Part shown: one piece after another, positions 1 through 64,000 of the stretch
How the letters are laid out: each line of letters starts with the position of its first letter
How positions within the stretch are numbered: position 1 is the first letter of the stretch
Assembly: GCF_025370875.1 (NCBI RefSeq)
Contig: NZ_JAMXFD010000014.1
Span: 62,001-126,000 of the forward strand
From: Laspinema palackyanum D2c
GTDB lineage: Bacteria > Cyanobacteriota > Cyanobacteriia > Cyanobacteriales > Laspinemataceae
Length of the DNA stretch: 64,000 nt
Direction: 5' to 3'
The notes under the pieces: generated by a model
What the model was told of the DNA's origin: nothing
The model's database searches: none
The model's input: the letters and a program-made list of their open reading frames with translations, nothing else
Position numbers and translations under genes: made by a program

Positions 1-684
1 TTTAGCGACCCCCTCAACCATATTTCCCGTCCCATACAGATGGGTCCAGTTTGGATCCAGGTGCGACACCTGACGGGAATGCCCATTGATGAGAAAATCT
101 GGGTCAAGAACCCCCCGACTTCCTCCTATCCCGCTTGTATTGCGGTGAAAGCGGCCTCACAACAAGGCCCCGGCGTTGCAGAGTCCTATTTGCGGCGACT
201 GCGCGAGGCGGTGATGTTAGAGGGCCGCAATATAGCTCAAAGGGAGATTCTGCTAGAATTGGGGGCGGAATTGAAGCCGGAACTCGGGTTTGATGGCGAT
301 CGCTTTGCGCGGGATTTGGACCATCCCGATTCTGTAGAAGCATTCCGCCAGGACCTGAAAGAAATGCGCTATTGCGGGATTGCCCGGTTTCCCAGCATCA
401 TGCTACGCCCGAACTCGGGACGATCGCTGCTGATGATGGGATATCGACCCTATTCCGTCCTGCGAGATGCCATCGCCCAAATTGCACCGGATCTCGAACC
501 TGAGCGATCGGTCACCGATGCGATCGCATATCTCACCCATTGGGAAACCATCACCGTTCCCGAGCTGGCCGTTGCCCTTAATCTGAATATAGAAGCAGCA
601 ACCATCCTGCTTGATGAAGCAGTCCACCGGGGACAACTGGAAAAAGCCGGGTTCCTGTATCGCAACACTGGGGGACCGGCTTAA
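1..684 (+). CDS. DsbA family protein (FrnE-like), 5' partial
   Basis: The reading frame is open from base 1, so the real start lies outside the window; the ATG at 40 is internal. The product resembles the C-terminal part of DsbA-family (Thioredoxin_5 / FrnE-like) predicted disulfide isomerases: a segment WVKNPPTSSYPAC followed by an all-helical insert and the return strand with the FPSIMLRP cis-proline loop typical of the thioredoxin fold. The last 60 residues look like a small winged-helix tail. The CxxC active site, if present, would be upstream and cannot be seen. The stop overlaps the stop of the convergent metallophosphoesterase gene by 4 bases. Family assignment is fairly secure; substrate unknown. 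Confidence 0.7.
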   Translation, partial: FSDPLNHISRPIQMGPVWIQVRHLTGMPIDEKIWVKNPPTSSYPACIAVKAASQQGPGVAESYLRRLREAVMLEGRNIAQREILLELGAELKPELGFDGDRFARDLDHPDSVEAFRQDLKEMRYCGIARFPSIMLRPNSGRSLLMMGYRPYSVLRDAIAQIAPDLEPERSVTDAIAYLTHWETITVPELAVALNLNIEAATILLDEAVHRGQLEKAGFLYRNTGGPA

Positions 685-2246
685 ATCATAAACGCTTCCC
701 CCTGGCGATCGTGCCATTGATGGTGAGTTCGTTCGGAAATCAGGGGTTGTATCCGCAACTTCAGGGGAGACCCCTCCAGGACATCAACACGCAAAAAGGA
801 GTAGGGGCGCTCCTTATGGGAACCCCGACCCTTGCGCCCGAGAAACAATTTTGATCGGGCCACCAGGCGTTCCTCCTCACTTTCGGGGAACATCTCCTTT
901 AAGTCCGAACCCTCCTCTCGCTGACGGCGCAAACTATATCCGCTACCGCCACAGACAATCCAATTAATATGGGAGTCTGCGTGTCCCGTATCTCCCGTTT
1001 GTAAATACTCCAGACAGTGAGCATGACCCGTCAGTACCAGGTCCACAAGGGGTCGTCCTTGGGTTTTGTCCCCCACTTCCTGCGCCACTTGATCTAAAAC
1101 CCACCGGAGTTGACGGCGAATGGCAAGGGTCTGACCTTGGTCCCATTTGGTTTCCTCGGTCACATAGGGGGGATGGTGGAAATACAGGATTCGTCCCCGC
1201 ACTTCCTCCGTGTTCCAAGAGTGAATCAGCCGTTGTTTGAACCAATTCAGTTGTTCAATATCGGTGACGGTGTTTTCATTGGATTCCAGTTGTTTCTCAA
1301 TATCGAGTTGCATTTCTTCGATCTGCTCTAACTTCGTTTCGAGATCATCGAGTTGCTCGGCATGATGGGGATTATCGGGGTTAAATTCTTTCGATCGCGT
1401 GGTGAGTTCGACCTCCTGCTGTTCCAATTCATCCCGGCGTTTTTCCAGCAATTGCCGGTATTGATGCCCTTCTTTGGTGTCAGGAAGGGGGGGTGGTTCA
1501 TTAAAGGTATTGGAGTCTAGGGCAAAAAAGTCGATGCCACCATAGCGAAAGGTATAATAGCGATTCGGTAATCGGGTAAACTCGCCGGGTTGATATCGTA
1601 AACAGCGTCCGGTGTCGGTTTGGGCGGTGTAATGGCGATCAAAATGAGCGCCGAGTTGGAAGTCGGGAATGTCCTTGAGGTAGTCGAGAAAGGCTCGGGC
1701 GTAAGCTTTACCTTGCTCAGAACCATGCCATCCCACATCGAGATTGAAGTGGCCTCGCAGCAGATGGCGCAAGGGTTGGGCCGCTTGGGCGATCGCCCCG
1801 TACAATAGGGGGATGTCGTAGTAATCGTGGTTACCCGGGACGGGGAGAATCGGCAGTTTGAACACCATTTTGTTGTAGGCAATGCGATCGGGATGTTCTC
1901 CACCTACGATAAATTCCCGATAGGGTTCGATGAAGTTTTGGGGGTAATATTCGCTAGAACCTACGAGATAAATCACATCGCCGGTATGGAGAATAAAGCG
2001 GCAGTTGTCCTGGTGTTGGAGCATCTGTTTGGCGAGTTGGCGTTGGGGGTTGTTTTTGATGTGGCGTCCGGATCCGCTATCCCCAATGACCAAAAAGGAA
2101 AACTCGCGATCGCCTGATTTCCCGTCATCGAGCTCAAAGCGGGTGCGATCGATCCCTTTAGACAGCGGCAGGGGATGTTGCGATCGCAATCGGGTTTTCA
2201 TTTTCTCTATTTTAACCGCCGTCGTGGGATCCGAGACGAATTTCAT
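681..2246 (-). CDS. Calcineurin-like metallophosphoesterase
   Basis: 521 residues. All signature blocks of the calcineurin-type metallophosphoesterase fold are visible in order: GDSGSGRH, GDVIYLVG, GNHDYYD, FHHPPY and GHAHCLEY, which supply the Asp/Asn/His ligands of a two-metal centre. Between the GNHD and HHPP blocks there is a long glutamate/lysine-rich stretch (about residues 255-330) that should form a coiled coil and is unusual in single-domain members. No signal peptide is seen, so a cytoplasmic phosphodiesterase or phosphatase is likely. The ATG is preceded by AAGGAG. The gene ends tail to tail with the DsbA-like gene. Substrate cannot be told from sequence. Confidence 0.85.
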   Translation of the reverse strand: MKFVSDPTTAVKIEKMKTRLRSQHPLPLSKGIDRTRFELDDGKSGDREFSFLVIGDSGSGRHIKNNPQRQLAKQMLQHQDNCRFILHTGDVIYLVGSSEYYPQNFIEPYREFIVGGEHPDRIAYNKMVFKLPILPVPGNHDYYDIPLLYGAIAQAAQPLRHLLRGHFNLDVGWHGSEQGKAYARAFLDYLKDIPDFQLGAHFDRHYTAQTDTGRCLRYQPGEFTRLPNRYYTFRYGGIDFFALDSNTFNEPPPLPDTKEGHQYRQLLEKRRDELEQQEVELTTRSKEFNPDNPHHAEQLDDLETKLEQIEEMQLDIEKQLESNENTVTDIEQLNWFKQRLIHSWNTEEVRGRILYFHHPPYVTEETKWDQGQTLAIRRQLRWVLDQVAQEVGDKTQGRPLVDLVLTGHAHCLEYLQTGDTGHADSHINWIVCGGSGYSLRRQREEGSDLKEMFPESEEERLVARSKLFLGRKGRGSHKERPYSFLRVDVLEGSPLKLRIQPLISERTHHQWHDRQGEAFMI

Positions 2247-2695
2247 AACTCCTTAATTCCTGTGGATTTATATTTTTTCTGCGGTTTCGATCGTAGCCCT
2301 ACCCACAGACAAAGCACATCTACCGAAATATAGAAGCAGGCATCCGATCGCCTAAGTTGCGGGTATTCGCAGGCCACCCCGAATCGCCCTTAAGTGGGAC
2401 AGAAACTAGGCTCACAATGAGCGGTGTTAGTCACTTGGGCCAGTGAGCCCGATGTGATGCAAATAAGTACGCCGTTCAAACCGACTCTCTTGGCGTTGGG
2501 GGCTGTCCTCAAGGAGAGACCCTCCCCTTGTCTATTCCTTTAGATAGTTGACAGCACTTGAAACTCTCGGATACAAGCATAATAGTGAAGCGTGGAAAAC
2601 TTGGGCAGGGAGGGCCTCCCCAGTGTCCAACAAACGATGGAATCCGTAAGTTCAGATGACTTATCCCTGTAGCGAATCCATGAAGAGGTTAAACC
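2247..2695. other. Intergenic region with structured segment
   Basis: About 450 bases without a credible gene. The right half (roughly 2400-2690) is rich in short self-complementary stretches, for example GGGC-CAGTGA-GCCC near 2440 and G-rich and C-rich runs near 2510-2540 and 2605-2625 that could pair. It directly precedes the broken glycosyltransferase. It could be a leader RNA or the decayed end of an insertion element; neither is demonstrated. Confidence 0.3.
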
Positions 2696-3685
2696 ATGCC
2701 GGAGATTTCTATTATTATTCCTGCCTATAATGCGGAATCGACCATTATAGAAACAATTGAATCAGTTTGACAGCAAACGTTTACTGATTTTGAAATCCTC
2801 CTGATTAATGATGGATCGCTAGATCGCACCCAAACCTTGGTAGAGGCTATTCCCGACCCGCGTGTACAGGTTTTTACCTATCCCAATGGTGGCGTTTGTA
2901 CTGCCAGAAATCGGGGAATTTCCCTGGCAAAGGGAAAATATATTGCTTTTCTTGATGCCGATGACTTATGGACCCGAGATAAGTTAGAACTGCAATGGGC
3001 GGCCCTCCAGGAAAATTCCCAAGCAGGTGTGGCTTATAGTTCCACTTGTTTGATGAATATGAATTCTCATCAAGGGTTTCCTACCTTTCATCCGACAGGG
3101 ACAGCGGAATGGGGGGGGAGAGTGTATGAAAAGTTATGAGTGCAGAATTTTATTCATAGCGGATCTAATCCTTTAATTCGTCGAGAGGCGATCGCCTCCG
3201 TGGGTGAATTTGATATCGCCTGTGCTAGTTCTGCGGACTGGGACTATTGGCTACGACTGGCGAATAATTGGCCCTTTGTTGCCGTGCCAAAATACCAAAT
3301 TCTGTATCGGCGAAGACCTGGATCAATGTCATCGGATGTGGAACGGATCAAACGAGAATCTTTACTGACACTGGACAAAGCGTATGAAGCAGCACCCCCA
3401 GAATTAAAACCCCTTAAAAGAGAAACTTTGACTAATTTTCATAAATATTTTGCAGAACTTTATTTAGAGCAAATCAATGATGAGCAGGCTGTTCAGAAAG
3501 CTCGCCAGCATTTACAAGAAGCGATTTCCATCCAACCCAAAATTTTCGGGGAACGCTCAACCCAAAGACTGGCTATGCGTTTGCTGATTAAACAAATATT
3601 CCCCCAGTCCCTAGCTAATTACCTGTTGCAGTCCATCCGAAAATCTCTGACGATATCAGACCCTAGGTTAACATCCTCGTCTTAA
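2696..3685 (+). pseudogene. Family 2 glycosyltransferase interrupted by two TGA codons
   Basis: One reading frame from the ATG at 2696 (AGAGG 8 bases upstream) aligns end to end with the two intact glycosyltransferases downstream, but contains in-frame TGA at 2768-2770 and 3137-3139. Around the first, the frame reads IESV-stop-QQTF where the paralogues have SVQNQTF or SVQTQTY. Around the second it reads YEKL-stop-VQNF where they have ADLLIKNF and ADLLLTNF. There is no frameshift and the GT-A core is otherwise preserved: IIIPAYNAE, the DGS nucleotide-binding segment and the FLDADDLW metal-binding DxD motif. TGA is a normal stop elsewhere in the window. Best read as a recently inactivated copy; read-through is the alternative. 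Confidence 0.8.
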
Positions 3686-3774
3686 ACTCAATTCTGGGAA
3701 GACTAGCCTACAATTATCCGATTTTTTAGAGGATATTTGTTACCCCCAAAAAAAAAATAAGAATTAATTGGTGT

Positions 3775-5049
3775 ATGATTTCCAAAAAAATAAAGTCTAT
3801 ATTTTCAGGAGAATATATCCGAAATGTCGGCTGGTTGGGGGGAGCCGAATTGTGCAATCGCGTCTTTCGTTTAGCCACAACGGTTACCCTAGCGCGGACC
3901 TTTAGTACAGAAGACTATGGACTGATGGCGATCGTTTATAGTGTGGTCGAATTAGCCAATGTCTTTACCCTGCGGCAAGGGATTGGGGCGAAAATTATTC
4001 AAGCCGATCGCCAAGATATCCAAGTGATTAGCAATACCTCCTACTGGCTAAACTGGATGTTATGTATTTTCATCTTTTTTGCCCAGGCGATCGGGGCTTT
4101 TGTTATTTCTAAATTGTACCACAATGACCGCTTAATTTTACCCGTCACCACCGCAGGCATCATTTATCTCATGATGCCGCTTTATTTAATTCATTCTGCC
4201 CTGATTCAACGCCAAAATCGTCTCAAAATCATTGCCTTATGTAATGGTATCCAATCCTTCTTGTCAAATATTATTACCGTAACTTTAGCTTTAATGGGGT
4301 TTGGAATCTGGGCGATCGTCTGGCCAATGGTTTTAACCACCCCCGTCTGGATTATCATAAGCTGGAAATATCAATCATGGCGGCCTCCGACCTCTTTTAA
4401 ACTCACCCAGTGGCAAGAAATTACTACCTTTGGCGGCAATCTGTTAGGCATTGAACTCTTGGGACGGGTGAGGGGAAGCCTCGATTACCTAATTATTGGA
4501 CACTTCCTGGGCATCGATGCCTTGGGACTCTACTATTTTGCCTTTAATGCGGGATTAGGCATTAGCCTAAATGTTATCAATGCCTTTAATTCCGCACTTT
4601 TCCCTTATTTTTGTCAAGTTCAAACTCAACTGGCTCAACTGAAACACCGCTTTTGGAGTAGTCTCAAAAAAACTTATCTCGTGATCACCCCTTTGATTCT
4701 ATTACAGGCCAGTTTAGCCCCCTTTTATGTTCCCATCATTTTTGGAGAACAATGGAAACCCGCTATTCCCATTTTAATCCTAATATGCTTATCAGCCCTG
4801 CCTTTATCCTTAGCAATTTCGTGTTTTTATCTCCTCAATGCCACAGGTAGACCGCATATTAGCCTGTACTGGAATATCGGATTCACCCTCTTGTTTGCCC
4901 TGTTTATTTTAGTGGCAGTTCAAGGGGGAATTGTCTGGGTCGCTGTGGCGGTGTTGCTGTATCAGTTTGTAACAGTTCCTCCTTTCATGATGTGGTGTCT
5001 TAACTATGTATTTAAAAACCAGGTTAAGGCTTCCAACTCCCCCTCATAA
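3775..5049 (+). CDS. Wzx-type oligosaccharide flippase
   Basis: 424 residues, strongly hydrophobic, with about a dozen predicted membrane segments and the N-terminal pattern of polysaccharide flippases of the MOP superfamily (RNVGWLGGAELCNRVFRLATT, then the tract TFSTEDYGLMAIVYSV). It should move lipid-linked sugar units across the inner membrane. It lies between glycosyltransferase genes, which fits a cell-surface or extracellular polysaccharide locus. No Wzy polymerase or Wza/Wzc export genes are seen in the window, so the locus is either partial here or supplied in trans. No clear ribosome binding site precedes the ATG. Substrate unknown. Confidence 0.85.
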   Translation: MISKKIKSIFSGEYIRNVGWLGGAELCNRVFRLATTVTLARTFSTEDYGLMAIVYSVVELANVFTLRQGIGAKIIQADRQDIQVISNTSYWLNWMLCIFIFFAQAIGAFVISKLYHNDRLILPVTTAGIIYLMMPLYLIHSALIQRQNRLKIIALCNGIQSFLSNIITVTLALMGFGIWAIVWPMVLTTPVWIIISWKYQSWRPPTSFKLTQWQEITTFGGNLLGIELLGRVRGSLDYLIIGHFLGIDALGLYYFAFNAGLGISLNVINAFNSALFPYFCQVQTQLAQLKHRFWSSLKKTYLVITPLILLQASLAPFYVPIIFGEQWKPAIPILILICLSALPLSLAISCFYLLNATGRPHISLYWNIGFTLLFALFILVAVQGGIVWVAVAVLLYQFVTVPPFMMWCLNYVFKNQVKASNSPS

Positions 5050-5085
5050 GTCCATGAATAGTCCCTTTAATTGGAGGCTTCAAAA

Positions 5086-6027
5086 ATGCCAATAATTTCC
5101 ATCATCATCCCGGCTTATAACGCCGAAACAACTATTTTAGAAACTTTAAATTCGGTTCAAAATCAGACCTTTTTGGATTGGGAAGCGATTGTCATAGATG
5201 ATGGTTCTACCGATTGCACCAGGCAGATTGTCAATGGAATGAACGACCCGAGAATTCAGGTATTTTCCTATCCCAATGCTGGGGTAGCGATGGCCCGAAA
5301 TCAAGGACTTATGAAGGCAACCGGAGACTATATTGCCTTTCTGGATGCCGATGATTTATGGATTCCCGATAAATTAGAACTGCAACTGAGGGCTTTACAA
5401 GACCATCCCGAGGCAGGAGTTGCCTATAGTTGGAATTATTACCAGTATGAAAATCCATCGGATTCTTATGCGGATATTTCCCAAAGGTTTGAAGGCAACG
5501 TTTATGCAGATTTGTTGATTAAAAACTTTCTTCAAAATGGGTCAAACCCTTTAGTAAGAAAAGAAGCGATCGCCTCGGTGGGACTCTTTGACCCCACCAT
5601 CAAATCTTGTGAAGATTGGGACTATTATTTACGACTGGCCCGCAACTGGCCCTTTGTTTTAGTCCCAAAAGTCCAAGTGATCTATCGACAATCTTCCGAT
5701 TCCGTTAGTTCTAATATTGAAGTCATGGAGGATTATCTGTTGCTGTTAATCAATCGCACCTTTGAATCAGTCCCTCAAGAATTAAAGCCGTTGAAAAAAC
5801 AAAGCATCTCCTGGGTTTATAAATATGTGGCGCATCACTATTTTACCCGAAAAAATATCACTTTTACTCAATTGCAATTAGTGGCAAAAAATTTGATGAA
5901 AGCCGTTCTTTTTTATCCCCCTCATTTTGGGGATGAGTACACTCAGTATATGGCAAAAGGAATTATGGACCGCTTTATAGAAAAACTCCAAAAACGACTC
6001 GGTTTTCTCAAACCGGCTAAATTTTAA
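5086..6027 (+). CDS. Family 2 glycosyltransferase
   Basis: GT-A fold glycosyltransferase of family 2, 313 residues. The N-terminus carries IISIIIPAYNAE, then VIDDGST and FLDADDLW (the DxD-type metal/nucleotide-sugar site), and mid-protein the acceptor-side segment CEDWDYYLRLA. The ATG at 5086 is preferred: GGAGG at 5073-5077 sits 8 bases upstream, whereas a start at the TTG at 5071 would place that ribosome binding site inside the coding region. The product is cytoplasmic or membrane-associated and probably adds a sugar to a lipid-linked precursor exported by the flippase 36 bases upstream. It is a close paralogue of the genes at 2696 and 6091. Donor and acceptor unknown. Confidence 0.88.
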   Translation: MPIISIIIPAYNAETTILETLNSVQNQTFLDWEAIVIDDGSTDCTRQIVNGMNDPRIQVFSYPNAGVAMARNQGLMKATGDYIAFLDADDLWIPDKLELQLRALQDHPEAGVAYSWNYYQYENPSDSYADISQRFEGNVYADLLIKNFLQNGSNPLVRKEAIASVGLFDPTIKSCEDWDYYLRLARNWPFVLVPKVQVIYRQSSDSVSSNIEVMEDYLLLLINRTFESVPQELKPLKKQSISWVYKYVAHHYFTRKNITFTQLQLVAKNLMKAVLFYPPHFGDEYTQYMAKGIMDRFIEKLQKRLGFLKPAKF

Positions 6028-6090
6028 GGGACCCTACTCCTTCCATTTTTTACTAAACCCACTGTAACTTTTGAATTCAATTTAAAAACT

Positions 6091-7029
6091 ATGTCAACAA
6101 TTTCCATCATCCTCCCTGCCTACAATGCCGAACAAACCCTCATCGAAACCATAGAGTCTGTTCAAACTCAAACCTATTCCGATTGGGAACTTATCGCCAT
6201 TGATGATGGTTCGACTGATAATACCCTCAACCTCCTCAAGGAAATTCAAGACCCCCGGATTCAAGTCTTTTCCTATCCCAACGGGGGAGTTTCTATGGCT
6301 CGAAATCGGGGTATTACTCATGCAACGGGAGAGTATATTGCTTTTCTGGATGCCGATGATTTATGGACCGAGGATAAATTAGAGCTACAATTAGCCGCCT
6401 TAAAAAACAATCCCCAGGCTGGAGTTGCGTATAGTTGGGTGGTGTATTTTAACCCGGAACGAAACCAGCGATATCCGAGTATTCCCCTCCATTTTGAAGG
6501 GAATGTTTATGCGGATTTATTACTCACTAATTTTTTGGCAAATGGTTCCAATCCCTTAATTACCCGAGAAGCGATCGCCTCGGTGGGAGAGTTTGATTCC
6601 GCCTTCCCCCACTGTGCCGACTGGGACTATTATCTCCGTCTCGCTGATGAATGGCCGTTTGTGGTGGTTCCCAAACATCAAGTTTTCTATCGCCAATCTT
6701 CTGGGTCAATGTCTTCCAAAGTGGATGATATCGAACACCAACTTTTGAAGATGTTTGACAAACATTTTACCACAATTTCTCCTGTGGAATATCATCGCCT
6801 ACAACCTCAAAGTTTAGCCTCGGTGTATCAATATTGCGCTCACAAATATTTGGAATATGAACGCGATCGCACCGATGTAGATCAAGCAGTCCAGAAATTA
6901 ACCAAAGCCATTCGCCTACATCCTCCAGTTTTTTTTAATGACTATAACCGATCGCTCGTCCGATGGTTGGTGAAGCGGTGGATTGTCACTCGCATTTCCC
7001 CCCGTCCCAAACCGTCAATTTTATCCTAA
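6091..7029 (+). CDS. Family 2 glycosyltransferase
   Basis: 312 residues, the third copy of the same GT2 paralogue group: ISIILPAYNAE, AIDDGSTDNT, FLDADDLW, then ADWDYYLRLA. The C-terminal third is less conserved between the copies and may set acceptor specificity. It follows the second copy by 63 bases in the same direction and ends the polysaccharide block; the next gene is convergent. The start ATG has no obvious ribosome binding site. Function as a nucleotide-sugar-dependent transferase is well supported by family; the sugar is not known. Confidence 0.88.
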   Translation: MSTISIILPAYNAEQTLIETIESVQTQTYSDWELIAIDDGSTDNTLNLLKEIQDPRIQVFSYPNGGVSMARNRGITHATGEYIAFLDADDLWTEDKLELQLAALKNNPQAGVAYSWVVYFNPERNQRYPSIPLHFEGNVYADLLLTNFLANGSNPLITREAIASVGEFDSAFPHCADWDYYLRLADEWPFVVVPKHQVFYRQSSGSMSSKVDDIEHQLLKMFDKHFTTISPVEYHRLQPQSLASVYQYCAHKYLEYERDRTDVDQAVQKLTKAIRLHPPVFFNDYNRSLVRWLVKRWIVTRISPRPKPSILS

Positions 7030-7079
7030 CAGTCCAGAAAAACCCACCCCCGATGACCACCTCATGTGATATCATTGAC

Positions 7080-9302
7080 TTAAAACTCCAGGTTGGCACA
7101 GAGGAAGGCGATCGCACTTTCCCATTGCACCGTTTGATGGAGAAGATGACGCTGGAATGCTTCCGCCACTGCCTGCACCTCACTCCCTGAGAGCATCTGT
7201 GCCAATCGGTCCCCATAGCTGGGTTTTTCCGACTTGGAGGGAGTAAACCAGCGCTCAAGCATGGCAGAAGTAATCTGTAATTCCTGGTGCGATCGCTCGA
7301 TTTGCAACTGCACCTGAAACCCTACAGATTCTAAATCCCGTTGCAAATCTGCGGCATCCCAATTCACCATCGGGTCCGTAGAATCTTGATAAATTGCCTC
7401 TTCTGCTGCCATCAGGCGATCGCCTAAATTTCCCTTGAGTCCTTTCCCTCCTAACAACCGATATAAACGCTGAGTATAACGTGGCAGGGTTTCCCCTAAC
7501 ACTAACCCGGACGACTCCGACAACAAAGACACCAAACTCCCGGCGATCGCCCGTTTATCCCCTTCTCGAACCAAGGCATTTCGGCCCAGGATGCGGTCAA
7601 ATTTGACCCCAGAGGCTTGTTTGTCCAGGGTTTCCCGGATGTGAGATGAAGACGCTGCCATCACCATCGGACGCATTAATTCCGGCAGGGATGCAGATTG
7701 TTCGATTAACGCTCTCACTTCCGATTCCTGACGGGCGATCGCATAAACTCCCCCTTCTGGGACTCGTCGAACTGCCTCCCAAGTGAGTAACCCACTTTGG
7801 GCGTTCAAATCCAGAATCAGATGATGCCGTTGGGGTTGTGCCATCTCAAATAGGCGATCGCGCACCTCTGTGAGGCGACTGCCGACTTGTCCCAACGTGC
7901 GCTGCAACCAGCGATCGGCAGTGCGATCGCCAGGACCATAAGTGAGAACTTCTGCCGGGGCCACCCCCACCCCTTCCACCATTGCCGCCAACTGCGCTTC
8001 CCTCCGTCGCGCCACCTGGGTGGCAATTTCTGCCTCCTTCCCCTGATTAGACGGTTGATAAAACACCTGTCCCTGCAAACTTTGGGGTAAATATTGCTGT
8101 TCCACCCAATGATCTCGATAGGCGTGAGGATACAAATATCCGGCACCATGTCCAAACCCCTTTTTATCCCGATTCGCATCCTTTAAATGGCTGGGAACCT
8201 CTGCCTCTCGTTCTTTTTCCACGGTTGCTAAGGCATCAAAAAAGGCCATAATACTGTTTGATTTAGGGGCAGTAGCTAAGTATAATGCCGCTTGGGCTAA
8301 ATGATACCGTCCTTCTGGCATTCCCACGCGATCGAAGCTTTCTGCACAAGCATTCACTATCACCACGGCATTCGGATCCGCCAGTCCAATATCCTCACTG
8401 GCTAAAATCAACATCCGCCGGAAGATAAAACGCGGATCTTCCCCAGCATAGACCATTTTTGCTAACCAGTACAGGGCTGCATCCGGGTCAGAACCGCGTA
8501 AACTTTTAATAAAAGCACTGATGGTATCAAAGTGAGCATCGCCTTCTTTGTCATATAAAACCGCCCGTTTCTGGATGGATTCTTCCGCCACCTGCAAGGT
8601 GATGTGAATCTTTCCGGTGTCATCGGGGGGCGTGGTTTCCACCGCCAATTCTAAGGCATTCAACAGCGATCGCGCATCGCCATTGGCAACATCAACCAGA
8701 TGAGCTGTTGCCTCTGGATCCAGATGGACCTGGAGATGTCCATATCCGCGATCGCTATCCCTTAAAGTTTGCTGACAAATCTGCTGTAAATCCTTGGGAG
8801 TCAGGGGAGTCAGTTGAAAAATCCGCGATCGACTAACTAAGGCTTTATTGACTTCAAAATAGGGGTTTTCTGTGGTTGCCCCAATCAAAATAACCGTACC
8901 GTTTTCTACCCAAGGTAAAAGCGCATCCTGTTGGGATTTATTAAACCGATGCACCTCATCGACAAATAAAATTGTCCGTTGGGACGATTCCTGGCGATGC
9001 TGTTGGGCAGTTGCGATCGCCTCCCGAATCTCTTTCACCCCAGAAAGCACCGCATTAATCGCAATAAACTGAGCTTGGGTACTATTAGCAATCACCCGCG
9101 CTAATGTAGTTTTTCCCGTCCCGGGAGGACCATAAAAAATCAAAGAAGAAAGTTGATCCGCCTGAATTGCCCGACGCAACAACCGTCCTTCTCCCAAAAT
9201 ATGGTCCTGTCCAATAAATTCCTCCAAAACCCGGGGTCGCATCCGCGCCGCTAATGGTGCATCTTTCTCAAGATTTGGTTGTGTTTTTGTCTTAAATTTC
9301 AT
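7080..9302 (-). CDS. rarA: RarA/MgsA replication-associated ATPase with extra C-terminal domain
   Basis: 740 residues from the ATG at 9302; a TTG at 9332 would add ten hydrophobic residues and is less likely. Residues 1-430 are a complete RarA (MgsA) clamp-loader-like AAA+ ATPase: Walker A GPPGTGKTT near residue 58, Walker B FVDEVHRF, sensor segment GATTENP, then the tetramerisation and lid helices with SEDIGLADP. RarA acts at stalled replication forks and gaps. Residues from about 440 to the end are additional: a segment LILDLNAQSGLLTWEAV looks like motif I of a Rossmann methyltransferase but lacks the usual GxGxG. The remainder has no recognised motif. Usual bacterial RarA ends near 440 residues. 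Confidence 0.9.
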   Translation of the reverse strand: MKFKTKTQPNLEKDAPLAARMRPRVLEEFIGQDHILGEGRLLRRAIQADQLSSLIFYGPPGTGKTTLARVIANSTQAQFIAINAVLSGVKEIREAIATAQQHRQESSQRTILFVDEVHRFNKSQQDALLPWVENGTVILIGATTENPYFEVNKALVSRSRIFQLTPLTPKDLQQICQQTLRDSDRGYGHLQVHLDPEATAHLVDVANGDARSLLNALELAVETTPPDDTGKIHITLQVAEESIQKRAVLYDKEGDAHFDTISAFIKSLRGSDPDAALYWLAKMVYAGEDPRFIFRRMLILASEDIGLADPNAVVIVNACAESFDRVGMPEGRYHLAQAALYLATAPKSNSIMAFFDALATVEKEREAEVPSHLKDANRDKKGFGHGAGYLYPHAYRDHWVEQQYLPQSLQGQVFYQPSNQGKEAEIATQVARRREAQLAAMVEGVGVAPAEVLTYGPGDRTADRWLQRTLGQVGSRLTEVRDRLFEMAQPQRHHLILDLNAQSGLLTWEAVRRVPEGGVYAIARQESEVRALIEQSASLPELMRPMVMAASSSHIRETLDKQASGVKFDRILGRNALVREGDKRAIAGSLVSLLSESSGLVLGETLPRYTQRLYRLLGGKGLKGNLGDRLMAAEEAIYQDSTDPMVNWDAADLQRDLESVGFQVQLQIERSHQELQITSAMLERWFTPSKSEKPSYGDRLAQMLSGSEVQAVAEAFQRHLLHQTVQWESAIAFLCANLEF

Positions 9303-9350
9303 TATCCCAATTAAAACCAATAAAAACACCAAATAAAGTCATTCTCTTAA

Positions 9351-9555
9351 GTTCGTAGTAACGACTTCAGTCGTTCCCTTAAGTTCGTAGTAACGACTTC
9401 AGTCGTTCCCTTAAGTTCGTAGTAACGACTTCAGTCGTTCTCTTGCACAATACCCCTTTGATCCCCCCAACCCCCCTTAAAAACGCCAATCGGCTTTTTA
9501 GAATATTTCACGACTGAAGTCGTTCTCTTCGTTCGTAGTAACGACTTCAGTCGTT
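9351..9555. repeat. Cluster of interspersed hairpin repeats
   Basis: Three copies of a 25-base unit (GTTCGTAGT followed by the core AACGACT-TC-AGTCGTT, sharing one base) stand at 9351, 9383 and 9415 with a strict 32-base period. An inverted core is at about 9510-9524 and another forward copy at 9531-9555. The core is a perfect hairpin with a two-base loop. The same unit recurs near 21.3-21.7, 36.3 and 41.2 kb. Spacers of 7 bases rule out CRISPR. It occupies the region between rarA and the next minus-strand gene. Confidence 0.9.
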
Positions 9556-9607
9556 TCCGGCACAAGAATCCTGCAAGTTGCAAAATATCAACCCCGATAA
9601 TCAGAGT

Positions 9608-10066
9608 TCATCGGGTACAAACGGCTAACCGTTGAGGACCAATTGCCGGAAAGTAATCCTGAGTTAATCCCCAGACTTTGCACTCAAAACTGGCATTAAC
9701 CCGCTTCCCACTGGAACGCACGATCGCCCAGTCACAATGGGGTAAAACTTCGTTTAAAAATGTTTCCGCACTCTTGAGAGAAGGAAAGCCAAAATAGTCC
9801 ACCCAGGGTTGTCCGTCGGCGAGTAAAGAGACCCGGCGATCGCCCCTCTCGACCGTTTTCCAATTGGCAGTTTTAGGACAGGACTGTAACAGATGATGCC
9901 AAGCCTCTAAAACTGCAATGAGTTCCTCTTTTTTGAGGCTTCTCCAAGATTGGGGATTGCCCAAAATTTTTCCAATGATGCCAGGAGAAAATACCGTGCC
10001 TTTTTGACGGCGATGGATGACTGCTATCTCGTGGATCAACTGTTCTTTGCTCAGAGTGATAGCCAT
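9608..10066 (-). CDS. Hypothetical protein
   Basis: 152 residues, not recognised. It starts with a helical, basic segment (LSKEQLIHEIAVIHRRQKG) and has a mid-section WKTVERGDRRVSLLADG, followed by a strand-rich C-terminal part with the tract FPSLKSAETFLNEVLPHCDW. No signal peptide or membrane segment. Codon use, including HIP1 sites in the coding sequence, resembles the neighbours, so it is likely a real gene. It is bounded by the repeat cluster on one side and an exported protein gene in the same direction on the other. No convincing ribosome binding site before the ATG. Confidence 0.65.
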   Translation of the reverse strand: MAITLSKEQLIHEIAVIHRRQKGTVFSPGIIGKILGNPQSWRSLKKEELIAVLEAWHHLLQSCPKTANWKTVERGDRRVSLLADGQPWVDYFGFPSLKSAETFLNEVLPHCDWAIVRSSGKRVNASFECKVWGLTQDYFPAIGPQRLAVCTR

Positions 10067-10151
10067 AATAGTTCAGGGGGAGTTCATCTTATCCCTGTTC
10101 TTATTTTAGCATAAAGTTTCTGGGAATTCCCAGATTAGCCCTTAGAAAACC

Positions 10152-11069
10152 TTAGCGTTTGATGTAAATGGATGACCCTTGATTTTCATCATCGGTCCCG
10201 AAAATTTTGCCGCCAGAAAGACCGGGTAAAAATTCTAAGGCTTCTATTTTATGACCATTAAGGCGATAGAGAGGAGCTAGAGAAGAAGCCGGACGAAATT
10301 CAATCGCGTTGCCGTTCATCGAGAACAAGCCAGCGGCGTAAACAGCGGAATCAAAAGGTCCATCATCTCCGGGGTCGCCAGAGGAAGTGATATAGAGAAT
10401 GCCCGCATTATTAACTTTGATGTCACTAATGTGACGAACAGATTCCTCGGGCCAAGGAACGGTAATCGCAGCCGATCCTTGAACCGAGATTTGATATCCG
10501 TTCCAGTCAAACCAGCCCCAATAAAGTACCCCTGAATCATCGGGACTACCGCGATGACCCCAAACGGCTAACAATTGCCCATTAATCAGGTGTAAATCAA
10601 AGCCTTCTAAATTAGTATTTTCCGGCAAATCTGGAAGAGAAAAGATTTGGCGCAGTTGAATTGTTCCAGTGGAATCGAGGGTGAAATGATAGACTCGTCC
10701 GAAACTGGTGACTGCCATAAAAGCGGAGTCCTGAGTGCCGGGGACAAGGGCGATCGCCTCTAAATCGATCGGCCATTCTTCGCCATCAGGCCACTGCAGG
10801 GGTAAATAATCTAAAGAATCTTGTCCGCGAACCGTTAAAATAGCGATACGACCGTCGCTCTCTATTTTATTGTCATGGACGATCACAAAGCAAGTGGCTG
10901 GGGGACATCCCATCTCCTCAAGAGAGTTTTCAACTAAGGCGATGCCACTAATGCCAAAAAGAATGCCCGTTTTAACGGGACGCCACTGTGCCGAGGCGGA
11001 CAGCAGTGCGATTAAAAAAACCAGAACTGTGGTGGCAGCAGCGAGGAAGAAGGGCGGAACTTTACGCAT
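10152..11069 (-). CDS. Exported hypothetical protein, possible beta-propeller
   Basis: 305 residues from the ATG at 11069, chosen because GGAGAGG lies 7 bases upstream and because the next residues form a clean Sec signal peptide (basic MRKVPP, hydrophobic AAATTVLVFLIALLSASA). A longer open frame to 11183 has no such features. The mature part is rich in short strands, Gly and Asp, with repeated patterns such as ILTVRGQDSLDYLPLQWPDG and FGTDDENQGSSIYI near the end, which suggests a beta-propeller-like exported protein, perhaps a phosphoesterase or sugar-binding relative. Function not known. A large open upstream region separates it from the divergent sensor gene. Confidence 0.7.
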   Translation of the reverse strand: MRKVPPFFLAAATTVLVFLIALLSASAQWRPVKTGILFGISGIALVENSLEEMGCPPATCFVIVHDNKIESDGRIAILTVRGQDSLDYLPLQWPDGEEWPIDLEAIALVPGTQDSAFMAVTSFGRVYHFTLDSTGTIQLRQIFSLPDLPENTNLEGFDLHLINGQLLAVWGHRGSPDDSGVLYWGWFDWNGYQISVQGSAAITVPWPEESVRHISDIKVNNAGILYITSSGDPGDDGPFDSAVYAAGLFSMNGNAIEFRPASSLAPLYRLNGHKIEALEFLPGLSGGKIFGTDDENQGSSIYIKR

Positions 11070-11457
11070 TTGAAACCTCTCCAACGATAGTATTTCCCGT
11101 GAGGGGTGGTTAGGATGAAGGCGATCGCCGATTGCACCCGGGGAAAATCCCAGAGTTGGACCTATCCCCGGTGGGATGAACAACCCGGGATAGTGGTATC
11201 CGGGGGGAAATTTACCCCATTAAGCGATTGAGCTTTGAGGGACTAGACTCTATAAACCGACCTAGAGTTCTGATGGGACAACCCACAAGATGACAGCCCT
11301 AGGGCAGAAAGGTACCTCCGGAGTAATACAATATCACTAGAGAATGAAGAGATTAGACCTCAATTTTCGCAAGCCTTCCCAAACAACCCAGGATAAGTCA
11401 AGATAAACCCTGCAATTGAGGAAGACACTGCGCCGAATTATTAAATGCCTTTAATTT
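11070..11457. other. Divergent intergenic region
   Basis: About 390 bases between the divergent exported-protein gene and the CBS-PAS-GAF-GGDEF gene. It should contain both promoters. A short G-run/C-run hairpin is visible near 11200-11220. No RNA gene or clear promoter hexamer pair was found. Confidence 0.4.
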
Positions 11458-13920
11458 ATGCTTGAAAGTACCGCTTTTTCTGTACAGTTAGCCATTGACC
11501 GCCATCCGTTAACCGTCACGCCAGATACTCCAGTTAGCTCGGCGATCGTGCTGATGAGCCAGGTACAATCGAGCTGCGCGATCGTGGTTGCAGCCGATAA
11601 AATCCTGGGTATATTTACGGAAAGGGATGTGGTGAAATTGACGGCACAGACTGGCGATCTCAACATCGACTCATTCACCAAAGCGTTTAGTAAACAACCG
11701 ATTTCTGCATTAATGACCTCTAGGCCGTTTATTTTACAGGAGGAGCATCTTCCGAATCTCGTCACCCTCTTGGATTTGTTGCGTCAAAAACAGATTCGCC
11801 ATGTGCCCATCGTGGATCCTGATGAGAAATTAGTAGGAACGATTACTTACCAGAGCATTCGGGAAATTATCCAACCGGCAGATTGGATGCGCTTGAGACG
11901 AGTGGTGGAAGTGATGAACCCGAACGTGATTACGGCATCCCCGTCGGCATCGGTGTTGGAATTAGCCACCTTGATGAGCATCCATCGGGTCAGTTGCGTG
12001 GCGATCGCCCAGAATCGCCACCGGGATAATGCAATGCAGACCCCAGAAGTGCCCCCCATGCCAATCCCGATCGGAATTGTCACAGAACGGGATATCCTGC
12101 AACTACAGGCATTAGAACTCAATCTGAGAAAACTGACCGCTGCCGAGGTGATGAGTTCGCCCCTGCTGCTGGTGCAACCGACAGATTGTCTATGGACTGC
12201 TCATCGGTTAATGCGGGAGTATCGAGTCCGACGACTGGTCGTTGCCGATGAGGGGGATTCGTTACAGGGAATCATCACCCAAACCAGTTTACTGCAAGGA
12301 TGTACACCGATTGAGATGGATGCAGCGATCGCCGCATTGCAGGGGTTAGTCGAAGAACGCACCACCGAACTCCAACAGGCGAATGAGCAATTACGACGGG
12401 AAATTTTAGAACGCCAACATACAGAAGCAGCCCTGCTTTTGTCCCAAGCGCGTTTGGCGGGAATCCTCGATAGTGCCGACGATGCGATTATTTCCATTGA
12501 CGAAACTCACCGCATTCAACTGTTTAACCAAGGGGCCGAGAAAATCTTTGGTTACAGTGCAGCCGAGGTGATGGGACAACCCCTAGATCTCCTGATACCG
12601 GAAAATCTGCGTCAGAAGCATCGCCAGTATATTAAAAACTTCCGCGACACCCCGGAAGTATCCCGGACAATGGGGACGCGATCGCAAGTCTTCGGACGCC
12701 GCAAAGATGGGAGCAAATTTCCCGCAGAAGCCTCGATTTCCAAATTAGAAGTCGGTTCCGAACGGCTGTTTACGGTCATTTTACGCGATATTACCAGCCG
12801 AGTTGCGGCCCAAGAAGCCCTGCAATTGCAACTGGAACGAGAACGAGTCATGTCTGCCATGCGCGATCGCATTCGTTCTTCTCTCAATCTTAAAGAAATT
12901 CTCAACACCACCGTTGCCGAAGTTCGACCCTTTTTAAATACCGATCGCGTGATTATTTATCGTTTTCACCCCGATTGGAGTGGCAAAGTTGTCGTAGAAT
13001 CTTGTGGCAATGGAACCCGAGAAATTCTCAACCTCACGATTCTCGACCCTTGCTTTGGGAAAACTCATGCCCAACTTTATCAAAAAGGACGCCTCAAAGC
13101 CACCTCGGATATTTATAGCGCCCCCATCAGTCCCTGTCATCGCAATTTATTAGCCCAGTTTCAAGTTAAAGCTAATTTAGTCGTGCCGATTTTATTAAAT
13201 GAAGACTTTAGCCCCAATTCAGAAGAAGAATTAGTAGAACATTCCCCCGGCGAGAACAATCAACTCTGGGGATTGCTGATTGCTCATCACTGCCAAGGTC
13301 CCAGGCAGTGGCAGAATTGGGAAACGGAGTTTCTCCAACAATTAGCCACCCAGGTGGCGATCGCCATCCAACAATCCACCCTCTTTGAACAATTGCAAGC
13401 GGCAAATCAAGAATTACATCGCCTTGCCTCTCTCGATGGCTTAACTCAAGTCGCCAACCGTCGTTGTTTTGATGAATTTCTTCTTCAGGCATGGCGACGA
13501 AGCCCACCGGATCCCCTCTCCCTAATTTTGTGCGATATTGACTACTTCAAACCCTATAACGATACCTACGGACATCAAGCCGGTGACGAGTGCCTCCAAC
13601 AAGTGGCAGCAGCCCTGGGTCAATGTATCAACCCCAAAAGCGAACTGATCGCCCGATATGGCGGAGAGGAATTTGCTGCCATTTTGCCCAATACCGACCT
13701 GAAAAATGCCTTAGAACTCGCCGAACGAATTAGGATGCAAGTGGCTGAATTACAGATTCCTCATGCTCAATCTCAAGTAAGTTCTTACATCACCATGAGT
13801 TTAGGGGTAGCAACCCTCACCCCCAGTTCCGAAACCACTCCCACCCAACTGATTGCCAATGCCGACGGAGCCCTCTATGTGGCTAAAGCGGAAGGACGCA
13901 ATCGAGTTGTTTGCGCTTAA
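11458..13920 (+). CDS. CBS-PAS-GAF-GGDEF diguanylate cyclase, possible bilin-binding sensor
   Basis: 820 residues. Residues 1-280 hold two pairs of CBS domains (nucleotide sensing; GIFTERDVV, GTITYQSI, GIVTERDIL, GIITQTSLL). A short coiled coil (290-330) leads to a PAS domain (about 335-455; DDAIISID, FNQGAEKIFGYSAAEVMG) and a GAF domain (about 475-650). The GAF carries Cys560-His561 in ISPCHRNLLAQFQVKANLVVPIL, the place where cyanobacteriochromes attach a bilin. The GGDEF domain has an intact active site GGEEF at 735-739, so c-di-GMP synthesis is expected. The inhibitory RxxD site is replaced by PKSE. No membrane segments. Light-regulated cyclase activity is inference. Confidence 0.88.
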   Translation: MLESTAFSVQLAIDRHPLTVTPDTPVSSAIVLMSQVQSSCAIVVAADKILGIFTERDVVKLTAQTGDLNIDSFTKAFSKQPISALMTSRPFILQEEHLPNLVTLLDLLRQKQIRHVPIVDPDEKLVGTITYQSIREIIQPADWMRLRRVVEVMNPNVITASPSASVLELATLMSIHRVSCVAIAQNRHRDNAMQTPEVPPMPIPIGIVTERDILQLQALELNLRKLTAAEVMSSPLLLVQPTDCLWTAHRLMREYRVRRLVVADEGDSLQGIITQTSLLQGCTPIEMDAAIAALQGLVEERTTELQQANEQLRREILERQHTEAALLLSQARLAGILDSADDAIISIDETHRIQLFNQGAEKIFGYSAAEVMGQPLDLLIPENLRQKHRQYIKNFRDTPEVSRTMGTRSQVFGRRKDGSKFPAEASISKLEVGSERLFTVILRDITSRVAAQEALQLQLERERVMSAMRDRIRSSLNLKEILNTTVAEVRPFLNTDRVIIYRFHPDWSGKVVVESCGNGTREILNLTILDPCFGKTHAQLYQKGRLKATSDIYSAPISPCHRNLLAQFQVKANLVVPILLNEDFSPNSEEELVEHSPGENNQLWGLLIAHHCQGPRQWQNWETEFLQQLATQVAIAIQQSTLFEQLQAANQELHRLASLDGLTQVANRRCFDEFLLQAWRRSPPDPLSLILCDIDYFKPYNDTYGHQAGDECLQQVAAALGQCINPKSELIARYGGEEFAAILPNTDLKNALELAERIRMQVAELQIPHAQSQVSSYITMSLGVATLTPSSETTPTQLIANADGALYVAKAEGRNRVVCA

Positions 13921-14256
13921 TCAGGGATGTTCTTTCTCAAATCGCACCCCCCACTCGTGCATCGTCTCCAGAATCGGTCTGAGAGTCATCCCAAATTCCG
14001 TTAAAGAATACTCGACTTTGGGGGGAACCTGGGCATAAACCATCCGGTTAATAATCCCATCCCGTTCCAGTTCCCGCAGTTGCTGAGTCAGCATTTTTTG
14101 AGTAATTCCAGCCAAGGCGCGATGCAGTTCTCCAAACCGTTTTACTCCAGAAAATAGCTCTTGCAAAATCAAGACTTTCCATCGTCCCCCAATAATCGCT
14201 AAAGTTGTTTCCACTGGACATCCCACTTGTTTTTTGCCTTCCGCTTTTGCTTCCAT
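13921..14256 (-). CDS. HxlR-family transcriptional regulator
   Basis: 111 residues, a complete HxlR-type winged-helix regulator: [20 protein letters not shown], then [27 protein letters not shown] as recognition helix and wing. Cys13 just before the DNA-binding domain matches the redox-sensitive cysteine used by YodB/HypR-type members. Its stop codon abuts the stop of the diguanylate cyclase gene. It is divergent from the pirin gene across about 130 bases containing inverted repeats, so it most likely controls that gene and itself. Ligand or signal (quinone, aldehyde or disulfide stress in relatives) is not shown by the sequence. Confidence 0.9.
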
Positions 14257-14284
14257 TGTTACTTTTTGGGAACTAACCCACTTA

Positions 14285-14343
14285 AAAGTGCATACTTTAC
14301 AAATCGACCTTACCCATTCTAAAGTAAGTCATAAGTAAAGTAT
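14285..14343. promoter_or_regulatory. Candidate HxlR operator pair
   Basis: Between the divergent HxlR and pirin genes lies AAAGT-GCAT-ACTTT (14285-14298), a short inverted repeat of the kind HxlR dimers bind. The half site ATACTTTAC (14292-14300) is repeated in inverse orientation as GTAAAGTAT (14335-14343), 43 bases away, about four helical turns. Binding is inferred. Confidence 0.5.
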
Positions 14344-14385
14344 CTAAATTCCATAAAACCTGTCGCGATCGCATTGGAGGAACCC

Positions 14386-15087
14386 ATGTTAACCCTACGC
14401 AAAGCAGAAGAACGGGGACAAGGCAACTATGGCTGGCTCAAAACCTCTTATAGCTTTTCCTTTGCCAACTATTATGACCCTCAGTACATGGGATTTCGTG
14501 CACTGCGGGTGATTAACCAGGACTGGGTGAGTGGCGGGGGCGGCTTTCCCACCCATTCTCACCGCGATATGGAAATCGTCACCTATATCCTAGAAGGGGC
14601 GTTAGAACATAAAGATAGCATGGGAAACACATCCGTCATCCTTCCCGGGGAAGTCCAACGGATGAGTGCCGGGACGGGAGTTGCACATAGTGAGTTTAAC
14701 CCTTCCCCAACCGAATCCGTGCATCTGTTGCAAATTTGGATGTTACCCGGCCAACAAGGACTCCCTCCCTCCTATGAACAGAAACACTATTCCGAGGCGG
14801 AAAAACGCGGCAAATTGCGGTTAATCGGGTCCTCAGATGGGCGGGAGGGTTCCGTCACCATTCATCAGGATTTGAATCTGTATGCCACCATCCTGCATGA
14901 GGGCGATCGCGTGGTGTATGAGATTCCTCCGAACCGTCATGCTTGGATACAAGTCGCCCGGGGTAGGCTTATCCTGAACAACCTGCCCCTAAAAACCGGG
15001 GATGGGGTCGCCTGTTCCGCCCCGGAAACCCTTACCCTAGTTGGGTCTGAGGAAGAGGCTGAAGTGCTGTTGTTTGACTTGGCTTAA
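14386..15087 (+). CDS. Pirin family protein
   Basis: 233 residues, bicupin of the pirin family. The metal-binding N-terminal cupin is intact: THSHRDMEIVTYILEGALEHKD, followed by the LPGEVQRMSAGTGVAHSEFNP segment that supplies further His/Glu ligands. Family members include redox-sensing pirin and quercetin 2,3-dioxygenase YhaK; the in vivo substrate is usually unknown. The ATG at 14386 is chosen because GGAGG (14376-14380) precedes it by 5 bases; an upstream TTG at 14374 would include that site. Likely regulated by the adjacent HxlR protein. Confidence 0.9.
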   Translation: MLTLRKAEERGQGNYGWLKTSYSFSFANYYDPQYMGFRALRVINQDWVSGGGGFPTHSHRDMEIVTYILEGALEHKDSMGNTSVILPGEVQRMSAGTGVAHSEFNPSPTESVHLLQIWMLPGQQGLPPSYEQKHYSEAEKRGKLRLIGSSDGREGSVTIHQDLNLYATILHEGDRVVYEIPPNRHAWIQVARGRLILNNLPLKTGDGVACSAPETLTLVGSEEEAEVLLFDLA

Positions 15088-15149
15088 GGGCCGAGGGACT
15101 GGAGGCAAAGCCTCCGGGAGAGCGTGACTGGGTTCTACCCAATCAACAA

Positions 15150-15292
15150 CCGCTGGGGGTTAAAACCCCCAGCTAATAGCTAAAGTCGGTTGAAAACCGA
15201 CTAAAAACACCAGGGGATAAGACTTTCAGTCGGTTTTTTCAGTCGTCTTTAGACGACTTTAGCTGTTAGGCGGGGGATTTATCCCCCGCCGT
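15150..15292. repeat. Composite palindromic repeat
   Basis: Four consecutive hairpins: GCTGGGGGTT/AACCCCCAGC (15152-15173), AGTCGGTT/AACCGACT (about 15184-15202), AGTCGTC-TTTA-GACGACT (15241-15258) and GCGGGGGAT/ATCCCCCGC (about 15270-15289). The second hairpin's arm AGTCGGTT recurs at 15228. It lies between the convergent pirin and RND permease genes and may also stop transcription from both sides. Confidence 0.7.
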
Positions 15293-15351
15293 TTGTTGCT
15301 ATTAGGCCGCGAATCGTTTTAACCCCCGCCTGGTGTTGCCACTTACATCTC

Positions 15352-18300
15352 TTACATCTCCGGTTCAGGCGATCGCCACTCCACCCCTGAAGGCGATGGC
15401 ACATTGTCCAAATCTGGAGACTCCTGAAACACCGTTTCCAGTTGATCCGGGCTTAAAGGCGGACGTCTGCCTCCGAAGATGTCATGCAGCAACGTATAAA
15501 AACAGGGGATAATAAATAAGGTGAGAAACGTCGCTAAGGATAACCCCGAGAACACCACCACCCCCAAAGGTTGTAAAAACTCGGACCCTTCCCCGACCCC
15601 TGCCGCCAGGGGCAACATTCCCAACACCGTGGTGATGGTGGTCATCAAAATTGGACGCAAGCGTTGGGGGGCGGCTTTCAACATCGCTTGCCGTCGGTTA
15701 ATCCCGTCCTCTTTATAAATTTGGTTGGCAAACTCCACCATAAGAATTGCATTATTCACCACAATCCCCACTAACAGAATCGCCCCGACTAATACCGTTG
15801 CCCCCACCGGGGTTTCCGTCACATACAGTCCGACAATTCCCCCCGCTAAGGCTAAAGGAACCGTTAGCATAATCACCAAGGGGTCAACTAAGGAATTGTA
15901 CTGGACTGCCATCACCACAAATACGAGAAAGGCGGCTAATCCTCCTAACAATTTGAGAGAGTCTTGTAACTCTTTATTGGTTTGCGCGGAAGAAGAAGGA
16001 ACCACACTCACCCCTGGAGGAAAATCGATACCCGCCAGGACCTCAGCAATCTGTTCATTTGCCTGTCCCAGGGTTGCCCCTTCGTTCAAAGAACCGCCAA
16101 TAATAAACACCTGACGCTGATTAATTCGTTGAATTTCTCCAGGTGCTTGTCCACGTTCTACCGTTGCCACATCCCGCAAGCGAATTGACCGATTATTTCC
16201 CACTAACAGGGGTAATTGTTCTAACTGAGTGACCCGTTGGACCACATTATCAGGTAAGGTAACGCGAATATCAACCAGGCGATCGCCCCGTTGGAGTTGC
16301 GTAGGAACAGCCCCTTGAATTGCCGTTTGAATCGCTGACCCAATATCATTCACCGACAACCCATATTCACCAGCCCGCAACCAATCTGGGCGAATTTGTA
16401 ACTCCGTTTGTTGCGGGTCGGCATCGGGACGAAAACTTGCCAAAGTGGCTTGTTCATCTAATGCCGCGAGGACTTCTTCCCCCGCTTGTTCCAATGCCCG
16501 AACATCGGTCCCTTGTAACGTAACATCCAACTCAGCGCGAACTGGGGAGTTTGTTAAGATAATCCCCCGGACACTTTCGGGACTCATTCGTAAACGAGCA
16601 TCCACGAGATTGAGTTTTTCAAATTCTTTATTGACTCGGGTAATAAAAGCGTCAATATCCGTACCCGGTTTCAAGCCAATGGTACTCGAACCCCGGAGAG
16701 GATTCGGGGAGACACTGGTACCAAAAAGAAAGCCTCCAGCAGTGGTAAAGGCATTCAAAGTTTCCGGTTGTTCCAGTAAAATCTCATCCACCTTTGCCAT
16801 GATTTGCAGGTTTTGAGCGACGGTGGTATTCGGAGGAAACTGGGCAAATAAGCGAGCTTGTCCTGTATTAATTCGGGGTAAAATTTCCTGGGGAAGTCCT
16901 CCCGCTAACAAAAAACTCCCGCCGCCTAAAACAACAATGGTGAGGGGAATTACGACTAAGCGCAGGCGTAAAACCCATTTTAAAATCCATTGATAAATGC
17001 GACTGAATCCATTGAATCCTGCATTAAATCCCCTTAAAAGAAAGAATTGACTTAATCCGCTGGTATAGGGAATGGCTAATAAGCGGGAGGTCAACATCGG
17101 AACCACGGTTAAGGCAATCAGTAAGGAGGAGGCGACGGCAAAACTAATGGTTAAAATGAGTTCGCTAAAGAGTAGAGAAAATAGGCCACCAATCAGTAAG
17201 AAGGGTAAGACGGAGACGAGGTTGGTGGTGGTGGAGGCGAGTAAGGCGGACTCAATAGACCGACTGCTGGCTTCCGCTTGAGCGATCGCCTTGGAAGAGG
17301 TCAGGCGCTTCTTTTGCTGACTTTTCCCCGGGGTCATCCCCACCCCTTCGGCGATGGTTTCCAACATGACGATCGCATTGTCTACCACAATCCCCACTCC
17401 CAGGGCCAATCCCCCTAAACTAAACACATTCAGGGAGAGACCAAAAACTTGCATTAAGGCAATTGAACTCAGGGTTGCCAAGGGAATCGCCAGGACAATA
17501 ATGATGGTTTGGCGAATTGAACCCAAAAACAGTAACACCGCCAGGGCCGCGAGTCCGGCCCCGGTTAACCCGGAAATTGCCACATTAGAAATCGAATTCC
17601 TAATAAAAACCGACTCATCTAAAGTCGGATAAATTTCCATATCTGGGGGAATTAACCCGGACTGACGCAACTGTTCTATTCGCTGTTTAACCCCCTCTAC
17701 TGCCGTAATCGTATTCGCATCTCCTTGTTTTTGAATGCTAACTTTTACAGCAGGTTCGCCATTCAGGGTGACTAACACCAGTCGTTCAGCAGTACCATCG
17801 ATGATGTCCGCAAAGTCCCGGAGATAGACTCGGCCTTGATTGGGAATTTCAAACGAAAGATTGGCAATCTCATCAGCGGATTCAAATTGTCCCCGGGCCC
17901 GAGTGAGCGGTTCTTCACTGCCTCCGGATAAGCGACCCCCGGCTACATCAACATTGCGATCGCGCAACTCATTTAAAACCTGGGTTAACCCTAGTCCATA
18001 GGATTGCAATCGCACCGGGTCAATGCGAACCTGAATCTCTTCCGTGATGCCTCCGGAGACCTCCACCGACGCCACACCGGGGACAACCCCTAACTCTCGG
18101 ACTAACTCCTCATCGGCAAACACCCGCAACTCCACATCTTGTAGGGAGGGGGACTGTAAGGCAAACTCATAAACCGGAGACTGAGAGGGGTCTACCTTAA
18201 ACAATCGCGGGGAGTCCACCGTATCCGGGAGACGTCCTTGGGCGCGGTTAAAGGCAGCGGTTGCTTCATTCAGGGCCAGATCCACATCTCCCCCGGGTTC

Positions 18301-18594
18301 AAAGAATAAATCCACACTGACTCGACCTTCCCGGGTTTGGGAGTAAACCTGAACCACCCCTTCCGTGGTACTCAGGGCTTGTTCTAAAGGTTTCGTAATC
18401 TCTTCAATCGCGACTTCCGGGGAGATTCCCGGGGAATTCAGGCGCAGTCCAATCCGAGGATAGGTAATCGCCGGAAGCAGATCCACTTGAATCGAGGTGA
18501 GAAAGAACACCCCCAGAACGATCGCCGTGGCGGTGAGGGCCAAAGTGCCAATATGCTGGCGAATTGCGGTTGCACTGATGCTGAATCCATTCAT
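15352..18594 (-). CDS. RND efflux permease (AcrB/HAE1-like)
   Basis: 1080 residues, full length for a hydrophobic/amphiphilic RND pump. It begins with a membrane helix after SATAIRQHIGTLALTATA, has two large periplasmic porter loops, and two blocks of membrane helices. The proton-relay segment LGVGIVVDNAIVMLE in TM4 has one Asp where AcrB has two (DD to DN), a variant common in relatives. It forms the inner-membrane trimer that exports small molecules with the adaptor encoded about 150 bases upstream on the same strand. An outer-membrane channel gene is not present here. Substrate unknown. Confidence 0.93.
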   Translation of the reverse strand: MNGFSISATAIRQHIGTLALTATAIVLGVFFLTSIQVDLLPAITYPRIGLRLNSPGISPEVAIEEITKPLEQALSTTEGVVQVYSQTREGRVSVDLFFEPGGDVDLALNEATAAFNRAQGRLPDTVDSPRLFKVDPSQSPVYEFALQSPSLQDVELRVFADEELVRELGVVPGVASVEVSGGITEEIQVRIDPVRLQSYGLGLTQVLNELRDRNVDVAGGRLSGGSEEPLTRARGQFESADEIANLSFEIPNQGRVYLRDFADIIDGTAERLVLVTLNGEPAVKVSIQKQGDANTITAVEGVKQRIEQLRQSGLIPPDMEIYPTLDESVFIRNSISNVAISGLTGAGLAALAVLLFLGSIRQTIIIVLAIPLATLSSIALMQVFGLSLNVFSLGGLALGVGIVVDNAIVMLETIAEGVGMTPGKSQQKKRLTSSKAIAQAEASSRSIESALLASTTTNLVSVLPFLLIGGLFSLLFSELILTISFAVASSLLIALTVVPMLTSRLLAIPYTSGLSQFFLLRGFNAGFNGFSRIYQWILKWVLRLRLVVIPLTIVVLGGGSFLLAGGLPQEILPRINTGQARLFAQFPPNTTVAQNLQIMAKVDEILLEQPETLNAFTTAGGFLFGTSVSPNPLRGSSTIGLKPGTDIDAFITRVNKEFEKLNLVDARLRMSPESVRGIILTNSPVRAELDVTLQGTDVRALEQAGEEVLAALDEQATLASFRPDADPQQTELQIRPDWLRAGEYGLSVNDIGSAIQTAIQGAVPTQLQRGDRLVDIRVTLPDNVVQRVTQLEQLPLLVGNNRSIRLRDVATVERGQAPGEIQRINQRQVFIIGGSLNEGATLGQANEQIAEVLAGIDFPPGVSVVPSSSAQTNKELQDSLKLLGGLAAFLVFVVMAVQYNSLVDPLVIMLTVPLALAGGIVGLYVTETPVGATVLVGAILLVGIVVNNAILMVEFANQIYKEDGINRRQAMLKAAPQRLRPILMTTITTVLGMLPLAAGVGEGSEFLQPLGVVVFSGLSLATFLTLFIIPCFYTLLHDIFGGRRPPLSPDQLETVFQESPDLDNVPSPSGVEWRSPEPEM

Positions 18595-18747
18595 ATTTTC
18601 GGGTTCTAACGGTGAACATTTAGCCCGTGGGAGAGAGATTCACGGGCATATTGATGATTGAAAATTGGGATGAAACAAGGGGGGCAGCATATTCCAGGCG
18701 ATCGCCTCAATTCCCCAGCATTGCGCCGGAAACCAAAGCCCAATTTA

Positions 18748-20058
18748 TTATTCTGACAAGGCACTCAAGCGCACCTCATCCCCATTTGACAGGGGGCGAC
18801 TGCTACGAATGACATAGCGTTCCCCCGGTCCAAGTCCTGAGAGAATTTCCACTTGATTATTCAAGCGTTCCCCAATTTGGACCGTGCGCGCTTCCACGGT
18901 GGGGGTCCCCTCTCCCTCCCGAAGCACAAACAGGGTATTCTCCTCTTCCCCTTGCAAGGCGTTTTCTGGAATCACGACGCGTTCCGTGGTTTGGGTGTCA
19001 AAGGTAACCCGGACGAGCAACCCACTCCCAATCCGGCCATCGGGGTTCGGAATGGTCACTTCTACGGGAATTTGGCGCGTTGCCACATTGGAGACGGGAG
19101 AAATGCGACTGACTCGACCTTCGACCACTTCCCCGCCTAAGGCATCTAAAGTGACGGTAACGGGTTGTCCGACTCGAATCTGAGCTAAGGCGAGTTCTGC
19201 CACAGGAACGATCGCCTTTACCTGGCTAAAATCGCCAAGTTTTAAAACATCGCCCCCCGGTTGCACGAGGTTTCCCGGTTCCGTCAGGCGATCGAGAACA
19301 ACGCCGGTAATCGGGGACCGCAAAAAGGCATAAGACCGACGTTCTCGGGCTTGGGCGACTACAGACCGTTGGGCCTTCACCCGTTGTTCAGCACTACTGA
19401 CGGATTCTTGTTCGATGAGAATCTGTTCTCGGGCCGATCGCACCGTTTGCGCCGCCACGTCAGCTTCGGTTTGGGCGAGTTCTCCCTGTTGACGAGAAAC
19501 GGCCCCTTCAGCCGCTAAATTGAGGAACCGTTCTGCATCTTTTTGAGCTTGTTGGAGTTCCACCACGGCTTGATCCAACTGGACTTGGGCATTTCTGACC
19601 TCATTGCGGGCTCGGACCACATCAGATTCCCGGGCGGCTAATTCGGCTTCGGCTTCTGAGAGGGAGATTTCTAGCAGGGTGCCATCGAGTTGGGCGAGGA
19701 TTTCGCCTTCTTCAACGCGATCGCCTAGGTCTACGGTCATATCCAGTAACCGTCCTTCGGTTTGGGCGCGGACAGAGACCTCTCGAAAAGGTTCTGTATT
19801 GCCGCTATAAACCAGGGGTTCGCGTAAGGTATCTGTACGGGCGATGGCCACCTCGACACTGGGGGAACTGGGTCCCCGTTGTCGTTCTCTGGACCCACCC
19901 GGGGTGGCGGGTTGACCTTCCGCCTCTCGGTTAAAAATGCTGGGACATCCAACTAATCCCACCGCGATCGCCATGCAGAAGAACAGCCGCCCGTTTCTCA
20001 AGGAGATTAAGAGCGATCGGTTCCCTCGGTTGCGCTGAATTGGACAGGATTTAAGCAT
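18748..20058 (-). CDS. RND periplasmic adaptor lipoprotein (MFP/HlyD family)
   Basis: 436 residues from the ATG at 20058. The N-terminus is a lipoprotein signal with lipobox AVGLVGC (Cys38), then a disordered Gly/Pro/Ser linker. The mature part shows the adaptor order: beta-barrel/lipoyl half VRAQTEGRLLDMTVDLGDRVEEGE, a long alpha-helical hairpin (about 170-280), second lipoyl half AFLRSPITGVVLDRLTEPG, beta-barrel and membrane-proximal domains. It links the RND pump to an outer-membrane channel. An ATG at 20205 extends the frame, but that extension would translate a 36-base palindrome, so it is disfavoured; neither start has a clear ribosome binding site. Confidence 0.88.
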   Translation of the reverse strand: MLKSCPIQRNRGNRSLLISLRNGRLFFCMAIAVGLVGCPSIFNREAEGQPATPGGSRERQRGPSSPSVEVAIARTDTLREPLVYSGNTEPFREVSVRAQTEGRLLDMTVDLGDRVEEGEILAQLDGTLLEISLSEAEAELAARESDVVRARNEVRNAQVQLDQAVVELQQAQKDAERFLNLAAEGAVSRQQGELAQTEADVAAQTVRSAREQILIEQESVSSAEQRVKAQRSVVAQARERRSYAFLRSPITGVVLDRLTEPGNLVQPGGDVLKLGDFSQVKAIVPVAELALAQIRVGQPVTVTLDALGGEVVEGRVSRISPVSNVATRQIPVEVTIPNPDGRIGSGLLVRVTFDTQTTERVVIPENALQGEEENTLFVLREGEGTPTVEARTVQIGERLNNQVEILSGLGPGERYVIRSSRPLSNGDEVRLSALSE

Positions 20059-20076
20059 TTTTGGAGGGCAAAACCT

Positions 20077-20112
20077 AAATGTAGAGGCGATTCGGGAATC
20101 GCCTCTACATTT
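20077..20112. repeat. 36-base near-perfect palindrome
   Basis: AAATGTAGAGGCGATTC, two bases GG, then the exact reverse complement. Seventeen-base perfect arms. It sits just upstream of the adaptor gene's preferred start. Similar GTAGGGGCG-type palindromes are common intergenic repeats in filamentous cyanobacteria. Confidence 0.85.
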
Positions 20113-20500
20113 GGGACTCAATGTTATAGATTGCGTAACTCCTGTTGGACTATCCCACTGCTGCTGGGACCCTTGACGAATGGATGGGGGAGATTGAGAC
20201 CGCATAATGATCGGTTAGCAGACCGTAATTGTTTAAGCCGAAGTTAATTCAAATATCTTAAGGATGCAGGAGATCGATAAAAATGTGTTCTTTCGACAAG
20301 GATGCCGGACTCCTTATAATTTTGACGGGGTTCGATGAAAAACGGTTCACTCCCCAAACGTTATCCGTTGCTACAATATCAGGAGGACTCCAATTTAACC
20401 AGAATCCGTTATAGTCTGGGGGGCCAATCCATGCCATCCGACTGAGGACTGAGAATCAATCCATCTCCCGTTGTTGTAACGCTTTTCTTAAATAACCACT
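20113..20500. other. Divergent intergenic region
   Basis: About 390 bases between the adaptor gene and the DUF928 gene. It should hold both promoters. No RNA gene, repeat or convincing promoter box pair was recognised in it. Confidence 0.35.
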
Positions 20501-21226
20501 ATGTTGCAGACACCGCTTTGCAGAATGATCGGGGTGACTTCTCTGGTGTCGTTTTTAATCTTAGGGGCTTCTCAATTCCCGACGAGAGCAATTTCTACCA
20601 AACCGGGTGGAGTGATTTCCCCTGAAACCCTTGCTCAAAGTGCTCCAGAACAAGAACCGAATGCCTGTAACCCAGGGGCGACCCCAACGGCTCCCTTGAT
20701 GGCATTACTGCCCCCCAATCAGAGTCAAATTTCAACGGTCAAAGGGCTACCCGCTTTTTTATTTCACATCCCGGAAACTTCGGCCCAAACTGCTGAATTT
20801 ATCTTATTAAATGACAGAAATCAAATCCTTTATAAACTCCGATTTGCTATCACTGGAAATCCCGGGATAATTCTCCTGCAACTCCCCGGTTTTATCAACC
20901 TAGAACCCCTAGAAATTCAAAAAATCTATCCTTGGTCATTTTCAATGATTTGTAATCCGATCTCTCCATCCCAGAATTTAACCTTAACTGGGACCGTTGA
21001 GCGCGTGCCACTCTCGGGGAATCTGGCAACTCAGTTACAAAATTCCGCCCCCAGTCGTCATCCCCAAATTTATGCTGAAGCGGGACTGTGGATGGATGCC
21101 TTCAGCAGTTTAGCTGACGTCAGTCAACTCCCCCTTGAGGATCGATCTAATCAAGAAGAATTGGAAACCCTATTGGAATTGATGGGATTAGAAAAGTTGG
21201 ATGCCTTGGAATCCGGGGGGAGATAG
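20501..21226 (+). CDS. DUF928 domain exported protein
   Basis: 241 residues. A signal peptide (MIGVTSLVSFLILGASQFPTRA) precedes a mature part that fits the cyanobacterial DUF928 family: ALLPPNQSQISTVKGLPAFLFHIP, then NDRNQILYKLRF and a C-terminal helical segment EAGLWMDAFSSLADV. DUF928 genes are often found near CHAT, CHASE2 and filamentous-haemagglutinin genes in cyanobacteria; here the nearest CHAT gene is about 9 kb away, so a link is not implied. Exact role unknown. It is followed by the tandem repeat array. Confidence 0.8.
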   Translation: MLQTPLCRMIGVTSLVSFLILGASQFPTRAISTKPGGVISPETLAQSAPEQEPNACNPGATPTAPLMALLPPNQSQISTVKGLPAFLFHIPETSAQTAEFILLNDRNQILYKLRFAITGNPGIILLQLPGFINLEPLEIQKIYPWSFSMICNPISPSQNLTLTGTVERVPLSGNLATQLQNSAPSRHPQIYAEAGLWMDAFSSLADVSQLPLEDRSNQEELETLLELMGLEKLDALESGGR

Positions 21227-21254
21227 GAAGGATGGAGGAGATGGGGGGATGTTC

Positions 21255-21750
21255 AACGTCCCGACTTCAGTCGTTCTCCTCTTTTGTTTGTAGTAACGAC
21301 TGAGGCTCCTCCTCCAGTTCCGAAGCAGGCGCTAGACCCTCGGATTGCTCCTGTTATGGCTGACGCCATCACCGCAGAGCAACGACTAAAGTCGTTACTA
21401 CAAACATGAACCCTAGTCGTTCTCCTCTTTTGTTTGTAGTAACGACTTCAGTCGTTACCGCGTTACTTGGCTTTAAGCCAAGTAACGCCCTCAACTGAGG
21501 CTCGTCCTCCAGTTCCGAAGCAGGCGCTAGACCCTCGGATTGCTCCTGTTATGGCTGACGCCATCACAGCAGAGCAACGACTAAAGTCGTTACTACGAAC
21601 AGGAACCCTAGTCGTTCTCCTCTTTTGTTTGTAGTAACGACTGAGGCTCCTCCTCCAGTTCCGAAGCAGGCGCTAGACCCTCGGATTGCTCCTGTTATGT
21701 CTTACGCCATCACCGCAGAGCAACGACTAAAGTCGTTACTACAAACATGA
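21255..21750. repeat. Three-copy tandem repeat array with embedded hairpins
   Basis: A core of about 105 bases beginning TGAGGCTCCTCCTCCAG starts at 21301, 21496 and 21642, each ending in the inverted repeat core AACGACTAAAGTCGTT. The copies are nearly identical. The spacing is 195 and then 146 bases; the extra 50 bases before copy two contain a second hairpin, GTTACTTGGC-TTTAA-GCCAAGTAAC. The forward form of the genome-wide core (AACGACT-TC-AGTCGTT) occurs between copies. It fills the gap between convergent genes and is not coding. Confidence 0.9.
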
Positions 21751-21796
21751 ACCCCATCCTCCCCATCTCCCCCATCAACCTATGACAAATAACAAA

Positions 21797-22894
21797 CTAC
21801 CTAGGCGATCGCCGAGGGGGGAAAAAATCAGGAAGGTCCAATCCGGGCCAACTTGGAGGCGGTATTTCCGGTTGAGGTGTGGGAGTTGGAGGTTTGGCAA
21901 CCCGCGATTGAGGTGTGGGAGTCGGAACTACCCGGGTTTGAGGGAGAGAAACCTGCGGTTCATTGGAAAATCCGGTGGCGATTAAGGTCATTCTCATTTC
22001 TCCATGCAGGCGATCGTCAATCACCGCACCAAAAATAATATTGGCATCCGGATCCACCACGTTATAGACTTCTGCCGCTGCCACATTTACTTCATGTAAG
22101 GTGAGATCCATGCCGCAGGTAATGTTAAAAACAACCCCTTTAGCACCATTAATCGAAGAATCTAAGAAGGGAGAAGACATGGCTGAAATCGCCGCCTGTC
22201 TAGCGCGAGATTGTCCTTGACCAATTCCTATCCCCAGTAAAGCAGTTCCGGCGCGACTCATCACCGATCGCACGTCGGCAAAATCCACATTCACCACCCC
22301 GGGAATAACAATTAAATCGGAAATCCCCTGTACCCCCTGGCGCAGAATATCATCCGCCACCCCAAAGGCATCCTGAACCGGCATATTGTCAGAAATCACG
22401 GACAACAATTTCTCATTGGGAACGGCGATCGCTGTATCCAAGCGAGTCTGTAATGCTGTAATCGCTTCCTCGGCAAGATGACTGCGCCGTTTCCCCTCGA
22501 AGGCAAAGGGACGAGTCAAGACCCCAATGGTGAGTGCCCCTTGTTGTTTGGCAATTTCCGCGACAATTGGAGTGGCCCCAGTGCCGGTTCCCCCGCCCAT
22601 GCCTGCGGTAATAAAGACTAAATCACTCCCTTCCATCGCTGCGGCAATTTGACTGCGCGCATCTTCTGCCGCTTTTTGTCCGATGATAGGATTGCCCCCG
22701 GTTCCTAACCCTTGGGTGAGTTTCTGCCCGATTTGAATGCGGCGATCGGCACGGCATTGGGCTAACGCTCTAGCATCGGTGTTGATCCCGACAAATTCTA
22801 CCCCAGACAGATCGCTGGCAATCATCCGGTTGATGGCATTACACCCGCCACCCCCGACGCCGATCACGGTAATTTTAATGAGACTATCGAGCAC
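21797..22894 (-). CDS. ftsZ: FtsZ, short form
   Basis: 365 residues, tubulin-like cell-division GTPase. Visible: N-terminal [14 protein letters not shown], signature GGGTGTG at 100-106, the synergy T7 loop NVDFADV (202-208) with both catalytic Asp residues, and a Pro-rich linker ending in [14 protein letters not shown], the conserved C-terminal peptide. The start must be GTG, since an in-frame TAA lies shortly upstream and no ATG intervenes; AGGAG is 11 bases before it. It therefore lacks the 40-60 residue N-terminal extension usual in cyanobacterial FtsZ. It is not next to ftsQ or murC, so it could be a second paralogue. It shares direction with the upstream fusion gene (63 bases away). Confidence 0.9.
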
Positions 22895-22957
22895 GATCTC
22901 GTTACTCCTGATTTGATTCTGATTCCAGAGGGGGGTGCGAACGCATCTCCATCTTTT

Positions 22958-25477
22958 TTACCCAACGATAATAACCCACATCCCCAAAGCTAATCCGAGG
23001 GTGGCTAAATGTTGGGGAATCAGCGATCGCAGGGACTCTTTGGCAATTTTTTGGGTTAACAGAATGCTGAACCCTACGGCAGCAATGAGGGTGGTTCCCT
23101 GCAAAAAGGCAATCACTGCTGGATGGGCAATCCACACCGGCAACCCTTCCCCACTCAACCCAAAGGTGGCAAAGGTAACAGGTAAAATCCGTCCCGCTTC
23201 TCCCAATCCCAAGCGCAAATAATGAGCCAAACTTCCCCCTAAAACTAAGGGTAAATATCCATAGGCTAATTGGACAAAGGGTTTGGATTTGAAGGTGCGG
23301 TTCAGTTGGGCGATCGCCACCCCGGCAAGTAACACAACAGCGGCAGGAACCCCTAATGCCGCCAGGGAGAATCCCAAATGGGTCCAAAATTGGCTTAAAT
23401 CAATCCCTAATCCTAAGACGGCATTAATCTCGGGCAACCGATGCAGAAAGATTCCCCCTAAAAGTAACAGCAACAAGGCGACTTCATAGCTACGAGGCTG
23501 ATGAGTGGTCCACAAATCAATTCCCGGCGGTCGTAAGTTGAATTCTACGGACCGATGGGGACAGGCTTTTAAACAGGTCATGCATAAGACACAATCCCGG
23601 TTATCTTCTAATTGGGCAGGATGAGAATAGAGAGGACAGCCATTGGTTGCCATTCCTTCCCCTTTTTGCGGACCTCCTTTATAACATTGATAGGTGGTGC
23701 ATTCGGCAGAACAGGTTCCCTGTTGTGCTCTTAATTCGGTCATGGAGAGTTTGGCAAACAGCCCATTCATGCCGCCAATGGGACAGAGATATCGACACCA
23801 AAACCGCCGTTCAAAGATGGCGGAACAAATCATTGCTCCGGCGGTGATTAAGAGGAGTAACCAGGCGGAAAGATAGGCAGTATTTTCCAATTTCCAGAGT
23901 TCTTCCCAGAGGAAAATTAGGGTAAATAAGCCAAACAGAAACCAGCCTCCCCATTTTTCCGCTTGCTGTCGGGGCCAGGGTTTGAGGTTATGTTTTAATA
24001 ACTTTTCGGAGATTTTTTGGGTAATTTCTCCATAAATCATGAAAGGACACACTGCACACCACAAGCGACCGACAAAGGGAAAGGCGAATAAGACTAATGG
24101 CCACCACCAGGCCCAAAAGAAGTTGAGGGCAAAGTTTTGATCGCGGGTTTGCGGACCGAGAAATAAGATGGCAATCACCAGGGCAAAGGCAACGACGGTA
24201 AAGCCATAATTAATGCGATCGGGCCACCAAGGACTACGCAGAAAATGGCGTAATTTGGGGTAAGCATTCAGTAAATTGAAGCGAAATTGCTTTTTCTTCC
24301 CTTGGGCGGGCCAGAAAATTTCTTCCGTTAATTCTCGGGCGCAATCCGACTGGACGATCGCGCGTTCTACTAAGCTTTCCAACTCCCGAATATTCCCGGG
24401 GAAATCATAAGATTGCAGACGACGGAGAGCTTCTGGGGTGAGTTGGGGTTTGCTCAGACCTTTGGCGCGACAGTACAAGCTAATATAATACTCGACTTGA
24501 GCGCTAATGTCGGCTTTTCGGACTCGCAGGGGAGGAACTTTGAGGGTTTGGTCCAGATGAGGGGCGATCGCCGGAAGCTGTTTTTCTGCGATCGCTAGAA
24601 TTTTGGCGGGGGTGGATTTAGGCGGGGCGGGACTGTCCCCTTCTCGGGTGACGGGTGTATAAGTGGAGGTTTTTAACAGGGTGGCGATCGCCTCAACCAG
24701 TTCCTCCGGCAGTTCGTCAATGTTGTTTAAAACGAGGGTTCCTTCCCCCAACCATTCGATCAGTCCCGGTTTCCCGCCCACCCGTCCAAAAAGTTCGGCC
24801 CCCCCTTTTTGGAGAATTCCACAGTTGATTTTGACAATTGGTTGCCGACGGTGAGGGGAACCATAGTGAATCAGGGCGGCAATATTATCTTTTTCTAATC
24901 CGGGTTCCCCGAAAATATAGACCGATCGCCTATCAGAACCCGCCTCTCTAATCTGCTGCCTGAGACGTTTGGCATAGCGACTTCTGCCCACAATTCCCCG
25001 TTTTGCTTTGGTAACAAGATAGGGGCGTAAAGCATCTTGTCGTTCTTGTTCATAAGTTAGCGCACTCGACACCTCGGCAAGTTCTTGGGCGAGTTGTCGG
25101 TTCAGAGTTTGGGTGATTTCTGGGTATTGCCGGACTAATTCTTGAACTTGGTCCCCGGGGACAAACCAGAATTTAGATTCGGTGACGGTAGAAATCCGCT
25201 GTTCTGACGGTTGGTCTAAGAGTAATTCTCGGAGGTTAATCGTGCAACCCGGACCCAATTCACCAGAGGAACGGGGGGCATTTTTCAAGGAAGTTTGTAA
25301 CTGTCCTTGAAGAAGGATGTAGAATCCGGTGGGGGATTTTCCCGGTTCGGCGATCGCCTGGTTTGCCGGTAAGATTTGTTCTTGGATGACGGAGGCGATC
25401 GCCCTTAAGGATGCCTCGGATAAACGACTCAACGCCGTTCTTTCCTGCAACCAGGTCACCGGATTGATTTCTGTCAT
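22958..25477 (-). CDS. cNMP-domain / degenerate sigma54-type AAA / polyferredoxin membrane fusion
   Basis: 839 residues from the ATG at 25477 (GGAG 6 bases upstream). Residues 10-125: CRP-like cyclic-nucleotide fold. Residues 160-395: NtrC-type AAA domain with altered Walker A (GEPGLEKD, 190-197), no GAFTGA loop (ELFGRVGGKPGLIEWL) and Walker B Asp changed (LVLNNIDEL). Residues 430-839: NosR/NapH-like membrane block with C474AVC477P, C561RYLC565P and a ferredoxin motif C629xxC632xxC635xxxC639P, then more membrane helices. Cyanobacteria lack sigma54, so activation of that factor is excluded; a membrane redox/nucleotide sensor or electron-transfer protein is inferred. Relatives are usually labelled sigma-54-interacting regulators. 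Confidence 0.85.
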   Translation of the reverse strand: MTEINPVTWLQERTALSRLSEASLRAIASVIQEQILPANQAIAEPGKSPTGFYILLQGQLQTSLKNAPRSSGELGPGCTINLRELLLDQPSEQRISTVTESKFWFVPGDQVQELVRQYPEITQTLNRQLAQELAEVSSALTYEQERQDALRPYLVTKAKRGIVGRSRYAKRLRQQIREAGSDRRSVYIFGEPGLEKDNIAALIHYGSPHRRQPIVKINCGILQKGGAELFGRVGGKPGLIEWLGEGTLVLNNIDELPEELVEAIATLLKTSTYTPVTREGDSPAPPKSTPAKILAIAEKQLPAIAPHLDQTLKVPPLRVRKADISAQVEYYISLYCRAKGLSKPQLTPEALRRLQSYDFPGNIRELESLVERAIVQSDCARELTEEIFWPAQGKKKQFRFNLLNAYPKLRHFLRSPWWPDRINYGFTVVAFALVIAILFLGPQTRDQNFALNFFWAWWWPLVLFAFPFVGRLWCAVCPFMIYGEITQKISEKLLKHNLKPWPRQQAEKWGGWFLFGLFTLIFLWEELWKLENTAYLSAWLLLLITAGAMICSAIFERRFWCRYLCPIGGMNGLFAKLSMTELRAQQGTCSAECTTYQCYKGGPQKGEGMATNGCPLYSHPAQLEDNRDCVLCMTCLKACPHRSVEFNLRPPGIDLWTTHQPRSYEVALLLLLLGGIFLHRLPEINAVLGLGIDLSQFWTHLGFSLAALGVPAAVVLLAGVAIAQLNRTFKSKPFVQLAYGYLPLVLGGSLAHYLRLGLGEAGRILPVTFATFGLSGEGLPVWIAHPAVIAFLQGTTLIAAVGFSILLTQKIAKESLRSLIPQHLATLGLALGMWVIIVG

Positions 25478-25769
25478 AAATTCTCCGTTTTCTGCACCAT
25501 CTGTCTTAATTTTAGCAATCTCCCTATCCCCCTTGTAACTCTGACACAACGGAACCCAAGGACTGCTAGGGATTTCCCGAACAAAAGTTGTTCCGTTAAC
25601 CGTCGGGACCAGACCTTCCCTTGTCTTGAGGGGTATTGAAGAGAAAAGTTAATTTTTTAGACTTCCCCTCCGGTCTCCATCAGGGGGGCCAGTTGGATTG
25701 GGGAATTGCGCCAAAATTTGGATTTTTAAAAGGCATTCTATAAGAGTCTAAATTATAGAGTTGGCTGGG

Positions 25770-26408
25770 TTACTGCAAGCGTTCGATCGCCGCAATCAAG
25801 TCTTGGGGTTTGTCAATTGCTAAGTCTGGGTTATGTTGAGCCAAAACCATTTTAGAATTAAATCCCCAAGTCACGGCAATCACTTTAATTCGAGCTTTTT
25901 TAGCCGCTTCTATATCGCGGGTTTCATCTCCGACATAAATGACGGATTCTGGAGAAACCCCTTCTTTTTTTAAAAACCTTCTAATCGCTTTGTTCTTGCC
26001 GAACAAGGTAGAACCGGCATGAATAAAGCTAAACAATTTAGTCATTTCATTCCTTTCCAAAAATGCCTTAACATTTTCCAGGGAATTAGAAGTGACGATT
26101 CCGAGTTTATGCTCTTTCTGCTTCAGGGTATGCAAGGATTCTAAAATTCCCGCAGTGGGTTTTAAATTTTGAATTTCATGATTTAACTCTAGTTTAACCA
26201 TTTGCAACAAAAAAGGAATTTTAAAAATCGGTACTCCTGAAGTTTTAATGATTTGCAATGAATTCATGTTTCTCAGGTTTTCCACATCTTCTTGGGTAGT
26301 TTTTTTATATCCAAATTCTCCCGACAAGCGATTAGTGATTTTTACAATAGAATCTAGGCTATCCGCAATGGTCCCATCAAAATCAAACAAAATTATTCTC
26401 GCTCTCAT
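25770..26408 (-). CDS. HAD-family hydrolase (phosphoglycolate phosphatase-like)
   Basis: 212 residues with all HAD motifs: nucleophile block LFDFDGTIADS at the N-terminus, motif II VTSNS, and motif IV IYVGDETRDIEAA. An alpha-helical cap of subclass I lies between motifs I and II, as in phosphoglycolate phosphatase and pyrophosphatase PpaX. It is a cytoplasmic phosphatase; the substrate is not defined. GAGGAAG precedes the ATG. The gene is more AT-rich than its neighbours, which may indicate transfer. Confidence 0.88.
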   Translation of the reverse strand: MRARIILFDFDGTIADSLDSIVKITNRLSGEFGYKKTTQEDVENLRNMNSLQIIKTSGVPIFKIPFLLQMVKLELNHEIQNLKPTAGILESLHTLKQKEHKLGIVTSNSLENVKAFLERNEMTKLFSFIHAGSTLFGKNKAIRRFLKKEGVSPESVIYVGDETRDIEAAKKARIKVIAVTWGFNSKMVLAQHNPDLAIDKPQDLIAAIERLQ

Positions 26409-26939
26409 CGACTTCCTCTATCATTTTTCTACACTCTATCTAACTCTACTTGACGAGGTAAAACTCTCGAATCAGGCAAAACTTGGGCAATTGCAGTGAT
26501 GAAAACCCTTAAATACTGACTTTTTCACCTCTTAAAGCGCCCCATCGCTCATCGGGAAGATCCAACCCCTGTCTATCCACTCCCGAAACATCCCCCCCAC
26601 GGAATAAAATCATCAGGGGTGGCATCCTAACGGACATGGAACACCACCGGGTTTTCTCCCGTGATTTTAATTTTACGTTAGATAATGCCCCCCACTGACA
26701 ACTGGGGAAACTTATCCTAAAATCTACCTATAGACAGAGGCATTCTTAAAATGACACGAGATCCATCTCGTTGCTGCTACCCGAGGTAACTTAATGAGGG
26801 GTCACCGCAAGCAGCTCTGAACGGGAGTTAGCCCACTGTGTAAAACTCAGAAATCAGGGGTTCCCTGACCGCCCTTGCCATTTTAAAAATTTTGTACATA
26901 ATAGGGAAAAGCGTTGTCCTTTCTTTTAAAAAATTGCTG
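26409..26939. other. Intergenic region with hairpins near 26.75-26.88 kb
   Basis: About 530 bases with no gene. From 26756 there are successive hairpins: ACGAGAT-CC-ATCTCGT (26756-26771), GCTGCT paired with AGCAGC (about 26773-26815) enclosing ACCC/GGGGT, and TCAGGG-GT-TCCCTGA (about 26864). The cluster directly precedes the exported protein gene at 26940 and may be a structured leader; it matches no riboswitch I can name. Confidence 0.35.
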
Positions 26940-27305
26940 ATGAAACTTAAGCACGTTTTAGCCGGAATTCTTTCTACTGCGGCTGTTGCCAGCGGCATCT
27001 TAATTACCTCAGAGGCGCAGGCAGTTGGCTGTCCCTTTGCTAAAGGATCTAAAGGATTAGGTCAATCGACTCAAAATCTCTCCCATCCTACCGGAACGAC
27101 GAAAGCCGCTTTTCTAGGCGGTGCAGTATTAGCAGCCGGTGCTAGTATTTTGGCAATCCGTCGTCTGGCAGGCGATCGCAGTCCCGAACATCCCGAATTT
27201 TCCTCAACGGATGAGTTGATTCTGGCATCGGAAGTGTTCCCCACGGAAGTCACTGAACCCCAGGCATCGGTGGCGGAAGAAAAAGAGCTAACCTTAGTCC
27301 GCTAA
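26940..27305 (+). CDS. Small exported or membrane protein, hypothetical
   Basis: 121 residues from the ATG at 26940. A clear signal peptide (MKLKHVLAGILSTAAVASG, cleavage after SEAQA) is followed by VGCPFAKGSKGLGQS, a second hydrophobic segment AAFLGGAVLAAGASILA with RRL behind it, and an acidic C-terminal tail. The protein is therefore likely anchored in a membrane with its tail on the other side. A longer frame from a TTG at 26892 is less likely. Not recognised as a named family. Upstream lies a stretch of hairpins that may regulate it. Confidence 0.65.
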   Translation: MKLKHVLAGILSTAAVASGILITSEAQAVGCPFAKGSKGLGQSTQNLSHPTGTTKAAFLGGAVLAAGASILAIRRLAGDRSPEHPEFSSTDELILASEVFPTEVTEPQASVAEEKELTLVR

Positions 27306-27422
27306 TACCATCCCAACCGGGTTGTCCTTGAAACTGCTCTATCTATTTGGATTCCTCATCAGTTTGATGAGTCAACCCGGTTACATAAAACTGCATCATT
27401 AAATGTCATTGGTGTAACCTTC

Positions 27423-27632
27423 TTCATTATCAGACGAATTTTATTTTTTTAATACTCTCTAATAGAAAGACTAATACTTCGGTCAGAGTAGGGTGGGCAT
27501 TGCCCACCTTTCTGTGCAGGTGGGCATTGCCTCCTGAGCTCTGAGCTGGGCGAAGAGTCGAAGGGCCTACAATGGGTTCATTGTCAGAGGAATTTTATTT
27601 TTTTAATCCTCTATAATAGAAAGACTAATACT
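27423..27632 (+). repeat. Direct 56-base repeat carrying a promoter-like box
   Basis: 27423-27478 and 27577-27632 match over 56 bases with about six differences. The downstream copy has TATAAT at 27612-27617, 30 bases before the ATG of the DUF3370 gene; the upstream copy has TCTAAT at that place. The stretch between holds a GGTGGGCATTGCC direct repeat. Likely a duplicated promoter with only the gene-proximal box intact. Confidence 0.6.
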
Positions 27633-27646
27633 AAGCGTAAAATTTT

Positions 27647-29113
27647 ATGCAGACTGCGGTCAGCCGGTTGAGTGCTATAGGGTTCTGTGGGCTGTTAGTG
27701 CTATTTACAGGCGGCTGTGAGACGAAGGTTGACCCCAACCCACCGGGAATTGATGCAGGAATTCCCGATGGCAAACCCCCCAACTCTGCACAAGCGGCAT
27801 CCCCTCAAGAAATTGTCCAATCCAACGTCGTGCGATCGCTTCCCGGGGGATTAGATCAAGTCCCCATGTTTAATAGTAACAGCCCCGAATGGGTCAAAGT
27901 TGAAGGCATTTTACTCTCCACCTTCCCCCCAGAAGGCAAACAAGTCCCAGCCGCCCATCTCAACTTTGCGTTTAACGATAAATTTGAGCTATTTGCTCAC
28001 CATTTTACCCATACTCCCCCCAATTTACAAACCCTTTATATCGGAATTCTAGTCAATAATCCCGGCGCGGAACCTGTTACAATAACCGTCCCCGAAGGCG
28101 CAAGTTATTTATTAGAACCCGATGCTCCCTTCAAAGAAAAACCCACCATGAGTGAAAATCCCAATGGGGAAATTTATTCAGGTCCGGGAATTCGCGCCGT
28201 CGATAACGTATTGCGGGGAATCAGACAAGCAGATTTACCGGAAACCTTAGTCATTCCTCCGGGAGAAAATCGGATGTTGATGAATCATCCGATTCCAGTC
28301 AAAGACTTAGAAAAACCGATTAATGGTCGTTCCACCTTTCTGCGATTACAGAGTAATGGGCCGGTATATTTAGCCTCTTTAGCCCTCTATGCTAAAACCG
28401 ATGCCAATGGCACCGAACGCGCCCCCAATTTGACAGAATGGCAGCAACTTCTAACCACCGGAAATTTAGCGTTACCCCGAGACAAAACCCCCAGTCCACC
28501 GGAACAAACCAGTGGTCAACTGATTTATAGTCGGGTGGCGGGAGTTCAGGAAGGGTCGAAATGGCAGGCAAATTTAGTGGATGAAGGGAGTGAGTATTTA
28601 GCGCTTCCTCAACCGGAAAAAGCCGTTTCTTATGTGATTAGTACCTTACGCGCCGGGACATTAGGAACAGGTCAAAGTCAAGCGGCCAAACTGTTAGTTC
28701 GCTATCCGGATACTGCCTATGAATCCCATGCGAATTATGGGGTGCATTATGATTTAACTTTACCCCTGCGAAACGAGAGCGATCGCGCGCAACAGGTAGC
28801 CGTTACCCTGGAAACTCCCATGAAAGAGGAACGCTTATCCAAAGGCGGATTAATCTTTCGTCAACCCCCTTGGGATTATCCCTTTTTCCGCTCAACGGTC
28901 CGCTTACAATACACCGACGATAACGGAGAATCCATCACCCGTTACCTGCATTTATGGCATCGCCGGGGACAGCTTCTCGATCCCTTGGTGACCTTAAATT
29001 TAGCCCCGAATGAGGTGCGCCAAGTCCAGGTTGATTTTCTCTATCCTCCGGATTCCGTCCCGCCTCAAGTCTTGACAATCCGGACACAGGCTATAAACCC
29101 CGACCCAGACTGA
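27647..29113 (+). CDS. DUF3370 family lipoprotein
   Basis: 488 residues. A signal peptide ends in a lipobox FTGGC (Cys about 25), so the protein should be lipid-anchored on the outer face of a membrane. The body matches the cyanobacterial DUF3370 family, with VRSLPGGLDQVPMFNSNSPEW, GILLSTFPPEGK and FAHHFTHTPPNLQTLYIGILV. Function of the family is unknown; the sequence is strand-rich, with no catalytic motif apparent. It has its own promoter-like box upstream and is convergent with the TPR gene, 71 bases apart. Confidence 0.82.
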   Translation: MQTAVSRLSAIGFCGLLVLFTGGCETKVDPNPPGIDAGIPDGKPPNSAQAASPQEIVQSNVVRSLPGGLDQVPMFNSNSPEWVKVEGILLSTFPPEGKQVPAAHLNFAFNDKFELFAHHFTHTPPNLQTLYIGILVNNPGAEPVTITVPEGASYLLEPDAPFKEKPTMSENPNGEIYSGPGIRAVDNVLRGIRQADLPETLVIPPGENRMLMNHPIPVKDLEKPINGRSTFLRLQSNGPVYLASLALYAKTDANGTERAPNLTEWQQLLTTGNLALPRDKTPSPPEQTSGQLIYSRVAGVQEGSKWQANLVDEGSEYLALPQPEKAVSYVISTLRAGTLGTGQSQAAKLLVRYPDTAYESHANYGVHYDLTLPLRNESDRAQQVAVTLETPMKEERLSKGGLIFRQPPWDYPFFRSTVRLQYTDDNGESITRYLHLWHRRGQLLDPLVTLNLAPNEVRQVQVDFLYPPDSVPPQVLTIRTQAINPDPD

Positions 29114-29184
29114 AGCATAAAGTAAGTCTTTCACAACCGGATTCGGGATGAGAATGAAACAGCCCTACCCCGGCGTCGTGATTC

Positions 29185-29688
29185 CTAATCCAATTCCATC
29201 TCCCCCACTTCCCCACCCATTTCCCGTTCCCGGGTTAAGCAGATTTGGACCGTTGCCTCTGCTTCTAGGGGTGGTTTTTCAGCCTCAATTGTCCGCATTT
29301 TCGGCAACTTTATCGGGTTCGGAATTGCCGCCAGGGTGAGAGCGCGAGTCGTCTTACAGAGGGCATGGTTTGGTTCAAGTTCCAAGACGCGATTGAAACA
29401 AGCCAGCCCCTCTTCATACCGATAGGAATGACAGAAACAAGCCCCTTTATTATACCATAAATCTGCCACATCCGGATTAATTTTTATCGCTTCTTCATAA
29501 CAACGGATTGCCGCTTCATAGTCTTCTAATTGCTCCAAAATAATGCCTTTGTACACCCAAGCGGGAATAAAATTAGGGTTACAGCCAATCGCTTTTTGAA
29601 AACAATCCAAAGCCTGAGCATAGTTCTCCTGCTCTTGGCATACCATCCCTTGCTCAAACCAGATTTCGCAGTCGGGGGCTTTTGTCAT
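29185..29688 (-). CDS. Tetratricopeptide repeat protein
   Basis: 167 residues with three consecutive TPR units (about 8-110): EIWFEQGMVCQEQENYAQAL, AWVYKGIILEQLEDYEAAI, LWYNKGACFCHSYRYEEGL, each ending in the Pro-containing turn. The C-terminal 50 residues are charged and unstructured. No signal peptide, so a cytoplasmic protein-protein interaction module is likely. AGGAG lies about 10 bases before the ATG. Partner unknown. It is divergent from the HEAT-CHAT gene. Confidence 0.85.
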   Translation of the reverse strand: MTKAPDCEIWFEQGMVCQEQENYAQALDCFQKAIGCNPNFIPAWVYKGIILEQLEDYEAAIRCYEEAIKINPDVADLWYNKGACFCHSYRYEEGLACFNRVLELEPNHALCKTTRALTLAAIPNPIKLPKMRTIEAEKPPLEAEATVQICLTREREMGGEVGEMELD

Positions 29689-29775
29689 AATTCTTTAACT
29701 CCTGCCAAGTCTTTTGTCTGCGGTTCTACCAACACATCCCCAGGGGGAAGTCCTGCCTAAAGTCGTTGTCCAGGG

Positions 29776-29781
29776 TATAAT
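29776..29781 (+). promoter_or_regulatory. Candidate -10 box for HEAT-CHAT gene
   Basis: A consensus TATAAT lies 116 bases upstream of the HEAT-CHAT start. No good -35 hexamer is seen at 16-18 bases upstream, so it may belong to an activator-dependent or type-2 cyanobacterial promoter, or be chance. Confidence 0.3.
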
Positions 29782-29896
29782 CAGCATACCGCAAGTTAAC
29801 AGAGATATTGCCCGAGGAGTCCCCTAACCCGACTGCTGACAGCTTTTTGATGTTTTCCCGTATCTTAGTGTCTACCTTCAACTTGTTTGAATCCAG

Positions 29897-32800
29897 ATGA
29901 AAAATAAGAGCATTGATGAGTTAATTGATATTCTGGAAACCTTTAGTGATGAGTTTATCCGCAGACTAGCGGCAGAAAGATTAGGTCAAATCGGCAAAGG
30001 TAACGAAACGGCAATTTCAGCGTTAGTCCATCTTCTAAAAACTACTAATGATGAGCTCACACGCATACAAGCGGCATACAGCTTAGGTCAAATCGATCCG
30101 GGTAACAAAACGGCAATTTCGGCCTTAGTCAATCTTCTGGAAACTACTAACTATGAGTTTCCCCGCAGACAAGCGGCAGAAAGTTTGGTTCAAATTGGCA
30201 AAGGTAACGAAACGGCAATTTCAGCGTTAGTCAATCTTCTGAAAACTACTAACTATGAGTCTACCCGCATCCAAGCGACATACAGCTTAGTTCAAATCGG
30301 TAAAGGTAACGAAACGGCAATTTCGGCGTTAGTCAATCTTCTAGAAACTACTATCCATGAGAATACCCGTAGACACGCGGCAGAAAGCTTAGTTCAAATC
30401 GGCCAAGGTAACAAAACGGCAATTTCGGCGTTAGTCAATCTTCTAGAAACTACTATCCCTGAGAATACCCGCAGATACGCAGCATATAGCTTAGGTAAAA
30501 TCGGCCAAGGTAACGAAACCGCAATTTCGGCGTTAGCCAATCTTCTGGAAACTACTATCTATGACTTTACCCGCATACAAGCGGCAGAAAGCTTAGCTCA
30601 AATAGACCCAGGTAACAAAAGGGTAATTTCGGTGTTAGTCAATCTTCTGGAAACTACTAAATATGAGTTTCCTCGCAGACAAGCGGCAGAAAGCTTAGTT
30701 CAAATTGGCAAAGGTAACGAAACGGCAATTTCGGCGTTAGTCAATCTTCTGGAAACTACTCACAATGAGGATATCCGCAGACAAGCGGCAGAAAGCTTAG
30801 TTCAAATTGGCAAAGGTAACGAAACGGCAATTTCTACGTTCGTCAAAGATAAAGAAACGGTAATTTCGGCGTTAGTCAATCTTCTGGAAACCTCTACTGA
30901 TGAGACTACCCGCAGACAAGCGGTAGAAAGCTTAGTTCAAATTGGCAAAGGTAACGAAACGGCAATTTCGGCGTTCGTCAATCTTCTGGAAACTACTACC
31001 GAGGAGAATACCCGTAGACAAGCGGCAGAAAGCTTAGTTCAAATTGGCAAAGGTAACGAAACGGCAATTTCGGCTTTAGTCAAGCTTCTGGAAACTACTA
31101 CTGATGAGGATACCCACAGACGAGCAGCAGAAAGCTTAGGTCAAATTGGCAAAGGTAACGAAACGGCAATTTCGGCATTAGTCAATCTTCTAGAAACTAC
31201 TACCGAGGAGAATACCCGTAGACACGCGGCAGAAAGCTTAGTTCAAATTGGCAAAGGTAACGAAACGGCAATTTCGGCATTAGTCAATCTTCTAGAAGCT
31301 ACTATCCATGAGAATACCCGTAGACACGCGGCAGAAAGCTTAGTTCAAATTGGCAAAGGTAACGAAACGGCAATTTCGGCATTAGTCAATCTTCTAGAAA
31401 CCTCTACTGATGAGAATACCCGTAGACACGCGGCAGAAAGCTTAGGTCAAATCGATCCGGGTAACAAAACGGCAATTTCGGCGTTAGTCAATCTTCTAGA
31501 AACTACTACCGATGAGCGGACCAGCATACTAGCGGCACACAGCTTAGGTCAAATCGACCCATGTAACGAAACGGTAATTTCGGCGTTAGCCAATCTTCTG
31601 AAAACTACTAATGATGAGTTCACACGCATACAAGCGGCATACAGCTTAGGTCAAATCGATCCGGGTAACAAAACGGCAATTTCGGCGTTAGTCAATCTTC
31701 TGGAAACTACTAACTATTATGATGATTTTCCCCGCAGACAAGCGGCAGAAAGTTTGGTTCAAATTGGCAAAGGTAACGAAACGGCAATTTCAGCGTTAGT
31801 CAATCTTCTAGAAACTACTATCCATGAGAATACCCGTAGACACGCGGCCTACAGCTTAGTTCAAATCGGCAAAGGTAACGAAACCGCTATTTCGGCCTTA
31901 GTCAATCTTCTAGTAACAACTACCGATAAGAATATCGGCAGACACGCAACATACAGCTTAGGTGAAATTGTAGGTATCTCGTCTCATCTTTTGTTCAGGC
32001 CAGATCAGATTGCATCGTCTGTTATCGATAAAAGACAGTGGCTACACTTTATCTGGCCAATATGCGCCATAATCTTTGGCTTCCTTGGCTCGCTTATGGG
32101 GACATACTATATTTTTCCTATATGGCAAAACTATTTCGTTCTGTTATTAATCAATACAAGTGGGTGGCTTCTTGTTTATATACATTTTTTGTGTCTAGTT
32201 TTTTTAATTTCCAAGTCTTGGTCAATAAGAAAAACTTATGTTTATCTAGAAAAGACATTTTTCCCGTGGCTTAATCAACAAAAAATTAAGAGGAAAATTA
32301 TTATTTATTATACTCAGATACTCACCCATAGCCAAGATGAATTTGTACAATTGCAAGCAATAAAAAATTTGAAATTAGTTGCCAATGGCAGCAAACCTGC
32401 AATTGTAGCATTGATTAAGACTTTGAGAGCCAACAAAAATGAATTTATCCAGTGGCAGGCCATCAAAAGTTTAGGAAATATTGGAAACAATAACAGAAAG
32501 GCACTCACGGCCATTATCAAATTTATCGAGACTACATCTAATGAATTTATCCGATGGCAGTCTTTAGAAGAGTTGGAGAATTTTAAGGTTCTTTATTTTT
32601 CAAACGTCATCCAAATTCGCCAAAAATTAAAAAGTAATAGAGTTCCATCGATTCAATCGGCAATTTTGAATCTTCAAAAGAAACTTGATCCCCTAGAAAG
32701 GCTAATTTTAAAACCTTTTAATCAAAGATTAGTCAAAGGATTACGTTCAGAATATTCTGTGAAAACTATATTTGGCGATAGTATTTTCAATTATATTGAT

Positions 32801-34414
32801 AAAATGCAGCAAGGGCAAGACATTAAAAGTCGTCGAATTTTGATAAACTCCTGCTTGGAAATTCATCAAAGTTTAGTAAAATTTGCTTTACAGAACAAAG
32901 ACTTTAATCGAGCATTTTTCTACACAGAAATCTTCAGAAACCGCTATTTGGTAGAACGCATCGCCCAACAAGATACCCCCTTCCCTGCTACTATCTCCAA
33001 GCAACTCGCCCAAAACATCAACATCGCCAAACAAAGAGAACGCCAAACCTTACAAGCCTATACGGACGGCATGAATAAGCATCTCTCAGAATTGGAATTA
33101 GCAGCCCTCAGTCTGGTCTGGGAAAATGCTAAAGAAATCTTAGAAAACCTTTACCACCAAGTTGCGGAAATTGAACCGGAATTTATCGCAAAAACCAAAG
33201 TTTACCCCATTTCTTTCCAGGAAGTTCAAGATTTCCTGCCCTCAGACACAGCAATTATTGAGTTTTTCTTCACGGAAAACGAACTCATCACTCTGCTGAT
33301 TCTCCCCGGACACGAATCCCCCTTAATTCCTGAACAACTGCGAGTCAATCTCAAACCCCAGAATCCTTTAGAACGGTTGGCGCGAGCCTGGGAGGAAGAT
33401 TTAAAGGACAAAAGCAAATCTAAAAACGACGCAATCCAGACGACTCTGGAAGAGTTACCCAGGCGCATTGACCATCTGGGAGAATTGCTCAATTTCAGTG
33501 AGTTAGAGAAATACCTCCCGCGCCAGATTCAGCAGTTAATCATCGTTCCCAATAACAGTTTACATCTGTTTCCCATTCACGCGGTCCCCTTGAATCCAAC
33601 TCAGCGCCTGATTGACCGTTTTTCAGTTCGCTATTTCCCCAACCTGCAAATCTGGAAAATTTGTCAAAACCGCCAAAGGTCTCGCGATTCGTTTCTGGGT
33701 ATTGAAAACCCCACGCAGGACAAGGATTTAATCTTTGCTAAAGCGGAAATTGCTAGTATTTGCCAGCGTCCCAACTTTAGGGGAAAGTACAAGGTTTTAC
33801 CCCGCCCCAATGCCCAAGTCAAAAAATCTGAAATTCTGGAGGAGGCAAAAAATTACCATTGTTTCCACTTTTCCGGTCATGCAGAGTACAATTTTAAGAA
33901 TCCCCTAGACTCCTATCTGATGCTATCGAAAGACCGCAAAGACCACCAGGAGGACCTCACCCTGAGTAACCTGTTTGCCGACTTGCACCTCCCCGACGCT
34001 GACTTAGTGACCCTTTCCGCCTGCTGTACCGGGGTGGTGGATGCCTTTCAACCCACGGATGAGTGTTTGGGGATTGCTACCGGGTTCCTCCTGGCGGGTG
34101 CGAAAGCGGTTGTCAGCAGTCTGTGGAAAGTCAATTCCATCGCCACTGCCTTTCTCCTGGATGAATTCTACCGTCAGCTAGAACAGACCCCAGATAAAGC
34201 CGTGGCGCTGCAAAATGCTCAAAACTGGTTGCGAACTCGCACGGCAGATGAGTTGATACAGCGGTCAAATGAGTGGGATTTGAGTAAACTAGAACGGGAA
34301 AACAAACTAGAACGGGAAGACAGAATTGCTTTGGATGCCAGTCTCCGAGAATTACCGGATACTCCGTTTGAGAATCCTTATTTTTGGAGTCCATTTATTC
34401 TAACGGGATGTTAA
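29897..34414 (+). CDS. HEAT-repeat CHAT-domain protease with membrane segments
   Basis: 1505 residues. Residues 1-690 are about 20 tandem HEAT/PBS-lyase-like repeats of 34 residues (consensus AISALVNLLETT then RRQAAESLVQIGKGNET). Two hydrophobic segments follow (about 715-740 and 746-772), then two or three more diverged HEAT repeats (800-900), a helical linker, and a C-terminal CHAT caspase-like domain. The catalytic dyad is His1328 in HFSGHAEY and Cys1376 in LSACCTG. CHAT domains are cysteine proteases, activated in known cases when a repeat-rich sensor part binds a trigger. The gene starts a cassette: next ATG is 3 bases after its stop. HIP1 sites are absent, suggesting acquisition. Confidence 0.88.
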   Translation: MKNKSIDELIDILETFSDEFIRRLAAERLGQIGKGNETAISALVHLLKTTNDELTRIQAAYSLGQIDPGNKTAISALVNLLETTNYEFPRRQAAESLVQIGKGNETAISALVNLLKTTNYESTRIQATYSLVQIGKGNETAISALVNLLETTIHENTRRHAAESLVQIGQGNKTAISALVNLLETTIPENTRRYAAYSLGKIGQGNETAISALANLLETTIYDFTRIQAAESLAQIDPGNKRVISVLVNLLETTKYEFPRRQAAESLVQIGKGNETAISALVNLLETTHNEDIRRQAAESLVQIGKGNETAISTFVKDKETVISALVNLLETSTDETTRRQAVESLVQIGKGNETAISAFVNLLETTTEENTRRQAAESLVQIGKGNETAISALVKLLETTTDEDTHRRAAESLGQIGKGNETAISALVNLLETTTEENTRRHAAESLVQIGKGNETAISALVNLLEATIHENTRRHAAESLVQIGKGNETAISALVNLLETSTDENTRRHAAESLGQIDPGNKTAISALVNLLETTTDERTSILAAHSLGQIDPCNETVISALANLLKTTNDEFTRIQAAYSLGQIDPGNKTAISALVNLLETTNYYDDFPRRQAAESLVQIGKGNETAISALVNLLETTIHENTRRHAAYSLVQIGKGNETAISALVNLLVTTTDKNIGRHATYSLGEIVGISSHLLFRPDQIASSVIDKRQWLHFIWPICAIIFGFLGSLMGTYYIFPIWQNYFVLLLINTSGWLLVYIHFLCLVFLISKSWSIRKTYVYLEKTFFPWLNQQKIKRKIIIYYTQILTHSQDEFVQLQAIKNLKLVANGSKPAIVALIKTLRANKNEFIQWQAIKSLGNIGNNNRKALTAIIKFIETTSNEFIRWQSLEELENFKVLYFSNVIQIRQKLKSNRVPSIQSAILNLQKKLDPLERLILKPFNQRLVKGLRSEYSVKTIFGDSIFNYIDKMQQGQDIKSRRILINSCLEIHQSLVKFALQNKDFNRAFFYTEIFRNRYLVERIAQQDTPFPATISKQLAQNINIAKQRERQTLQAYTDGMNKHLSELELAALSLVWENAKEILENLYHQVAEIEPEFIAKTKVYPISFQEVQDFLPSDTAIIEFFFTENELITLLILPGHESPLIPEQLRVNLKPQNPLERLARAWEEDLKDKSKSKNDAIQTTLEELPRRIDHLGELLNFSELEKYLPRQIQQLIIVPNNSLHLFPIHAVPLNPTQRLIDRFSVRYFPNLQIWKICQNRQRSRDSFLGIENPTQDKDLIFAKAEIASICQRPNFRGKYKVLPRPNAQVKKSEILEEAKNYHCFHFSGHAEYNFKNPLDSYLMLSKDRKDHQEDLTLSNLFADLHLPDADLVTLSACCTGVVDAFQPTDECLGIATGFLLAGAKAVVSSLWKVNSIATAFLLDEFYRQLEQTPDKAVALQNAQNWLRTRTADELIQRSNEWDLSKLERENKLEREDRIALDASLRELPDTPFENPYFWSPFILTGC
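29990..31990 (+). repeat. 102-base tandem repeat array encoding HEAT units
   Basis: Successive units beginning AACGAAACGGCAATTTC repeat every 102 bases, often more than 85 percent alike at DNA level. One truncated insert (AISTFVKDKET, about 30830-30855) and one two-codon insertion (about 31715) break the period. Units 17-18 resemble units 2-3, which points to a block duplication. Confidence 0.9.
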
Positions 34415-34417
34415 ACC

Positions 34418-34873
34418 ATGAATCATGAAAATAATCAGGAAATCAACCTTCGACAATTTTTAAGTTTACGGGCATTTAAAGAACTGCTCAAAAATCCTCC
34501 TAACGATTTCTCTAACCGGATTGGAGAGGAAGGTTTTTTGGAGATTGCCAATTTTTTAAGCAATATTCCTCCAGAAGACAAGTTAAATCCGATGGCAATG
34601 TTTCAGCATATAAGTTCCTATGTTTATCAAGAAGGTCATGAAGTTTTCAAAGAGTTTTATTTGCAAACTTATAAAACCATAAATTCCGAACATATTCAAT
34701 ATGTAGTCAAAAAAACTGGCGACCCTGACGATGAAGCGGATGGCCCCTCTATCACGAAACAAATGTTAGAGAACGAAGGTAGAGATGCTTGCCAAGACCT
34801 GCAAAAGTGGGAAACTGAGATGAAGCAAAAAACAAAGAGAGCAACTGAAGATGACAACAAGCCAGCTTCCTAA
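34418..34873 (+). CDS. Hypothetical protein of CHAT cassette
   Basis: 151 residues, not recognised. No signal peptide or membrane segment; mostly helical with acidic and basic clusters (IGEEGFLEIANFLSNIPPEDK; KKTGDPDDEADGP; C-terminal EMKQKTKRATEDDNKP). The ATG lies 3 bases after the stop of the HEAT-CHAT gene and the end overlaps the next gene by 23 bases, so the three are almost certainly one operon with coupled translation. It may be an adaptor, inhibitor or protease substrate; the sequence alone does not decide. Confidence 0.75.
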   Translation: MNHENNQEINLRQFLSLRAFKELLKNPPNDFSNRIGEEGFLEIANFLSNIPPEDKLNPMAMFQHISSYVYQEGHEVFKEFYLQTYKTINSEHIQYVVKKTGDPDDEADGPSITKQMLENEGRDACQDLQKWETEMKQKTKRATEDDNKPAS

Positions 34874-36368
34874 AATTACCTGTCCCACCCTCCACTTTTA
34901 TCATTATGTGCTGCGAAATGGCCTGAATGATTCTGATGAGCAATTAAAAGCTCGTCGTGATTTTTTTACTAAAAATTTGTATGAAATCACCTCTCGTCTA
35001 ATTAGCAAAAATAAGAAAAATGCGGGGGAGTTCGTCCGCTTAATTCCCCCGGAAGAAGATGGGCACCCGGAGGGAAGTTTGCTGGATTTGACGTTGGAGG
35101 AAATTCCCGAGGAATGTAAAAAAGAAAATGATAAGCTATATTTACCAACCGGGAATTATACCAGTCGCCTTGGAGTCTGGCGCTTGAATGATACCTATTT
35201 ACTGCGCTTTACCAGGTATATTCCATCCGAAAAAGGTCCTCAAGACATAGAAACTTTTGACTATCTCGATCTCCGCGACCATCTTTGTAATATGCCGATT
35301 GAACTGGGACAGACGGCAATTCTAGCGGGAATTCTACCACTAAATAAGGATCAAGACAAACTAAGTAGTGACATTGCTGCTCAATGCTTAAGCCAATACT
35401 GCGGACAAGACGCAGAAATCATCTCGCCTCATTTAATTAAGAATAATTTTCTGGGGAGTCCTTTCTATCTTTATCCCCTTCCGGTGGCAGCCAAGACCTT
35501 GAATGATTTTCCGGTTCAATCCACCCATCTCATGGGAGTGATTCTCTACCCAGATGTTGAAGCCGAAAAAAAAGCGAATAAGTTTTATAATATTCTGCAA
35601 TATATGCTCCTCAGCTATCATAAAATCAATTTTTTCTACTCCCAAAGTCGTGCTTTGAAACAGCTAATCAGTCATCAATATCAAGACATTGAACAGCTAA
35701 CTAAAAAATACGCAGAAACCAAATGGGATAAAGAATCTCTCAAACAGCTACCCCACGAGTCCTTAGAATACTATAAAAAACTCTCTTTCCTCTCCGACCA
35801 AAAGAAAACTATCCGGGTAAATTTACATAATTATCGAGGATATCTTGAACAAATCGAAAAAGAGACGGGAGAGAAATTATCGGGATTTATGGCTGAGTTT
35901 GTCAAGGATGCGGAGCATTATTTAGAGCAGATTCAAACCACTATCGGATTTATGAGTCCGGGTTTGCAATTGTATGATAAACTGATGTTGAGTGTGCAAA
36001 CTCAAGTGAGTATTGATGATGAAAGAATCCAAAAACAACAGAGTGACCAGCAACAAAAGTTAGGTCAGTTGCTCACCGGGTCTTGTGCAGCGATCGCCGT
36101 CGGACAAATCCTGACTCCAGCTATCACCCTCAGCCTTTCCCAGTATATCGACAAAGATCCATCCCAGGACCCCTCCGTGACTAGCTTATGGGTGGGAGCG
36201 TTTGTGACAATTTTTTTAAGCATCTCATCCGGTTGGGTGGTGAGTCGATTCGTTTACCGATGGTTTACCCAGCCAAAATCAGATGAAACTACCCAACGGC
36301 GATGGAAGAAACGACTGAAGTCGTTACTACGAACAATTATCTTACAGCGGGATGGAAGAAACGACTGA
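34851..36368 (+). CDS. Membrane-anchored hypothetical protein of CHAT cassette
   Basis: 505 residues, family not recognised. Residues 1-250 look soluble and mixed alpha/beta, residues 260-400 form long charged helices likely to be coiled coil, and two hydrophobic segments follow (about 405-430 GSCAAIAVGQILTPAITLSL and 444-470 SLWVGAFVTIFLSISSGWVV). The tail is strongly basic (RRWKKRLKSLLRT) and is encoded by a copy of the interspersed repeat. Long helices followed by two C-terminal helices recall CorA-like or pore-forming topologies, without sequence evidence. As partner of a CHAT protease it could be the membrane effector or the cleavage target; this is inference. One HIP1 site near 36090. 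Confidence 0.78.
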   Translation: MTTSQLPKITCPTLHFYHYVLRNGLNDSDEQLKARRDFFTKNLYEITSRLISKNKKNAGEFVRLIPPEEDGHPEGSLLDLTLEEIPEECKKENDKLYLPTGNYTSRLGVWRLNDTYLLRFTRYIPSEKGPQDIETFDYLDLRDHLCNMPIELGQTAILAGILPLNKDQDKLSSDIAAQCLSQYCGQDAEIISPHLIKNNFLGSPFYLYPLPVAAKTLNDFPVQSTHLMGVILYPDVEAEKKANKFYNILQYMLLSYHKINFFYSQSRALKQLISHQYQDIEQLTKKYAETKWDKESLKQLPHESLEYYKKLSFLSDQKKTIRVNLHNYRGYLEQIEKETGEKLSGFMAEFVKDAEHYLEQIQTTIGFMSPGLQLYDKLMLSVQTQVSIDDERIQKQQSDQQQKLGQLLTGSCAAIAVGQILTPAITLSLSQYIDKDPSQDPSVTSLWVGAFVTIFLSISSGWVVSRFVYRWFTQPKSDETTQRRWKKRLKSLLRTIILQRDGRND

Positions 36369-36388
36369 AGTCGTTACTAAGAACAATG
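36302..36388 (+). repeat. Two hairpin repeats with 52-base period
   Basis: Unit GATGGAAGAAACGACTGAAG plus TCGTTACTACGAACAA occurs at about 36301 and 36353. The first copy and the start of the second lie inside the 505-residue protein's reading frame and encode its basic C-terminus. Confidence 0.85.
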
Positions 36389-36424
36389 AAAAAGCCCCAC
36401 CGTTTAAGGGGTGGGGCTTTTTTT
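36389..36424 (+). terminator. Rho-independent terminator after CHAT cassette
   Basis: AAAAGCCCCACC paired with GGTGGGGCTTTT around an 8-base loop, followed by seven T. It ends the HEAT-CHAT operon about 20 bases after the last stop and can serve the convergent GHL10 gene as well. Confidence 0.92.
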
Positions 36425-36438
36425 ATGCTAATTGTAAG

Positions 36439-38172
36439 TTACAAAGAAACGACCACTCCAGGGCTTTCATTCGCCATGCGGTCTACGCTACAAACGGCAT
36501 AGCTTCCGGGTTGCAATCCGGTGATGGAATTGGTTCCGGAATTCAGCACTTTGACCAGTTGCCATTGATTGCCGTTGCGACGATAAACCGTCCAGTAGCG
36601 AACGTCATTATTACCCGAATTCCAGGCGATCGCATTATCACTGGCACGCACACCTGTTGGGACTGCCGGTGGAACTGCATCTAACCAAGGCATCGTCGGA
36701 GGCAGTGCTTGGGTTGGATAAACTGCTGCTCTGAAACGCTCGTTAATTCCTAACCAATTTTCCTTAAACACTTTCATGCTAAAGAAAATATTGCCCAAGG
36801 ACAGTTTATCCACTTCTTGGCGAGAAATTTCTACCTGTCTTTCAAACTCAGAAATCGGCCAACCACTGCCATCGAGTTTGCTCAGATAGTTTCCGGCATA
36901 AATATGACGACGCAGGGGATTATTTTCACTCCACCAGTTTAATAACACCGGATAGCTTTGTTGGGGGGGGTCAATCCGCCAATAGAGTTGAGGAGCCAGA
37001 TAATCGAGCCACCCTTCATCTAGCCATTTTTTAACGTCGGCATAGAGTCCATCAAATTGGTCAAACCCAACAATTCCCTGAACTTTTCCAGGACGATAAA
37101 TACCAAAGGGGCTAATCCCAAATTTAACGTAGGGTTTTTCGGTTTTAATCCCATTCCAAATCCGTTCGATCGCATCATTGACGTTTTTTCTACGCCAATC
37201 GGCTAGAGAAAGCGTTCCGCCACTGCTTTGATAGGCGGCATAAGTGGCGTTATCGGGGAAGCGCACCCCTTCTTGTGGATAGGGGTAGAAATAGTCATCA
37301 ATATGAATGCCATCGACATCATAGCGACGGACTACATCCATAATCACGTTATAAGCCCGGTCTTGGACTTCTTTAGCCCCGGGGTCCATCCACAGTAAAT
37401 CCCCATATTGGTAGGCATATTGGGGAAACATGGAAGCCATGTGGTTGGAACTCAGGCCATATTTTTCTCCGGGCATTTTAGCGCGGTAAGGGTTAAACCA
37501 GGCATGAAGCTCGATATTGCGCTTGTGACTTTCAGCGATCGCAAACTCCAAGGGGTCATAAAAAGGTTGGGGCGCTTGTCCCTGAGTTCCCGTCAGCCAT
37601 CCACTCCAAGGTTCAATTTGCGACGCATAAAAGGCGTCTCCATTGGGGCGAATTTGGAGGACCAGAGCATTCAAATTTAAAGATTGCATCTGGTCCAGGA
37701 TTTGCACCAGTTCCGCTTTTTGTTGGTCTACGGACAGATTACTGGCGGAGGGCCAGTCAATGTTCGCTACCGATGCCACCCAGACCCCTCGAAACTCATG
37801 CTGATGGCCGACGCTGACGAGTTTTTGAACGCGATCATCCCCTTGCAGTGGAAATTGCAGTTGGGTCATTTCAGGGGAGTTCCGCTCAACTCCAGGGTTG
37901 TTGATGGGTGCAGGGACTGCAGTGGGGGGTGCAACCGCAGGGGGCATCACCGGGCGGGGATACTGTGCGGTCCCCGGTGGAATGTTGAGCAATAACAAGA
38001 GTAAACAACCCCAGACTGCAAACTGGATTTTGAGTGGATTTCCCGTGAAAAAAGTCCGCACGATGCGCCGATATAGGGACCACAGGTCTGTTGATAGATT
38101 GCCTGTCGCACCGCTTCGGCGCATTGGTTGTCTGGGCTGGAAAATTCGGAATACTAAGCGCATCAATTTCAT
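36439..38172 (-). CDS. GHL10 family (DUF187) glycoside hydrolase-like protein
   Basis: 577 residues. After a short basic N-terminus one hydrophobic helix (LKIQFAVWGCLLLLLLNIPPG) serves as signal or anchor, then a Pro-rich linker. The GHL10/DUF187 TIM-barrel follows: FRGVWVASVANIDWP, LNALVLQIRPNGDAFY, LHAWFNPYRA, DGIHIDDYFYPYP and LAPQLYWRI. The C-terminal about 90 residues resemble a fibronectin type III fold. Members act on cell-wall or exported glycans. Cleavage target here unknown. Convergent with the CHAT cassette across the shared terminator. Confidence 0.88.
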   Translation of the reverse strand: MKLMRLVFRIFQPRQPMRRSGATGNLSTDLWSLYRRIVRTFFTGNPLKIQFAVWGCLLLLLLNIPPGTAQYPRPVMPPAVAPPTAVPAPINNPGVERNSPEMTQLQFPLQGDDRVQKLVSVGHQHEFRGVWVASVANIDWPSASNLSVDQQKAELVQILDQMQSLNLNALVLQIRPNGDAFYASQIEPWSGWLTGTQGQAPQPFYDPLEFAIAESHKRNIELHAWFNPYRAKMPGEKYGLSSNHMASMFPQYAYQYGDLLWMDPGAKEVQDRAYNVIMDVVRRYDVDGIHIDDYFYPYPQEGVRFPDNATYAAYQSSGGTLSLADWRRKNVNDAIERIWNGIKTEKPYVKFGISPFGIYRPGKVQGIVGFDQFDGLYADVKKWLDEGWLDYLAPQLYWRIDPPQQSYPVLLNWWSENNPLRRHIYAGNYLSKLDGSGWPISEFERQVEISRQEVDKLSLGNIFFSMKVFKENWLGINERFRAAVYPTQALPPTMPWLDAVPPAVPTGVRASDNAIAWNSGNNDVRYWTVYRRNGNQWQLVKVLNSGTNSITGLQPGSYAVCSVDRMANESPGVVVSL

Positions 38173-38721
38173 CTTTATCTATCCCGCTGGATACCCCGCG
38201 TTGCATCAACAATCTTAATAACGTTAGCGTAGATTGGGAATTCTATCATCCCGGGATCTACTCTAAATTCTGAGAGATTCGAGACGCTGACCGAACCCAC
38301 TGGGCAGCAGTTCCAGGTGTTGCTTACCGTTCCCCTGTCGGGATTGCGATCGCCAGAAAAAATCCAGTGATTCTCCCTGGCGATCGCGATTCTCTAGGTT
38401 CGGTGGCATTCTCGTCTGGATTAGCAATACGCCAGAACAGTCAGTCTATCCCGATCTTTTCCTAGAATTGACTCCCTTGAGAATTTAAAGCGTTTCCCGC
38501 TGTTTGGCCTCTGGGGGATGATAACGGGCTCTCATTCGGGGGCGGCTTCTCGGTTTCCGGTGATGCAGATCACAACCGACATCTGATCCGATCCCCTGTT
38601 GCCCTGGGCTTTAAATCACCGCCCACTTTGACGATTATCACGAGCTACCCACCCTTGCGATCGCTGTAAAAGCTTGAGTTTCAGGCGATATTAAAAGGGT
38701 AGAGTTCAACCACACCTCGCC
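38173..38721. other. Divergent intergenic region
   Basis: About 550 bases between the GHL10 gene and the 66-codon gene. It holds HIP1 sites and one CRP-like palindrome (38559-38574, listed separately). No RNA gene recognised. Confidence 0.4.
38559..38574. promoter_or_regulatory. Candidate CRP-type site
   Basis: GGTGA-TGCAGA-TCACA matches the TGTGA-N6-TCACA pattern of cAMP receptor protein sites in 9 of 10 positions. It lies about 150 bases before the 66-codon gene. Binding by a cyanobacterial SyCrp1-like protein is inferred. Confidence 0.35.
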
Positions 38722-38922
38722 ATGCAAGTACCTACCCTTTACTCCACCTCCCTGATTGCTGAAGTCTTCGGTCAAGCCTGGAATGCCGGTTCCCTAACGG
38801 TCAATCAACGGGAAGGTTTGATGGCTGCCCTTGTAGAACATACCCTCAATTCTGAAGACTATGCGGCGATCGACCGTCTGCAGCACGCCGTGCGCCGGGG
38901 ATGGATTAAAGTCACCGAGTAA
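38722..38922 (+). CDS. Small hypothetical protein
   Basis: 66 residues (MQVPTLYSTSLIAEVFGQAW at the start). Helical, no signal peptide. Amino-acid use is normal, it contains the HIP1-containing codons seen in other genes, and a rho-independent terminator follows about 160 bases downstream, so it is probably a true gene. Family and function unknown; the central part QREGLMAALVEHTLNSEDY suggests a small helical domain. A CRP-like site stands upstream. Confidence 0.6.
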   Translation: MQVPTLYSTSLIAEVFGQAWNAGSLTVNQREGLMAALVEHTLNSEDYAAIDRLQHAVRRGWIKVTE

Positions 38923-39081
38923 TCAACCGAACCCTCAACCTTTGCTCCCCTGATACTTTCTAAAAACAACTCAAAATTTAAACTCTGACCGTCTTATCTC
39001 TCGATTCAAACATTAAATTCACTCATCAATTCAACTTTAAATTCCTTCTTAAATTAACAATTTAGTGAGATATTTGGGTTC

Positions 39082-39112
39082 AAACTACACGATTTTCGTG
39101 TAGTTTTTTTTT
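39082..39112 (+). terminator. Rho-independent terminator
   Basis: AACTACACG-ATTTT-CGTGTAGTT followed by a long T run. It should end the transcript of the small gene at 38722. Confidence 0.88.
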
Positions 39113-39162
39113 AGAGTTCAGGGTTCAAGCGACAAAGGACCAATGATCCATGACCCATGACC

Positions 39163-39633
39163 CTAGCTCAATCGGGCCGTGCATTCCAGGATTAAGCGTT
39201 GATTAATCAGGGCAAAAGGCTGAATAGCGAGGGCTTGTTGGAATGCCTGAATTGCTTCTCGGTACTTTCCTAGGGTGGCATAACATAATCCCAGTCCATG
39301 TAGCGCTCCAAAATGAACCGGATTGAGTTCGATCGCCACGCGGCAATCCTCTATAGCTTTGTAATAATCGCCCATACTGTAATACAAAACCGCCCGTCGA
39401 TTCCAAGCTTCGGCAAAATCCGGCTGATCTTCAATCAGTTCCGTTAGCACCCCCTCTGCCTCTTTCAAACTGCCGCGATCGAGCAGCACTTGAGCTCGCT
39501 GGAGAAAGTCCAACCCATAGACGCCTTTTTGGTGGAACCAGATTCGCCAAAGCTCTTGAGTGGCGCGCTCGCGGACTCTCTCCGTTGGGTTTTTCAGGTC
39601 TTCCAGTAACGGTTCTATTGAGGATCTATCCAT
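39163..39633 (-). CDS. Tetratricopeptide repeat protein
   Basis: 156 residues from the ATG at 39633; a TTG at 39648 would add five. An N-terminal helical segment (SSIEPLLEDLKNPTERVRERATQELW) resembles a single HEAT-like repeat and is followed by about three TPR units (LQRAQVLLDRGSLKEAEGVL, AWNRRAVLYYSMGDYYKAI, ALHGLGLCYATLGKYREAI). Cytoplasmic interaction module; partner unknown. It lies between a terminator and the MATE gene, both on the minus strand side, with about 120 bases to the latter's end. Confidence 0.85.
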   Translation of the reverse strand: MDRSSIEPLLEDLKNPTERVRERATQELWRIWFHQKGVYGLDFLQRAQVLLDRGSLKEAEGVLTELIEDQPDFAEAWNRRAVLYYSMGDYYKAIEDCRVAIELNPVHFGALHGLGLCYATLGKYREAIQAFQQALAIQPFALINQRLILECTARLS

Positions 39634-39750
39634 AAAAGCTGCGCTCAAAGCACTGAAGGTGGACTAGCAGAGGCTCATTTCTATTATGCCGCCTCGGGTT
39701 ACCGTCTAGGAGGCCAGAAATCGATGGGGGCGATCGCCAGGATGCTTCCC

Positions 39751-41121
39751 CTACACTGTCACCTCACGCCAGTTGCCGCGCCAAAACACCGTCGCCAGGA
39801 TCAGCGCCCGGATCATCCAATCACAGGTAGAACCGATCCACACCCCAACTAATCCCCAATTCAACACAAATGCAAAGAGATAAGTCGCCACCAACCGCAC
39901 CCCAAGCCAACCGATCGCTGAGACATAAAAAGCGGTTTTCGTATTTCCAGCACCTCGGAGTGCTTGTTCGATCGCCATACTCATCGCCATAAACGGTTGC
40001 GCCACTGCCGCTATATATAAACAAGGCACAGCAGCCGCAATAATCTCCCTATCTTTGGAAAAAATTCCCAACAATACCTCGGGAATTCCCAAAAATAACA
40101 GGCTACCCAGACTCAAACAGCACACGGCTAATCCGGTGGCAATAATGCTGCTGGTGGTGGCTTGATCCCCTCGATTTGCCCCTAATTGTTGGGCAACGAT
40201 CGCCGCTGTGGCAATGCCAAATCCTTCGGCAATGTAGTAGCAGATTTCCTCAATTCCCAAGGTAATCTCATAAGCTGCCATTGCCTCGGTTCCCAAGGTG
40301 GCGATCGCTGCACTAAACCCCAAATACCCTAAACTCCGAAACAGGCGTTCGTTGAAAGTAGGGACTGAGACGCGGAATAATCGCCGCAAGGCTTTAAGTT
40401 CCCCCCCGCGATCGCGTAAGGTTAAGCGCTGAGTTCCCCGATACAAAATTATCCCTAAAATCAGGGTGTTAATTGCCATTGCCGTCACACTGGCGATCGC
40501 TGCACCGGCTATTCCCAACTGAGGTGCCCCCCAATTGCCGAAAATCAGGCAGTAGTTGAGGAAAATATTGACCCCATTGGCAACCAGTCCCACAAGAAAG
40601 GGAATTTTAGTATTGCCTGATGCTTGCAATGCGGCAGCAGCAACAATGGAGAGCAATTGCAGCGGCATTCCCAGGAAGATAATCTGGAGGTAATCTTGGG
40701 CAGATTGTTGCACTTGTGGGGTTCCGAAGGGAAGATGCGCCAGGAGGGGATTTAAACCGAGGGTGCTACCGAGGGCGATCGCCAGTCCGGTCCCTAATGC
40801 CAGCAGCAGACTGGCGCGCAGGGTGGCGTTACTGAGGGATTTGTCTTGGGCACCTACGGCGCGTCCGACGAGGGCGATCGTGCCGACGGAAAAGGCGGAA
40901 AGGGTGCTATAGAGACACCAATGCAGGGGACCACTAATTCGCATGGAGGCTAAGGCGGTGCTGCTGTAGTGACCCAACATGGCGCGATCGGCGAGGAAAA
41001 CTAAGGCTTGTAGCAGCAGTTGAGCGATCGCTGGGGTGGCTAATTGGAGAACGGCACGTCCAATGGCGATCGATTCTGTTAGGGTCTGAGCATTGGTTAG
41101 ACTCGGTTTGAAGAATTTCAT
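39751..41121 (-). CDS. MATE family efflux transporter
   Basis: 456 residues from the ATG at 41121 (a TTG at 41199 adds an unlikely hydrophobic leader). Twelve hydrophobic segments in two homologous halves, with MATE-typical elements: LATPAIAQLLLQAL in TM1, VFLADRAMLGHYSSTALAS, GIEEICYYIAEGFGIATAAIVAQQLGA in the second half. MATE proteins export cationic or neutral drugs and metabolites using an Na+ or H+ gradient. Substrate unknown. Its upstream region is filled by a repeat cluster. No clear ribosome binding site. Confidence 0.92.
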   Translation of the reverse strand: MKFFKPSLTNAQTLTESIAIGRAVLQLATPAIAQLLLQALVFLADRAMLGHYSSTALASMRISGPLHWCLYSTLSAFSVGTIALVGRAVGAQDKSLSNATLRASLLLALGTGLAIALGSTLGLNPLLAHLPFGTPQVQQSAQDYLQIIFLGMPLQLLSIVAAAALQASGNTKIPFLVGLVANGVNIFLNYCLIFGNWGAPQLGIAGAAIASVTAMAINTLILGIILYRGTQRLTLRDRGGELKALRRLFRVSVPTFNERLFRSLGYLGFSAAIATLGTEAMAAYEITLGIEEICYYIAEGFGIATAAIVAQQLGANRGDQATTSSIIATGLAVCCLSLGSLLFLGIPEVLLGIFSKDREIIAAAVPCLYIAAVAQPFMAMSMAIEQALRGAGNTKTAFYVSAIGWLGVRLVATYLFAFVLNWGLVGVWIGSTCDWMIRALILATVFWRGNWREVTV

Positions 41122-41194
41122 GGATGGGATGAGGAGGAACAACAAGTAAAAGATGTTGTTATGAGGTAGGAATGTTGGGGTGGGGGATAACAAC

Positions 41195-41335
41195 AGCAAG
41201 TCGTTACTACGAACTTAAGAGAACGACTGAAGTCGTTACTACGAACAATTAAGAACGACTGAAGTCGTTACTACGAACTTAAGAGAACGACTGAAGTCGT
41301 TACTACTAACTTAAGAGAACGATAACGACTACAGA
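41195..41335. repeat. Four hairpin repeats in tandem
   Basis: Four copies of the interspersed unit in reverse orientation (AACGACTGAAGTCGTTACTA then CGAAC) with linkers AATTAAG or TTAAGAG, the last one decayed (ACTACTAAC). They lie upstream of the MATE start and include its weak TTG alternative start. Same family as at 9.35, 21.3 and 36.3 kb. Confidence 0.9.
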
Positions 41336-41448
41336 CGACCTCACCGGACTAGAGTGCTGGGAACGGTGGAAAATCCGTGAAAAATTACCCGGCTTCTGAG
41401 GGGAAACCGGGTTAAATTGGAGTGAATTGTGCAAGGGGCGATCGGGTT

Positions 41449-41682
41449 TTAACGAGGAAGCCATCCGGCACTTAAAATGACCGTTAGGCCCATAAAAATA
41501 ATCGTCAATGCCCAAGTAATGCGATTGAGAGTGGTTTCTGCACTTTTAGCACTGGTAAACAGTTGAGCTTGTCCTCCAATCCCACCAATTCCATCTCCTT
41601 TCGGGCTATGGAGTAGGACTAAAATAATTAAACTGATGGCGGAAAATAGCCAAATGAGTTGGACGAGGGTTGAGATATTCAT
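41449..41682 (-). CDS. secG: SecG protein translocase subunit
   Basis: 77 residues from the ATG at 41682 (the longer open frame to 41760 is upstream sequence). Two transmembrane helices (LIWLFSAISLIILVLLHSPKG and TLNRITWALTIIFMGLTVIL) separated by the conserved SecG loop GDGIGGIGGQAQLFTSAKSAE. SecG is the small accessory part of the SecYEG channel in the plasma or thylakoid membrane. It follows gpmI on the same strand by about 130 bases, an order common in cyanobacteria. Confidence 0.92.
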   Translation of the reverse strand: MNISTLVQLIWLFSAISLIILVLLHSPKGDGIGGIGGQAQLFTSAKSAETTLNRITWALTIIFMGLTVILSAGWLPR

Positions 41683-41811
41683 GGGACAGCGATACCTGGG
41701 TAAATCGTTGAAATTGAAGGCTTGTTTATTTACTCTGATTTGTTCTAGGTCATTTGTCAATTTAATTAAAAAATGACTTTGAACAAACCGCAGTGGATAA
41801 CCCGGCGCTTC

Positions 41812-43416
41812 CTAGACCGGAATTCGCAGGGGTTCACGAGAGGACTGAAGGTTGAAGACGGGAGACTCAATGGCAGAACGTCCGGTCATTTCCTCCGGTT
41901 GAGGCAGTTGTAAAATTTCTAGGAGCGTGGGAGCGATATCGGCTAAACAGGCATCAGTCCGCAGTTTGACTTCAGTCCCATGTCCGGGAATTTTCCGACC
42001 TTCTCCTTCTACGAGGATTAAGGGAACTGGATTGGTGGTATGAGCAGTCCAGGGGTTACCTTGTTCATCGATCATATATTCGGCATTGCCGTGATCGGCG
42101 ATGATTAAGGTGGTGCCTCCGGCTCGACCGATCGCATCCAGCAAGCGCCCCAAACAGCGGTCTACGGTTTGGATCGCGGTAATGGTGGCGTCAATATTGC
42201 CCGTATGACCGACCATATCCGGATTAGCGTAGTTAACCACCACCAGGGAGTAAATCCGTTTTTTGACAGCGGCAACCACCACATCGGTGACCGCTTCGGC
42301 AGACATTTCCGGCGCTTTGTCATAGGTTGCCACCATCGGGGACTGCACTAATTCCCGGTCCTCCCCCTCGAAGGGTTCCTCTAACCCCCCGTTAAAGAAA
42401 TAGGTGACATGAGCATACTTTTCGGTTTCTGCCGCTCTCAACTGCCGCAACCCGTGATTGGAGACGACTTCTCCGAAAATATTGCTGAGGTTTTGGGGTT
42501 CAAAGGCCACCAAAACGGGGAGTTCTGAATCGTACTGAGTAAAGGTGGCAAAGGAGAGCGGTTCAATTTTCTCCCGCTCAAATCCTCGAAAATTGGGGTC
42601 TACAAAGGCGCTGGTGAGTTGTCTGGAGCGATCGGGCCGGAAGTTAAAAAAGATCACCCCATCTCCCGATTCTACGGCTCCCGGTGCAATCCGAACCGGC
42701 AGGACAAATTCATCGCTTAGGTCCTGGAGGTAAGATTCTTGTAAATGTTCGATGACCGAACGACCGTCACCGGGTCCATCGGTGGTCATGACTTTATAGG
42801 CCATTTCTACCCGATTCCAGCGGTTATCGCGATCCATTGCATAATACCGACCGCTGAGAGTAACGATGCGACCCACGCCAATTTCCTGGGCGGCTGCTTC
42901 TATTTTTCTCAGGGCTTCTGCTCCGTCTCTGGGAGAGGTATCCCGGCCATCGGTGATAGCGTGAATACAAACATTCGTCAGACCTTGGGCTTTGGCGAGG
43001 CTGAGTAGTCCAATTAAATGATTTTGGTGGGAGTGGACCCCTCCCTCGGAGCAAAGCCCCATGAGATGGAGTTTTCCACCTCTTGCTTTAATTTCTTGGC
43101 AAACTTTAACCAGTGCCGGGTTACTTAAGATGGAGCCATCTTCTACTGCATCGGTGATCCGCAGGAGTTCTTGTTTGACAATTCGACCGGCACCGATATT
43201 CATGTGACCGACTTCAGAATTGCCCATTTGACCTTCCGGCAGCCCCACTGCTTTCCCGGATGTGCGAATGGTTGTATTCGGATAGGCAGATTGAAGGCTG
43301 TCCATCACGGGTGTTTTGGCAGCAGCAATAGCATTTCCTGTGGTTAATTCGCTGACTCCCCAACCATCTAAAATGACTAGCACCACTGGAGAAACAGGCT
43401 CTTGTGCCATATTCAT
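41812..43416 (-). CDS. gpmI: 2,3-bisphosphoglycerate-independent phosphoglycerate mutase
   Basis: 534 residues, alkaline-phosphatase superfamily. Seen: LVILDGWGV with the first metal Asp, the phosphoserine segment GQMGNSEVGHMNIGAGR, HAITDGRDTSP, NYANPDMVGHTGN and ADHGNAEYM with the second metal site. It interconverts 3- and 2-phosphoglycerate in the cytosol, Mn-dependent, in glycolysis and near the Calvin cycle branch. Two adjacent in-frame ATGs (43416 and 43410); AAGGG stands 3 bases before the first and 9 before the second, so the second may be used. Length is normal for the family. Confidence 0.95.
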   Translation of the reverse strand: MNMAQEPVSPVVLVILDGWGVSELTTGNAIAAAKTPVMDSLQSAYPNTTIRTSGKAVGLPEGQMGNSEVGHMNIGAGRIVKQELLRITDAVEDGSILSNPALVKVCQEIKARGGKLHLMGLCSEGGVHSHQNHLIGLLSLAKAQGLTNVCIHAITDGRDTSPRDGAEALRKIEAAAQEIGVGRIVTLSGRYYAMDRDNRWNRVEMAYKVMTTDGPGDGRSVIEHLQESYLQDLSDEFVLPVRIAPGAVESGDGVIFFNFRPDRSRQLTSAFVDPNFRGFEREKIEPLSFATFTQYDSELPVLVAFEPQNLSNIFGEVVSNHGLRQLRAAETEKYAHVTYFFNGGLEEPFEGEDRELVQSPMVATYDKAPEMSAEAVTDVVVAAVKKRIYSLVVVNYANPDMVGHTGNIDATITAIQTVDRCLGRLLDAIGRAGGTTLIIADHGNAEYMIDEQGNPWTAHTTNPVPLILVEGEGRKIPGHGTEVKLRTDACLADIAPTLLEILQLPQPEEMTGRSAIESPVFNLQSSREPLRIPV

Positions 43417-44051
43417 TGACCCTTTGATTCGTTATTTCTGTTTAATCATTTGACTGCTCTCCTTCCCACTGCTATGCAATGGAGATGGAGATTCTCCGGA
43501 TTTCTGAGCCGGAGTTCCTGCTTCATAGCCTGTGGACTCGATTCCGTTACCGGCATCCTTGTCGCTTCGACTCTACAGGTATTTTCTATTCCCCTGTAAC
43601 CCAGGGTACTAAAAATTCTGCCATCGCAGATCACCCTTTGATTGGAACTCTGGCAATGTCTGGTGGATTTGGGCGAGCCACGTTCAGTTAATGGTTCTAT
43701 TGTAACGCTTAATCTGTCAGGCAACGTTTGACCGGGTGTTCAGGGCATTGTCTTGGCCATCTGCTCCCCATTTTCGTTCCCCGGTCATCGGGAGTCCAGT
43801 GAGGACTGTTCTTAACAATCTGTTACAATCGAGGACAACTTTCTCAAACGCTTACGGGTGGGAAGGATGAAGCCAGAAGAATTGAGGGGATTGTTCTGGC
43901 TGGCGATCGCACCCAAGGTGGATCCTTATGACCGGGGTTGAGTTGATGAATGCCCCAAAAAATTCTAATCCTAGATGGGATCGCCACTCCTCAATTCAAG
44001 ATACGATTCAAGATACGATAGACGTTAATTTTGATAGCACGATTGGTTTGT
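43417..44051. other. Divergent intergenic region of gpmI and psb27
   Basis: About 630 bases. Short open frames on both strands look random. Near 44010 the motif AAGATACGAT is repeated directly. GTTACAATC near 43820 could be a -10 element for psb27, without a clear -35. No RNA gene recognised. Confidence 0.4.
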
Positions 44052-44456
44052 ATGATCTCCCTAAAACAATATTGGTCCCGCCTCCTGGCCCTAGTTTTGG
44101 TGATGACGATCGCCTTGGTGGGCTGTTCAGGTAATGGACTGCTCACCGGCGATTATCGCCAAGATACCCTGTCCTTGGTTAATAGTATGAGAACGGCGAT
44201 CGAACTGCCGGAAGATTCCCCAGAGAAATCCTCGGCCCAAGCCGATGCTCGTCTAAGAATCAACGAATTTTTTGCCCGCTATCGTCGGGACGAGTCCGTG
44301 GCGAAGCTGGCCTCATTTACCACCATGCAAACCGCATTGAATGGGTTAGCTGGACATTATAATTCCTATCCCAACCGTCCGGTCCCCAAAAAGTTGAAAG
44401 ACCGTCTTGAACAGGAGTTTAAACAGGTAGAATCAGCTCTAAGTCGAGGAACTTAA
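44052..44456 (+). CDS. psb27: Photosystem II assembly lipoprotein Psb27
   Basis: 134 residues from the ATG at 44052; a TTG at 44031 is less likely. A lipoprotein signal ends in TIALVGC, then the Psb27 four-helix body: LTGDYRQDTLSLVNSMRTAIELPEDSPE, INEFFARYRRDESVAKL, SFTTMQTALNGLAGHYNSYPNRPVP. Psb27 is lumenal, binds CP43 and keeps the manganese cluster from assembling too early during photosystem II assembly and repair. Length and motif order match the cyanobacterial family. Confidence 0.94.
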   Translation: MISLKQYWSRLLALVLVMTIALVGCSGNGLLTGDYRQDTLSLVNSMRTAIELPEDSPEKSSAQADARLRINEFFARYRRDESVAKLASFTTMQTALNGLAGHYNSYPNRPVPKKLKDRLEQEFKQVESALSRGT

Positions 44457-44732
44457 CCCAGTAATTTCCCATCCGGGTAAAGATTGCTCAGTTTAGAGTG
44501 AGATCCTCTTGTGCGGGTCTTTTTTGGGCGATCGCAACATTGCCCTCGCCCAAAACAATGAGTCAATCTATTAGTCCCCCCTGTTGAGGGGTAAATGTAT
44601 GATATGGAAGGCTTGGCGCTTAGAGGTCGTTGCCAACTCCAATCTAATCAAAGGCTGGCAATCATGCTGAAAAACTCAGATAGAACTGAACAGTGCTGAG
44701 AAACTTCTGCGTGGATTCTGTACGGGTACCTG

Positions 44733-46289
44733 ATGTCTAATCGTCTCAAAAAAATTTTTAAACCTAAAACAGCGATGACGCTTGACTGGCAGCATTTTTA
44801 TCGCGGTTTCCTGGCAGCGCTTCTCACCGCGATCGTGAGTCCCACATTCTGGAGCCAAGCGGCCCACTCCCAAGTTCAAGGGTCTTGTCTGGCTTCTCCA
44901 GCAGATATTGCCGAAAAAGAACAACTGCGCCAAGCCACCCTAGAAGGTGATCAGGCTGCTCGCGATCGCTATCAAGCCTTTCTCGTCAAAGAAGCCGAAC
45001 GCTTACAGGACTGTCGCAACCAAACTTGGCCCCAAAATCAAGCCCTCTGGTTACGACTGTATCCCTGCGATCTTCAACCCGGAGCCTTAGATGCTCTCAT
45101 GGATAGAATCGTTAACAAGGGCTACAACCAAGTCTATCTCGAAGCCTTTTATGACGGCCAAGCCCTTCTACCCCAGGCCGAAAATAACACCGTTTGGCCT
45201 TCCGTCGTCCGGGTCCCTGGCTATGAAAATGCCGATCTCCTAGCCCAAGGCATCCAAAAAGGCCAAGAACGCGGGCTCAAGGTCTATGCCTGGTTATTCA
45301 CCATAAATTTTGGCTATAGCTACGCCCAACTGCCGGACCGCCAAGGGGCCCTCGCCCGAAATGGGCAAGGGCAGACCACCCTCACCGCCATGCAGGACCC
45401 CAGTTTGCATGAACAGGCTGGTCAAAGCTTTGCCAATCACGCTTTTATCGACCCCTACAGTCCTCAAGCGCGTCAAGACTATGCGGGGGTAATCCGGGAA
45501 ATCCTCAAGCGCAAACCGGACGGGATGTTATTTGATTATGTCCGCTATCTACGCGGCGTCGGCCCTGCTTCCGTCGTCACCAAGCCCTCGGACCTCTGGA
45601 TCTACAGTGAAGCATCCCAGCAAACCCTCGTGCAACGGGGTCTTAACCAGAAAGGTCAGGAATTAATCCGGCGCTACGTTACCCAAGGCTCAATTACAGC
45701 GAACGATATTGCTGCGGTCGATGCACTCTATCCCAATGAGGCAGAACCCATGTGGCAAGGGCGGAATGTCCCCCCTGGCGCTAAAACAATGGGAACCCCT
45801 GGGGAACGTCTGCCCCTCCTGCAATGGCAACTCTGGTATCTTAGTGTCGCTCATGCTGTGCAAGGAATTATTGATTTTGTGCACCTGGCAGTAGACCAAG
45901 TTCGACCTCAAGGGATCCCTTCCGGTGCGGTATTTTTCCCCGGGGGTAACCGTCCTGTTGGTCAAGGGGGATTTGATTCGAGGTTACAAGCTTGGGATCG
46001 CTTTTTGCCAGAGATGGAATGGCATCCAATGTCTTATGCCAATTGCCAAAAACCTGATTGTATTATGGAAGAAGTTGAGCGGGTTTTAAGCATGGCTCCT
46101 GAAGGCACTCAGGTCATCCCAGCTTTAGCGGGCGATTGGGGCGTTTCCGTCACCAATCGCCCGCCTTTAGAAGACCAAATGTATGCCTTACGGCGCTATT
46201 CTTCCCGGATTAACTCCGTCAGTCACTTTGCCTATTCTTGGCAAGAACCAGAATCGGACCGCGATCGCAAGTTCTGTCAACTCAATTAA
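44733..46289 (+). CDS. GHL10-like family 10 glycosylhydrolase, exported
   Basis: 518 residues. A signal/anchor helix (FYRGFLAALLTAIVSPTFWSQAAHS) is followed by a coiled, charged segment and a TIM-barrel of the GHL10 group: LRLYPCDLQPGALDALMDRIV, YLEAFYDGQAL, RGLKVYAWLFTINFGYSYA, KPDGMLFDYVRYLRGVG and WHPMSYANC near the end. It is related to but clearly distinct from the product at 36439. Likely acts on an exported polysaccharide or wall glycan. The strong terminator 40 bases after its stop makes it a single-gene transcript. Confidence 0.85.
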   Translation: MSNRLKKIFKPKTAMTLDWQHFYRGFLAALLTAIVSPTFWSQAAHSQVQGSCLASPADIAEKEQLRQATLEGDQAARDRYQAFLVKEAERLQDCRNQTWPQNQALWLRLYPCDLQPGALDALMDRIVNKGYNQVYLEAFYDGQALLPQAENNTVWPSVVRVPGYENADLLAQGIQKGQERGLKVYAWLFTINFGYSYAQLPDRQGALARNGQGQTTLTAMQDPSLHEQAGQSFANHAFIDPYSPQARQDYAGVIREILKRKPDGMLFDYVRYLRGVGPASVVTKPSDLWIYSEASQQTLVQRGLNQKGQELIRRYVTQGSITANDIAAVDALYPNEAEPMWQGRNVPPGAKTMGTPGERLPLLQWQLWYLSVAHAVQGIIDFVHLAVDQVRPQGIPSGAVFFPGGNRPVGQGGFDSRLQAWDRFLPEMEWHPMSYANCQKPDCIMEEVERVLSMAPEGTQVIPALAGDWGVSVTNRPPLEDQMYALRRYSSRINSVSHFAYSWQEPESDRDRKFCQLN

Positions 46290-46330
46290 GTTGTAACGAA
46301 CTTCTTGGCAATCCCCGCCTGACTCCCTCA

Positions 46331-46373
46331 AAACATAAAAACCCGGTTGTTTAGCTCCGGGTTTTTATGTTTT
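46331..46373. terminator. Strong bidirectional terminator
   Basis: AACATAAAAACCCGG with a 10-base loop and its exact complement CCGGGTTTTTATGTT. A- and T-rich stem bases make it work in both directions, but it mainly ends the plus-strand hydrolase gene. Confidence 0.92.
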
Positions 46374-46472
46374 AAGTGCATCAAATAAAATCAAGCCGCT
46401 CCCATGACTCCACTTCACCTTCCTCCCCTCTCCCCAAAGGAAACTACGAGCCTATTACCTAATAATTTATAT

Positions 46473-47075
46473 CTATAAAAATAATTTCACCATCGTGGTC
46501 AAAGAGGTGCCTTGAGATTCATCCGTAAATCTCTCCAATTGCCACCCGATTTTTCCTTGATAATCATTGAGAATCGTTAAATAACCCAAGCTTGAATTGC
46601 TCCGGTCGTCAGCCTCTGCATTCTTTTCCAACTGTTCCAGATACAACTGTTCAGGGTCGCCGACACTTAATCGTTCAATGAAGGCCCGCAAATCAGCCGC
46701 CTGTTGTCCATTTATACCATTCTTGGTCATTAGGATAATCGAATCTTCATATAAATGAATTTGAAGGGTGGTGGGATGGGGCAATGTAGAATCACTAAAT
46801 TTCATAGCGTTTTCTAACAATTCATTGGCGATATAGTTCACGCTCTCAGCGCTTTCTGCTTTTTTATGACAGGGATTCTCCGGGTTTCCATTTTCTCCAA
46901 AAAATGTAGATAAGTAATTAGCTACAAAGTCCGCTGATAAGCCATTATTTCGCCATCGCTTTTTAATAGAAGCCGAACTGGGGGAGAATCCCAGAATTAA
47001 ATACTCGGTGCCCAGAGGCGGATTTGGAATGAAATCTCCGAATATCTCAATCATAGTATGGGGGTCTGTGTTCAT
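46473..47075 (-). CDS. GHKL ATPase-like protein (histidine-kinase-type ATP-binding domain)
   Basis: 200 residues. The central part carries an N-box ANELLENAMKFS typical of the GHKL ATPase fold (histidine kinases, anti-sigma factors such as RsbW, and SiaB-type kinases); a Gly-rich region SSLGYLTILNDY and a final strand GTSLTTMVKLF complete it. No HisKA dimerisation domain or membrane segment, so a stand-alone serine/threonine switch kinase of partner-switching type is plausible; DUF6272-like is my nearest match. The partner (STAS protein or phosphatase) is not in the window. The gene is AT-rich. Confidence 0.7.
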   Translation of the reverse strand: MNTDPHTMIEIFGDFIPNPPLGTEYLILGFSPSSASIKKRWRNNGLSADFVANYLSTFFGENGNPENPCHKKAESAESVNYIANELLENAMKFSDSTLPHPTTLQIHLYEDSIILMTKNGINGQQAADLRAFIERLSVGDPEQLYLEQLEKNAEADDRSNSSLGYLTILNDYQGKIGWQLERFTDESQGTSLTTMVKLFL

Positions 47076-47552
47076 TGAGGGGATGGGACAATATAGAAAA
47101 AAACATACCCATTGCTACTCGACAACTCTAAACTCTAAATTACCCTGGTCAGGGAGCCGATTATTCATCTGCTGCCCTCAAAGTGTAGGGGTGGGTTCCA
47201 TTGTGATCGGACCCCTGAGACTTAAATCTCCCTTGGTCCTGCTGTTCCGGCGGATTCCCCTTCCGATAATAGAATCTATTGATGCCCTACATTCTATTAT
47301 CTACCTGTAACGACCTCCTGATGGGATCTGCATCCTTTCCCTTTGACAGGATTCCCAGTTAGCAGCTAATCATTGATACAATTTATCTTTGAAAAGTTCC
47401 CCAATTGGAAAAATTAATCTACCCTTTGTTATAACACTTGTCTGAAGATTCGGGGTTGCGCCTACCCGCTATGATAGAGCGAGTCTTGACGGAATTGGAC
47501 CCTCTTTTGATCCGGGGGAGGATCTGGCAACCGATGAGCAATAGGAGGCAAG

Positions 47553-47600
47553 ATGCTCCTACGGATTAATGGTCTTGTCAGCAGGATTAAGACTCACTAA
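47553..47600 (+). CDS. Micro-ORF 1 (15 residues)
   Basis: ATG at 47553 with a perfect AGGAGG (47543-47548) four bases upstream. Peptide MLLRINGLVSRIKTH. Its stop is 12 bases before micro-ORF 2. The combination of consensus ribosome binding site and two linked followers suggests real translation, perhaps of leader peptides. Confidence 0.45.
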   Translation: MLLRINGLVSRIKTH

Positions 47601-47612
47601 AGAGGCTAATCT

Positions 47613-47645
47613 ATGCTTGATTTCAAGAGGTGCGGGTTGTGCTGA
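47613..47645 (+). CDS. Micro-ORF 2 (10 residues)
   Basis: ATG at 47613 with AGAGG 7 bases upstream. Peptide MLDFKRCGLC, with a CxxC ending. Its TGA overlaps the ATG of micro-ORF 3 by one base (TGATG). Translation is inferred. Confidence 0.4.
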   Translation: MLDFKRCGLC

Positions 47646-47692
47646 TGAGGGGTGAGCCTGGGAAATCTCTTTCATCTGTAACGATCTCTTAG
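47645..47692 (+). CDS. Micro-ORF 3 (15 residues)
   Basis: Begins within the stop of micro-ORF 2 (TGATG) and could be translated by termination-reinitiation. Peptide MRGEPGKSLSSVTIS. No family known. Confidence 0.35.
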   Translation: MRGEPGKSLSSVTIS

Positions 47693-47755
47693 CTATCGAT
47701 ATTTCTTTTATAGAGAGTACCTCGGAGTCCTTCGGATCTAACAGACTCGGAGTGG

Positions 47756-47941
47756 GTGCTAGAAAATAAGCGATCGCTCGTGTTTCACCCCGGAAAGAAT
47801 AGGGTTAAGGATATTTTGCTACGCCTCACTCACTTTCTCCATGCAGGGGTTCCTTTTTTACAGAAAATGCGCCAAAATTCTGTTAGAGTCCAGAACAAAG
47901 CATCTCTGAATCCAGGACTTTTGGAAAAACTGGGTTCCTGA
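47756..47941 (+). CDS. Possible small ORF
   Basis: 61 codons starting at a TTG or GTG-type codon (first codons read LENKRSLVF). Basic, no signal peptide. No ribosome binding site of note; a terminator starts 25 bases after its stop. May be chance within an untranslated RNA. Confidence 0.25.
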   Translation: MLENKRSLVFHPGKNRVKDILLRLTHFLHAGVPFLQKMRQNSVRVQNKASLNPGLLEKLGS

Positions 47942-47965
47942 ATTTAACCCTCCCCAGCCAAAAAC

Positions 47966-48004
47966 AACAATCCCGCCAGCACAAGTCTGGCGGGATTGCG
48001 TTTT
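47966..48004. terminator. Orphan rho-independent terminator
   Basis: ACAATCCCGCCAG with a 7-base loop and CTGGCGGGATTG(C), then TTTT; the other strand ends in a T-rich tract too. No conventional gene ends here on the plus strand, so it most likely closes the micro-ORF transcript. Confidence 0.88.
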
Positions 48005-48256
48005 ATATCCCTTTACTAAAAAGACCTACTGGCCTATCTAATTCTATTAAGTATCTTAAAAGTTGAATATAATTAACCTTGCCAAGAGGTGCTGTAGCTT
48101 AAAATACAAAATTCAGTTTTTTTGGCACAGCCCGGTTTGGATCCAGGGTGAGGACAGTCTGAGTAGATTGTTGAAATCAAGGCGATCGCTTCCTTCGGAA
48201 ATGGATCTACAGCAGCCGAATAAACAGGGAGTCATCTGCGATGGAGTGAACTGTTT

Positions 48257-48448
48257 ATGAAACGGCTGTTTTGGATTAGCATCATGGGTTTATCTGCAAC
48301 CCTCATAGCGGCGGTACAAATTAAATCTCAACCCTTAATTTTATGTGATTATGAGGTGCCTCCAGTCTGTAGTGACCCCAGCGGATGCCACCCGGAACTC
48401 GTCTGCTCACCGTTGTCCGAGGCGATCGCTTCGGCGCGGAAAAATTAG
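48257..48448 (+). CDS. Small secreted cysteine-containing protein
   Basis: 63 residues. Signal peptide MKRLFWISIMGLSATLIAA, then a mature part of about 40 residues with four Cys (LCDYEVPPVCSDPSGCHPELVCSP) in a spacing that could form two disulfides. GGAG about 11 bases upstream of the ATG. No family recognised. HIP1 site in the 3' part. Confidence 0.55.
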   Translation: MKRLFWISIMGLSATLIAAVQIKSQPLILCDYEVPPVCSDPSGCHPELVCSPLSEAIASARKN

Positions 48449-48868
48449 GGGGTTCCAATGCTCAGTGCTAGATTTAACAAGGGTTTCCGGGTTGTGAGCC
48501 AAAAAGGACCATCACCGAATGCGATCGCCCCAGTGGGGAGTCTCCTCTACATCGGCCAAAGCACGTCAAAAGCACGATCAATAAATTGGGTACAGTGACT
48601 CCCACTTAGAGGGAATGGAAATTTGGGGTGATGCTTCATCCTTAACGTTGCAAGTTCGGCCCTAAATTCTGCTGGAAAGCTGTAGAACCCGTCGGAGTAA
48701 TAAACCCGAGTCATTTTGAGGATTCTGGGTTGAGAGTTCCCGGCGGTCCAAACTTTTGGAAAAACTGAATCTGGATTATTCAAAAACCTAGGCGATCGCC
48801 TCTTGAAAAACCCCTACATTCCCAGGGTTATTGAGGCGATCGCCTAGGTTTTTGCATCCTTTAATCCT
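48449..48868. other. Intergenic region
   Basis: About 420 bases. A 78-codon frame on the minus strand (48547-48783) looks random. The only clear feature is the long inverted repeat at 48781-48854. Confidence 0.4.
48781..48854. repeat. Long inverted repeat with HIP1-containing arms
   Basis: Twenty-two-base perfect arms (48781-48802 and 48833-48854), each containing AAAAACCTAGGCGATCGCCT or its complement, around a 30-base loop. Placed 15 bases after the nadK stop, so it may end that transcript. Confidence 0.85.
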
Positions 48869-49789
48869 TTAATGGCGGTGATTATTATTATATTTAATTC
48901 TCGCCCCTGCCCATTGTAACTTTTCCCGTAAGGTCTGATAATAGGAATAATTTTCCTGTAAAATAATAAACTTTGCCCGACAATCTGCCATTCGGACATC
49001 CACCCGATGTCCCGGCCAAATTGAAGTAGCCATTACCCCATCCATCCACAATTTTGTACTCAAATCCGGGTCTGCTAAAGGCCAAATACTGACCACGGCT
49101 CCTGGGGGCAACACAATCGGACGACTGGACAAACTCAGGGGACAAATGGGAGTCACGGCGATCGCCTCCATCCCATCATGCATAATCGGGCCATTTGCCG
49201 AAACCGTATAACAGGTTGAACCCGTAGGGGTTGCCACAATCAGACCATCTCCCTGATACTGATCCACCACCTCCCCATCAATTTCCATTTCCAGAATCGA
49301 GGTGATCATCCGGTCTGCTGCTGCCGGTTTAACACACATTTCATTTAAGGCCAAAAAGCGATCGCTCGCCGGTTTCATATTCGTATGATGACCCTCATAA
49401 ACCCGTCCTTGGAGCATCATTCGGCGTTGAATCGCATAGCGGTCTTCTAACAAGCGATCCCAAACTCGTTCCGTATCTTTAAACTCCTCAAAGTGTTCCG
49501 TAATAAACCCCAGATGCCCGCCCACATTAACCGCCAACATCGGAATTCCCTCCGGAGCCAGTTGTCGAGCCGCTGCTAGGGCCGTCCCATCCCCCCCAAA
49601 CACCACAGCCAAATCAATTGGACTGGTCGAGGAAGCCAAAAAAACGGGATAGGGATTATCCTTAGACCCACTGGGTCCTACTAAAACATGACACCCGCGA
49701 TTTTCCAACTCCCGAGCGCATCGATCGGCCCACCGTCGAGATAGGTCATCTCCGGCTTTATGAGCAATAATTGCATTTTTTAGCTGCAC
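48869..49789 (-). CDS. nadK: NAD(+) kinase
   Basis: 306 residues. The ATP-NAD kinase signature GGDGTALAAA follows VVFGG; further FGGDG, VNVGGHLGFITEHFEEF, LNEMCV and GDGLIVATPTGSTCYTVSANGPIMH blocks that bind NAD. It makes NADP+ from NAD+ with ATP, linking to photosynthetic electron flow. It lies directly downstream (about 330 bases) of the ndh cluster on the same strand, a layout seen in other cyanobacteria. Cyanobacteria often have two nadK genes; this matches the slr0400-like type. Confidence 0.92.
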   Translation of the reverse strand: MQLKNAIIAHKAGDDLSRRWADRCARELENRGCHVLVGPSGSKDNPYPVFLASSTSPIDLAVVFGGDGTALAAARQLAPEGIPMLAVNVGGHLGFITEHFEEFKDTERVWDRLLEDRYAIQRRMMLQGRVYEGHHTNMKPASDRFLALNEMCVKPAAADRMITSILEMEIDGEVVDQYQGDGLIVATPTGSTCYTVSANGPIMHDGMEAIAVTPICPLSLSSRPIVLPPGAVVSIWPLADPDLSTKLWMDGVMATSIWPGHRVDVRMADCRAKFIILQENYSYYQTLREKLQWAGARIKYNNNHRH

Positions 49790-50114
49790 TTGAGACTAAC
49801 CCCCTAACCGTTTTATTTTTTTCTGGGCATTCATTAGTTTATCCAGTCAGCCCATGAGCTATTGTACGAATTCCTACGGTTTATCACCCTGGAGCGATCG
49901 ATTTATCCTCCATTCAGGTGATCTCTTCCTGACTCTGGTTGTCGGAACCCCTCACCTCTAAATCTCCTCAAAATATCCTCCTTGAGGATGCTGATTGCAC
50001 CATTCCACCGAAACTGAATGGCAGTCCCAAACAGCCTCACCCAAAAATTAGAAACCGGGTCTCTTTTAAAAAACCCGGTTTAATAGAGTCATAGCCTCGC
50101 GAAGCAGACTCTTC
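49790..50114. other. Intergenic region between ndhE and nadK
   Basis: About 325 bases. Contains the terminator listed at 50052-50083 and nothing else recognisable. Confidence 0.5.
50052..50083 (-). terminator. Terminator after ndhE
   Basis: AAACCGGGT, an interior of about 13 bases, and ACCCGGTTT. On the minus strand the stem is followed by a moderately T-rich tract. It should end the ndhA-I-G-E transcript. Confidence 0.7.
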
Positions 50115-50426
50115 TTACCATTTCAGGAGATTGAACTGTTCCATATCCACCGTATCCCGGTTCCGATAGATCGCCAGGACGATCGCCAAACCCACTGCCG
50201 CTTCCGCCGCCGCCACAGTAATCACAAACACCCCAAAAACCTGACCCTTAATTGTAGCGGAGTCCAGGAAATTAGAAAAGGCGATTAAATTCAAATTCAC
50301 GGCATTTAACAAGAGCTCAATCGACATCAACACCCGGACAGCGTTGCGACTGGTAATCAAGCCATAAATGCCAATGCAGAACAAGGCGGCTGCCAAAACT
50401 AAAAAGTATTCGAGTTGCAGTTCCAT
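50115..50426 (-). CDS. ndhE: NAD(P)H-quinone oxidoreductase subunit 4L
   Basis: 103 residues, three membrane helices ([59 protein letters not shown]), the NuoK/NdhE family. The Glu residues within TM2 and TM3 (IELLL, AAEAAVG) are the conserved proton-path residues. It is part of the membrane arm of cyanobacterial NDH-1, which drives cyclic electron flow, respiration and CO2 uptake in thylakoids. Last gene of ndhA-I-G-E. Confidence 0.95.
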
Positions 50427-50530
50427 TAATCCTCATCAGTATCTTACTAGCGTTTGAATGATTAAGGGGCGATGAAATTCACCCCTTAAAACGGTAAAAG
50501 TTCAAAACCTTGGATGTCCTTTTACCCCGT

Positions 50531-51157
50531 TCATTCTTGGGTTTCCACCCGATTTCCCCGGAGAGCCGGGACAGGTGTGCGGGGACGTTCCGGCAGTTTC
50601 AAATCCAGTTCCGCTGAATCGATTTGAGCTTTTCGCTCTGGCGGAATCAACTCCCGACGGGCCAAAATAATTGCGCCGACCATTGCCATCAACAACAGTA
50701 CAGAAGCTAATTCAAACGGCAGTAAAAAATCGCTGAATAAATGTTCTCCAATCTGCACAACGGTATTTTCTGCCGTTGCCGCAGTCGGTGTCACGGCCCA
50801 AGGAGTTGAGAGGACCATCGTGCTTAACAACGCGAATAATCCCAAAGCGACGAGGGCTGTTGCTCCCCGCCGGATCCAGTAATTGGGAAGGTTTGTAAAA
50901 TCCTCCTGTTTGTTGACCAGCATGATGGCAAACAAAATCAGCACATTAACGGCACCGACATAAATCAAAATCTGGGCCGCTGCTACAAAATCAGCATTGA
51001 GCAACAGATACAAACCGGCCATGCTGATAAACACACCGCCTAATAGAAAGGCCGAATAAACGACCTGAGACAGGAGGACGACACCCAAGGCTGCTCCTAT
51101 CATCATCACGGCCAGCAGGCCAAACGAAACTATCTGAACGCCTTCCGCTAAATTCAC
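50531..51157 (-). CDS. ndhG: NAD(P)H-quinone oxidoreductase subunit 6
   Basis: 208 residues, five membrane helices, NuoJ/NdhG family (SFGLLAVMMIGAALGVVLL; AQILIYVGAVNVLILFAIMLVN; FLLPFELASVLLLMAMVGAIILA). The C-terminal about 40 residues are charged and extra-membrane (LPERPRTPVPALRGNRVETQE). Membrane-arm subunit of NDH-1. It is separated from ndhI by 120 bases with a low-complexity TTTGTCC tract and from ndhE by about 100 bases. Confidence 0.95.
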   Translation of the reverse strand: MNLAEGVQIVSFGLLAVMMIGAALGVVLLSQVVYSAFLLGGVFISMAGLYLLLNADFVAAAQILIYVGAVNVLILFAIMLVNKQEDFTNLPNYWIRRGATALVALGLFALLSTMVLSTPWAVTPTAATAENTVVQIGEHLFSDFLLPFELASVLLLMAMVGAIILARRELIPPERKAQIDSAELDLKLPERPRTPVPALRGNRVETQE

Positions 51158-51169
51158 TGTATTTGTCCT

Positions 51170-51215
51170 TTGTTCTTTGTCCTTTGTGCTTTGTCGGGGG
51201 TCATTTGTCTGGGGT
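51170..51215. repeat. Low-complexity TTTGT tract
   Basis: Repeats of TCCTTTGT, TTCTTTGT and GCTTTGTC within the gap between ndhI and ndhG. Simple sequence; no clear role. Confidence 0.6.
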
Positions 51216-51280
51216 CATTGGTTTGGACCATTCTTCATTTTAAGTGAAACTATCCCCTAGGATTCTTTGACAAATTTCCC

Positions 51281-51892
51281 CTATTTTTCTGTTTTTTCTG
51301 TGGATTGTTCTTGTTCCATTTGTTCCCGAATTTCTTCGGGACGTAGACCCGCACGACGAGAGTTTGGGGGCAAATCATGGGGAGAGATCACGCCTTTGGG
51401 TAGATAGGCGAGTTCTCTGAGGGGGGTCACCATTGGATCGTCAGTGACCTTGTACGGTAAGCGTCCCATTGCCACGTTATCAAAATTCAATTCGTGGCGA
51501 TCGTAAGTGGAAAGTTCGTATTCTTCCGTCGCGGAGAGACAATTGGTCGGACAGTATTCTACACAGTTGGCGCAGAAAATACAAACGCCGAAGTCAATAC
51601 TGTAGTGTTTGAGCTGTTTCTTTTTGGTTTCTTTGTTGAATTCCCAATCCACCACGGGCAGGTTAATCGGACAAACACGGACGCACACTTCGCAGGAAAT
51701 GCACTTATCAAATTCAAAGTGAATCCGACCCCGATAGCGTTCGGAAGGAATTAGTTTTTCGTAGGGATATTGCACGGTCACCGGACGGCGGCGCATATGG
51801 TCAAAGGTCACGGAGAGTCCTTGACCGATATATTTGGCCGCTTGAACGGTTTCTTTGGCGTAGTTGCTAACTTGGTTAAGGAATTTGAGCAT
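51281..51892 (-). CDS. ndhI: NAD(P)H-quinone oxidoreductase subunit I (ferredoxin-type)
   Basis: 203 residues. Two tandem [4Fe-4S] motifs, [13 protein letters not shown] and [13 protein letters not shown], in the NdhI/NuoI fold, with an N-terminal membrane-associated helix ([19 protein letters not shown]). It carries electrons (from ferredoxin in cyanobacteria) towards plastoquinone in the NDH-1 peripheral arm. Middle gene of the cluster. C-terminal tail rich in Glu and Gln. Confidence 0.96.
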
Positions 51893-52002
51893 AGTGTTCT
51901 CGGCGATGACTGCTAGGTGATAGGGAGTGGTGACCTGAAGTCAAGATGAAGTTAAGCGATCGCTCAATCACTGGGCAGTTTTTGAACGAAAGAAAAGCCC
52001 GC

Positions 52003-53121
52003 TTACCCACCAAAGGCAACGGGAAAGGCCAACTTTAAGGCGGCAGTTAAGAGCAGATTGACCAGAGAAACGGGCAGGAGGAATTTCCACCCTAAATCGA
52101 GGAGTTGGTCAATGCGAACGCGGGGTAAGGTCCAGCGCATCAGAATGGCGAGGAAAACAAAGAAGTAAGCCTTGAGCAGGGTCATGGTGATGCCGAGGGT
52201 TCCGGTAATCACTTGCAGCCAAGGGGTGGTTTCGCTGACACCCAGCCACTGTCCTAGGAGTTCTACGGGGATCGGAGATTCCCAGCCACCCAGATAGAGC
52301 ACGGCGATTAGGAGTGCCGAGAGGACGAGGTTGACGTAGGAACCCAAGTAGAACAGGGCGAATTTCATGCCAGAATATTCGGTTTGATATCCGGCGACGA
52401 TTTCTTCTTCTGCTTCAGGGAGGTCAAAGGGTAAGCGTTCGCATTCCGCGAGGGCCGCAATCCAGAAGATGATAAAGCCTAGGGGTTGCCGCCAGATGTT
52501 CCAACCGAAAATGCCATAGCTGGATTGCTGTTCCACAATGTCGAGGGTGCTCAGGCTGTTGGACATCATCACGACTGCCAGCACACTGAGGGCCAGGGGA
52601 ATTTCATAACTGATGGACTGGGCGGCAGCGCGCAAGCCACCGATCAGAGAGTATTTGTTATTGGAGGCATAACCTGCCATCAGTAAGCCGATCGGCTGAA
52701 TGCTAGAAAGGGAAATCCATAAAAAGATGGCCACCCCGACATCGCTAATGATGAGATTTTGTCCAAAGGGGACGATCAGGAAGGAGGCGAACACGGGGAC
52801 TACCACCAGGACGGGCCCGAGGGTAAAGAGGATGGGGTCAGCTTTCGCTGGGAGGATATCCTCTTTGAACAAGAGTTTGAGACCATCGGCGGCAGGGGCT
52901 AAGATTCCCAAGGGGCCGATGTATTCTGGGCCGATGCGCTGTTGGACCGCAGCAGAAATTTTTCGCTCTAGCCAGACGGTTACAAGCACGCCAATTGTGG
53001 CAACAACTAGCATGAGCACCATAGGAATTGGCATCCAGATGGCTTTTGCTGCTCCCGCCGGAAGGCCCAAATCTGCGAGCGCTTTTATAAAACTTCCTTG
53101 TAGGTCTATACCTGGGTTCAT
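52003..53121 (-). CDS. ndhA: NAD(P)H-quinone oxidoreductase subunit 1
   Basis: 372 residues, eight membrane helices, NuoH/NdhA family. Conserved sections [56 protein letters not shown] and [24 protein letters not shown] lie at the quinone-binding site between the membrane and peripheral arms. First gene of ndhA-I-G-E; the gap to gltA upstream (about 480 bases) contains a MITE-like element. Confidence 0.97.
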
Positions 53122-53606
53122 GCTTCCTATTGAGAGTGTGAAGATTTCTTACGACTCGGTTAAATGCAATAACAGTATAACGCTCGATGGACGCCAGAAC
53201 TCTGGGAGAGGCTTGAGTTTCAGTGTTTAGGGAGCATCTCCATTTTTTGAAGAGACCTAACTCCCCAGCCCCCTTACCACCTCTGATCAGGCCCTCTCCT
53301 ACAAGGAGAGGGAGGTATAAGGAATGAATGTCTTTTCACGGAAGGGGGAGAAAGAGGTCAATTCCCCCCCTCCAGCAATAAAAAAATTGGATTATTCTCC
53401 CTTTTGTAAAAGAATAGGGCCTGATCAGAGGTAGAGAAGCGGAGAGTTAGGCAACAAAAAGCCCTCAGATTATGACAATCCAAGGGCAATGGTGGCGATC
53501 GCGCCTAGATGGATGATTCTCCTTAAAAGAAAAATCGGGACTCAGACCCAACCCGTGAGTAGAGGTCCCTCCAGTCCAGACTCGACCTAATTCCGTGGCG
53601 ATCGCT
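53122..53606. other. Intergenic region gltA-ndhA
   Basis: About 480 bases holding the inverted-repeat element at 53279-53432 and the ndhA promoter. A short open frame at 53465-53812 is a shadow of gltA. Confidence 0.5.
53279..53432. mobile_element. MITE-like inverted-repeat element
   Basis: Outer inverted repeats of 17 bases, ACCTCTGATCAGGCCCT (53279-53295) and AGGGCCTGATCAGAGGT (53416-53432). Just inside the left arm is a second hairpin, CCTCTCCT-ACA-AGGAGAGG. No coding content. Target-site duplication not clear. Confidence 0.5.
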
Positions 53607-54764
53607 TTAACGTTCGGCGATCGGAATATAAGGCGCGTTATGAGTTCCGGTATAAATTTGGGTCGGACGGTAAATCCGGTTTTCACCCAGTTGCTCTTTC
53701 CAATGAGCCAACCATCCTGCCACCCGGGAAATCGCGAAGATTGGCGTAAACAAATCCGTAGGAATCCCCAACTTCCGATAAACCAGACCCGAGTAAAAGT
53801 CCACATTGGCATAAATGCCTTTGTAAGCGAGTTTTTCCTCCACCACTCGCTCCAGCTCTACAGCAATGTCATAATAATTATCCCGGCCAAACTTCTCAAA
53901 CAATTGTTCAGCGAGACTTTGGAGGATAATCGCTCGAGGATCCTTAACTTTGTAGACCCGGTGACCGAACCCCATAATCTTAGATTTAGTCTTCAGACAG
54001 TTTTCAATGTAGGGTCGGACATTTTCAACCGAGCCAATGGCCTCTAACATATCAATCACTTCTTCATTGGCCCCCCCATGTAAAGGACCAGCCAGAGTTC
54101 CCACCGCTGAAGCTACCACCGCATAAGGGTCCGTCAAGGTGGAAGCCGTCACCCTTGCTGAAAATGTCGAAGCATTGATGGTATGTTCTGCATGAAGAGT
54201 CAGGCAGATGTCGAACACACTAGCCTCTAGGGGATCTGGCTCTTGTTCGGTCAGCATATACAGAAAGTTGGCCGAATAGTCCAGATCGTCCCGAGGTTGA
54301 ATCGGGTCATTCCCTTTCCGCATCATTTGGAATGCCGCCACCATTGTAGGAATTTTTGCCAACAACCGGACCGCAGCAGCGCGAATATAGGCTGGATCGT
54401 CTAAAGCCCGACGGGAATAGAATAAGCCGAGGGCAGCAGCTGAGGCTTGCAGGGCGTCCATCGGGTGACCGCTTTCGGGAAAACATTTCATCATGTCCCG
54501 AATGCGATATTTAATGCGGCGGTGGTAGCGAATTTCGTTCTCAAATGCGTCGAGTTCGTCCTGGGTCGGGAGTTCACCCCAGATCAATAAATAGGAGGTT
54601 TCCAGAAAGGTGCTTTTGAGGGCCAGCTCTTCGATGGGAATATTGCGATATTCCAAAATTCCTTTCTTCCCATCCACAAAACTGATACTGGATAGGGTGA
54701 CCGGAACGCCTTCTAACCCGGGCTTAAATTCAAAACCGGTCTTTAGTTCGTCCGCGACAGTCAT
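53607..54764 (-). CDS. gltA: Citrate synthase
   Basis: 385 residues, type II-like bacterial citrate synthase. Catalytic residues visible: the His in LAGPLHGGANEEV, the His in KIMGFGHRVYK and the Asp in VDFYSGLVYRKLG. N-terminal GLEGVPVTLSSISFVDGKKG fits the methylcitrate/citrate synthase family start. Condenses oxaloacetate and acetyl-CoA in the cytosol, entry of the incomplete cyanobacterial TCA cycle. On the same strand as the ndh genes but separated from them by the MITE-like element. Confidence 0.95.
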   Translation of the reverse strand: MTVADELKTGFEFKPGLEGVPVTLSSISFVDGKKGILEYRNIPIEELALKSTFLETSYLLIWGELPTQDELDAFENEIRYHRRIKYRIRDMMKCFPESGHPMDALQASAAALGLFYSRRALDDPAYIRAAAVRLLAKIPTMVAAFQMMRKGNDPIQPRDDLDYSANFLYMLTEQEPDPLEASVFDICLTLHAEHTINASTFSARVTASTLTDPYAVVASAVGTLAGPLHGGANEEVIDMLEAIGSVENVRPYIENCLKTKSKIMGFGHRVYKVKDPRAIILQSLAEQLFEKFGRDNYYDIAVELERVVEEKLAYKGIYANVDFYSGLVYRKLGIPTDLFTPIFAISRVAGWLAHWKEQLGENRIYRPTQIYTGTHNAPYIPIAER

Positions 54765-55013
54765 AGGTTTAGCCTTCGCTGTAATTAAATATCTTCAAGC
54801 TAACTTATCAGATCTCCTTGGACTGTTCCTGCTTTTACAAAAATCCTTTATAGAGCAGCCCCTGAACATCCACCGCAGGTAAGGGGATAAAAGGTTTGGA
54901 TTTCAATGCTTTCAGAGCTTGGGGTGCAGAAATCACGCCGGAGGACGGACGACTGGTTAGTGATGAATTGATGATTTAGGTAACCCATCATCCATAACCA
55001 ATCAGCAATTAAT

Positions 55014-55526
55014 TTATAGCAATAATTTGGGGGAGGTCAGCCAAAATAGAGAGCTATTGCCCACCGGATCCCCAGTTTCAGGGATGACCAACCCAATCAC
55101 CCCAGCTTTTTTGAGGAGCAGTCCTTCTTTGGCTTCTCCCCACACCAAAATTTCTGCCCAGTTGCCCTGATCCGGCTGATGTCCGACGAGGGCCAAACAA
55201 TGGCCGCCATTTTGACGCCATTGTTGATACCAGTTCAGCCAGTTATTGATATCGCCATTCGGGACCAGGGAAGTGGATTCTTTAATCTGATGCCCCAAAC
55301 CAGCGGTTTGGAGAATATCCGCCGTTTGCATTGCCCTCAGCAGAGGACTGGTCAAAATCAGCTCGAAATGAATATTCAAATGATGCAGACGGTTGGCGAC
55401 TTTCCGGGTTTTTTGAATCCCCTCCTTGGTGAGCTGGCGCTTCTCGTCAGGGACATGATCTGCCCGGTTTTCGGCGATCCCATGCCGGATAAAATAAACT
55501 TTAGAGGGTGTTTTCATGAATCTCAT
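55014..55526 (-). CDS. sixA: SixA-type phosphohistidine phosphatase
   Basis: 170 residues, histidine phosphatase superfamily. Catalytic FIRHGIAENRADH at the N-terminus, LTSPLLRAMQTADIL and the second His in LVGHQPDQGN. SixA removes phosphate from His residues in phosphorelay proteins (EIIANtr or HPt domains). ATG at 55526 has AGGA four bases upstream; a second ATG at 55517 is possible. Same strand as gltA with about 250 bases between; a role in signal transduction or PTS-like control is inferred from the family. Confidence 0.88.
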   Translation of the reverse strand: MRFMKTPSKVYFIRHGIAENRADHVPDEKRQLTKEGIQKTRKVANRLHHLNIHFELILTSPLLRAMQTADILQTAGLGHQIKESTSLVPNGDINNWLNWYQQWRQNGGHCLALVGHQPDQGNWAEILVWGEAKEGLLLKKAGVIGLVIPETGDPVGNSSLFWLTSPKLLL

Positions 55527-55707
55527 TTTCCTGGTGAGGCTGGATTCCGGAGGGCGAAACCGTGAGCTAGACCGGAGAAATATTGCCCCGGTTGGAAACT
55601 GACCCAGGGGCCCAGAATGCCCCCGAGGGATATTTTCCTAAAGCGCCCCACTTGGGTTTAAGCTCTTGTGGAGTCGGGTTCTAGGGGTTGTCGTCAATGC
55701 CTAAAAA

Positions 55708-56019
55708 CTAAAGTTCGCGCTGAAACTCTTCTAAAATGCTGAGGAGATCCATTTGTTCTCCGGTGGGAATCAGATCAACCAGGGGAATTTGTCGCCTTCC
55801 TCCCCCGAGATTGACATTGATTCCGGCGAGGACTTGGACCACATCGGATTCATTGACGGGTGCATTGTTGCTGACTAAGGGATAGAGTTGTTCAGCCACG
55901 AGGGTGTGGAGATGAGCGTCATCTAAGCGCAGCCGCCATTTGGCGACATCGATATAAACGCGATCGGCAATCTGAGCAGCCAGGGCTTCTATTTTTTCAG
56001 TGTTACTGGAATTAGCCAT
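55708..56019 (-). CDS. DUF3181 family protein
   Basis: 103 residues from the ATG at 56019. The start (MANSSNTEKIEALAAQIADR) and segment VYIDVAKWRLRLDDAHLHTLVAEQLYP with INVNLGGGRRQIPLVDLIP identify the cyanobacterial DUF3181 family. Small soluble protein, function unknown. It overlaps the upstream 2TM gene by 8 bases, which suggests translational coupling. Preferred over a longer frame starting at 56064 that lies inside the 2TM gene. Confidence 0.8.
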   Translation of the reverse strand: MANSSNTEKIEALAAQIADRVYIDVAKWRLRLDDAHLHTLVAEQLYPLVSNNAPVNESDVVQVLAGINVNLGGGRRQIPLVDLIPTGEQMDLLSILEEFQREL

Positions 56020-56263
56020 TAGATTCTTCGGAATAGTTTGCAATTGCGAAAATATAAACCCCATGAGCGATTAGCAGCAGTAGCCAAGCGCTGGTGAGCC
56101 AAGGGGTCCAGGGCCAGGGGGAAGATTGCCATGCCCGGAAAAACCAGAGCCCGGAATTGCTGGCCGCAAATAGGGCGACATGGACGGCGAAATTCATGCG
56201 ATCGTCGAGTTTCCGGTAATCCGGTTCGCTGCGATCGGGTTGACGAGGCCAACGAGGTGGCAT
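56012..56263 (-). CDS. 2TM domain-containing protein
   Basis: 83 residues. Acidic and basic N-terminus (PRWPRQPDRSEPDYRKLDDR) then two membrane helices (NFAVHVALFAASNSGLWFF and WLTSAWLLLLIAHGVYIFAIA), the 2TM domain found alone in many cyanobacterial membrane proteins. Function unknown. Overlaps the DUF3181 gene downstream, with which it likely forms a two-gene operon. Confidence 0.75.
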   Translation of the reverse strand: MPPRWPRQPDRSEPDYRKLDDRMNFAVHVALFAASNSGLWFFRAWQSSPWPWTPWLTSAWLLLLIAHGVYIFAIANYSEESNG

Positions 56264-56531
56264 AGATTACCTTTTTTTTGAAATGAAGTTGCTCGGGTTT
56301 TGGTCCGGGCTTGTACTTTTAAAATTGTAAGTCTTCGCTACCTCGGATGAATGAGCGATCGCCCTTCATTGCCGTTGCCGGTCCTCGGTTTTTAGCCAAG
56401 ATTTATTAACAAGCTTCCAAACTAGGGGGCTGTTCCATGCAGTTCCCGGAGGGATTACCGGACGAATTGCCCGATTCCCAGGGAGGAAGAAGATTTTTTC
56501 CCCAGTCTTAGTTCAAAAAACACAGGATAAA
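56264..56531. other. Divergent intergenic region
   Basis: About 270 bases between the 2TM gene and the micro-ORF before the gene at 56576. Nothing recognisable beyond a HIP1-like site. Confidence 0.4.
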
Positions 56532-56579
56532 ATGCAAGTAGCAACCTTCACCACCCCAACCACCCCAGCAGCTTTGTGA
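56532..56579 (+). CDS. Micro-ORF overlapping the next start
   Basis: Fifteen codons ([15 protein letters not shown]) with AGGA before the ATG. Its TGA (56577-56579) shares GTGA with the GTG start of the following gene. Either a translation-coupling leader or the true N-terminus of that protein with a one-base frameshift. Confidence 0.45.
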   Translation: MQVATFTTPTTPAAL

Positions 56580-57106
56580 TTCCTTCGCGCTTATTCCGGC
56601 AACATTCTCGCAATCGCCAGACCGCTCTGGCAATCATTCCCTTAGCTAATGAAGCAGCGACTTTTGACGCCTATCGACTCTTACAGTATCACGGGATTTC
56701 CCCGGAACATCTGGCGATTGTCGGTGAAGGGTACAGTTCTCCGTCTCGTGTAGGTTTATTAGAACCCATGCAAATTGCGGTGGACCAAGCTCGCCGGTTT
56801 TTGATGGTGTTTGCCACAATGGGGTTCCTGGTGGGGTCGGCATTGGTTTTGGCCTTACACCTGGGACTGATTAACCCCCTGGGTTTTAACCCGCTGTTGC
56901 TCATTCCGGGGGTTGTGGCGATCGCCGCTGTTTTGGGCGGAATGGTGGGCGGGTTAATCGGCTTTTTGGGCGAGGGTTCCACGGTGGGCGTTTATCATCA
57001 TCATCTCCGCCAGGGCGGGTATTTGTTGATGATTGAAGGCTCCCAACAACTCGTGACCCTCGGTGAGCAGGTTCTCAAACCTTATGCCACTCCCAAAGCG
57101 TTTTAA
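56576..57106 (+). CDS. Membrane protein of the general-stress (YflT/GsiB-like) type, hypothetical
   Basis: 176 residues from the GTG at 56576. N-terminal domain [39 protein letters not shown] resembles the small ferredoxin-fold domain of general stress protein 17M-type proteins. Two hydrophobic helices follow ([45 protein letters not shown]), then a short beta-rich tail ([12 protein letters not shown]). Likely an inner-membrane protein with a cytosolic sensor-like head; function unknown. The start is odd: it overlaps the stop of a preceding micro-ORF. The gene ends 4 bases into the convergent moaC. Confidence 0.65.
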
Positions 57107-57621
57107 TTCGCTTGATAGTCTCCCGATTTTCCCCCAGTCTTGCTCTCTAGGCGAATGCTCTCAATGGCGATCGCCTTCGATAACGCTTTGGCCATGTCAT
57201 AAAGGGTCAGTGCCGCCACGGAAACTGCCGTTAACGCTTCCATTTCTACCCCAGTTTCTGCTTTGGTTTTGACTTCGGCGAGAATCCGATATCCGGGAAG
57301 CTCCTCGTCGGGCAAAATCTCTACATCAATTTTGTGCAAGGGTAAGGGATGACACAACGGAATCAACCCCGAGGTTTGTTTGGCTCCTAAAATTCCCGCC
57401 AGTCTTGCCGTCCCTAAAACATCTCCTTTCGGTGCATTCCCGGCTTGAATCTGGTCAAACGTCGCCCGATCCATCCGGACCTGTCCCGAGGCGATCGCCT
57501 GCCGATGGGTGACTGCTTTTTCCGACACATCCACCATCCGCGCTTGTCCTTCAGCGTCTAAATGACTTAGCTGATAAGGGTTTGGGGAATTTTCAGAATT
57601 TTTTTGAAAAGGGGGTTTCAT
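57103..57621 (-). CDS. moaC: Cyclic pyranopterin monophosphate synthase MoaC
   Basis: 172 residues. MoaC fold with [21 protein letters not shown], the active-site loops [30 protein letters not shown] and [23 protein letters not shown]. It converts the MoaA product to cyclic pyranopterin monophosphate in molybdenum cofactor biosynthesis, needed in cyanobacteria for nitrate reductase. Length normal. No other moa gene here. It ends overlapping the convergent membrane-protein gene by 4 bases. tRNA-Arg follows upstream of its start on the opposite strand. Confidence 0.94.
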
Positions 57622-57657
57622 TTTCCAAAAGCCTGTGTTAGTATTATTAAGCGGTAA

Positions 57658-57731
57658 GGGCTTGTAGCTCAGTGGACTAGAGCACGTGGCTACGGACCAC
57701 GGTGTCGGGGGTTCGAATCCCTCCTAGCCCG
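57658..57731 (+). tRNA. tRNA-Arg (anticodon ACG)
   Basis: Cloverleaf of 74 bases without encoded CCA. Acceptor GGGCTTG pairs with CTAGCCC with one mismatch, D-arm TAGCTCAGTGG, anticodon stem CGTGG/CCACG with loop CTACGGA, T-arm GGGGGTTCGAATCCCTC. Discriminator G. ACG decodes CGU/CGC/CGA once deaminated to inosine. Confidence 0.95.
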
Positions 57732-57808
57732 TTTATTACAATCTAAACAGATTTTGGGTGTTGAGTTAGCTTAGGATAACTCAGCACCCAAAATTTTTTG
57801 TTCCTCGG

Positions 57809-59224
57809 TCAGGATGACTTTTGCAGGGCATACAGGTCGCGATCGCGACCCAAAGCAAACTTCACCGATTGGCGTAAGTTCATATTGGACTGGGTAAGAA
57901 AAATCCCCAATGCTACGAAGGCCATCACCGAAGCGATCGCAAAAATATTTCGATAGCCTAAATCTTCCGCCATCACCCCCAAAATCGGCCCAGCCAAAGC
58001 GATCCCCAAATCAAACCCGCCAATACACATGGCAAACAATCGCCCCCGTTCCTGGGGTGCACAGCGGTCTGCAACCAGGGCCACCATCATCGGCAGAAAC
58101 GTCCCTGCGCCACATCCTTCCACCGCCCCAGCCAGTAAAAAATCCCGGCTATCCTGGGCCGTCCACAGCAGCACCATTGCCAGACAGTAGGCCAGTAAAC
58201 CCCCGGAAATAAATAATCCCCGTCCGTAACGGTCCGAGGCGCGACCCGTGAGCAGACGCATACTAAAACTTACACTCGCCGCTGCGGTATAAAACCATCC
58301 CGGATTAAAATCACTGGCGGTTTCCTTAATAAACAAGGGGACAAAGGTCGCCACCGCTCCAAAAACTAACCCGATTTGCAGCATCACCAGAGAGGGAATT
58401 CGGACGCGAGGACTCCATAACATCCGCCAAAATGAATCCGCTTTGGCGTTGGGAGTTGCTGAGTCTTTACCCAGTGCAGGGGAAGTTAAATCTTCCCGTA
58501 AAGGTTCACTGACGAAGTAGAGCAACAAGAAACTGAGCAGTCCCAATCCAAATGCCATAACAAACAGGGGAGGGTAACCGGCAGCTTCCAGTAAAAACCC
58601 TCCGAGGGCGGGTCCGATCGCAACCCCTAGGGGAGTGACCACACTCATATATCCAATTAATTCGCCTCGATTGCGATCGGGGGCTAAATCGGTGATTAAG
58701 GCACTGTAAGCGGTGGTAAAAGCAGCGACACTAATGCCGTGAAATGCCCGTAATGCCATCAATAGGGGAATGGAATCAGCGAAGAGATATCCCAAAGGGG
58801 CGATCGTTGCCACCGTGGTCCCCAACCGTAACACAATTTTGCGACCCCGGCGATCGCTCAGGGGTCCTAACCAAGCTCGGGAAGGCAGTAAACCCAGGGC
58901 AAATGCCCCCATCACCAGGCCGATTTGTCCTCTCGTCCCCCCGATATGCTCGACATAAAGCGGCAGTGTGGGCAGCAATGAAGCCAGAGAAGCCCAAAAC
59001 AATAAGCCTGCGGCAAATAATCCCAACAGGCTATGGCGACGCTGCGGCTCTATCTCTAAAAATACCTTCAAAACCTTAGTTCCTTTTCTTCCACTGCAAC
59101 AAATGAGTGAGCTAGGGCATGGGTCCAGTAACGGGAAGACCAACTGGATTTTTTGACAAAATTTCTGCCCAGAAAGCCACAAAGAAAGGGCCAAACACCC
59201 GATTTCTTGTCCCTGGGCTCTCAT
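57809..59224 (-). CDS. MFS transporter
   Basis: 471 residues from the ATG at 59224, with twelve membrane helices of the major facilitator superfamily: loop 2-3 signature GPLSDRRGRKIVLRLG, helix-5 proline/glycine TPLGVAIGPALGGFLLEAAG, and second-half copy GRASDRYGRG. The 50 N-terminal residues are atypical for the family; a TTG at 59071 (AAGG close by) could be the true start. Substrate unknown. It is convergent with tRNA-Arg. HIP1 sites are frequent in the gene. Confidence 0.88.
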   Translation of the reverse strand: MRAQGQEIGCLALSLWLSGQKFCQKIQLVFPLLDPCPSSLICCSGRKGTKVLKVFLEIEPQRRHSLLGLFAAGLLFWASLASLLPTLPLYVEHIGGTRGQIGLVMGAFALGLLPSRAWLGPLSDRRGRKIVLRLGTTVATIAPLGYLFADSIPLLMALRAFHGISVAAFTTAYSALITDLAPDRNRGELIGYMSVVTPLGVAIGPALGGFLLEAAGYPPLFVMAFGLGLLSFLLLYFVSEPLREDLTSPALGKDSATPNAKADSFWRMLWSPRVRIPSLVMLQIGLVFGAVATFVPLFIKETASDFNPGWFYTAAASVSFSMRLLTGRASDRYGRGLFISGGLLAYCLAMVLLWTAQDSRDFLLAGAVEGCGAGTFLPMMVALVADRCAPQERGRLFAMCIGGFDLGIALAGPILGVMAEDLGYRNIFAIASVMAFVALGIFLTQSNMNLRQSVKFALGRDRDLYALQKSS

Positions 59225-59322
59225 CCTCTCCCGATACCCAAGGAGGCCGCAATCTGCCGACCCCCTCTTTCATGCTACTGATTTTTCCGCAGTTTGTTAA
59301 AGAATGTTAAGATTTCGACGCT

Positions 59323-60048
59323 TTAGGTTTCGGAGTCTTGTGGCAAATAACTCCTTAAAACTCGCCCTGCACCCCGGAGTTGTTGATAATAGTTACGACT
59401 GACAGGATCATCGCTGTTTTCCCCGAGGACATCGATGCCGATGCCGTTGCGTCCCACTTTTTTTCCGGAACTGTGGATATAACGACCCTCCCCGAGATAA
59501 AGGCCAACATGGGTGGCTTTTTCTGGCGTTCCAAAAAAGAGGAGATCCCCCGCCTGCAATTCGTCGAGGGGAATGGGTTGGGTAAAGGCTTCCTGTTGAT
59601 AGGCATCCCGAGGTAACCAAACTTCAGCGACCCGGAAGGCAGCCTGCATTAATCCAGAACAGTCATAGTTGGGGGCGACGGTCCCTCCCCAGAGGTACTC
59701 ATTGGGAACGCTCATTGCCTGGTGGGTAAAGGCAATGATGGCGGGGATTTGGGGTTCTATGTGGGTCCGGTCAAGGGCGATCGCCTGGTAAGGGGACTCG
59801 GCTAAGTCCAGATTCTCCAAATCCGTGAGGGCCAGCCATCCGGGATAGTCATCTTCACATAACTTGACCCCCACAGCCCCCTCCGTCGGAGGAAGGACAA
59901 TTCTCAGCAGACGGCCCTCGGATGCCTGGGTTGCCAGGGCCTCACACTGCGGGGAATCATACAGATTCAGATCCACTCGGCAGCGATATTGCGGTGCATC
60001 GGACCCTTTAGAAGCTAGATTAAATTGAAGCTGACTCACCAAGACCAT
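59323..60048 (-). CDS. NlpC/P60 family endopeptidase with SH3 domain
   Basis: 241 residues. N-terminal bacterial SH3-like part (residues 1-90), then an NlpC/P60 (C40) peptidase: catalytic Cys in NYDCSGLMQAAFRV, His in ATHVGLYLGEGRYIHSS. It fits the cyanobacterial gamma-D-glutamyl-L-diamino acid endopeptidases of known structure (Anabaena and Nostoc members), which cleave peptidoglycan stem peptides. No signal peptide, as in those proteins, implying cytosolic recycling of wall peptides. Divergent from the beta-lactamase-like gene, sharing a 124-base promoter region. Confidence 0.9.
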   Translation of the reverse strand: MVLVSQLQFNLASKGSDAPQYRCRVDLNLYDSPQCEALATQASEGRLLRIVLPPTEGAVGVKLCEDDYPGWLALTDLENLDLAESPYQAIALDRTHIEPQIPAIIAFTHQAMSVPNEYLWGGTVAPNYDCSGLMQAAFRVAEVWLPRDAYQQEAFTQPIPLDELQAGDLLFFGTPEKATHVGLYLGEGRYIHSSGKKVGRNGIGIDVLGENSDDPVSRNYYQQLRGAGRVLRSYLPQDSET

Positions 60049-60172
60049 AGTTTTAGAAATAAATGCTTAATTGTTAAGGCACAGTAACGCGACTGCCGCA
60101 GGAAAGTCGCTAGAAGCGAGAATAATTGATTCTGACTTCTAACGTTTGAATTAAACAACCTCAGAGAGAACC

Positions 60173-61108
60173 ATGACATTTTTCCGCAAAGACGAGCAAC
60201 TCGAAAACTTAGGCGATCGCATTTTAGCGGCAACCTGGGAGCAATTCCCCCAATTAAACCGCAACCAACTGGCAATGACTTGGGTGGTTTATGACCCACC
60301 CGTTTCGGTGAATACCGGCGGTGCCCTGAGTCCCGATGCGTTTTGGGACCATCCCGTGCGCGGATTTAACTATCGCGGCGTGGAACGGATTTATCCGGCG
60401 AGTGTGGTCAAGCTGTTCTATCTCGTCGCGGTTTATGAATGGATGGAAAAAGAGATGATTCAGACTTCCCCGGAGTTAGAACGGGCCATCCGAGATATGA
60501 TTGTGGACTCCAGCAATGATGCCACGAGTCTGGTGGTGGATGTGCTAACTGGGACTACCAGTGGTCCAGAATTGTCCTCGGGACCGTTTGAAACCTGGAA
60601 GCATCAGCGCAATTTAGTCAATCGCTATTTTCAGTCTCTGGGATGGCCGGAATTGGAATCGATTAATGTTAATCACAAAACCTGGTGTGATGGGGCTTAT
60701 GGTCGGGAGCGGGTTTTCCTGGGAGAGTTAATGGAAAATCGGAATATGCTGACCACCAATGCAACGGCACGCCTGCTGCATAGTATTGTCGGTGGGGTGG
60801 CGGTTTCAGCGAAGGCGACCACGGCGATGATGAAGTTAATGAAGCGATCGCTAGAACCCGAGGACCTGGCGGAGGACCCGGAAAATCAAGTCACGGGGTT
60901 TTTGGGTGCGGGTCTCGATCGCCAAGCACGGATTTGGTCGAAAGCAGGTTTAACCAGTACAGTGCGCCACGATGCGGCTTATATTGAATTACCGGAACAG
61001 CGCCCTTATTTATTGGTGGTCTTTACTGAAGGGAAGGCGCACAGCAAAAATGAAGCCATTTTGCCCTTTGTTTCCCAACAAGTCGCCCAGGCGGTGGGTT
61101 CGCTGTAA
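60173..61108 (+). CDS. Class A beta-lactamase-like serine hydrolase
   Basis: 311 residues. The catalytic SxxK tetrad is in YPASVVKLFYLV, the second motif SxN in VDSSNDATS, and a KTG-like KAG in WSKAGLTSTV. The pattern fits beta-lactamase class A and related serine hydrolases or DD-peptidases. No signal peptide is obvious (starts MTFFRKDEQLENLGDR), so cytoplasmic wall-recycling rather than antibiotic resistance is likely; this is inference. It is divergent from the NlpC/P60 endopeptidase gene. Confidence 0.85.
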   Translation: MTFFRKDEQLENLGDRILAATWEQFPQLNRNQLAMTWVVYDPPVSVNTGGALSPDAFWDHPVRGFNYRGVERIYPASVVKLFYLVAVYEWMEKEMIQTSPELERAIRDMIVDSSNDATSLVVDVLTGTTSGPELSSGPFETWKHQRNLVNRYFQSLGWPELESINVNHKTWCDGAYGRERVFLGELMENRNMLTTNATARLLHSIVGGVAVSAKATTAMMKLMKRSLEPEDLAEDPENQVTGFLGAGLDRQARIWSKAGLTSTVRHDAAYIELPEQRPYLLVVFTEGKAHSKNEAILPFVSQQVAQAVGSL

Positions 61109-61301
61109 AACTGGGTTGGTTTTGGCGTTTTTGGGGGGTGAGGATTTTTCTGGGTGAAAGCTCAAGCCGATCGCCTCGGTTTGGCGTGGGTTCGGGTTCT
61201 GGATGAGTCTGTGGAGGGGGATTCATCCGTTAAGGCTGAATTCTCATTTTCAGAATAAATAATTCCCCCCTTTAACATTGAAGTAACTATTAGGAGTCAC
61301 T

Positions 61302-62096
61302 GTGAAGTTTCTATCGATCGCAACTGGTGTTTTTCTATTCGCTCTGATTACTCTCCCGGGTGGGAGTGGTCCAAAAAAAGCAATGGCCGAGTCATTCTCT
61401 GGCGATGTCGCTAGGGAATTGGGCTTAAAGGCGATCGGTCCGTTGCCGGAGGATACCTCTGTTGGACCACTCTCTTGGGAGGTCCCGTCAGAAGGGGTCA
61501 ATCCACCCCCGTTACTCGCGGCTGAATCGGATAATTTTGCGGAATTATTAACGGGAACTACAGCAATTACTACCCCCCATTATTTCAGAGTTCCCAGTCC
61601 GCAAACGGTTCCCCACAACCCTGCTACTGAAGCGGAAAATAATCCGGTTTTGGCTCAACGAGATCGCGATATCGAACTGGGTCGAACCAGTCGGGGAGTG
61701 GGTAACTATATCGGTGCTGCCATTAATATTGGGTTAAGTGATGATGCTAGTCCCTTGGGAGGAGGCAGTTTTGCCTTGACGAGTAAAATTGGCCTCGCGG
61801 AGCAAGTGTCTGTGCGTCCTTCCCTCTTGTTTGGAGAACACTTGATGGTGATGGTTCCGGTCACCATTGACTTTCCCTTTGCGGCTACGGACGATACTTT
61901 ACAAGTCGATGTTGCTCCTTATATTGGCAGTGGTATCGCGCTTTCTACGGATGAGGATAATTTCATTGGATTTTTTGGCACCGTGGGAATTGATCGAGTC
62001 TTGTTTGACCGCTTTGTTGCCAACGCTGCCTTAAATGTTGGGTATGTCGAGGAGGTTGAAGTCGGGATCTTTGTGGGGGGAGGGTATCGGTTCTAA
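61302..62096 (+). CDS. Exported outer-membrane-type protein, hypothetical
   Basis: 264 residues from GTG at 61302 (AGGAG 5 bases upstream). Signal peptide (MKFLSIATGVFLFALITLPGG, cleavage near AMA-ES). The N-terminal half is disordered and Pro/Ser-rich; residues 125-264 alternate hydrophobic and polar positions and end in an aromatic residue (VGIFVGGGYRF), the mark of an outer-membrane beta-barrel. Function unknown. Closely resembles in layout the next gene, which also ends in an aromatic residue. Confidence 0.75.
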   Translation: MKFLSIATGVFLFALITLPGGSGPKKAMAESFSGDVARELGLKAIGPLPEDTSVGPLSWEVPSEGVNPPPLLAAESDNFAELLTGTTAITTPHYFRVPSPQTVPHNPATEAENNPVLAQRDRDIELGRTSRGVGNYIGAAINIGLSDDASPLGGGSFALTSKIGLAEQVSVRPSLLFGEHLMVMVPVTIDFPFAATDDTLQVDVAPYIGSGIALSTDEDNFIGFFGTVGIDRVLFDRFVANAALNVGYVEEVEVGIFVGGGYRF

Positions 62097-62535
62097 ATGC
62101 CTCTGCTGTAACCCCTTTCGGTTAAGTTCCTTATCCAATTAGCGATCGCCCTTTCCCTCCATTTTCGGTAAAAGTGGACTATTCCGCCCTCTCCTATTTG
62201 TTAAATTTTGTTCACACAACCCCCAAAATACATCTCCGGGAAGATTGCATCTGAGGGTGAGATGGATTAAATTAGCAATGTTTTAGCATCTGCCCTTCTC
62301 GGTTATCCCAGCCTTGTCCTGGAAGGGCAGATGGCTAGGAGTTTTTGCTTTTAGTTTGCGGATTTCGCGGTTTATGGAACAGTCTGATTCATTGGGAAAA
62401 TCTCGGTGCTTTGTTCTGAAGAATCCATTGCGTTCAATCGCCAATTCCTTTCCCGCCAATTTCACTTTCCCTGAACCCGAACTCATGCAAAAACAAAGCA
62501 AAATAATTCACATTTATTGATGAATTTGGAGGGCT
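62097..62535. other. Intergenic region
   Basis: About 440 bases between two exported-protein genes. A 68-codon frame (62314-62520) has no support beyond being open. GGAGGG just before 62536 is the ribosome binding site of the next gene. Confidence 0.4.
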
Positions 62536-63384
62536 ATGATGGGTGTGAGGAAAAAATGGGCAGGATATAGTGCTTTGATGGTATTACCTTGGTTAGGGAT
62601 CCAGCAGGCATTACCTGCTACAGCGCAAGATTTCAGTCTCCCCGAACAACCCAGTCAGGAGATACACTGGCTCAGGGACCTAGAGGCACAACCGACTCAG
62701 GAAGACGGTGAGACTTGGATACCGCAACTCACCAAAACTGACCGCACCAGTCTTGAGGATTTGGGACTGTCCATTGACTTTAATCAAGGGGACTTTGTAA
62801 AGGACGCAGCTATCCTTCCGGAAAACAGCGAAGCGCAATTCCCCCCGGAATCGGAAATGGATCGGGAAGCACAACCGACTCAGGAAGAAGACGAAACGGC
62901 GATCGAGCAACTCACCGAAACTGACCGCGCCAGTCTTGAAGATTTGGAATTATCCATTGACTTTAATAAAGGGGATTTCGTAAGGGGTGCAGCTATCCTT
63001 CCGGAAAACACCGAAGCACAATCCCCCTCGGAATCGGATCTGGCTCAGGCTCGTTTTCCCACTTATCGCTACAGCGCAGGTTTGGATTTACCCAACTTTG
63101 GCTGGGTCAGGATGGACGGTCCCGGCATTGATAGCGTCCTGGGTATTAACGTGGGACTCGGCGTCTCCTACAAAAAATACTTTCAACCTGCGGTTCCCGG
63201 GCAGTTTACTGGATCCTGGGGCGTGGGAACCCTTGCTTTAGTCTTACCCTACGCCACCATTGGTGGGGATTATCAGTGGGATAACGGCTGGTATGCCGGG
63301 GGCAATATTGGTGCCGGTTTGTACTTCTTTGACGATGTAATTCCCTTCCCCGTTGGCTATATCGGCGTAGGTTATCGCTGGTAA
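62536..63384 (+). CDS. Exported beta-barrel-like protein with internal duplication
   Basis: 282 residues. Signal peptide (WAGYSALMVLPWLGIQQALP, cleavage near ATA-QDF). Residues about 50-170 are two tandem copies of a 61-residue acidic unit (EAQPTQEDGETW.. and EAQPTQEEDETA.., DNA period 183 bases, starts 62683 and 62866), each containing TSLEDLGLSIDFNQGDFV. The C-terminal part is strand-rich and ends in VGYRW, as in outer-membrane barrels. Two adjacent ATGs; GGAGGG is 3 bases from the first and 6 from the second, so the second (62539) may be used. Function unknown. Confidence 0.75.
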   Translation: MMGVRKKWAGYSALMVLPWLGIQQALPATAQDFSLPEQPSQEIHWLRDLEAQPTQEDGETWIPQLTKTDRTSLEDLGLSIDFNQGDFVKDAAILPENSEAQFPPESEMDREAQPTQEEDETAIEQLTETDRASLEDLELSIDFNKGDFVRGAAILPENTEAQSPSESDLAQARFPTYRYSAGLDLPNFGWVRMDGPGIDSVLGINVGLGVSYKKYFQPAVPGQFTGSWGVGTLALVLPYATIGGDYQWDNGWYAGGNIGAGLYFFDDVIPFPVGYIGVGYRW

Positions 63385-63414
63385 GGATTACCAACACCGA
63401 AACCACCCCTAATC

Positions 63415-63453
63415 AAAAATCCCCCAGGACCTTGGCAAGGCCTGGGGGATTTT
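63415..63453 (+). terminator. Rho-independent terminator
   Basis: AAAATCCCCCAGG and CCTGGGGGATTTT around an 11-base loop. Ends the gene at 62536. Confidence 0.9.
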
Positions 63454-63554
63454 CAAAATAACTCGCTCTCTACTAACCCATTCCCATGCAGAGTAAGATG
63501 AGAGCAACTCAGAGTTGCCGAGAGTTAACGCTCGTGAGTCTGGTTGTTTGAGAA

Positions 63555-63643
63555 CGGAGAGGGAGGGATTCGAACCCTCGTTACGATTAAAATCGTAAAA
63601 CAGATTAGCAATCTGCCGCTTTCAACCGCTCAGCCACCTCTCC
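63555..63643 (-). tRNA. tRNA-Ser (anticodon GCT)
   Basis: 89-base cloverleaf with a long variable arm. Acceptor GGAGAGG/CCTCTCC, D-arm TGGCTGAGCGG, anticodon stem CAGAT/ATCTG with loop TGCTA, variable arm TTACGATTTTAATCGTAA, T-arm GAGGGTTCGAATCCCTC. Discriminator G. Decodes AGC/AGU. Confidence 0.95.
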
Positions 63644-63945
63644 AAGGTGTCTTGAGACATCATAGCAGGTTTTTTTCGGTCTGAAAAGACCTTTGGCGAG
63701 GAATTTTCCAATTTTTTTGAAAAAACTGGATAAGACCTGAGATATTGCACCCGTGGCCATAACCGTTGGGGGTTGAAACCTCCGCAAGGGCTGGTGTCCC
63801 CAGTAGGTTCTGAAATGAGGACGGGAGGACCTGGGCACAGGCGGGGCCCGGTTCAGGGTTTTATCTCGGACGCGGGTACAGGATTAGAACCCTGGAATCA
63901 GAAACCGGGTTTTTTGGGTGTTCCAAGAAATAAATCGTATAAACG

Positions 63946-64000
63946 TTCGTAGTGACTCCTTTAGGAGTCATTTTTAAAGAAACCCCTAAAGGGGTTACTA
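63946..64000. repeat. Variant hairpin repeat pair, cut by window end
   Basis: GTTCGTAGT-GACTCC-TTTA-GGAGTCA followed by the inverted form ACCCCTAAAGGGGTTACTA. The flanks equal those of the interspersed repeats elsewhere, but the cores are different palindromes. Confidence 0.7.

Follow-up and report, generated by a model that had tools for sequence, protein, structure and literature searches.

A cyanobacterial membrane protein joining a CRP-like domain, a degenerate NtrC-type AAA domain and a polyferredoxin module, and its type 2 paralogue linked to cysteine synthase genes

Introduction

In the current work, the window refers to the whole stretch of DNA that was analysed, being 64,000 nucleotides of the genome of Laspinema palackyanum D2c. 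An open reading frame on its minus strand (positions 22958-25477, with the ATG at 25477, the stop codon at 22958-22960 and an alternative TTG start possible 24 codons upstream of the ATG) specifies a protein of 839 amino acids, which combines, in a single polypeptide, a CRP-like domain, an AAA domain of the NtrC type together with its lid, and a membrane polyferredoxin resembling NapH. The locus raises the question of whether such a protein regulates transcription, transfers electrons at the membrane or serves another purpose. A reading made from the sequence only had proposed that it may couple redox state and nucleotide signals at the membrane; no functional study of this protein was found in the literature searched, which was largely without subscription papers.

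Results

Domain layout of the window protein

The place of the gene and the domain order given by the sequence-only reading are borne out by the open reading frame and by Pfam. The 839-amino-acid product matches cNMP_binding at residues 36-118 (40.5 bits versus a cutoff of 27.5), Sigma54_activat at residues 162-278 (47.7 versus 20.2), AAA_lid_14 at residues 318-384 (54 versus 27) and, in two stretches, Fer4_5 (36.9 versus 22), with a Fer4 match staying under its cutoff (16.7 versus 21.1). The features of this architecture, which is established at the level of sequence, are as follows:

22958-25477, minus strand: whole gene (839 amino acids plus stop codon), a type 1 copy composed of CRP-like, degenerate NtrC-type AAA and membrane polyferredoxin parts (open reading frame, Pfam, relatives)
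25058-25477, minus strand: CRP-like domain (cNMP-binding fold), residues 1-140, the least conserved part (Pfam, MloK1 alignment, conservation, structure model)
25193-25240, minus strand: remnant of the phosphate-binding cassette, residues 80-95, with G, E and R replaced at 81, 82 and 91 (MloK1 alignment, counts of 0/79 each)
24308-25003, minus strand: degenerate NtrC-type AAA core and lid, residues 159-390 (Pfam, model versus 1ny5_B)
24887-24910, minus strand: altered Walker A, GEPGLEKD, residues 190-197 (79-row alignment)
24722-24742, minus strand: altered Walker B, GTLVLNN, residues 246-252, with N251 in 79/79 (79-row alignment)
23750-24217, minus strand: first membrane part, residues 421-576, with the CX2CP and CX3CP motifs (Pfam, conservation, structure model)
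24044-24058, minus strand: CX2CP motif, residues 474-478 (79-row alignment)
23780-23797, minus strand: CX3CP motif, residues 561-566 (79-row alignment)
23510-23749, minus strand: ferredoxin-like segment, residues 577-656, with C589, C593, C598, C614-P and C629-x2-C632-x2-C635-x3-C639-P, the most conserved part (conservation)
22961-23509, minus strand: C-terminal membrane part, residues 657-839, beyond the NapH-like core (conservation, structure model)

The fusion is genuine and widespread in cyanobacteria

A scan of named prokaryote genomes returned 187 coding relatives, of which the best 80 were retained, all from records titled as cyanobacteria and 59-96% identical to the window protein. The reading frame exceeds 800 amino acids at 78 of these 80 loci, the two short copies being of 672 (at a contig end) and 634 amino acids; these two were dropped, so that the alignment used below comprises 79 rows, i.e. 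the window protein and 78 relatives. Within the class, a family match was present in 240 of 290 genomes, 41 of these 240 being weak (E above 1e-100), while a strong match of either type (E below 1e-100; type 1, or the type 2 paralogue described below) was found in 199/290, approximately two thirds, with losses being patchy across the class. Among 1,924 plasmid records with a match, two held at least 80% of the query, both of them cyanobacterial. When the phylum was scanned with the membrane module alone, 43 of 146 genomes matched, and two genomes of the same phylum outside the class gave weak partial matches to this module.

A misassembled or accidental fusion of two genes, which the sequence-only reading had named as one of two findings that would undo it, is suggested by the unusual combination of domains, but is ruled out because 78 other cyanobacterial loci, on other contigs, encode the fusion in one frame of more than 800 amino acids; considering also the 199 genomes with strong matches, such an artefact is regarded as extremely improbable.

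The CRP-like domain lacks canonical residues of the cyclic-nucleotide pocket

Alignment to the MloK1 cyclic-nucleotide domain puts residues 81, 82 and 91 in register with the G, E and R of the phosphate-binding cassette, and at these positions each of the three canonical residues occurs in 0 of 79 sequences. The domain is therefore like those of CRP/FNR and other cyclic-nucleotide-binding proteins in its fold, which is retained according to both Pfam and the predicted model, but unlike them in that the pocket G, E and R are missing in 79/79 and that a C-terminal HTH is not matched by Pfam. Judged by these residues, the protein is probably not a cAMP sensor, and the proposed input of nucleotide signals, as far as cAMP-type ligands are concerned, is not supported; residues needed to hydrolyse ATP are likewise missing from the AAA part, described below. 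Degeneration of the signalling parts thus goes further than the earlier reading held. Synechocystis slr0593 we take to be a likely, or at least possible, orthologue. It is listed as a “cAMP binding membrane protein”, a name implying cAMP binding that is unsupported by the residues of the present family, and its mRNA was lower after 3 and 12 h without iron according to the available part of the source (PMC3516471).

The AAA domain is degenerate and sigma-54 is absent

The predicted structure of the AAA part aligns with 1ny5_B (Z 22.2, rmsd 3.1, 225 residues aligned) and with VpsR 7v2b_D (Z 19.6, rmsd 4.4, 225 residues aligned). It thereby resembles the sigma-54 activators (bEBP/NtrC) in AAA fold and lid and in its Sigma54_activat score over the cutoff, but differs from them by being membrane bound, by lacking GAFTGA, the Walker B DE, the arginine-finger motif and a Pfam DNA-binding domain, and by its occurrence in a genome without sigma-54. 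GAFTGA is absent from all 41 sequences covering the region among 42 aligned, the loop at that site being 8 residues shorter than in NifA, and neither a Walker B DE nor a FREDLYYRL-like arginine-finger motif was found in the aligned set. The latter two serve ATP hydrolysis. In Walker A, G190, G193 and K196 are each conserved in 79/79, with residue 195, preceding the lysine, being Glu in 71, Gly in 7 and Gln in 1; in Walker B, N251 is present in 79/79. These observations uphold the earlier statement that GAFTGA is missing and the Walker motifs altered, the regions reading GEPGLEKD (Walker A) and LVLNNI (Walker B).

Given the deleted GAFTGA, N251, the missing arginine finger and the altered residue 195, ATP hydrolysis by the AAA part is very unlikely and nucleotide binding uncertain, and the invariance of K196 makes it possible that the P-loop binds some ligand. 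The GEPGLEKDN-type loop is mostly kept in type 1 copies and in those of family f15 (see below), even where Walker B differs, which suggests a use other than hydrolysis. Among solved structures, VpsR, which acts without sigma-54, is closest to the AAA part in sequence, and likewise has N-D in Walker B and no GAFTGA.

No DNA-binding domain (HTH, including the Fis type) was matched by Pfam in the window protein at E values up to 1. The claim that cyanobacteria have no sigma-54, with discovery of rpoN in this genome having been named as evidence against the reading, withstood a search with Sigma54_DBD, which gave no match in this genome and, among the controls, matches in E. coli, B. subtilis, Caulobacter and a Bacteroides. 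Among 290 cyanobacterial genomes no convincing match was obtained, four having fragments of 33-41 codons, the best of which reached 23.7 bits versus a cutoff of 22.8. With sigma-54 missing from the genome, the AAA domain does not serve here as an activator of sigma-54.

The membrane polyferredoxin module is the conserved core

Twelve cysteines of the module are invariant in 79/79 sequences (474, 477, 561, 565, 589, 593, 598, 614, 629, 632, 635 and 639). The CxxCxxCxxxCP cluster noticed earlier is present as C629-x2-C632-x2-C635-x3-C639-P; the membrane motifs required correction, the first being CX2CP (C474-C477-P) and the second CX3CP (C561-C565-P). The eight cysteines beyond these Cys-Pro motifs form two ferredoxin-type sets in 79/79, the first of which is irregular, and we infer that they hold iron-sulfur clusters. 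Over the 79 rows, mean entropy is lowest in the ferredoxin segment (0.25 bits), followed by the first membrane part (0.59), the AAA part (1.22), the last helices (1.31) and the CRP-like domain (1.84), so the membrane module is the conserved core of the protein and the CRP-like domain its least conserved part. Regarding the proposed redox coupling at the membrane, the twelve invariant cysteines support the redox half at the level of conservation; the half relating to cAMP-type nucleotides was not supported.

The best named model for the module is that of NapH/MauN (TIGR02163), at 53.1 and 55.1 bits; with a curated cutoff of 213.05 bits, the module resembles this family but is not filed there. 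What is shared with NapH/MauN and NosR/NirI/RdhC is the membrane core with Cys-Pro motifs, and with NapH and NosR also the two ferredoxin-type cysteine sets (as described in the accessible part of PMC5928378). The module differs from NapH/MauN in having CX2CP as the first motif instead of two CX3CP motifs, an irregular first ferredoxin set and extra C-terminal helices, and from both groups in the CRP and AAA parts fused to it; the FMN-binding domain that is a feature of NosR/NirI/RdhC was not matched by Pfam in the window protein at E values up to 1. The predicted C-terminal structure gave no PDB match at E 0.001, nor a Z of 8 or more upon further comparison, which says nothing against NapH, and pLDDT is under 50 in the ferredoxin segment. 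A headless module stands alone in Deinococcus ficus (approximately 31% identity, E 4e-34) and, with a weaker match and fewer ferredoxin cysteines, in two haloarchaea. A role of C-terminal histidines as heme ligands was considered and set aside: H700 is conserved in 79/79 of the main set, but the alignment lacks it in all five type 2 copies, all eight f15 copies and three type 1 variants.

Architecture variants and module tree

The CRP part is missing from the frame, with AAA and module kept, in two type 1 copies of family f35 (L097 and L098), in one type 2 copy (L113) and in eight whole copies of 657-725 amino acids (L110-L112 and L114-L118) from f15, a family with small genomes taken as putative picocyanobacteria. 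One copy of family f37 (L095) carries a tandem pair of AAA units. In a tree of 50 module sequences, type 2 forms one clade (94/100), as do the f15 copies (100/100). The base of this tree is not resolved, type 1 needs three changes, by which it is not shown as one clade, and the Deinococcus outgroup sits on a long branch. Since L097 and L098 cluster with a type 1 copy that retains the CRP part (82/76), their loss of it looks secondary.

A type 2 paralogue is linked to cysteine synthase and sulfide genes

The type 2 paralogue clade is present in at least 43 of 388 genomes of the class, a lower bound because fragmented type 2 copies could escape the scan. It was called from a clear gap in scores: 41 copies exceeded 1250 bits and two incomplete copies reached 871 and 954, the next match being a full-length type 1 copy at 800 bits or less. 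A second match, type 1 where listed, occurs in 28 of the 43 genomes. Type 2 is 50% identical to the type 1 protein of the window in the module, and a canonical GKT P-loop is seen in each of the five type 2 copies for which motifs were tabulated, with the Walker B aspartate kept in three and DE in none.

Of 35 type 2 loci, 24 have a cysK gene (labelled at 414 bits versus a cutoff of 351) on the same strand no more than 1.5 kb downstream, and in 16 of them the distance is no more than 150 bases, compared with 0 of 20 paired type 1 loci, i.e. those from genomes carrying type 2, where one distant match of 27% was seen at 7.9 kb; cysK was found within 9 kb in 0 of the 80 named type 1 loci. For 17 of the 20 paired loci, the type 2 locus of the same genome is among the 35 (G259, G155 and G069 excepted), and the mean flank searched was 15.9 kb for type 2, 16.7 kb for paired type 1 and 12.9 kb for the 80 named type 1 loci. 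Found up to 9 kb away from type 2 were genes for rhodanese (11/35), sulfide-quinone reductase (SQR; 9/35), a YgaP-like membrane protein (9/35), psbA (8/35), petC (8/35), cydA and cydB (6/35) and ArsR (5/35). At least one of these seven sulfide or anoxia markers is present at 23 of the 35 loci and none at 12, all seven being at 0 in the 20 paired type 1 loci; among the 80 named type 1 loci, psbA occurs in one, arsR in three and the others in none. Enrichment near type 2 relative to paired type 1 gave p values of 0.004-0.019 each for rhodanese, SQR, YgaP-type, psbA and petC, and a trend below significance for cydA/cydAB (p 0.056) and arsR (p 0.09), these Fisher values overstating independence as the type 2 loci are partly close relatives (five being 89-100% identical to the query copy). 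Plasmid-borne type 2 copies of Pseudanabaena galeata and Aulosira laxa are each followed by a cysteine synthase gene, with psbA and petC genes within 10 kb; their annotations as “cyclic nucleotide-binding domain-containing protein” and “nitrogen assimilation regulatory protein” are both unsupported because the ligand and catalytic residues are missing.

The SQR representative matches a solved sulfide-quinone reductase at 1e-103 (3hyv, which we take to be the Aquifex enzyme) and falls far under the one NCBIfam SQR model matched (selenoprotein type). At E 1e-80, SQR is present in 34 of 43 type 2 genomes versus 65 of 345 others, nine type 2 genomes being without this SQR, and part of this co-occurrence is linkage because the SQR query came from a type 2 neighbourhood; in several genomes (G005, G006, G136 and G147), however, SQR and type 2 do not share a contig or are separated by a long distance. 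Genomes with non-type-2 matches only (E 1e-150) have SQR in 49/176, versus 16/169 of those without a match at that threshold, which include the lower-scoring CRP-less f15 copies, and this excess probably reflects genome size. Neither type 2 nor this SQR was found in the window's genome.

In the available part of an account of an anoxygenic cyanobacterium, sqr-arsR operons and several psbA forms are described, with no mention of cysteine synthase in that part (PMC5061849). The cysK linkage, the nearby markers and the SQR co-occurrence tie type 2, at the level of gene content, to sulfide or anoxia redox stress.

Type 1 neighbourhoods

No cluster of neighbouring genes occurs in more than 11 of 81 type 1 loci (the 80 and the window), the two largest (labelled by eye as ABC ATPase and response regulator) being in mixed places and on mixed strands. 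A small secreted-looking protein is encoded upstream on the other strand in 8/81, five of these loci being near copies (96-99% in the main protein). An association of the family, counting either type, with NiFe hydrogenase was discarded as weak (82/199 versus 24/91, p 0.018) and confounded by small genomes, and a copper or zinc role as too thin, resting on few Fur-like neighbours and one His-rich Deinococcus neighbour. At one f15 locus a gene labelled by eye as Fur-like is found 4 bases downstream, and such a gene is nearby at two further loci.

Discussion

The explanation favoured here, to which we assign a probability of roughly 0.5, is that the protein transfers electrons at the membrane and carries a head with a regulatory or oligomerising function, and is not a transcription factor. 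Its C-terminal part, with two Cys-Pro motifs between helices, two ferredoxin-type cysteine sets and extra helices, would carry electrons between the quinone pool and a partner in the cytosol or the membrane, in the style of NapH/NosR. This reading draws on the proposal that the membrane part of NapH oxidises quinol, which is disturbed by mutating its Cys-Pro motifs, and on NosR and PceC, first called regulators and later moved to electron transfer (PMC5928378, in the part available). The CRP-like and AAA head would descend from parts of transcription regulators, having lost DNA binding, sigma-54 remodelling and probably ATP hydrolysis, and may act as an oligomerising or gating part that senses a signal different from canonical cAMP. 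Type 2, usually followed by cysteine synthase, would be dedicated to sulfide or anoxia stress, and the type 1 copy of the window may be a general version with a related job under ordinary conditions. In favour of this explanation were counted the 12 invariant cysteines, the headless modules, the CRP-less copies, the lack of a Pfam HTH, the type 2 linkage and the SQR co-occurrence; against it were counted that the sulfide link belongs to type 2, 50% identical in the module, and not to the window's type, that 12 of 35 type 2 loci have none of the seven markers and 9 of 43 type 2 genomes no such SQR, that the window's genome has neither type 2 nor this SQR, that TIGR02163 scores far below its cutoff, that the C-terminal model has no PDB match, that type 1 has no widely conserved neighbour and that K196 is invariant.

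A membrane-bound transcription regulator, whose iron-sulfur part would sense redox state and whose degenerate AAA part would act on sigma-70 RNA polymerase as in VpsR, is considered unlikely. The N-D Walker B and missing GAFTGA shared with VpsR, the closest solved AAA relative, would suit such a regulator, as would the first naming of NosR and PceC, but the latter two were reassigned (PMC5928378, same part). The protein also has no DNA-binding domain by Pfam, and it is the module, not the head, that is most conserved and occurs headless.

Somewhat less doubtful, if still rather improbable, is a maturation factor comparable to CcoG, in which the module would reduce a metal or disulfide for a membrane cofactor enzyme and the AAA-like head would serve as chaperone or docking part, non-hydrolysing AAA parts being generally known to act as scaffolds. 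It would accommodate the presence of cydAB and petC near type 2 and the arrangement in Deinococcus ficus, where the standalone module lies 3' of a gene whose histidine-rich product may be secreted, the two genes sharing 4 bases; this is, however, a single locus, the histidine-rich protein has no Pfam family match at E 0.01, and cysK is a commoner partner of type 2 than cydAB or petC.

Returning to the electron-transfer protein, we tentatively entertain a more specific history, itself on the doubtful side, in which a near-complete activator chassis (CRP sensor and NtrC AAA) would have been turned, within cyanobacteria, into a non-DNA-binding, non-hydrolysing gate of an iron-sulfur carrier, later duplicated into a sulfide-dedicated form that may route electrons or sulfur with cysteine synthase when photosynthesis meets sulfide. 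The type 2 paralogue clade, with its linkage to cysteine synthase and sulfide genes, is new here. The protein occurs in about two thirds of the cyanobacterial genomes examined, with no functional study found, and the link of type 2 to cysteine synthase and SQR would offer a direct entry point to photosynthesis and sulfur chemistry under sulfide.

Genes adjoining the gene and its relatives

The gene encoding the 839-aa protein, in which a CRP-like domain and a degenerate AAA domain precede the NapH-like membrane module, is followed 63 bases downstream by an ftsZ gene, which is one of two FtsZ_C copies in this genome, the other being located on contig C3.

21797-22894, minus strand: second ftsZ, 365 aa (FtsZ_C match)

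Pairing of ftsZ with the gene studied on the same strand was observed at 4 of the 81 loci (the window plus 80 relatives of its own kind, type 1), these being the window and loci L012-L014. In L018, L019, L021, L078, L079, L084, L087 and L088 the type 1 gene is preceded by an opposite-strand gene whose small product (~200 aa) looks secreted. The window also encodes a large multidomain protein.

29897-34414, plus strand: HEAT_2/CHAT protein, 1505 aa (domain matches)

Its domain matches comprise 13 HEAT_2 stretches and a CHAT (caspase-like) domain at the C-terminal end, and by eye a hydrophobic stretch separates the two parts.

In L131, a locus of the small-genome cyanobacterial family f15, in which the eight whole copies read are devoid of the CRP domain, two genes follow the copy.

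L131 10554-10964: Fur/Zur-like gene (labelled by eye)
L131 10961-11698: metallo-hydrolase-like gene (by appearance)

The former starts 4 bases after the CRP-less copy and is itself overlapped by the latter, the gene order of L132 and L133 being similar.

The standalone membrane module of Deinococcus ficus is overlapped by a neighbour on plasmid pDFI1.

L151 8042-8968: histidine-rich protein gene

This overlap, of 4 bases, involves the start of the module; the encoded protein has a hydrophobic, signal-like start and matched no family in a Pfam search at E 0.01.

Interrupted, tandem and divergent copies

The gene is interrupted or split in genomes G180 (L104/L124), G211 (L119) and G067 (L107/L123), being whole in their relatives, and this may represent decay or draft error. 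In G024 (L095) a 1121-aa variant carries two tandem AAA units, the first of which retains the G-K of Walker A and the D of Walker B. G142 (L101) and G176 (L100) each possess a second, more divergent full-length copy, scored as non-type 2, in which the cysteines are kept while ferredoxin-region residues drift.

Plasmid-borne type 2 copies

On Aulosira laxa plasmid2 (L155) and P. galeata pPg_03 (L154), psbA, petC and cysteine synthase, together with sulfur-handling genes, adjoin the type 2 paralogue, and these plasmid islands possibly constitute a mobile sulfide-tolerance kit.
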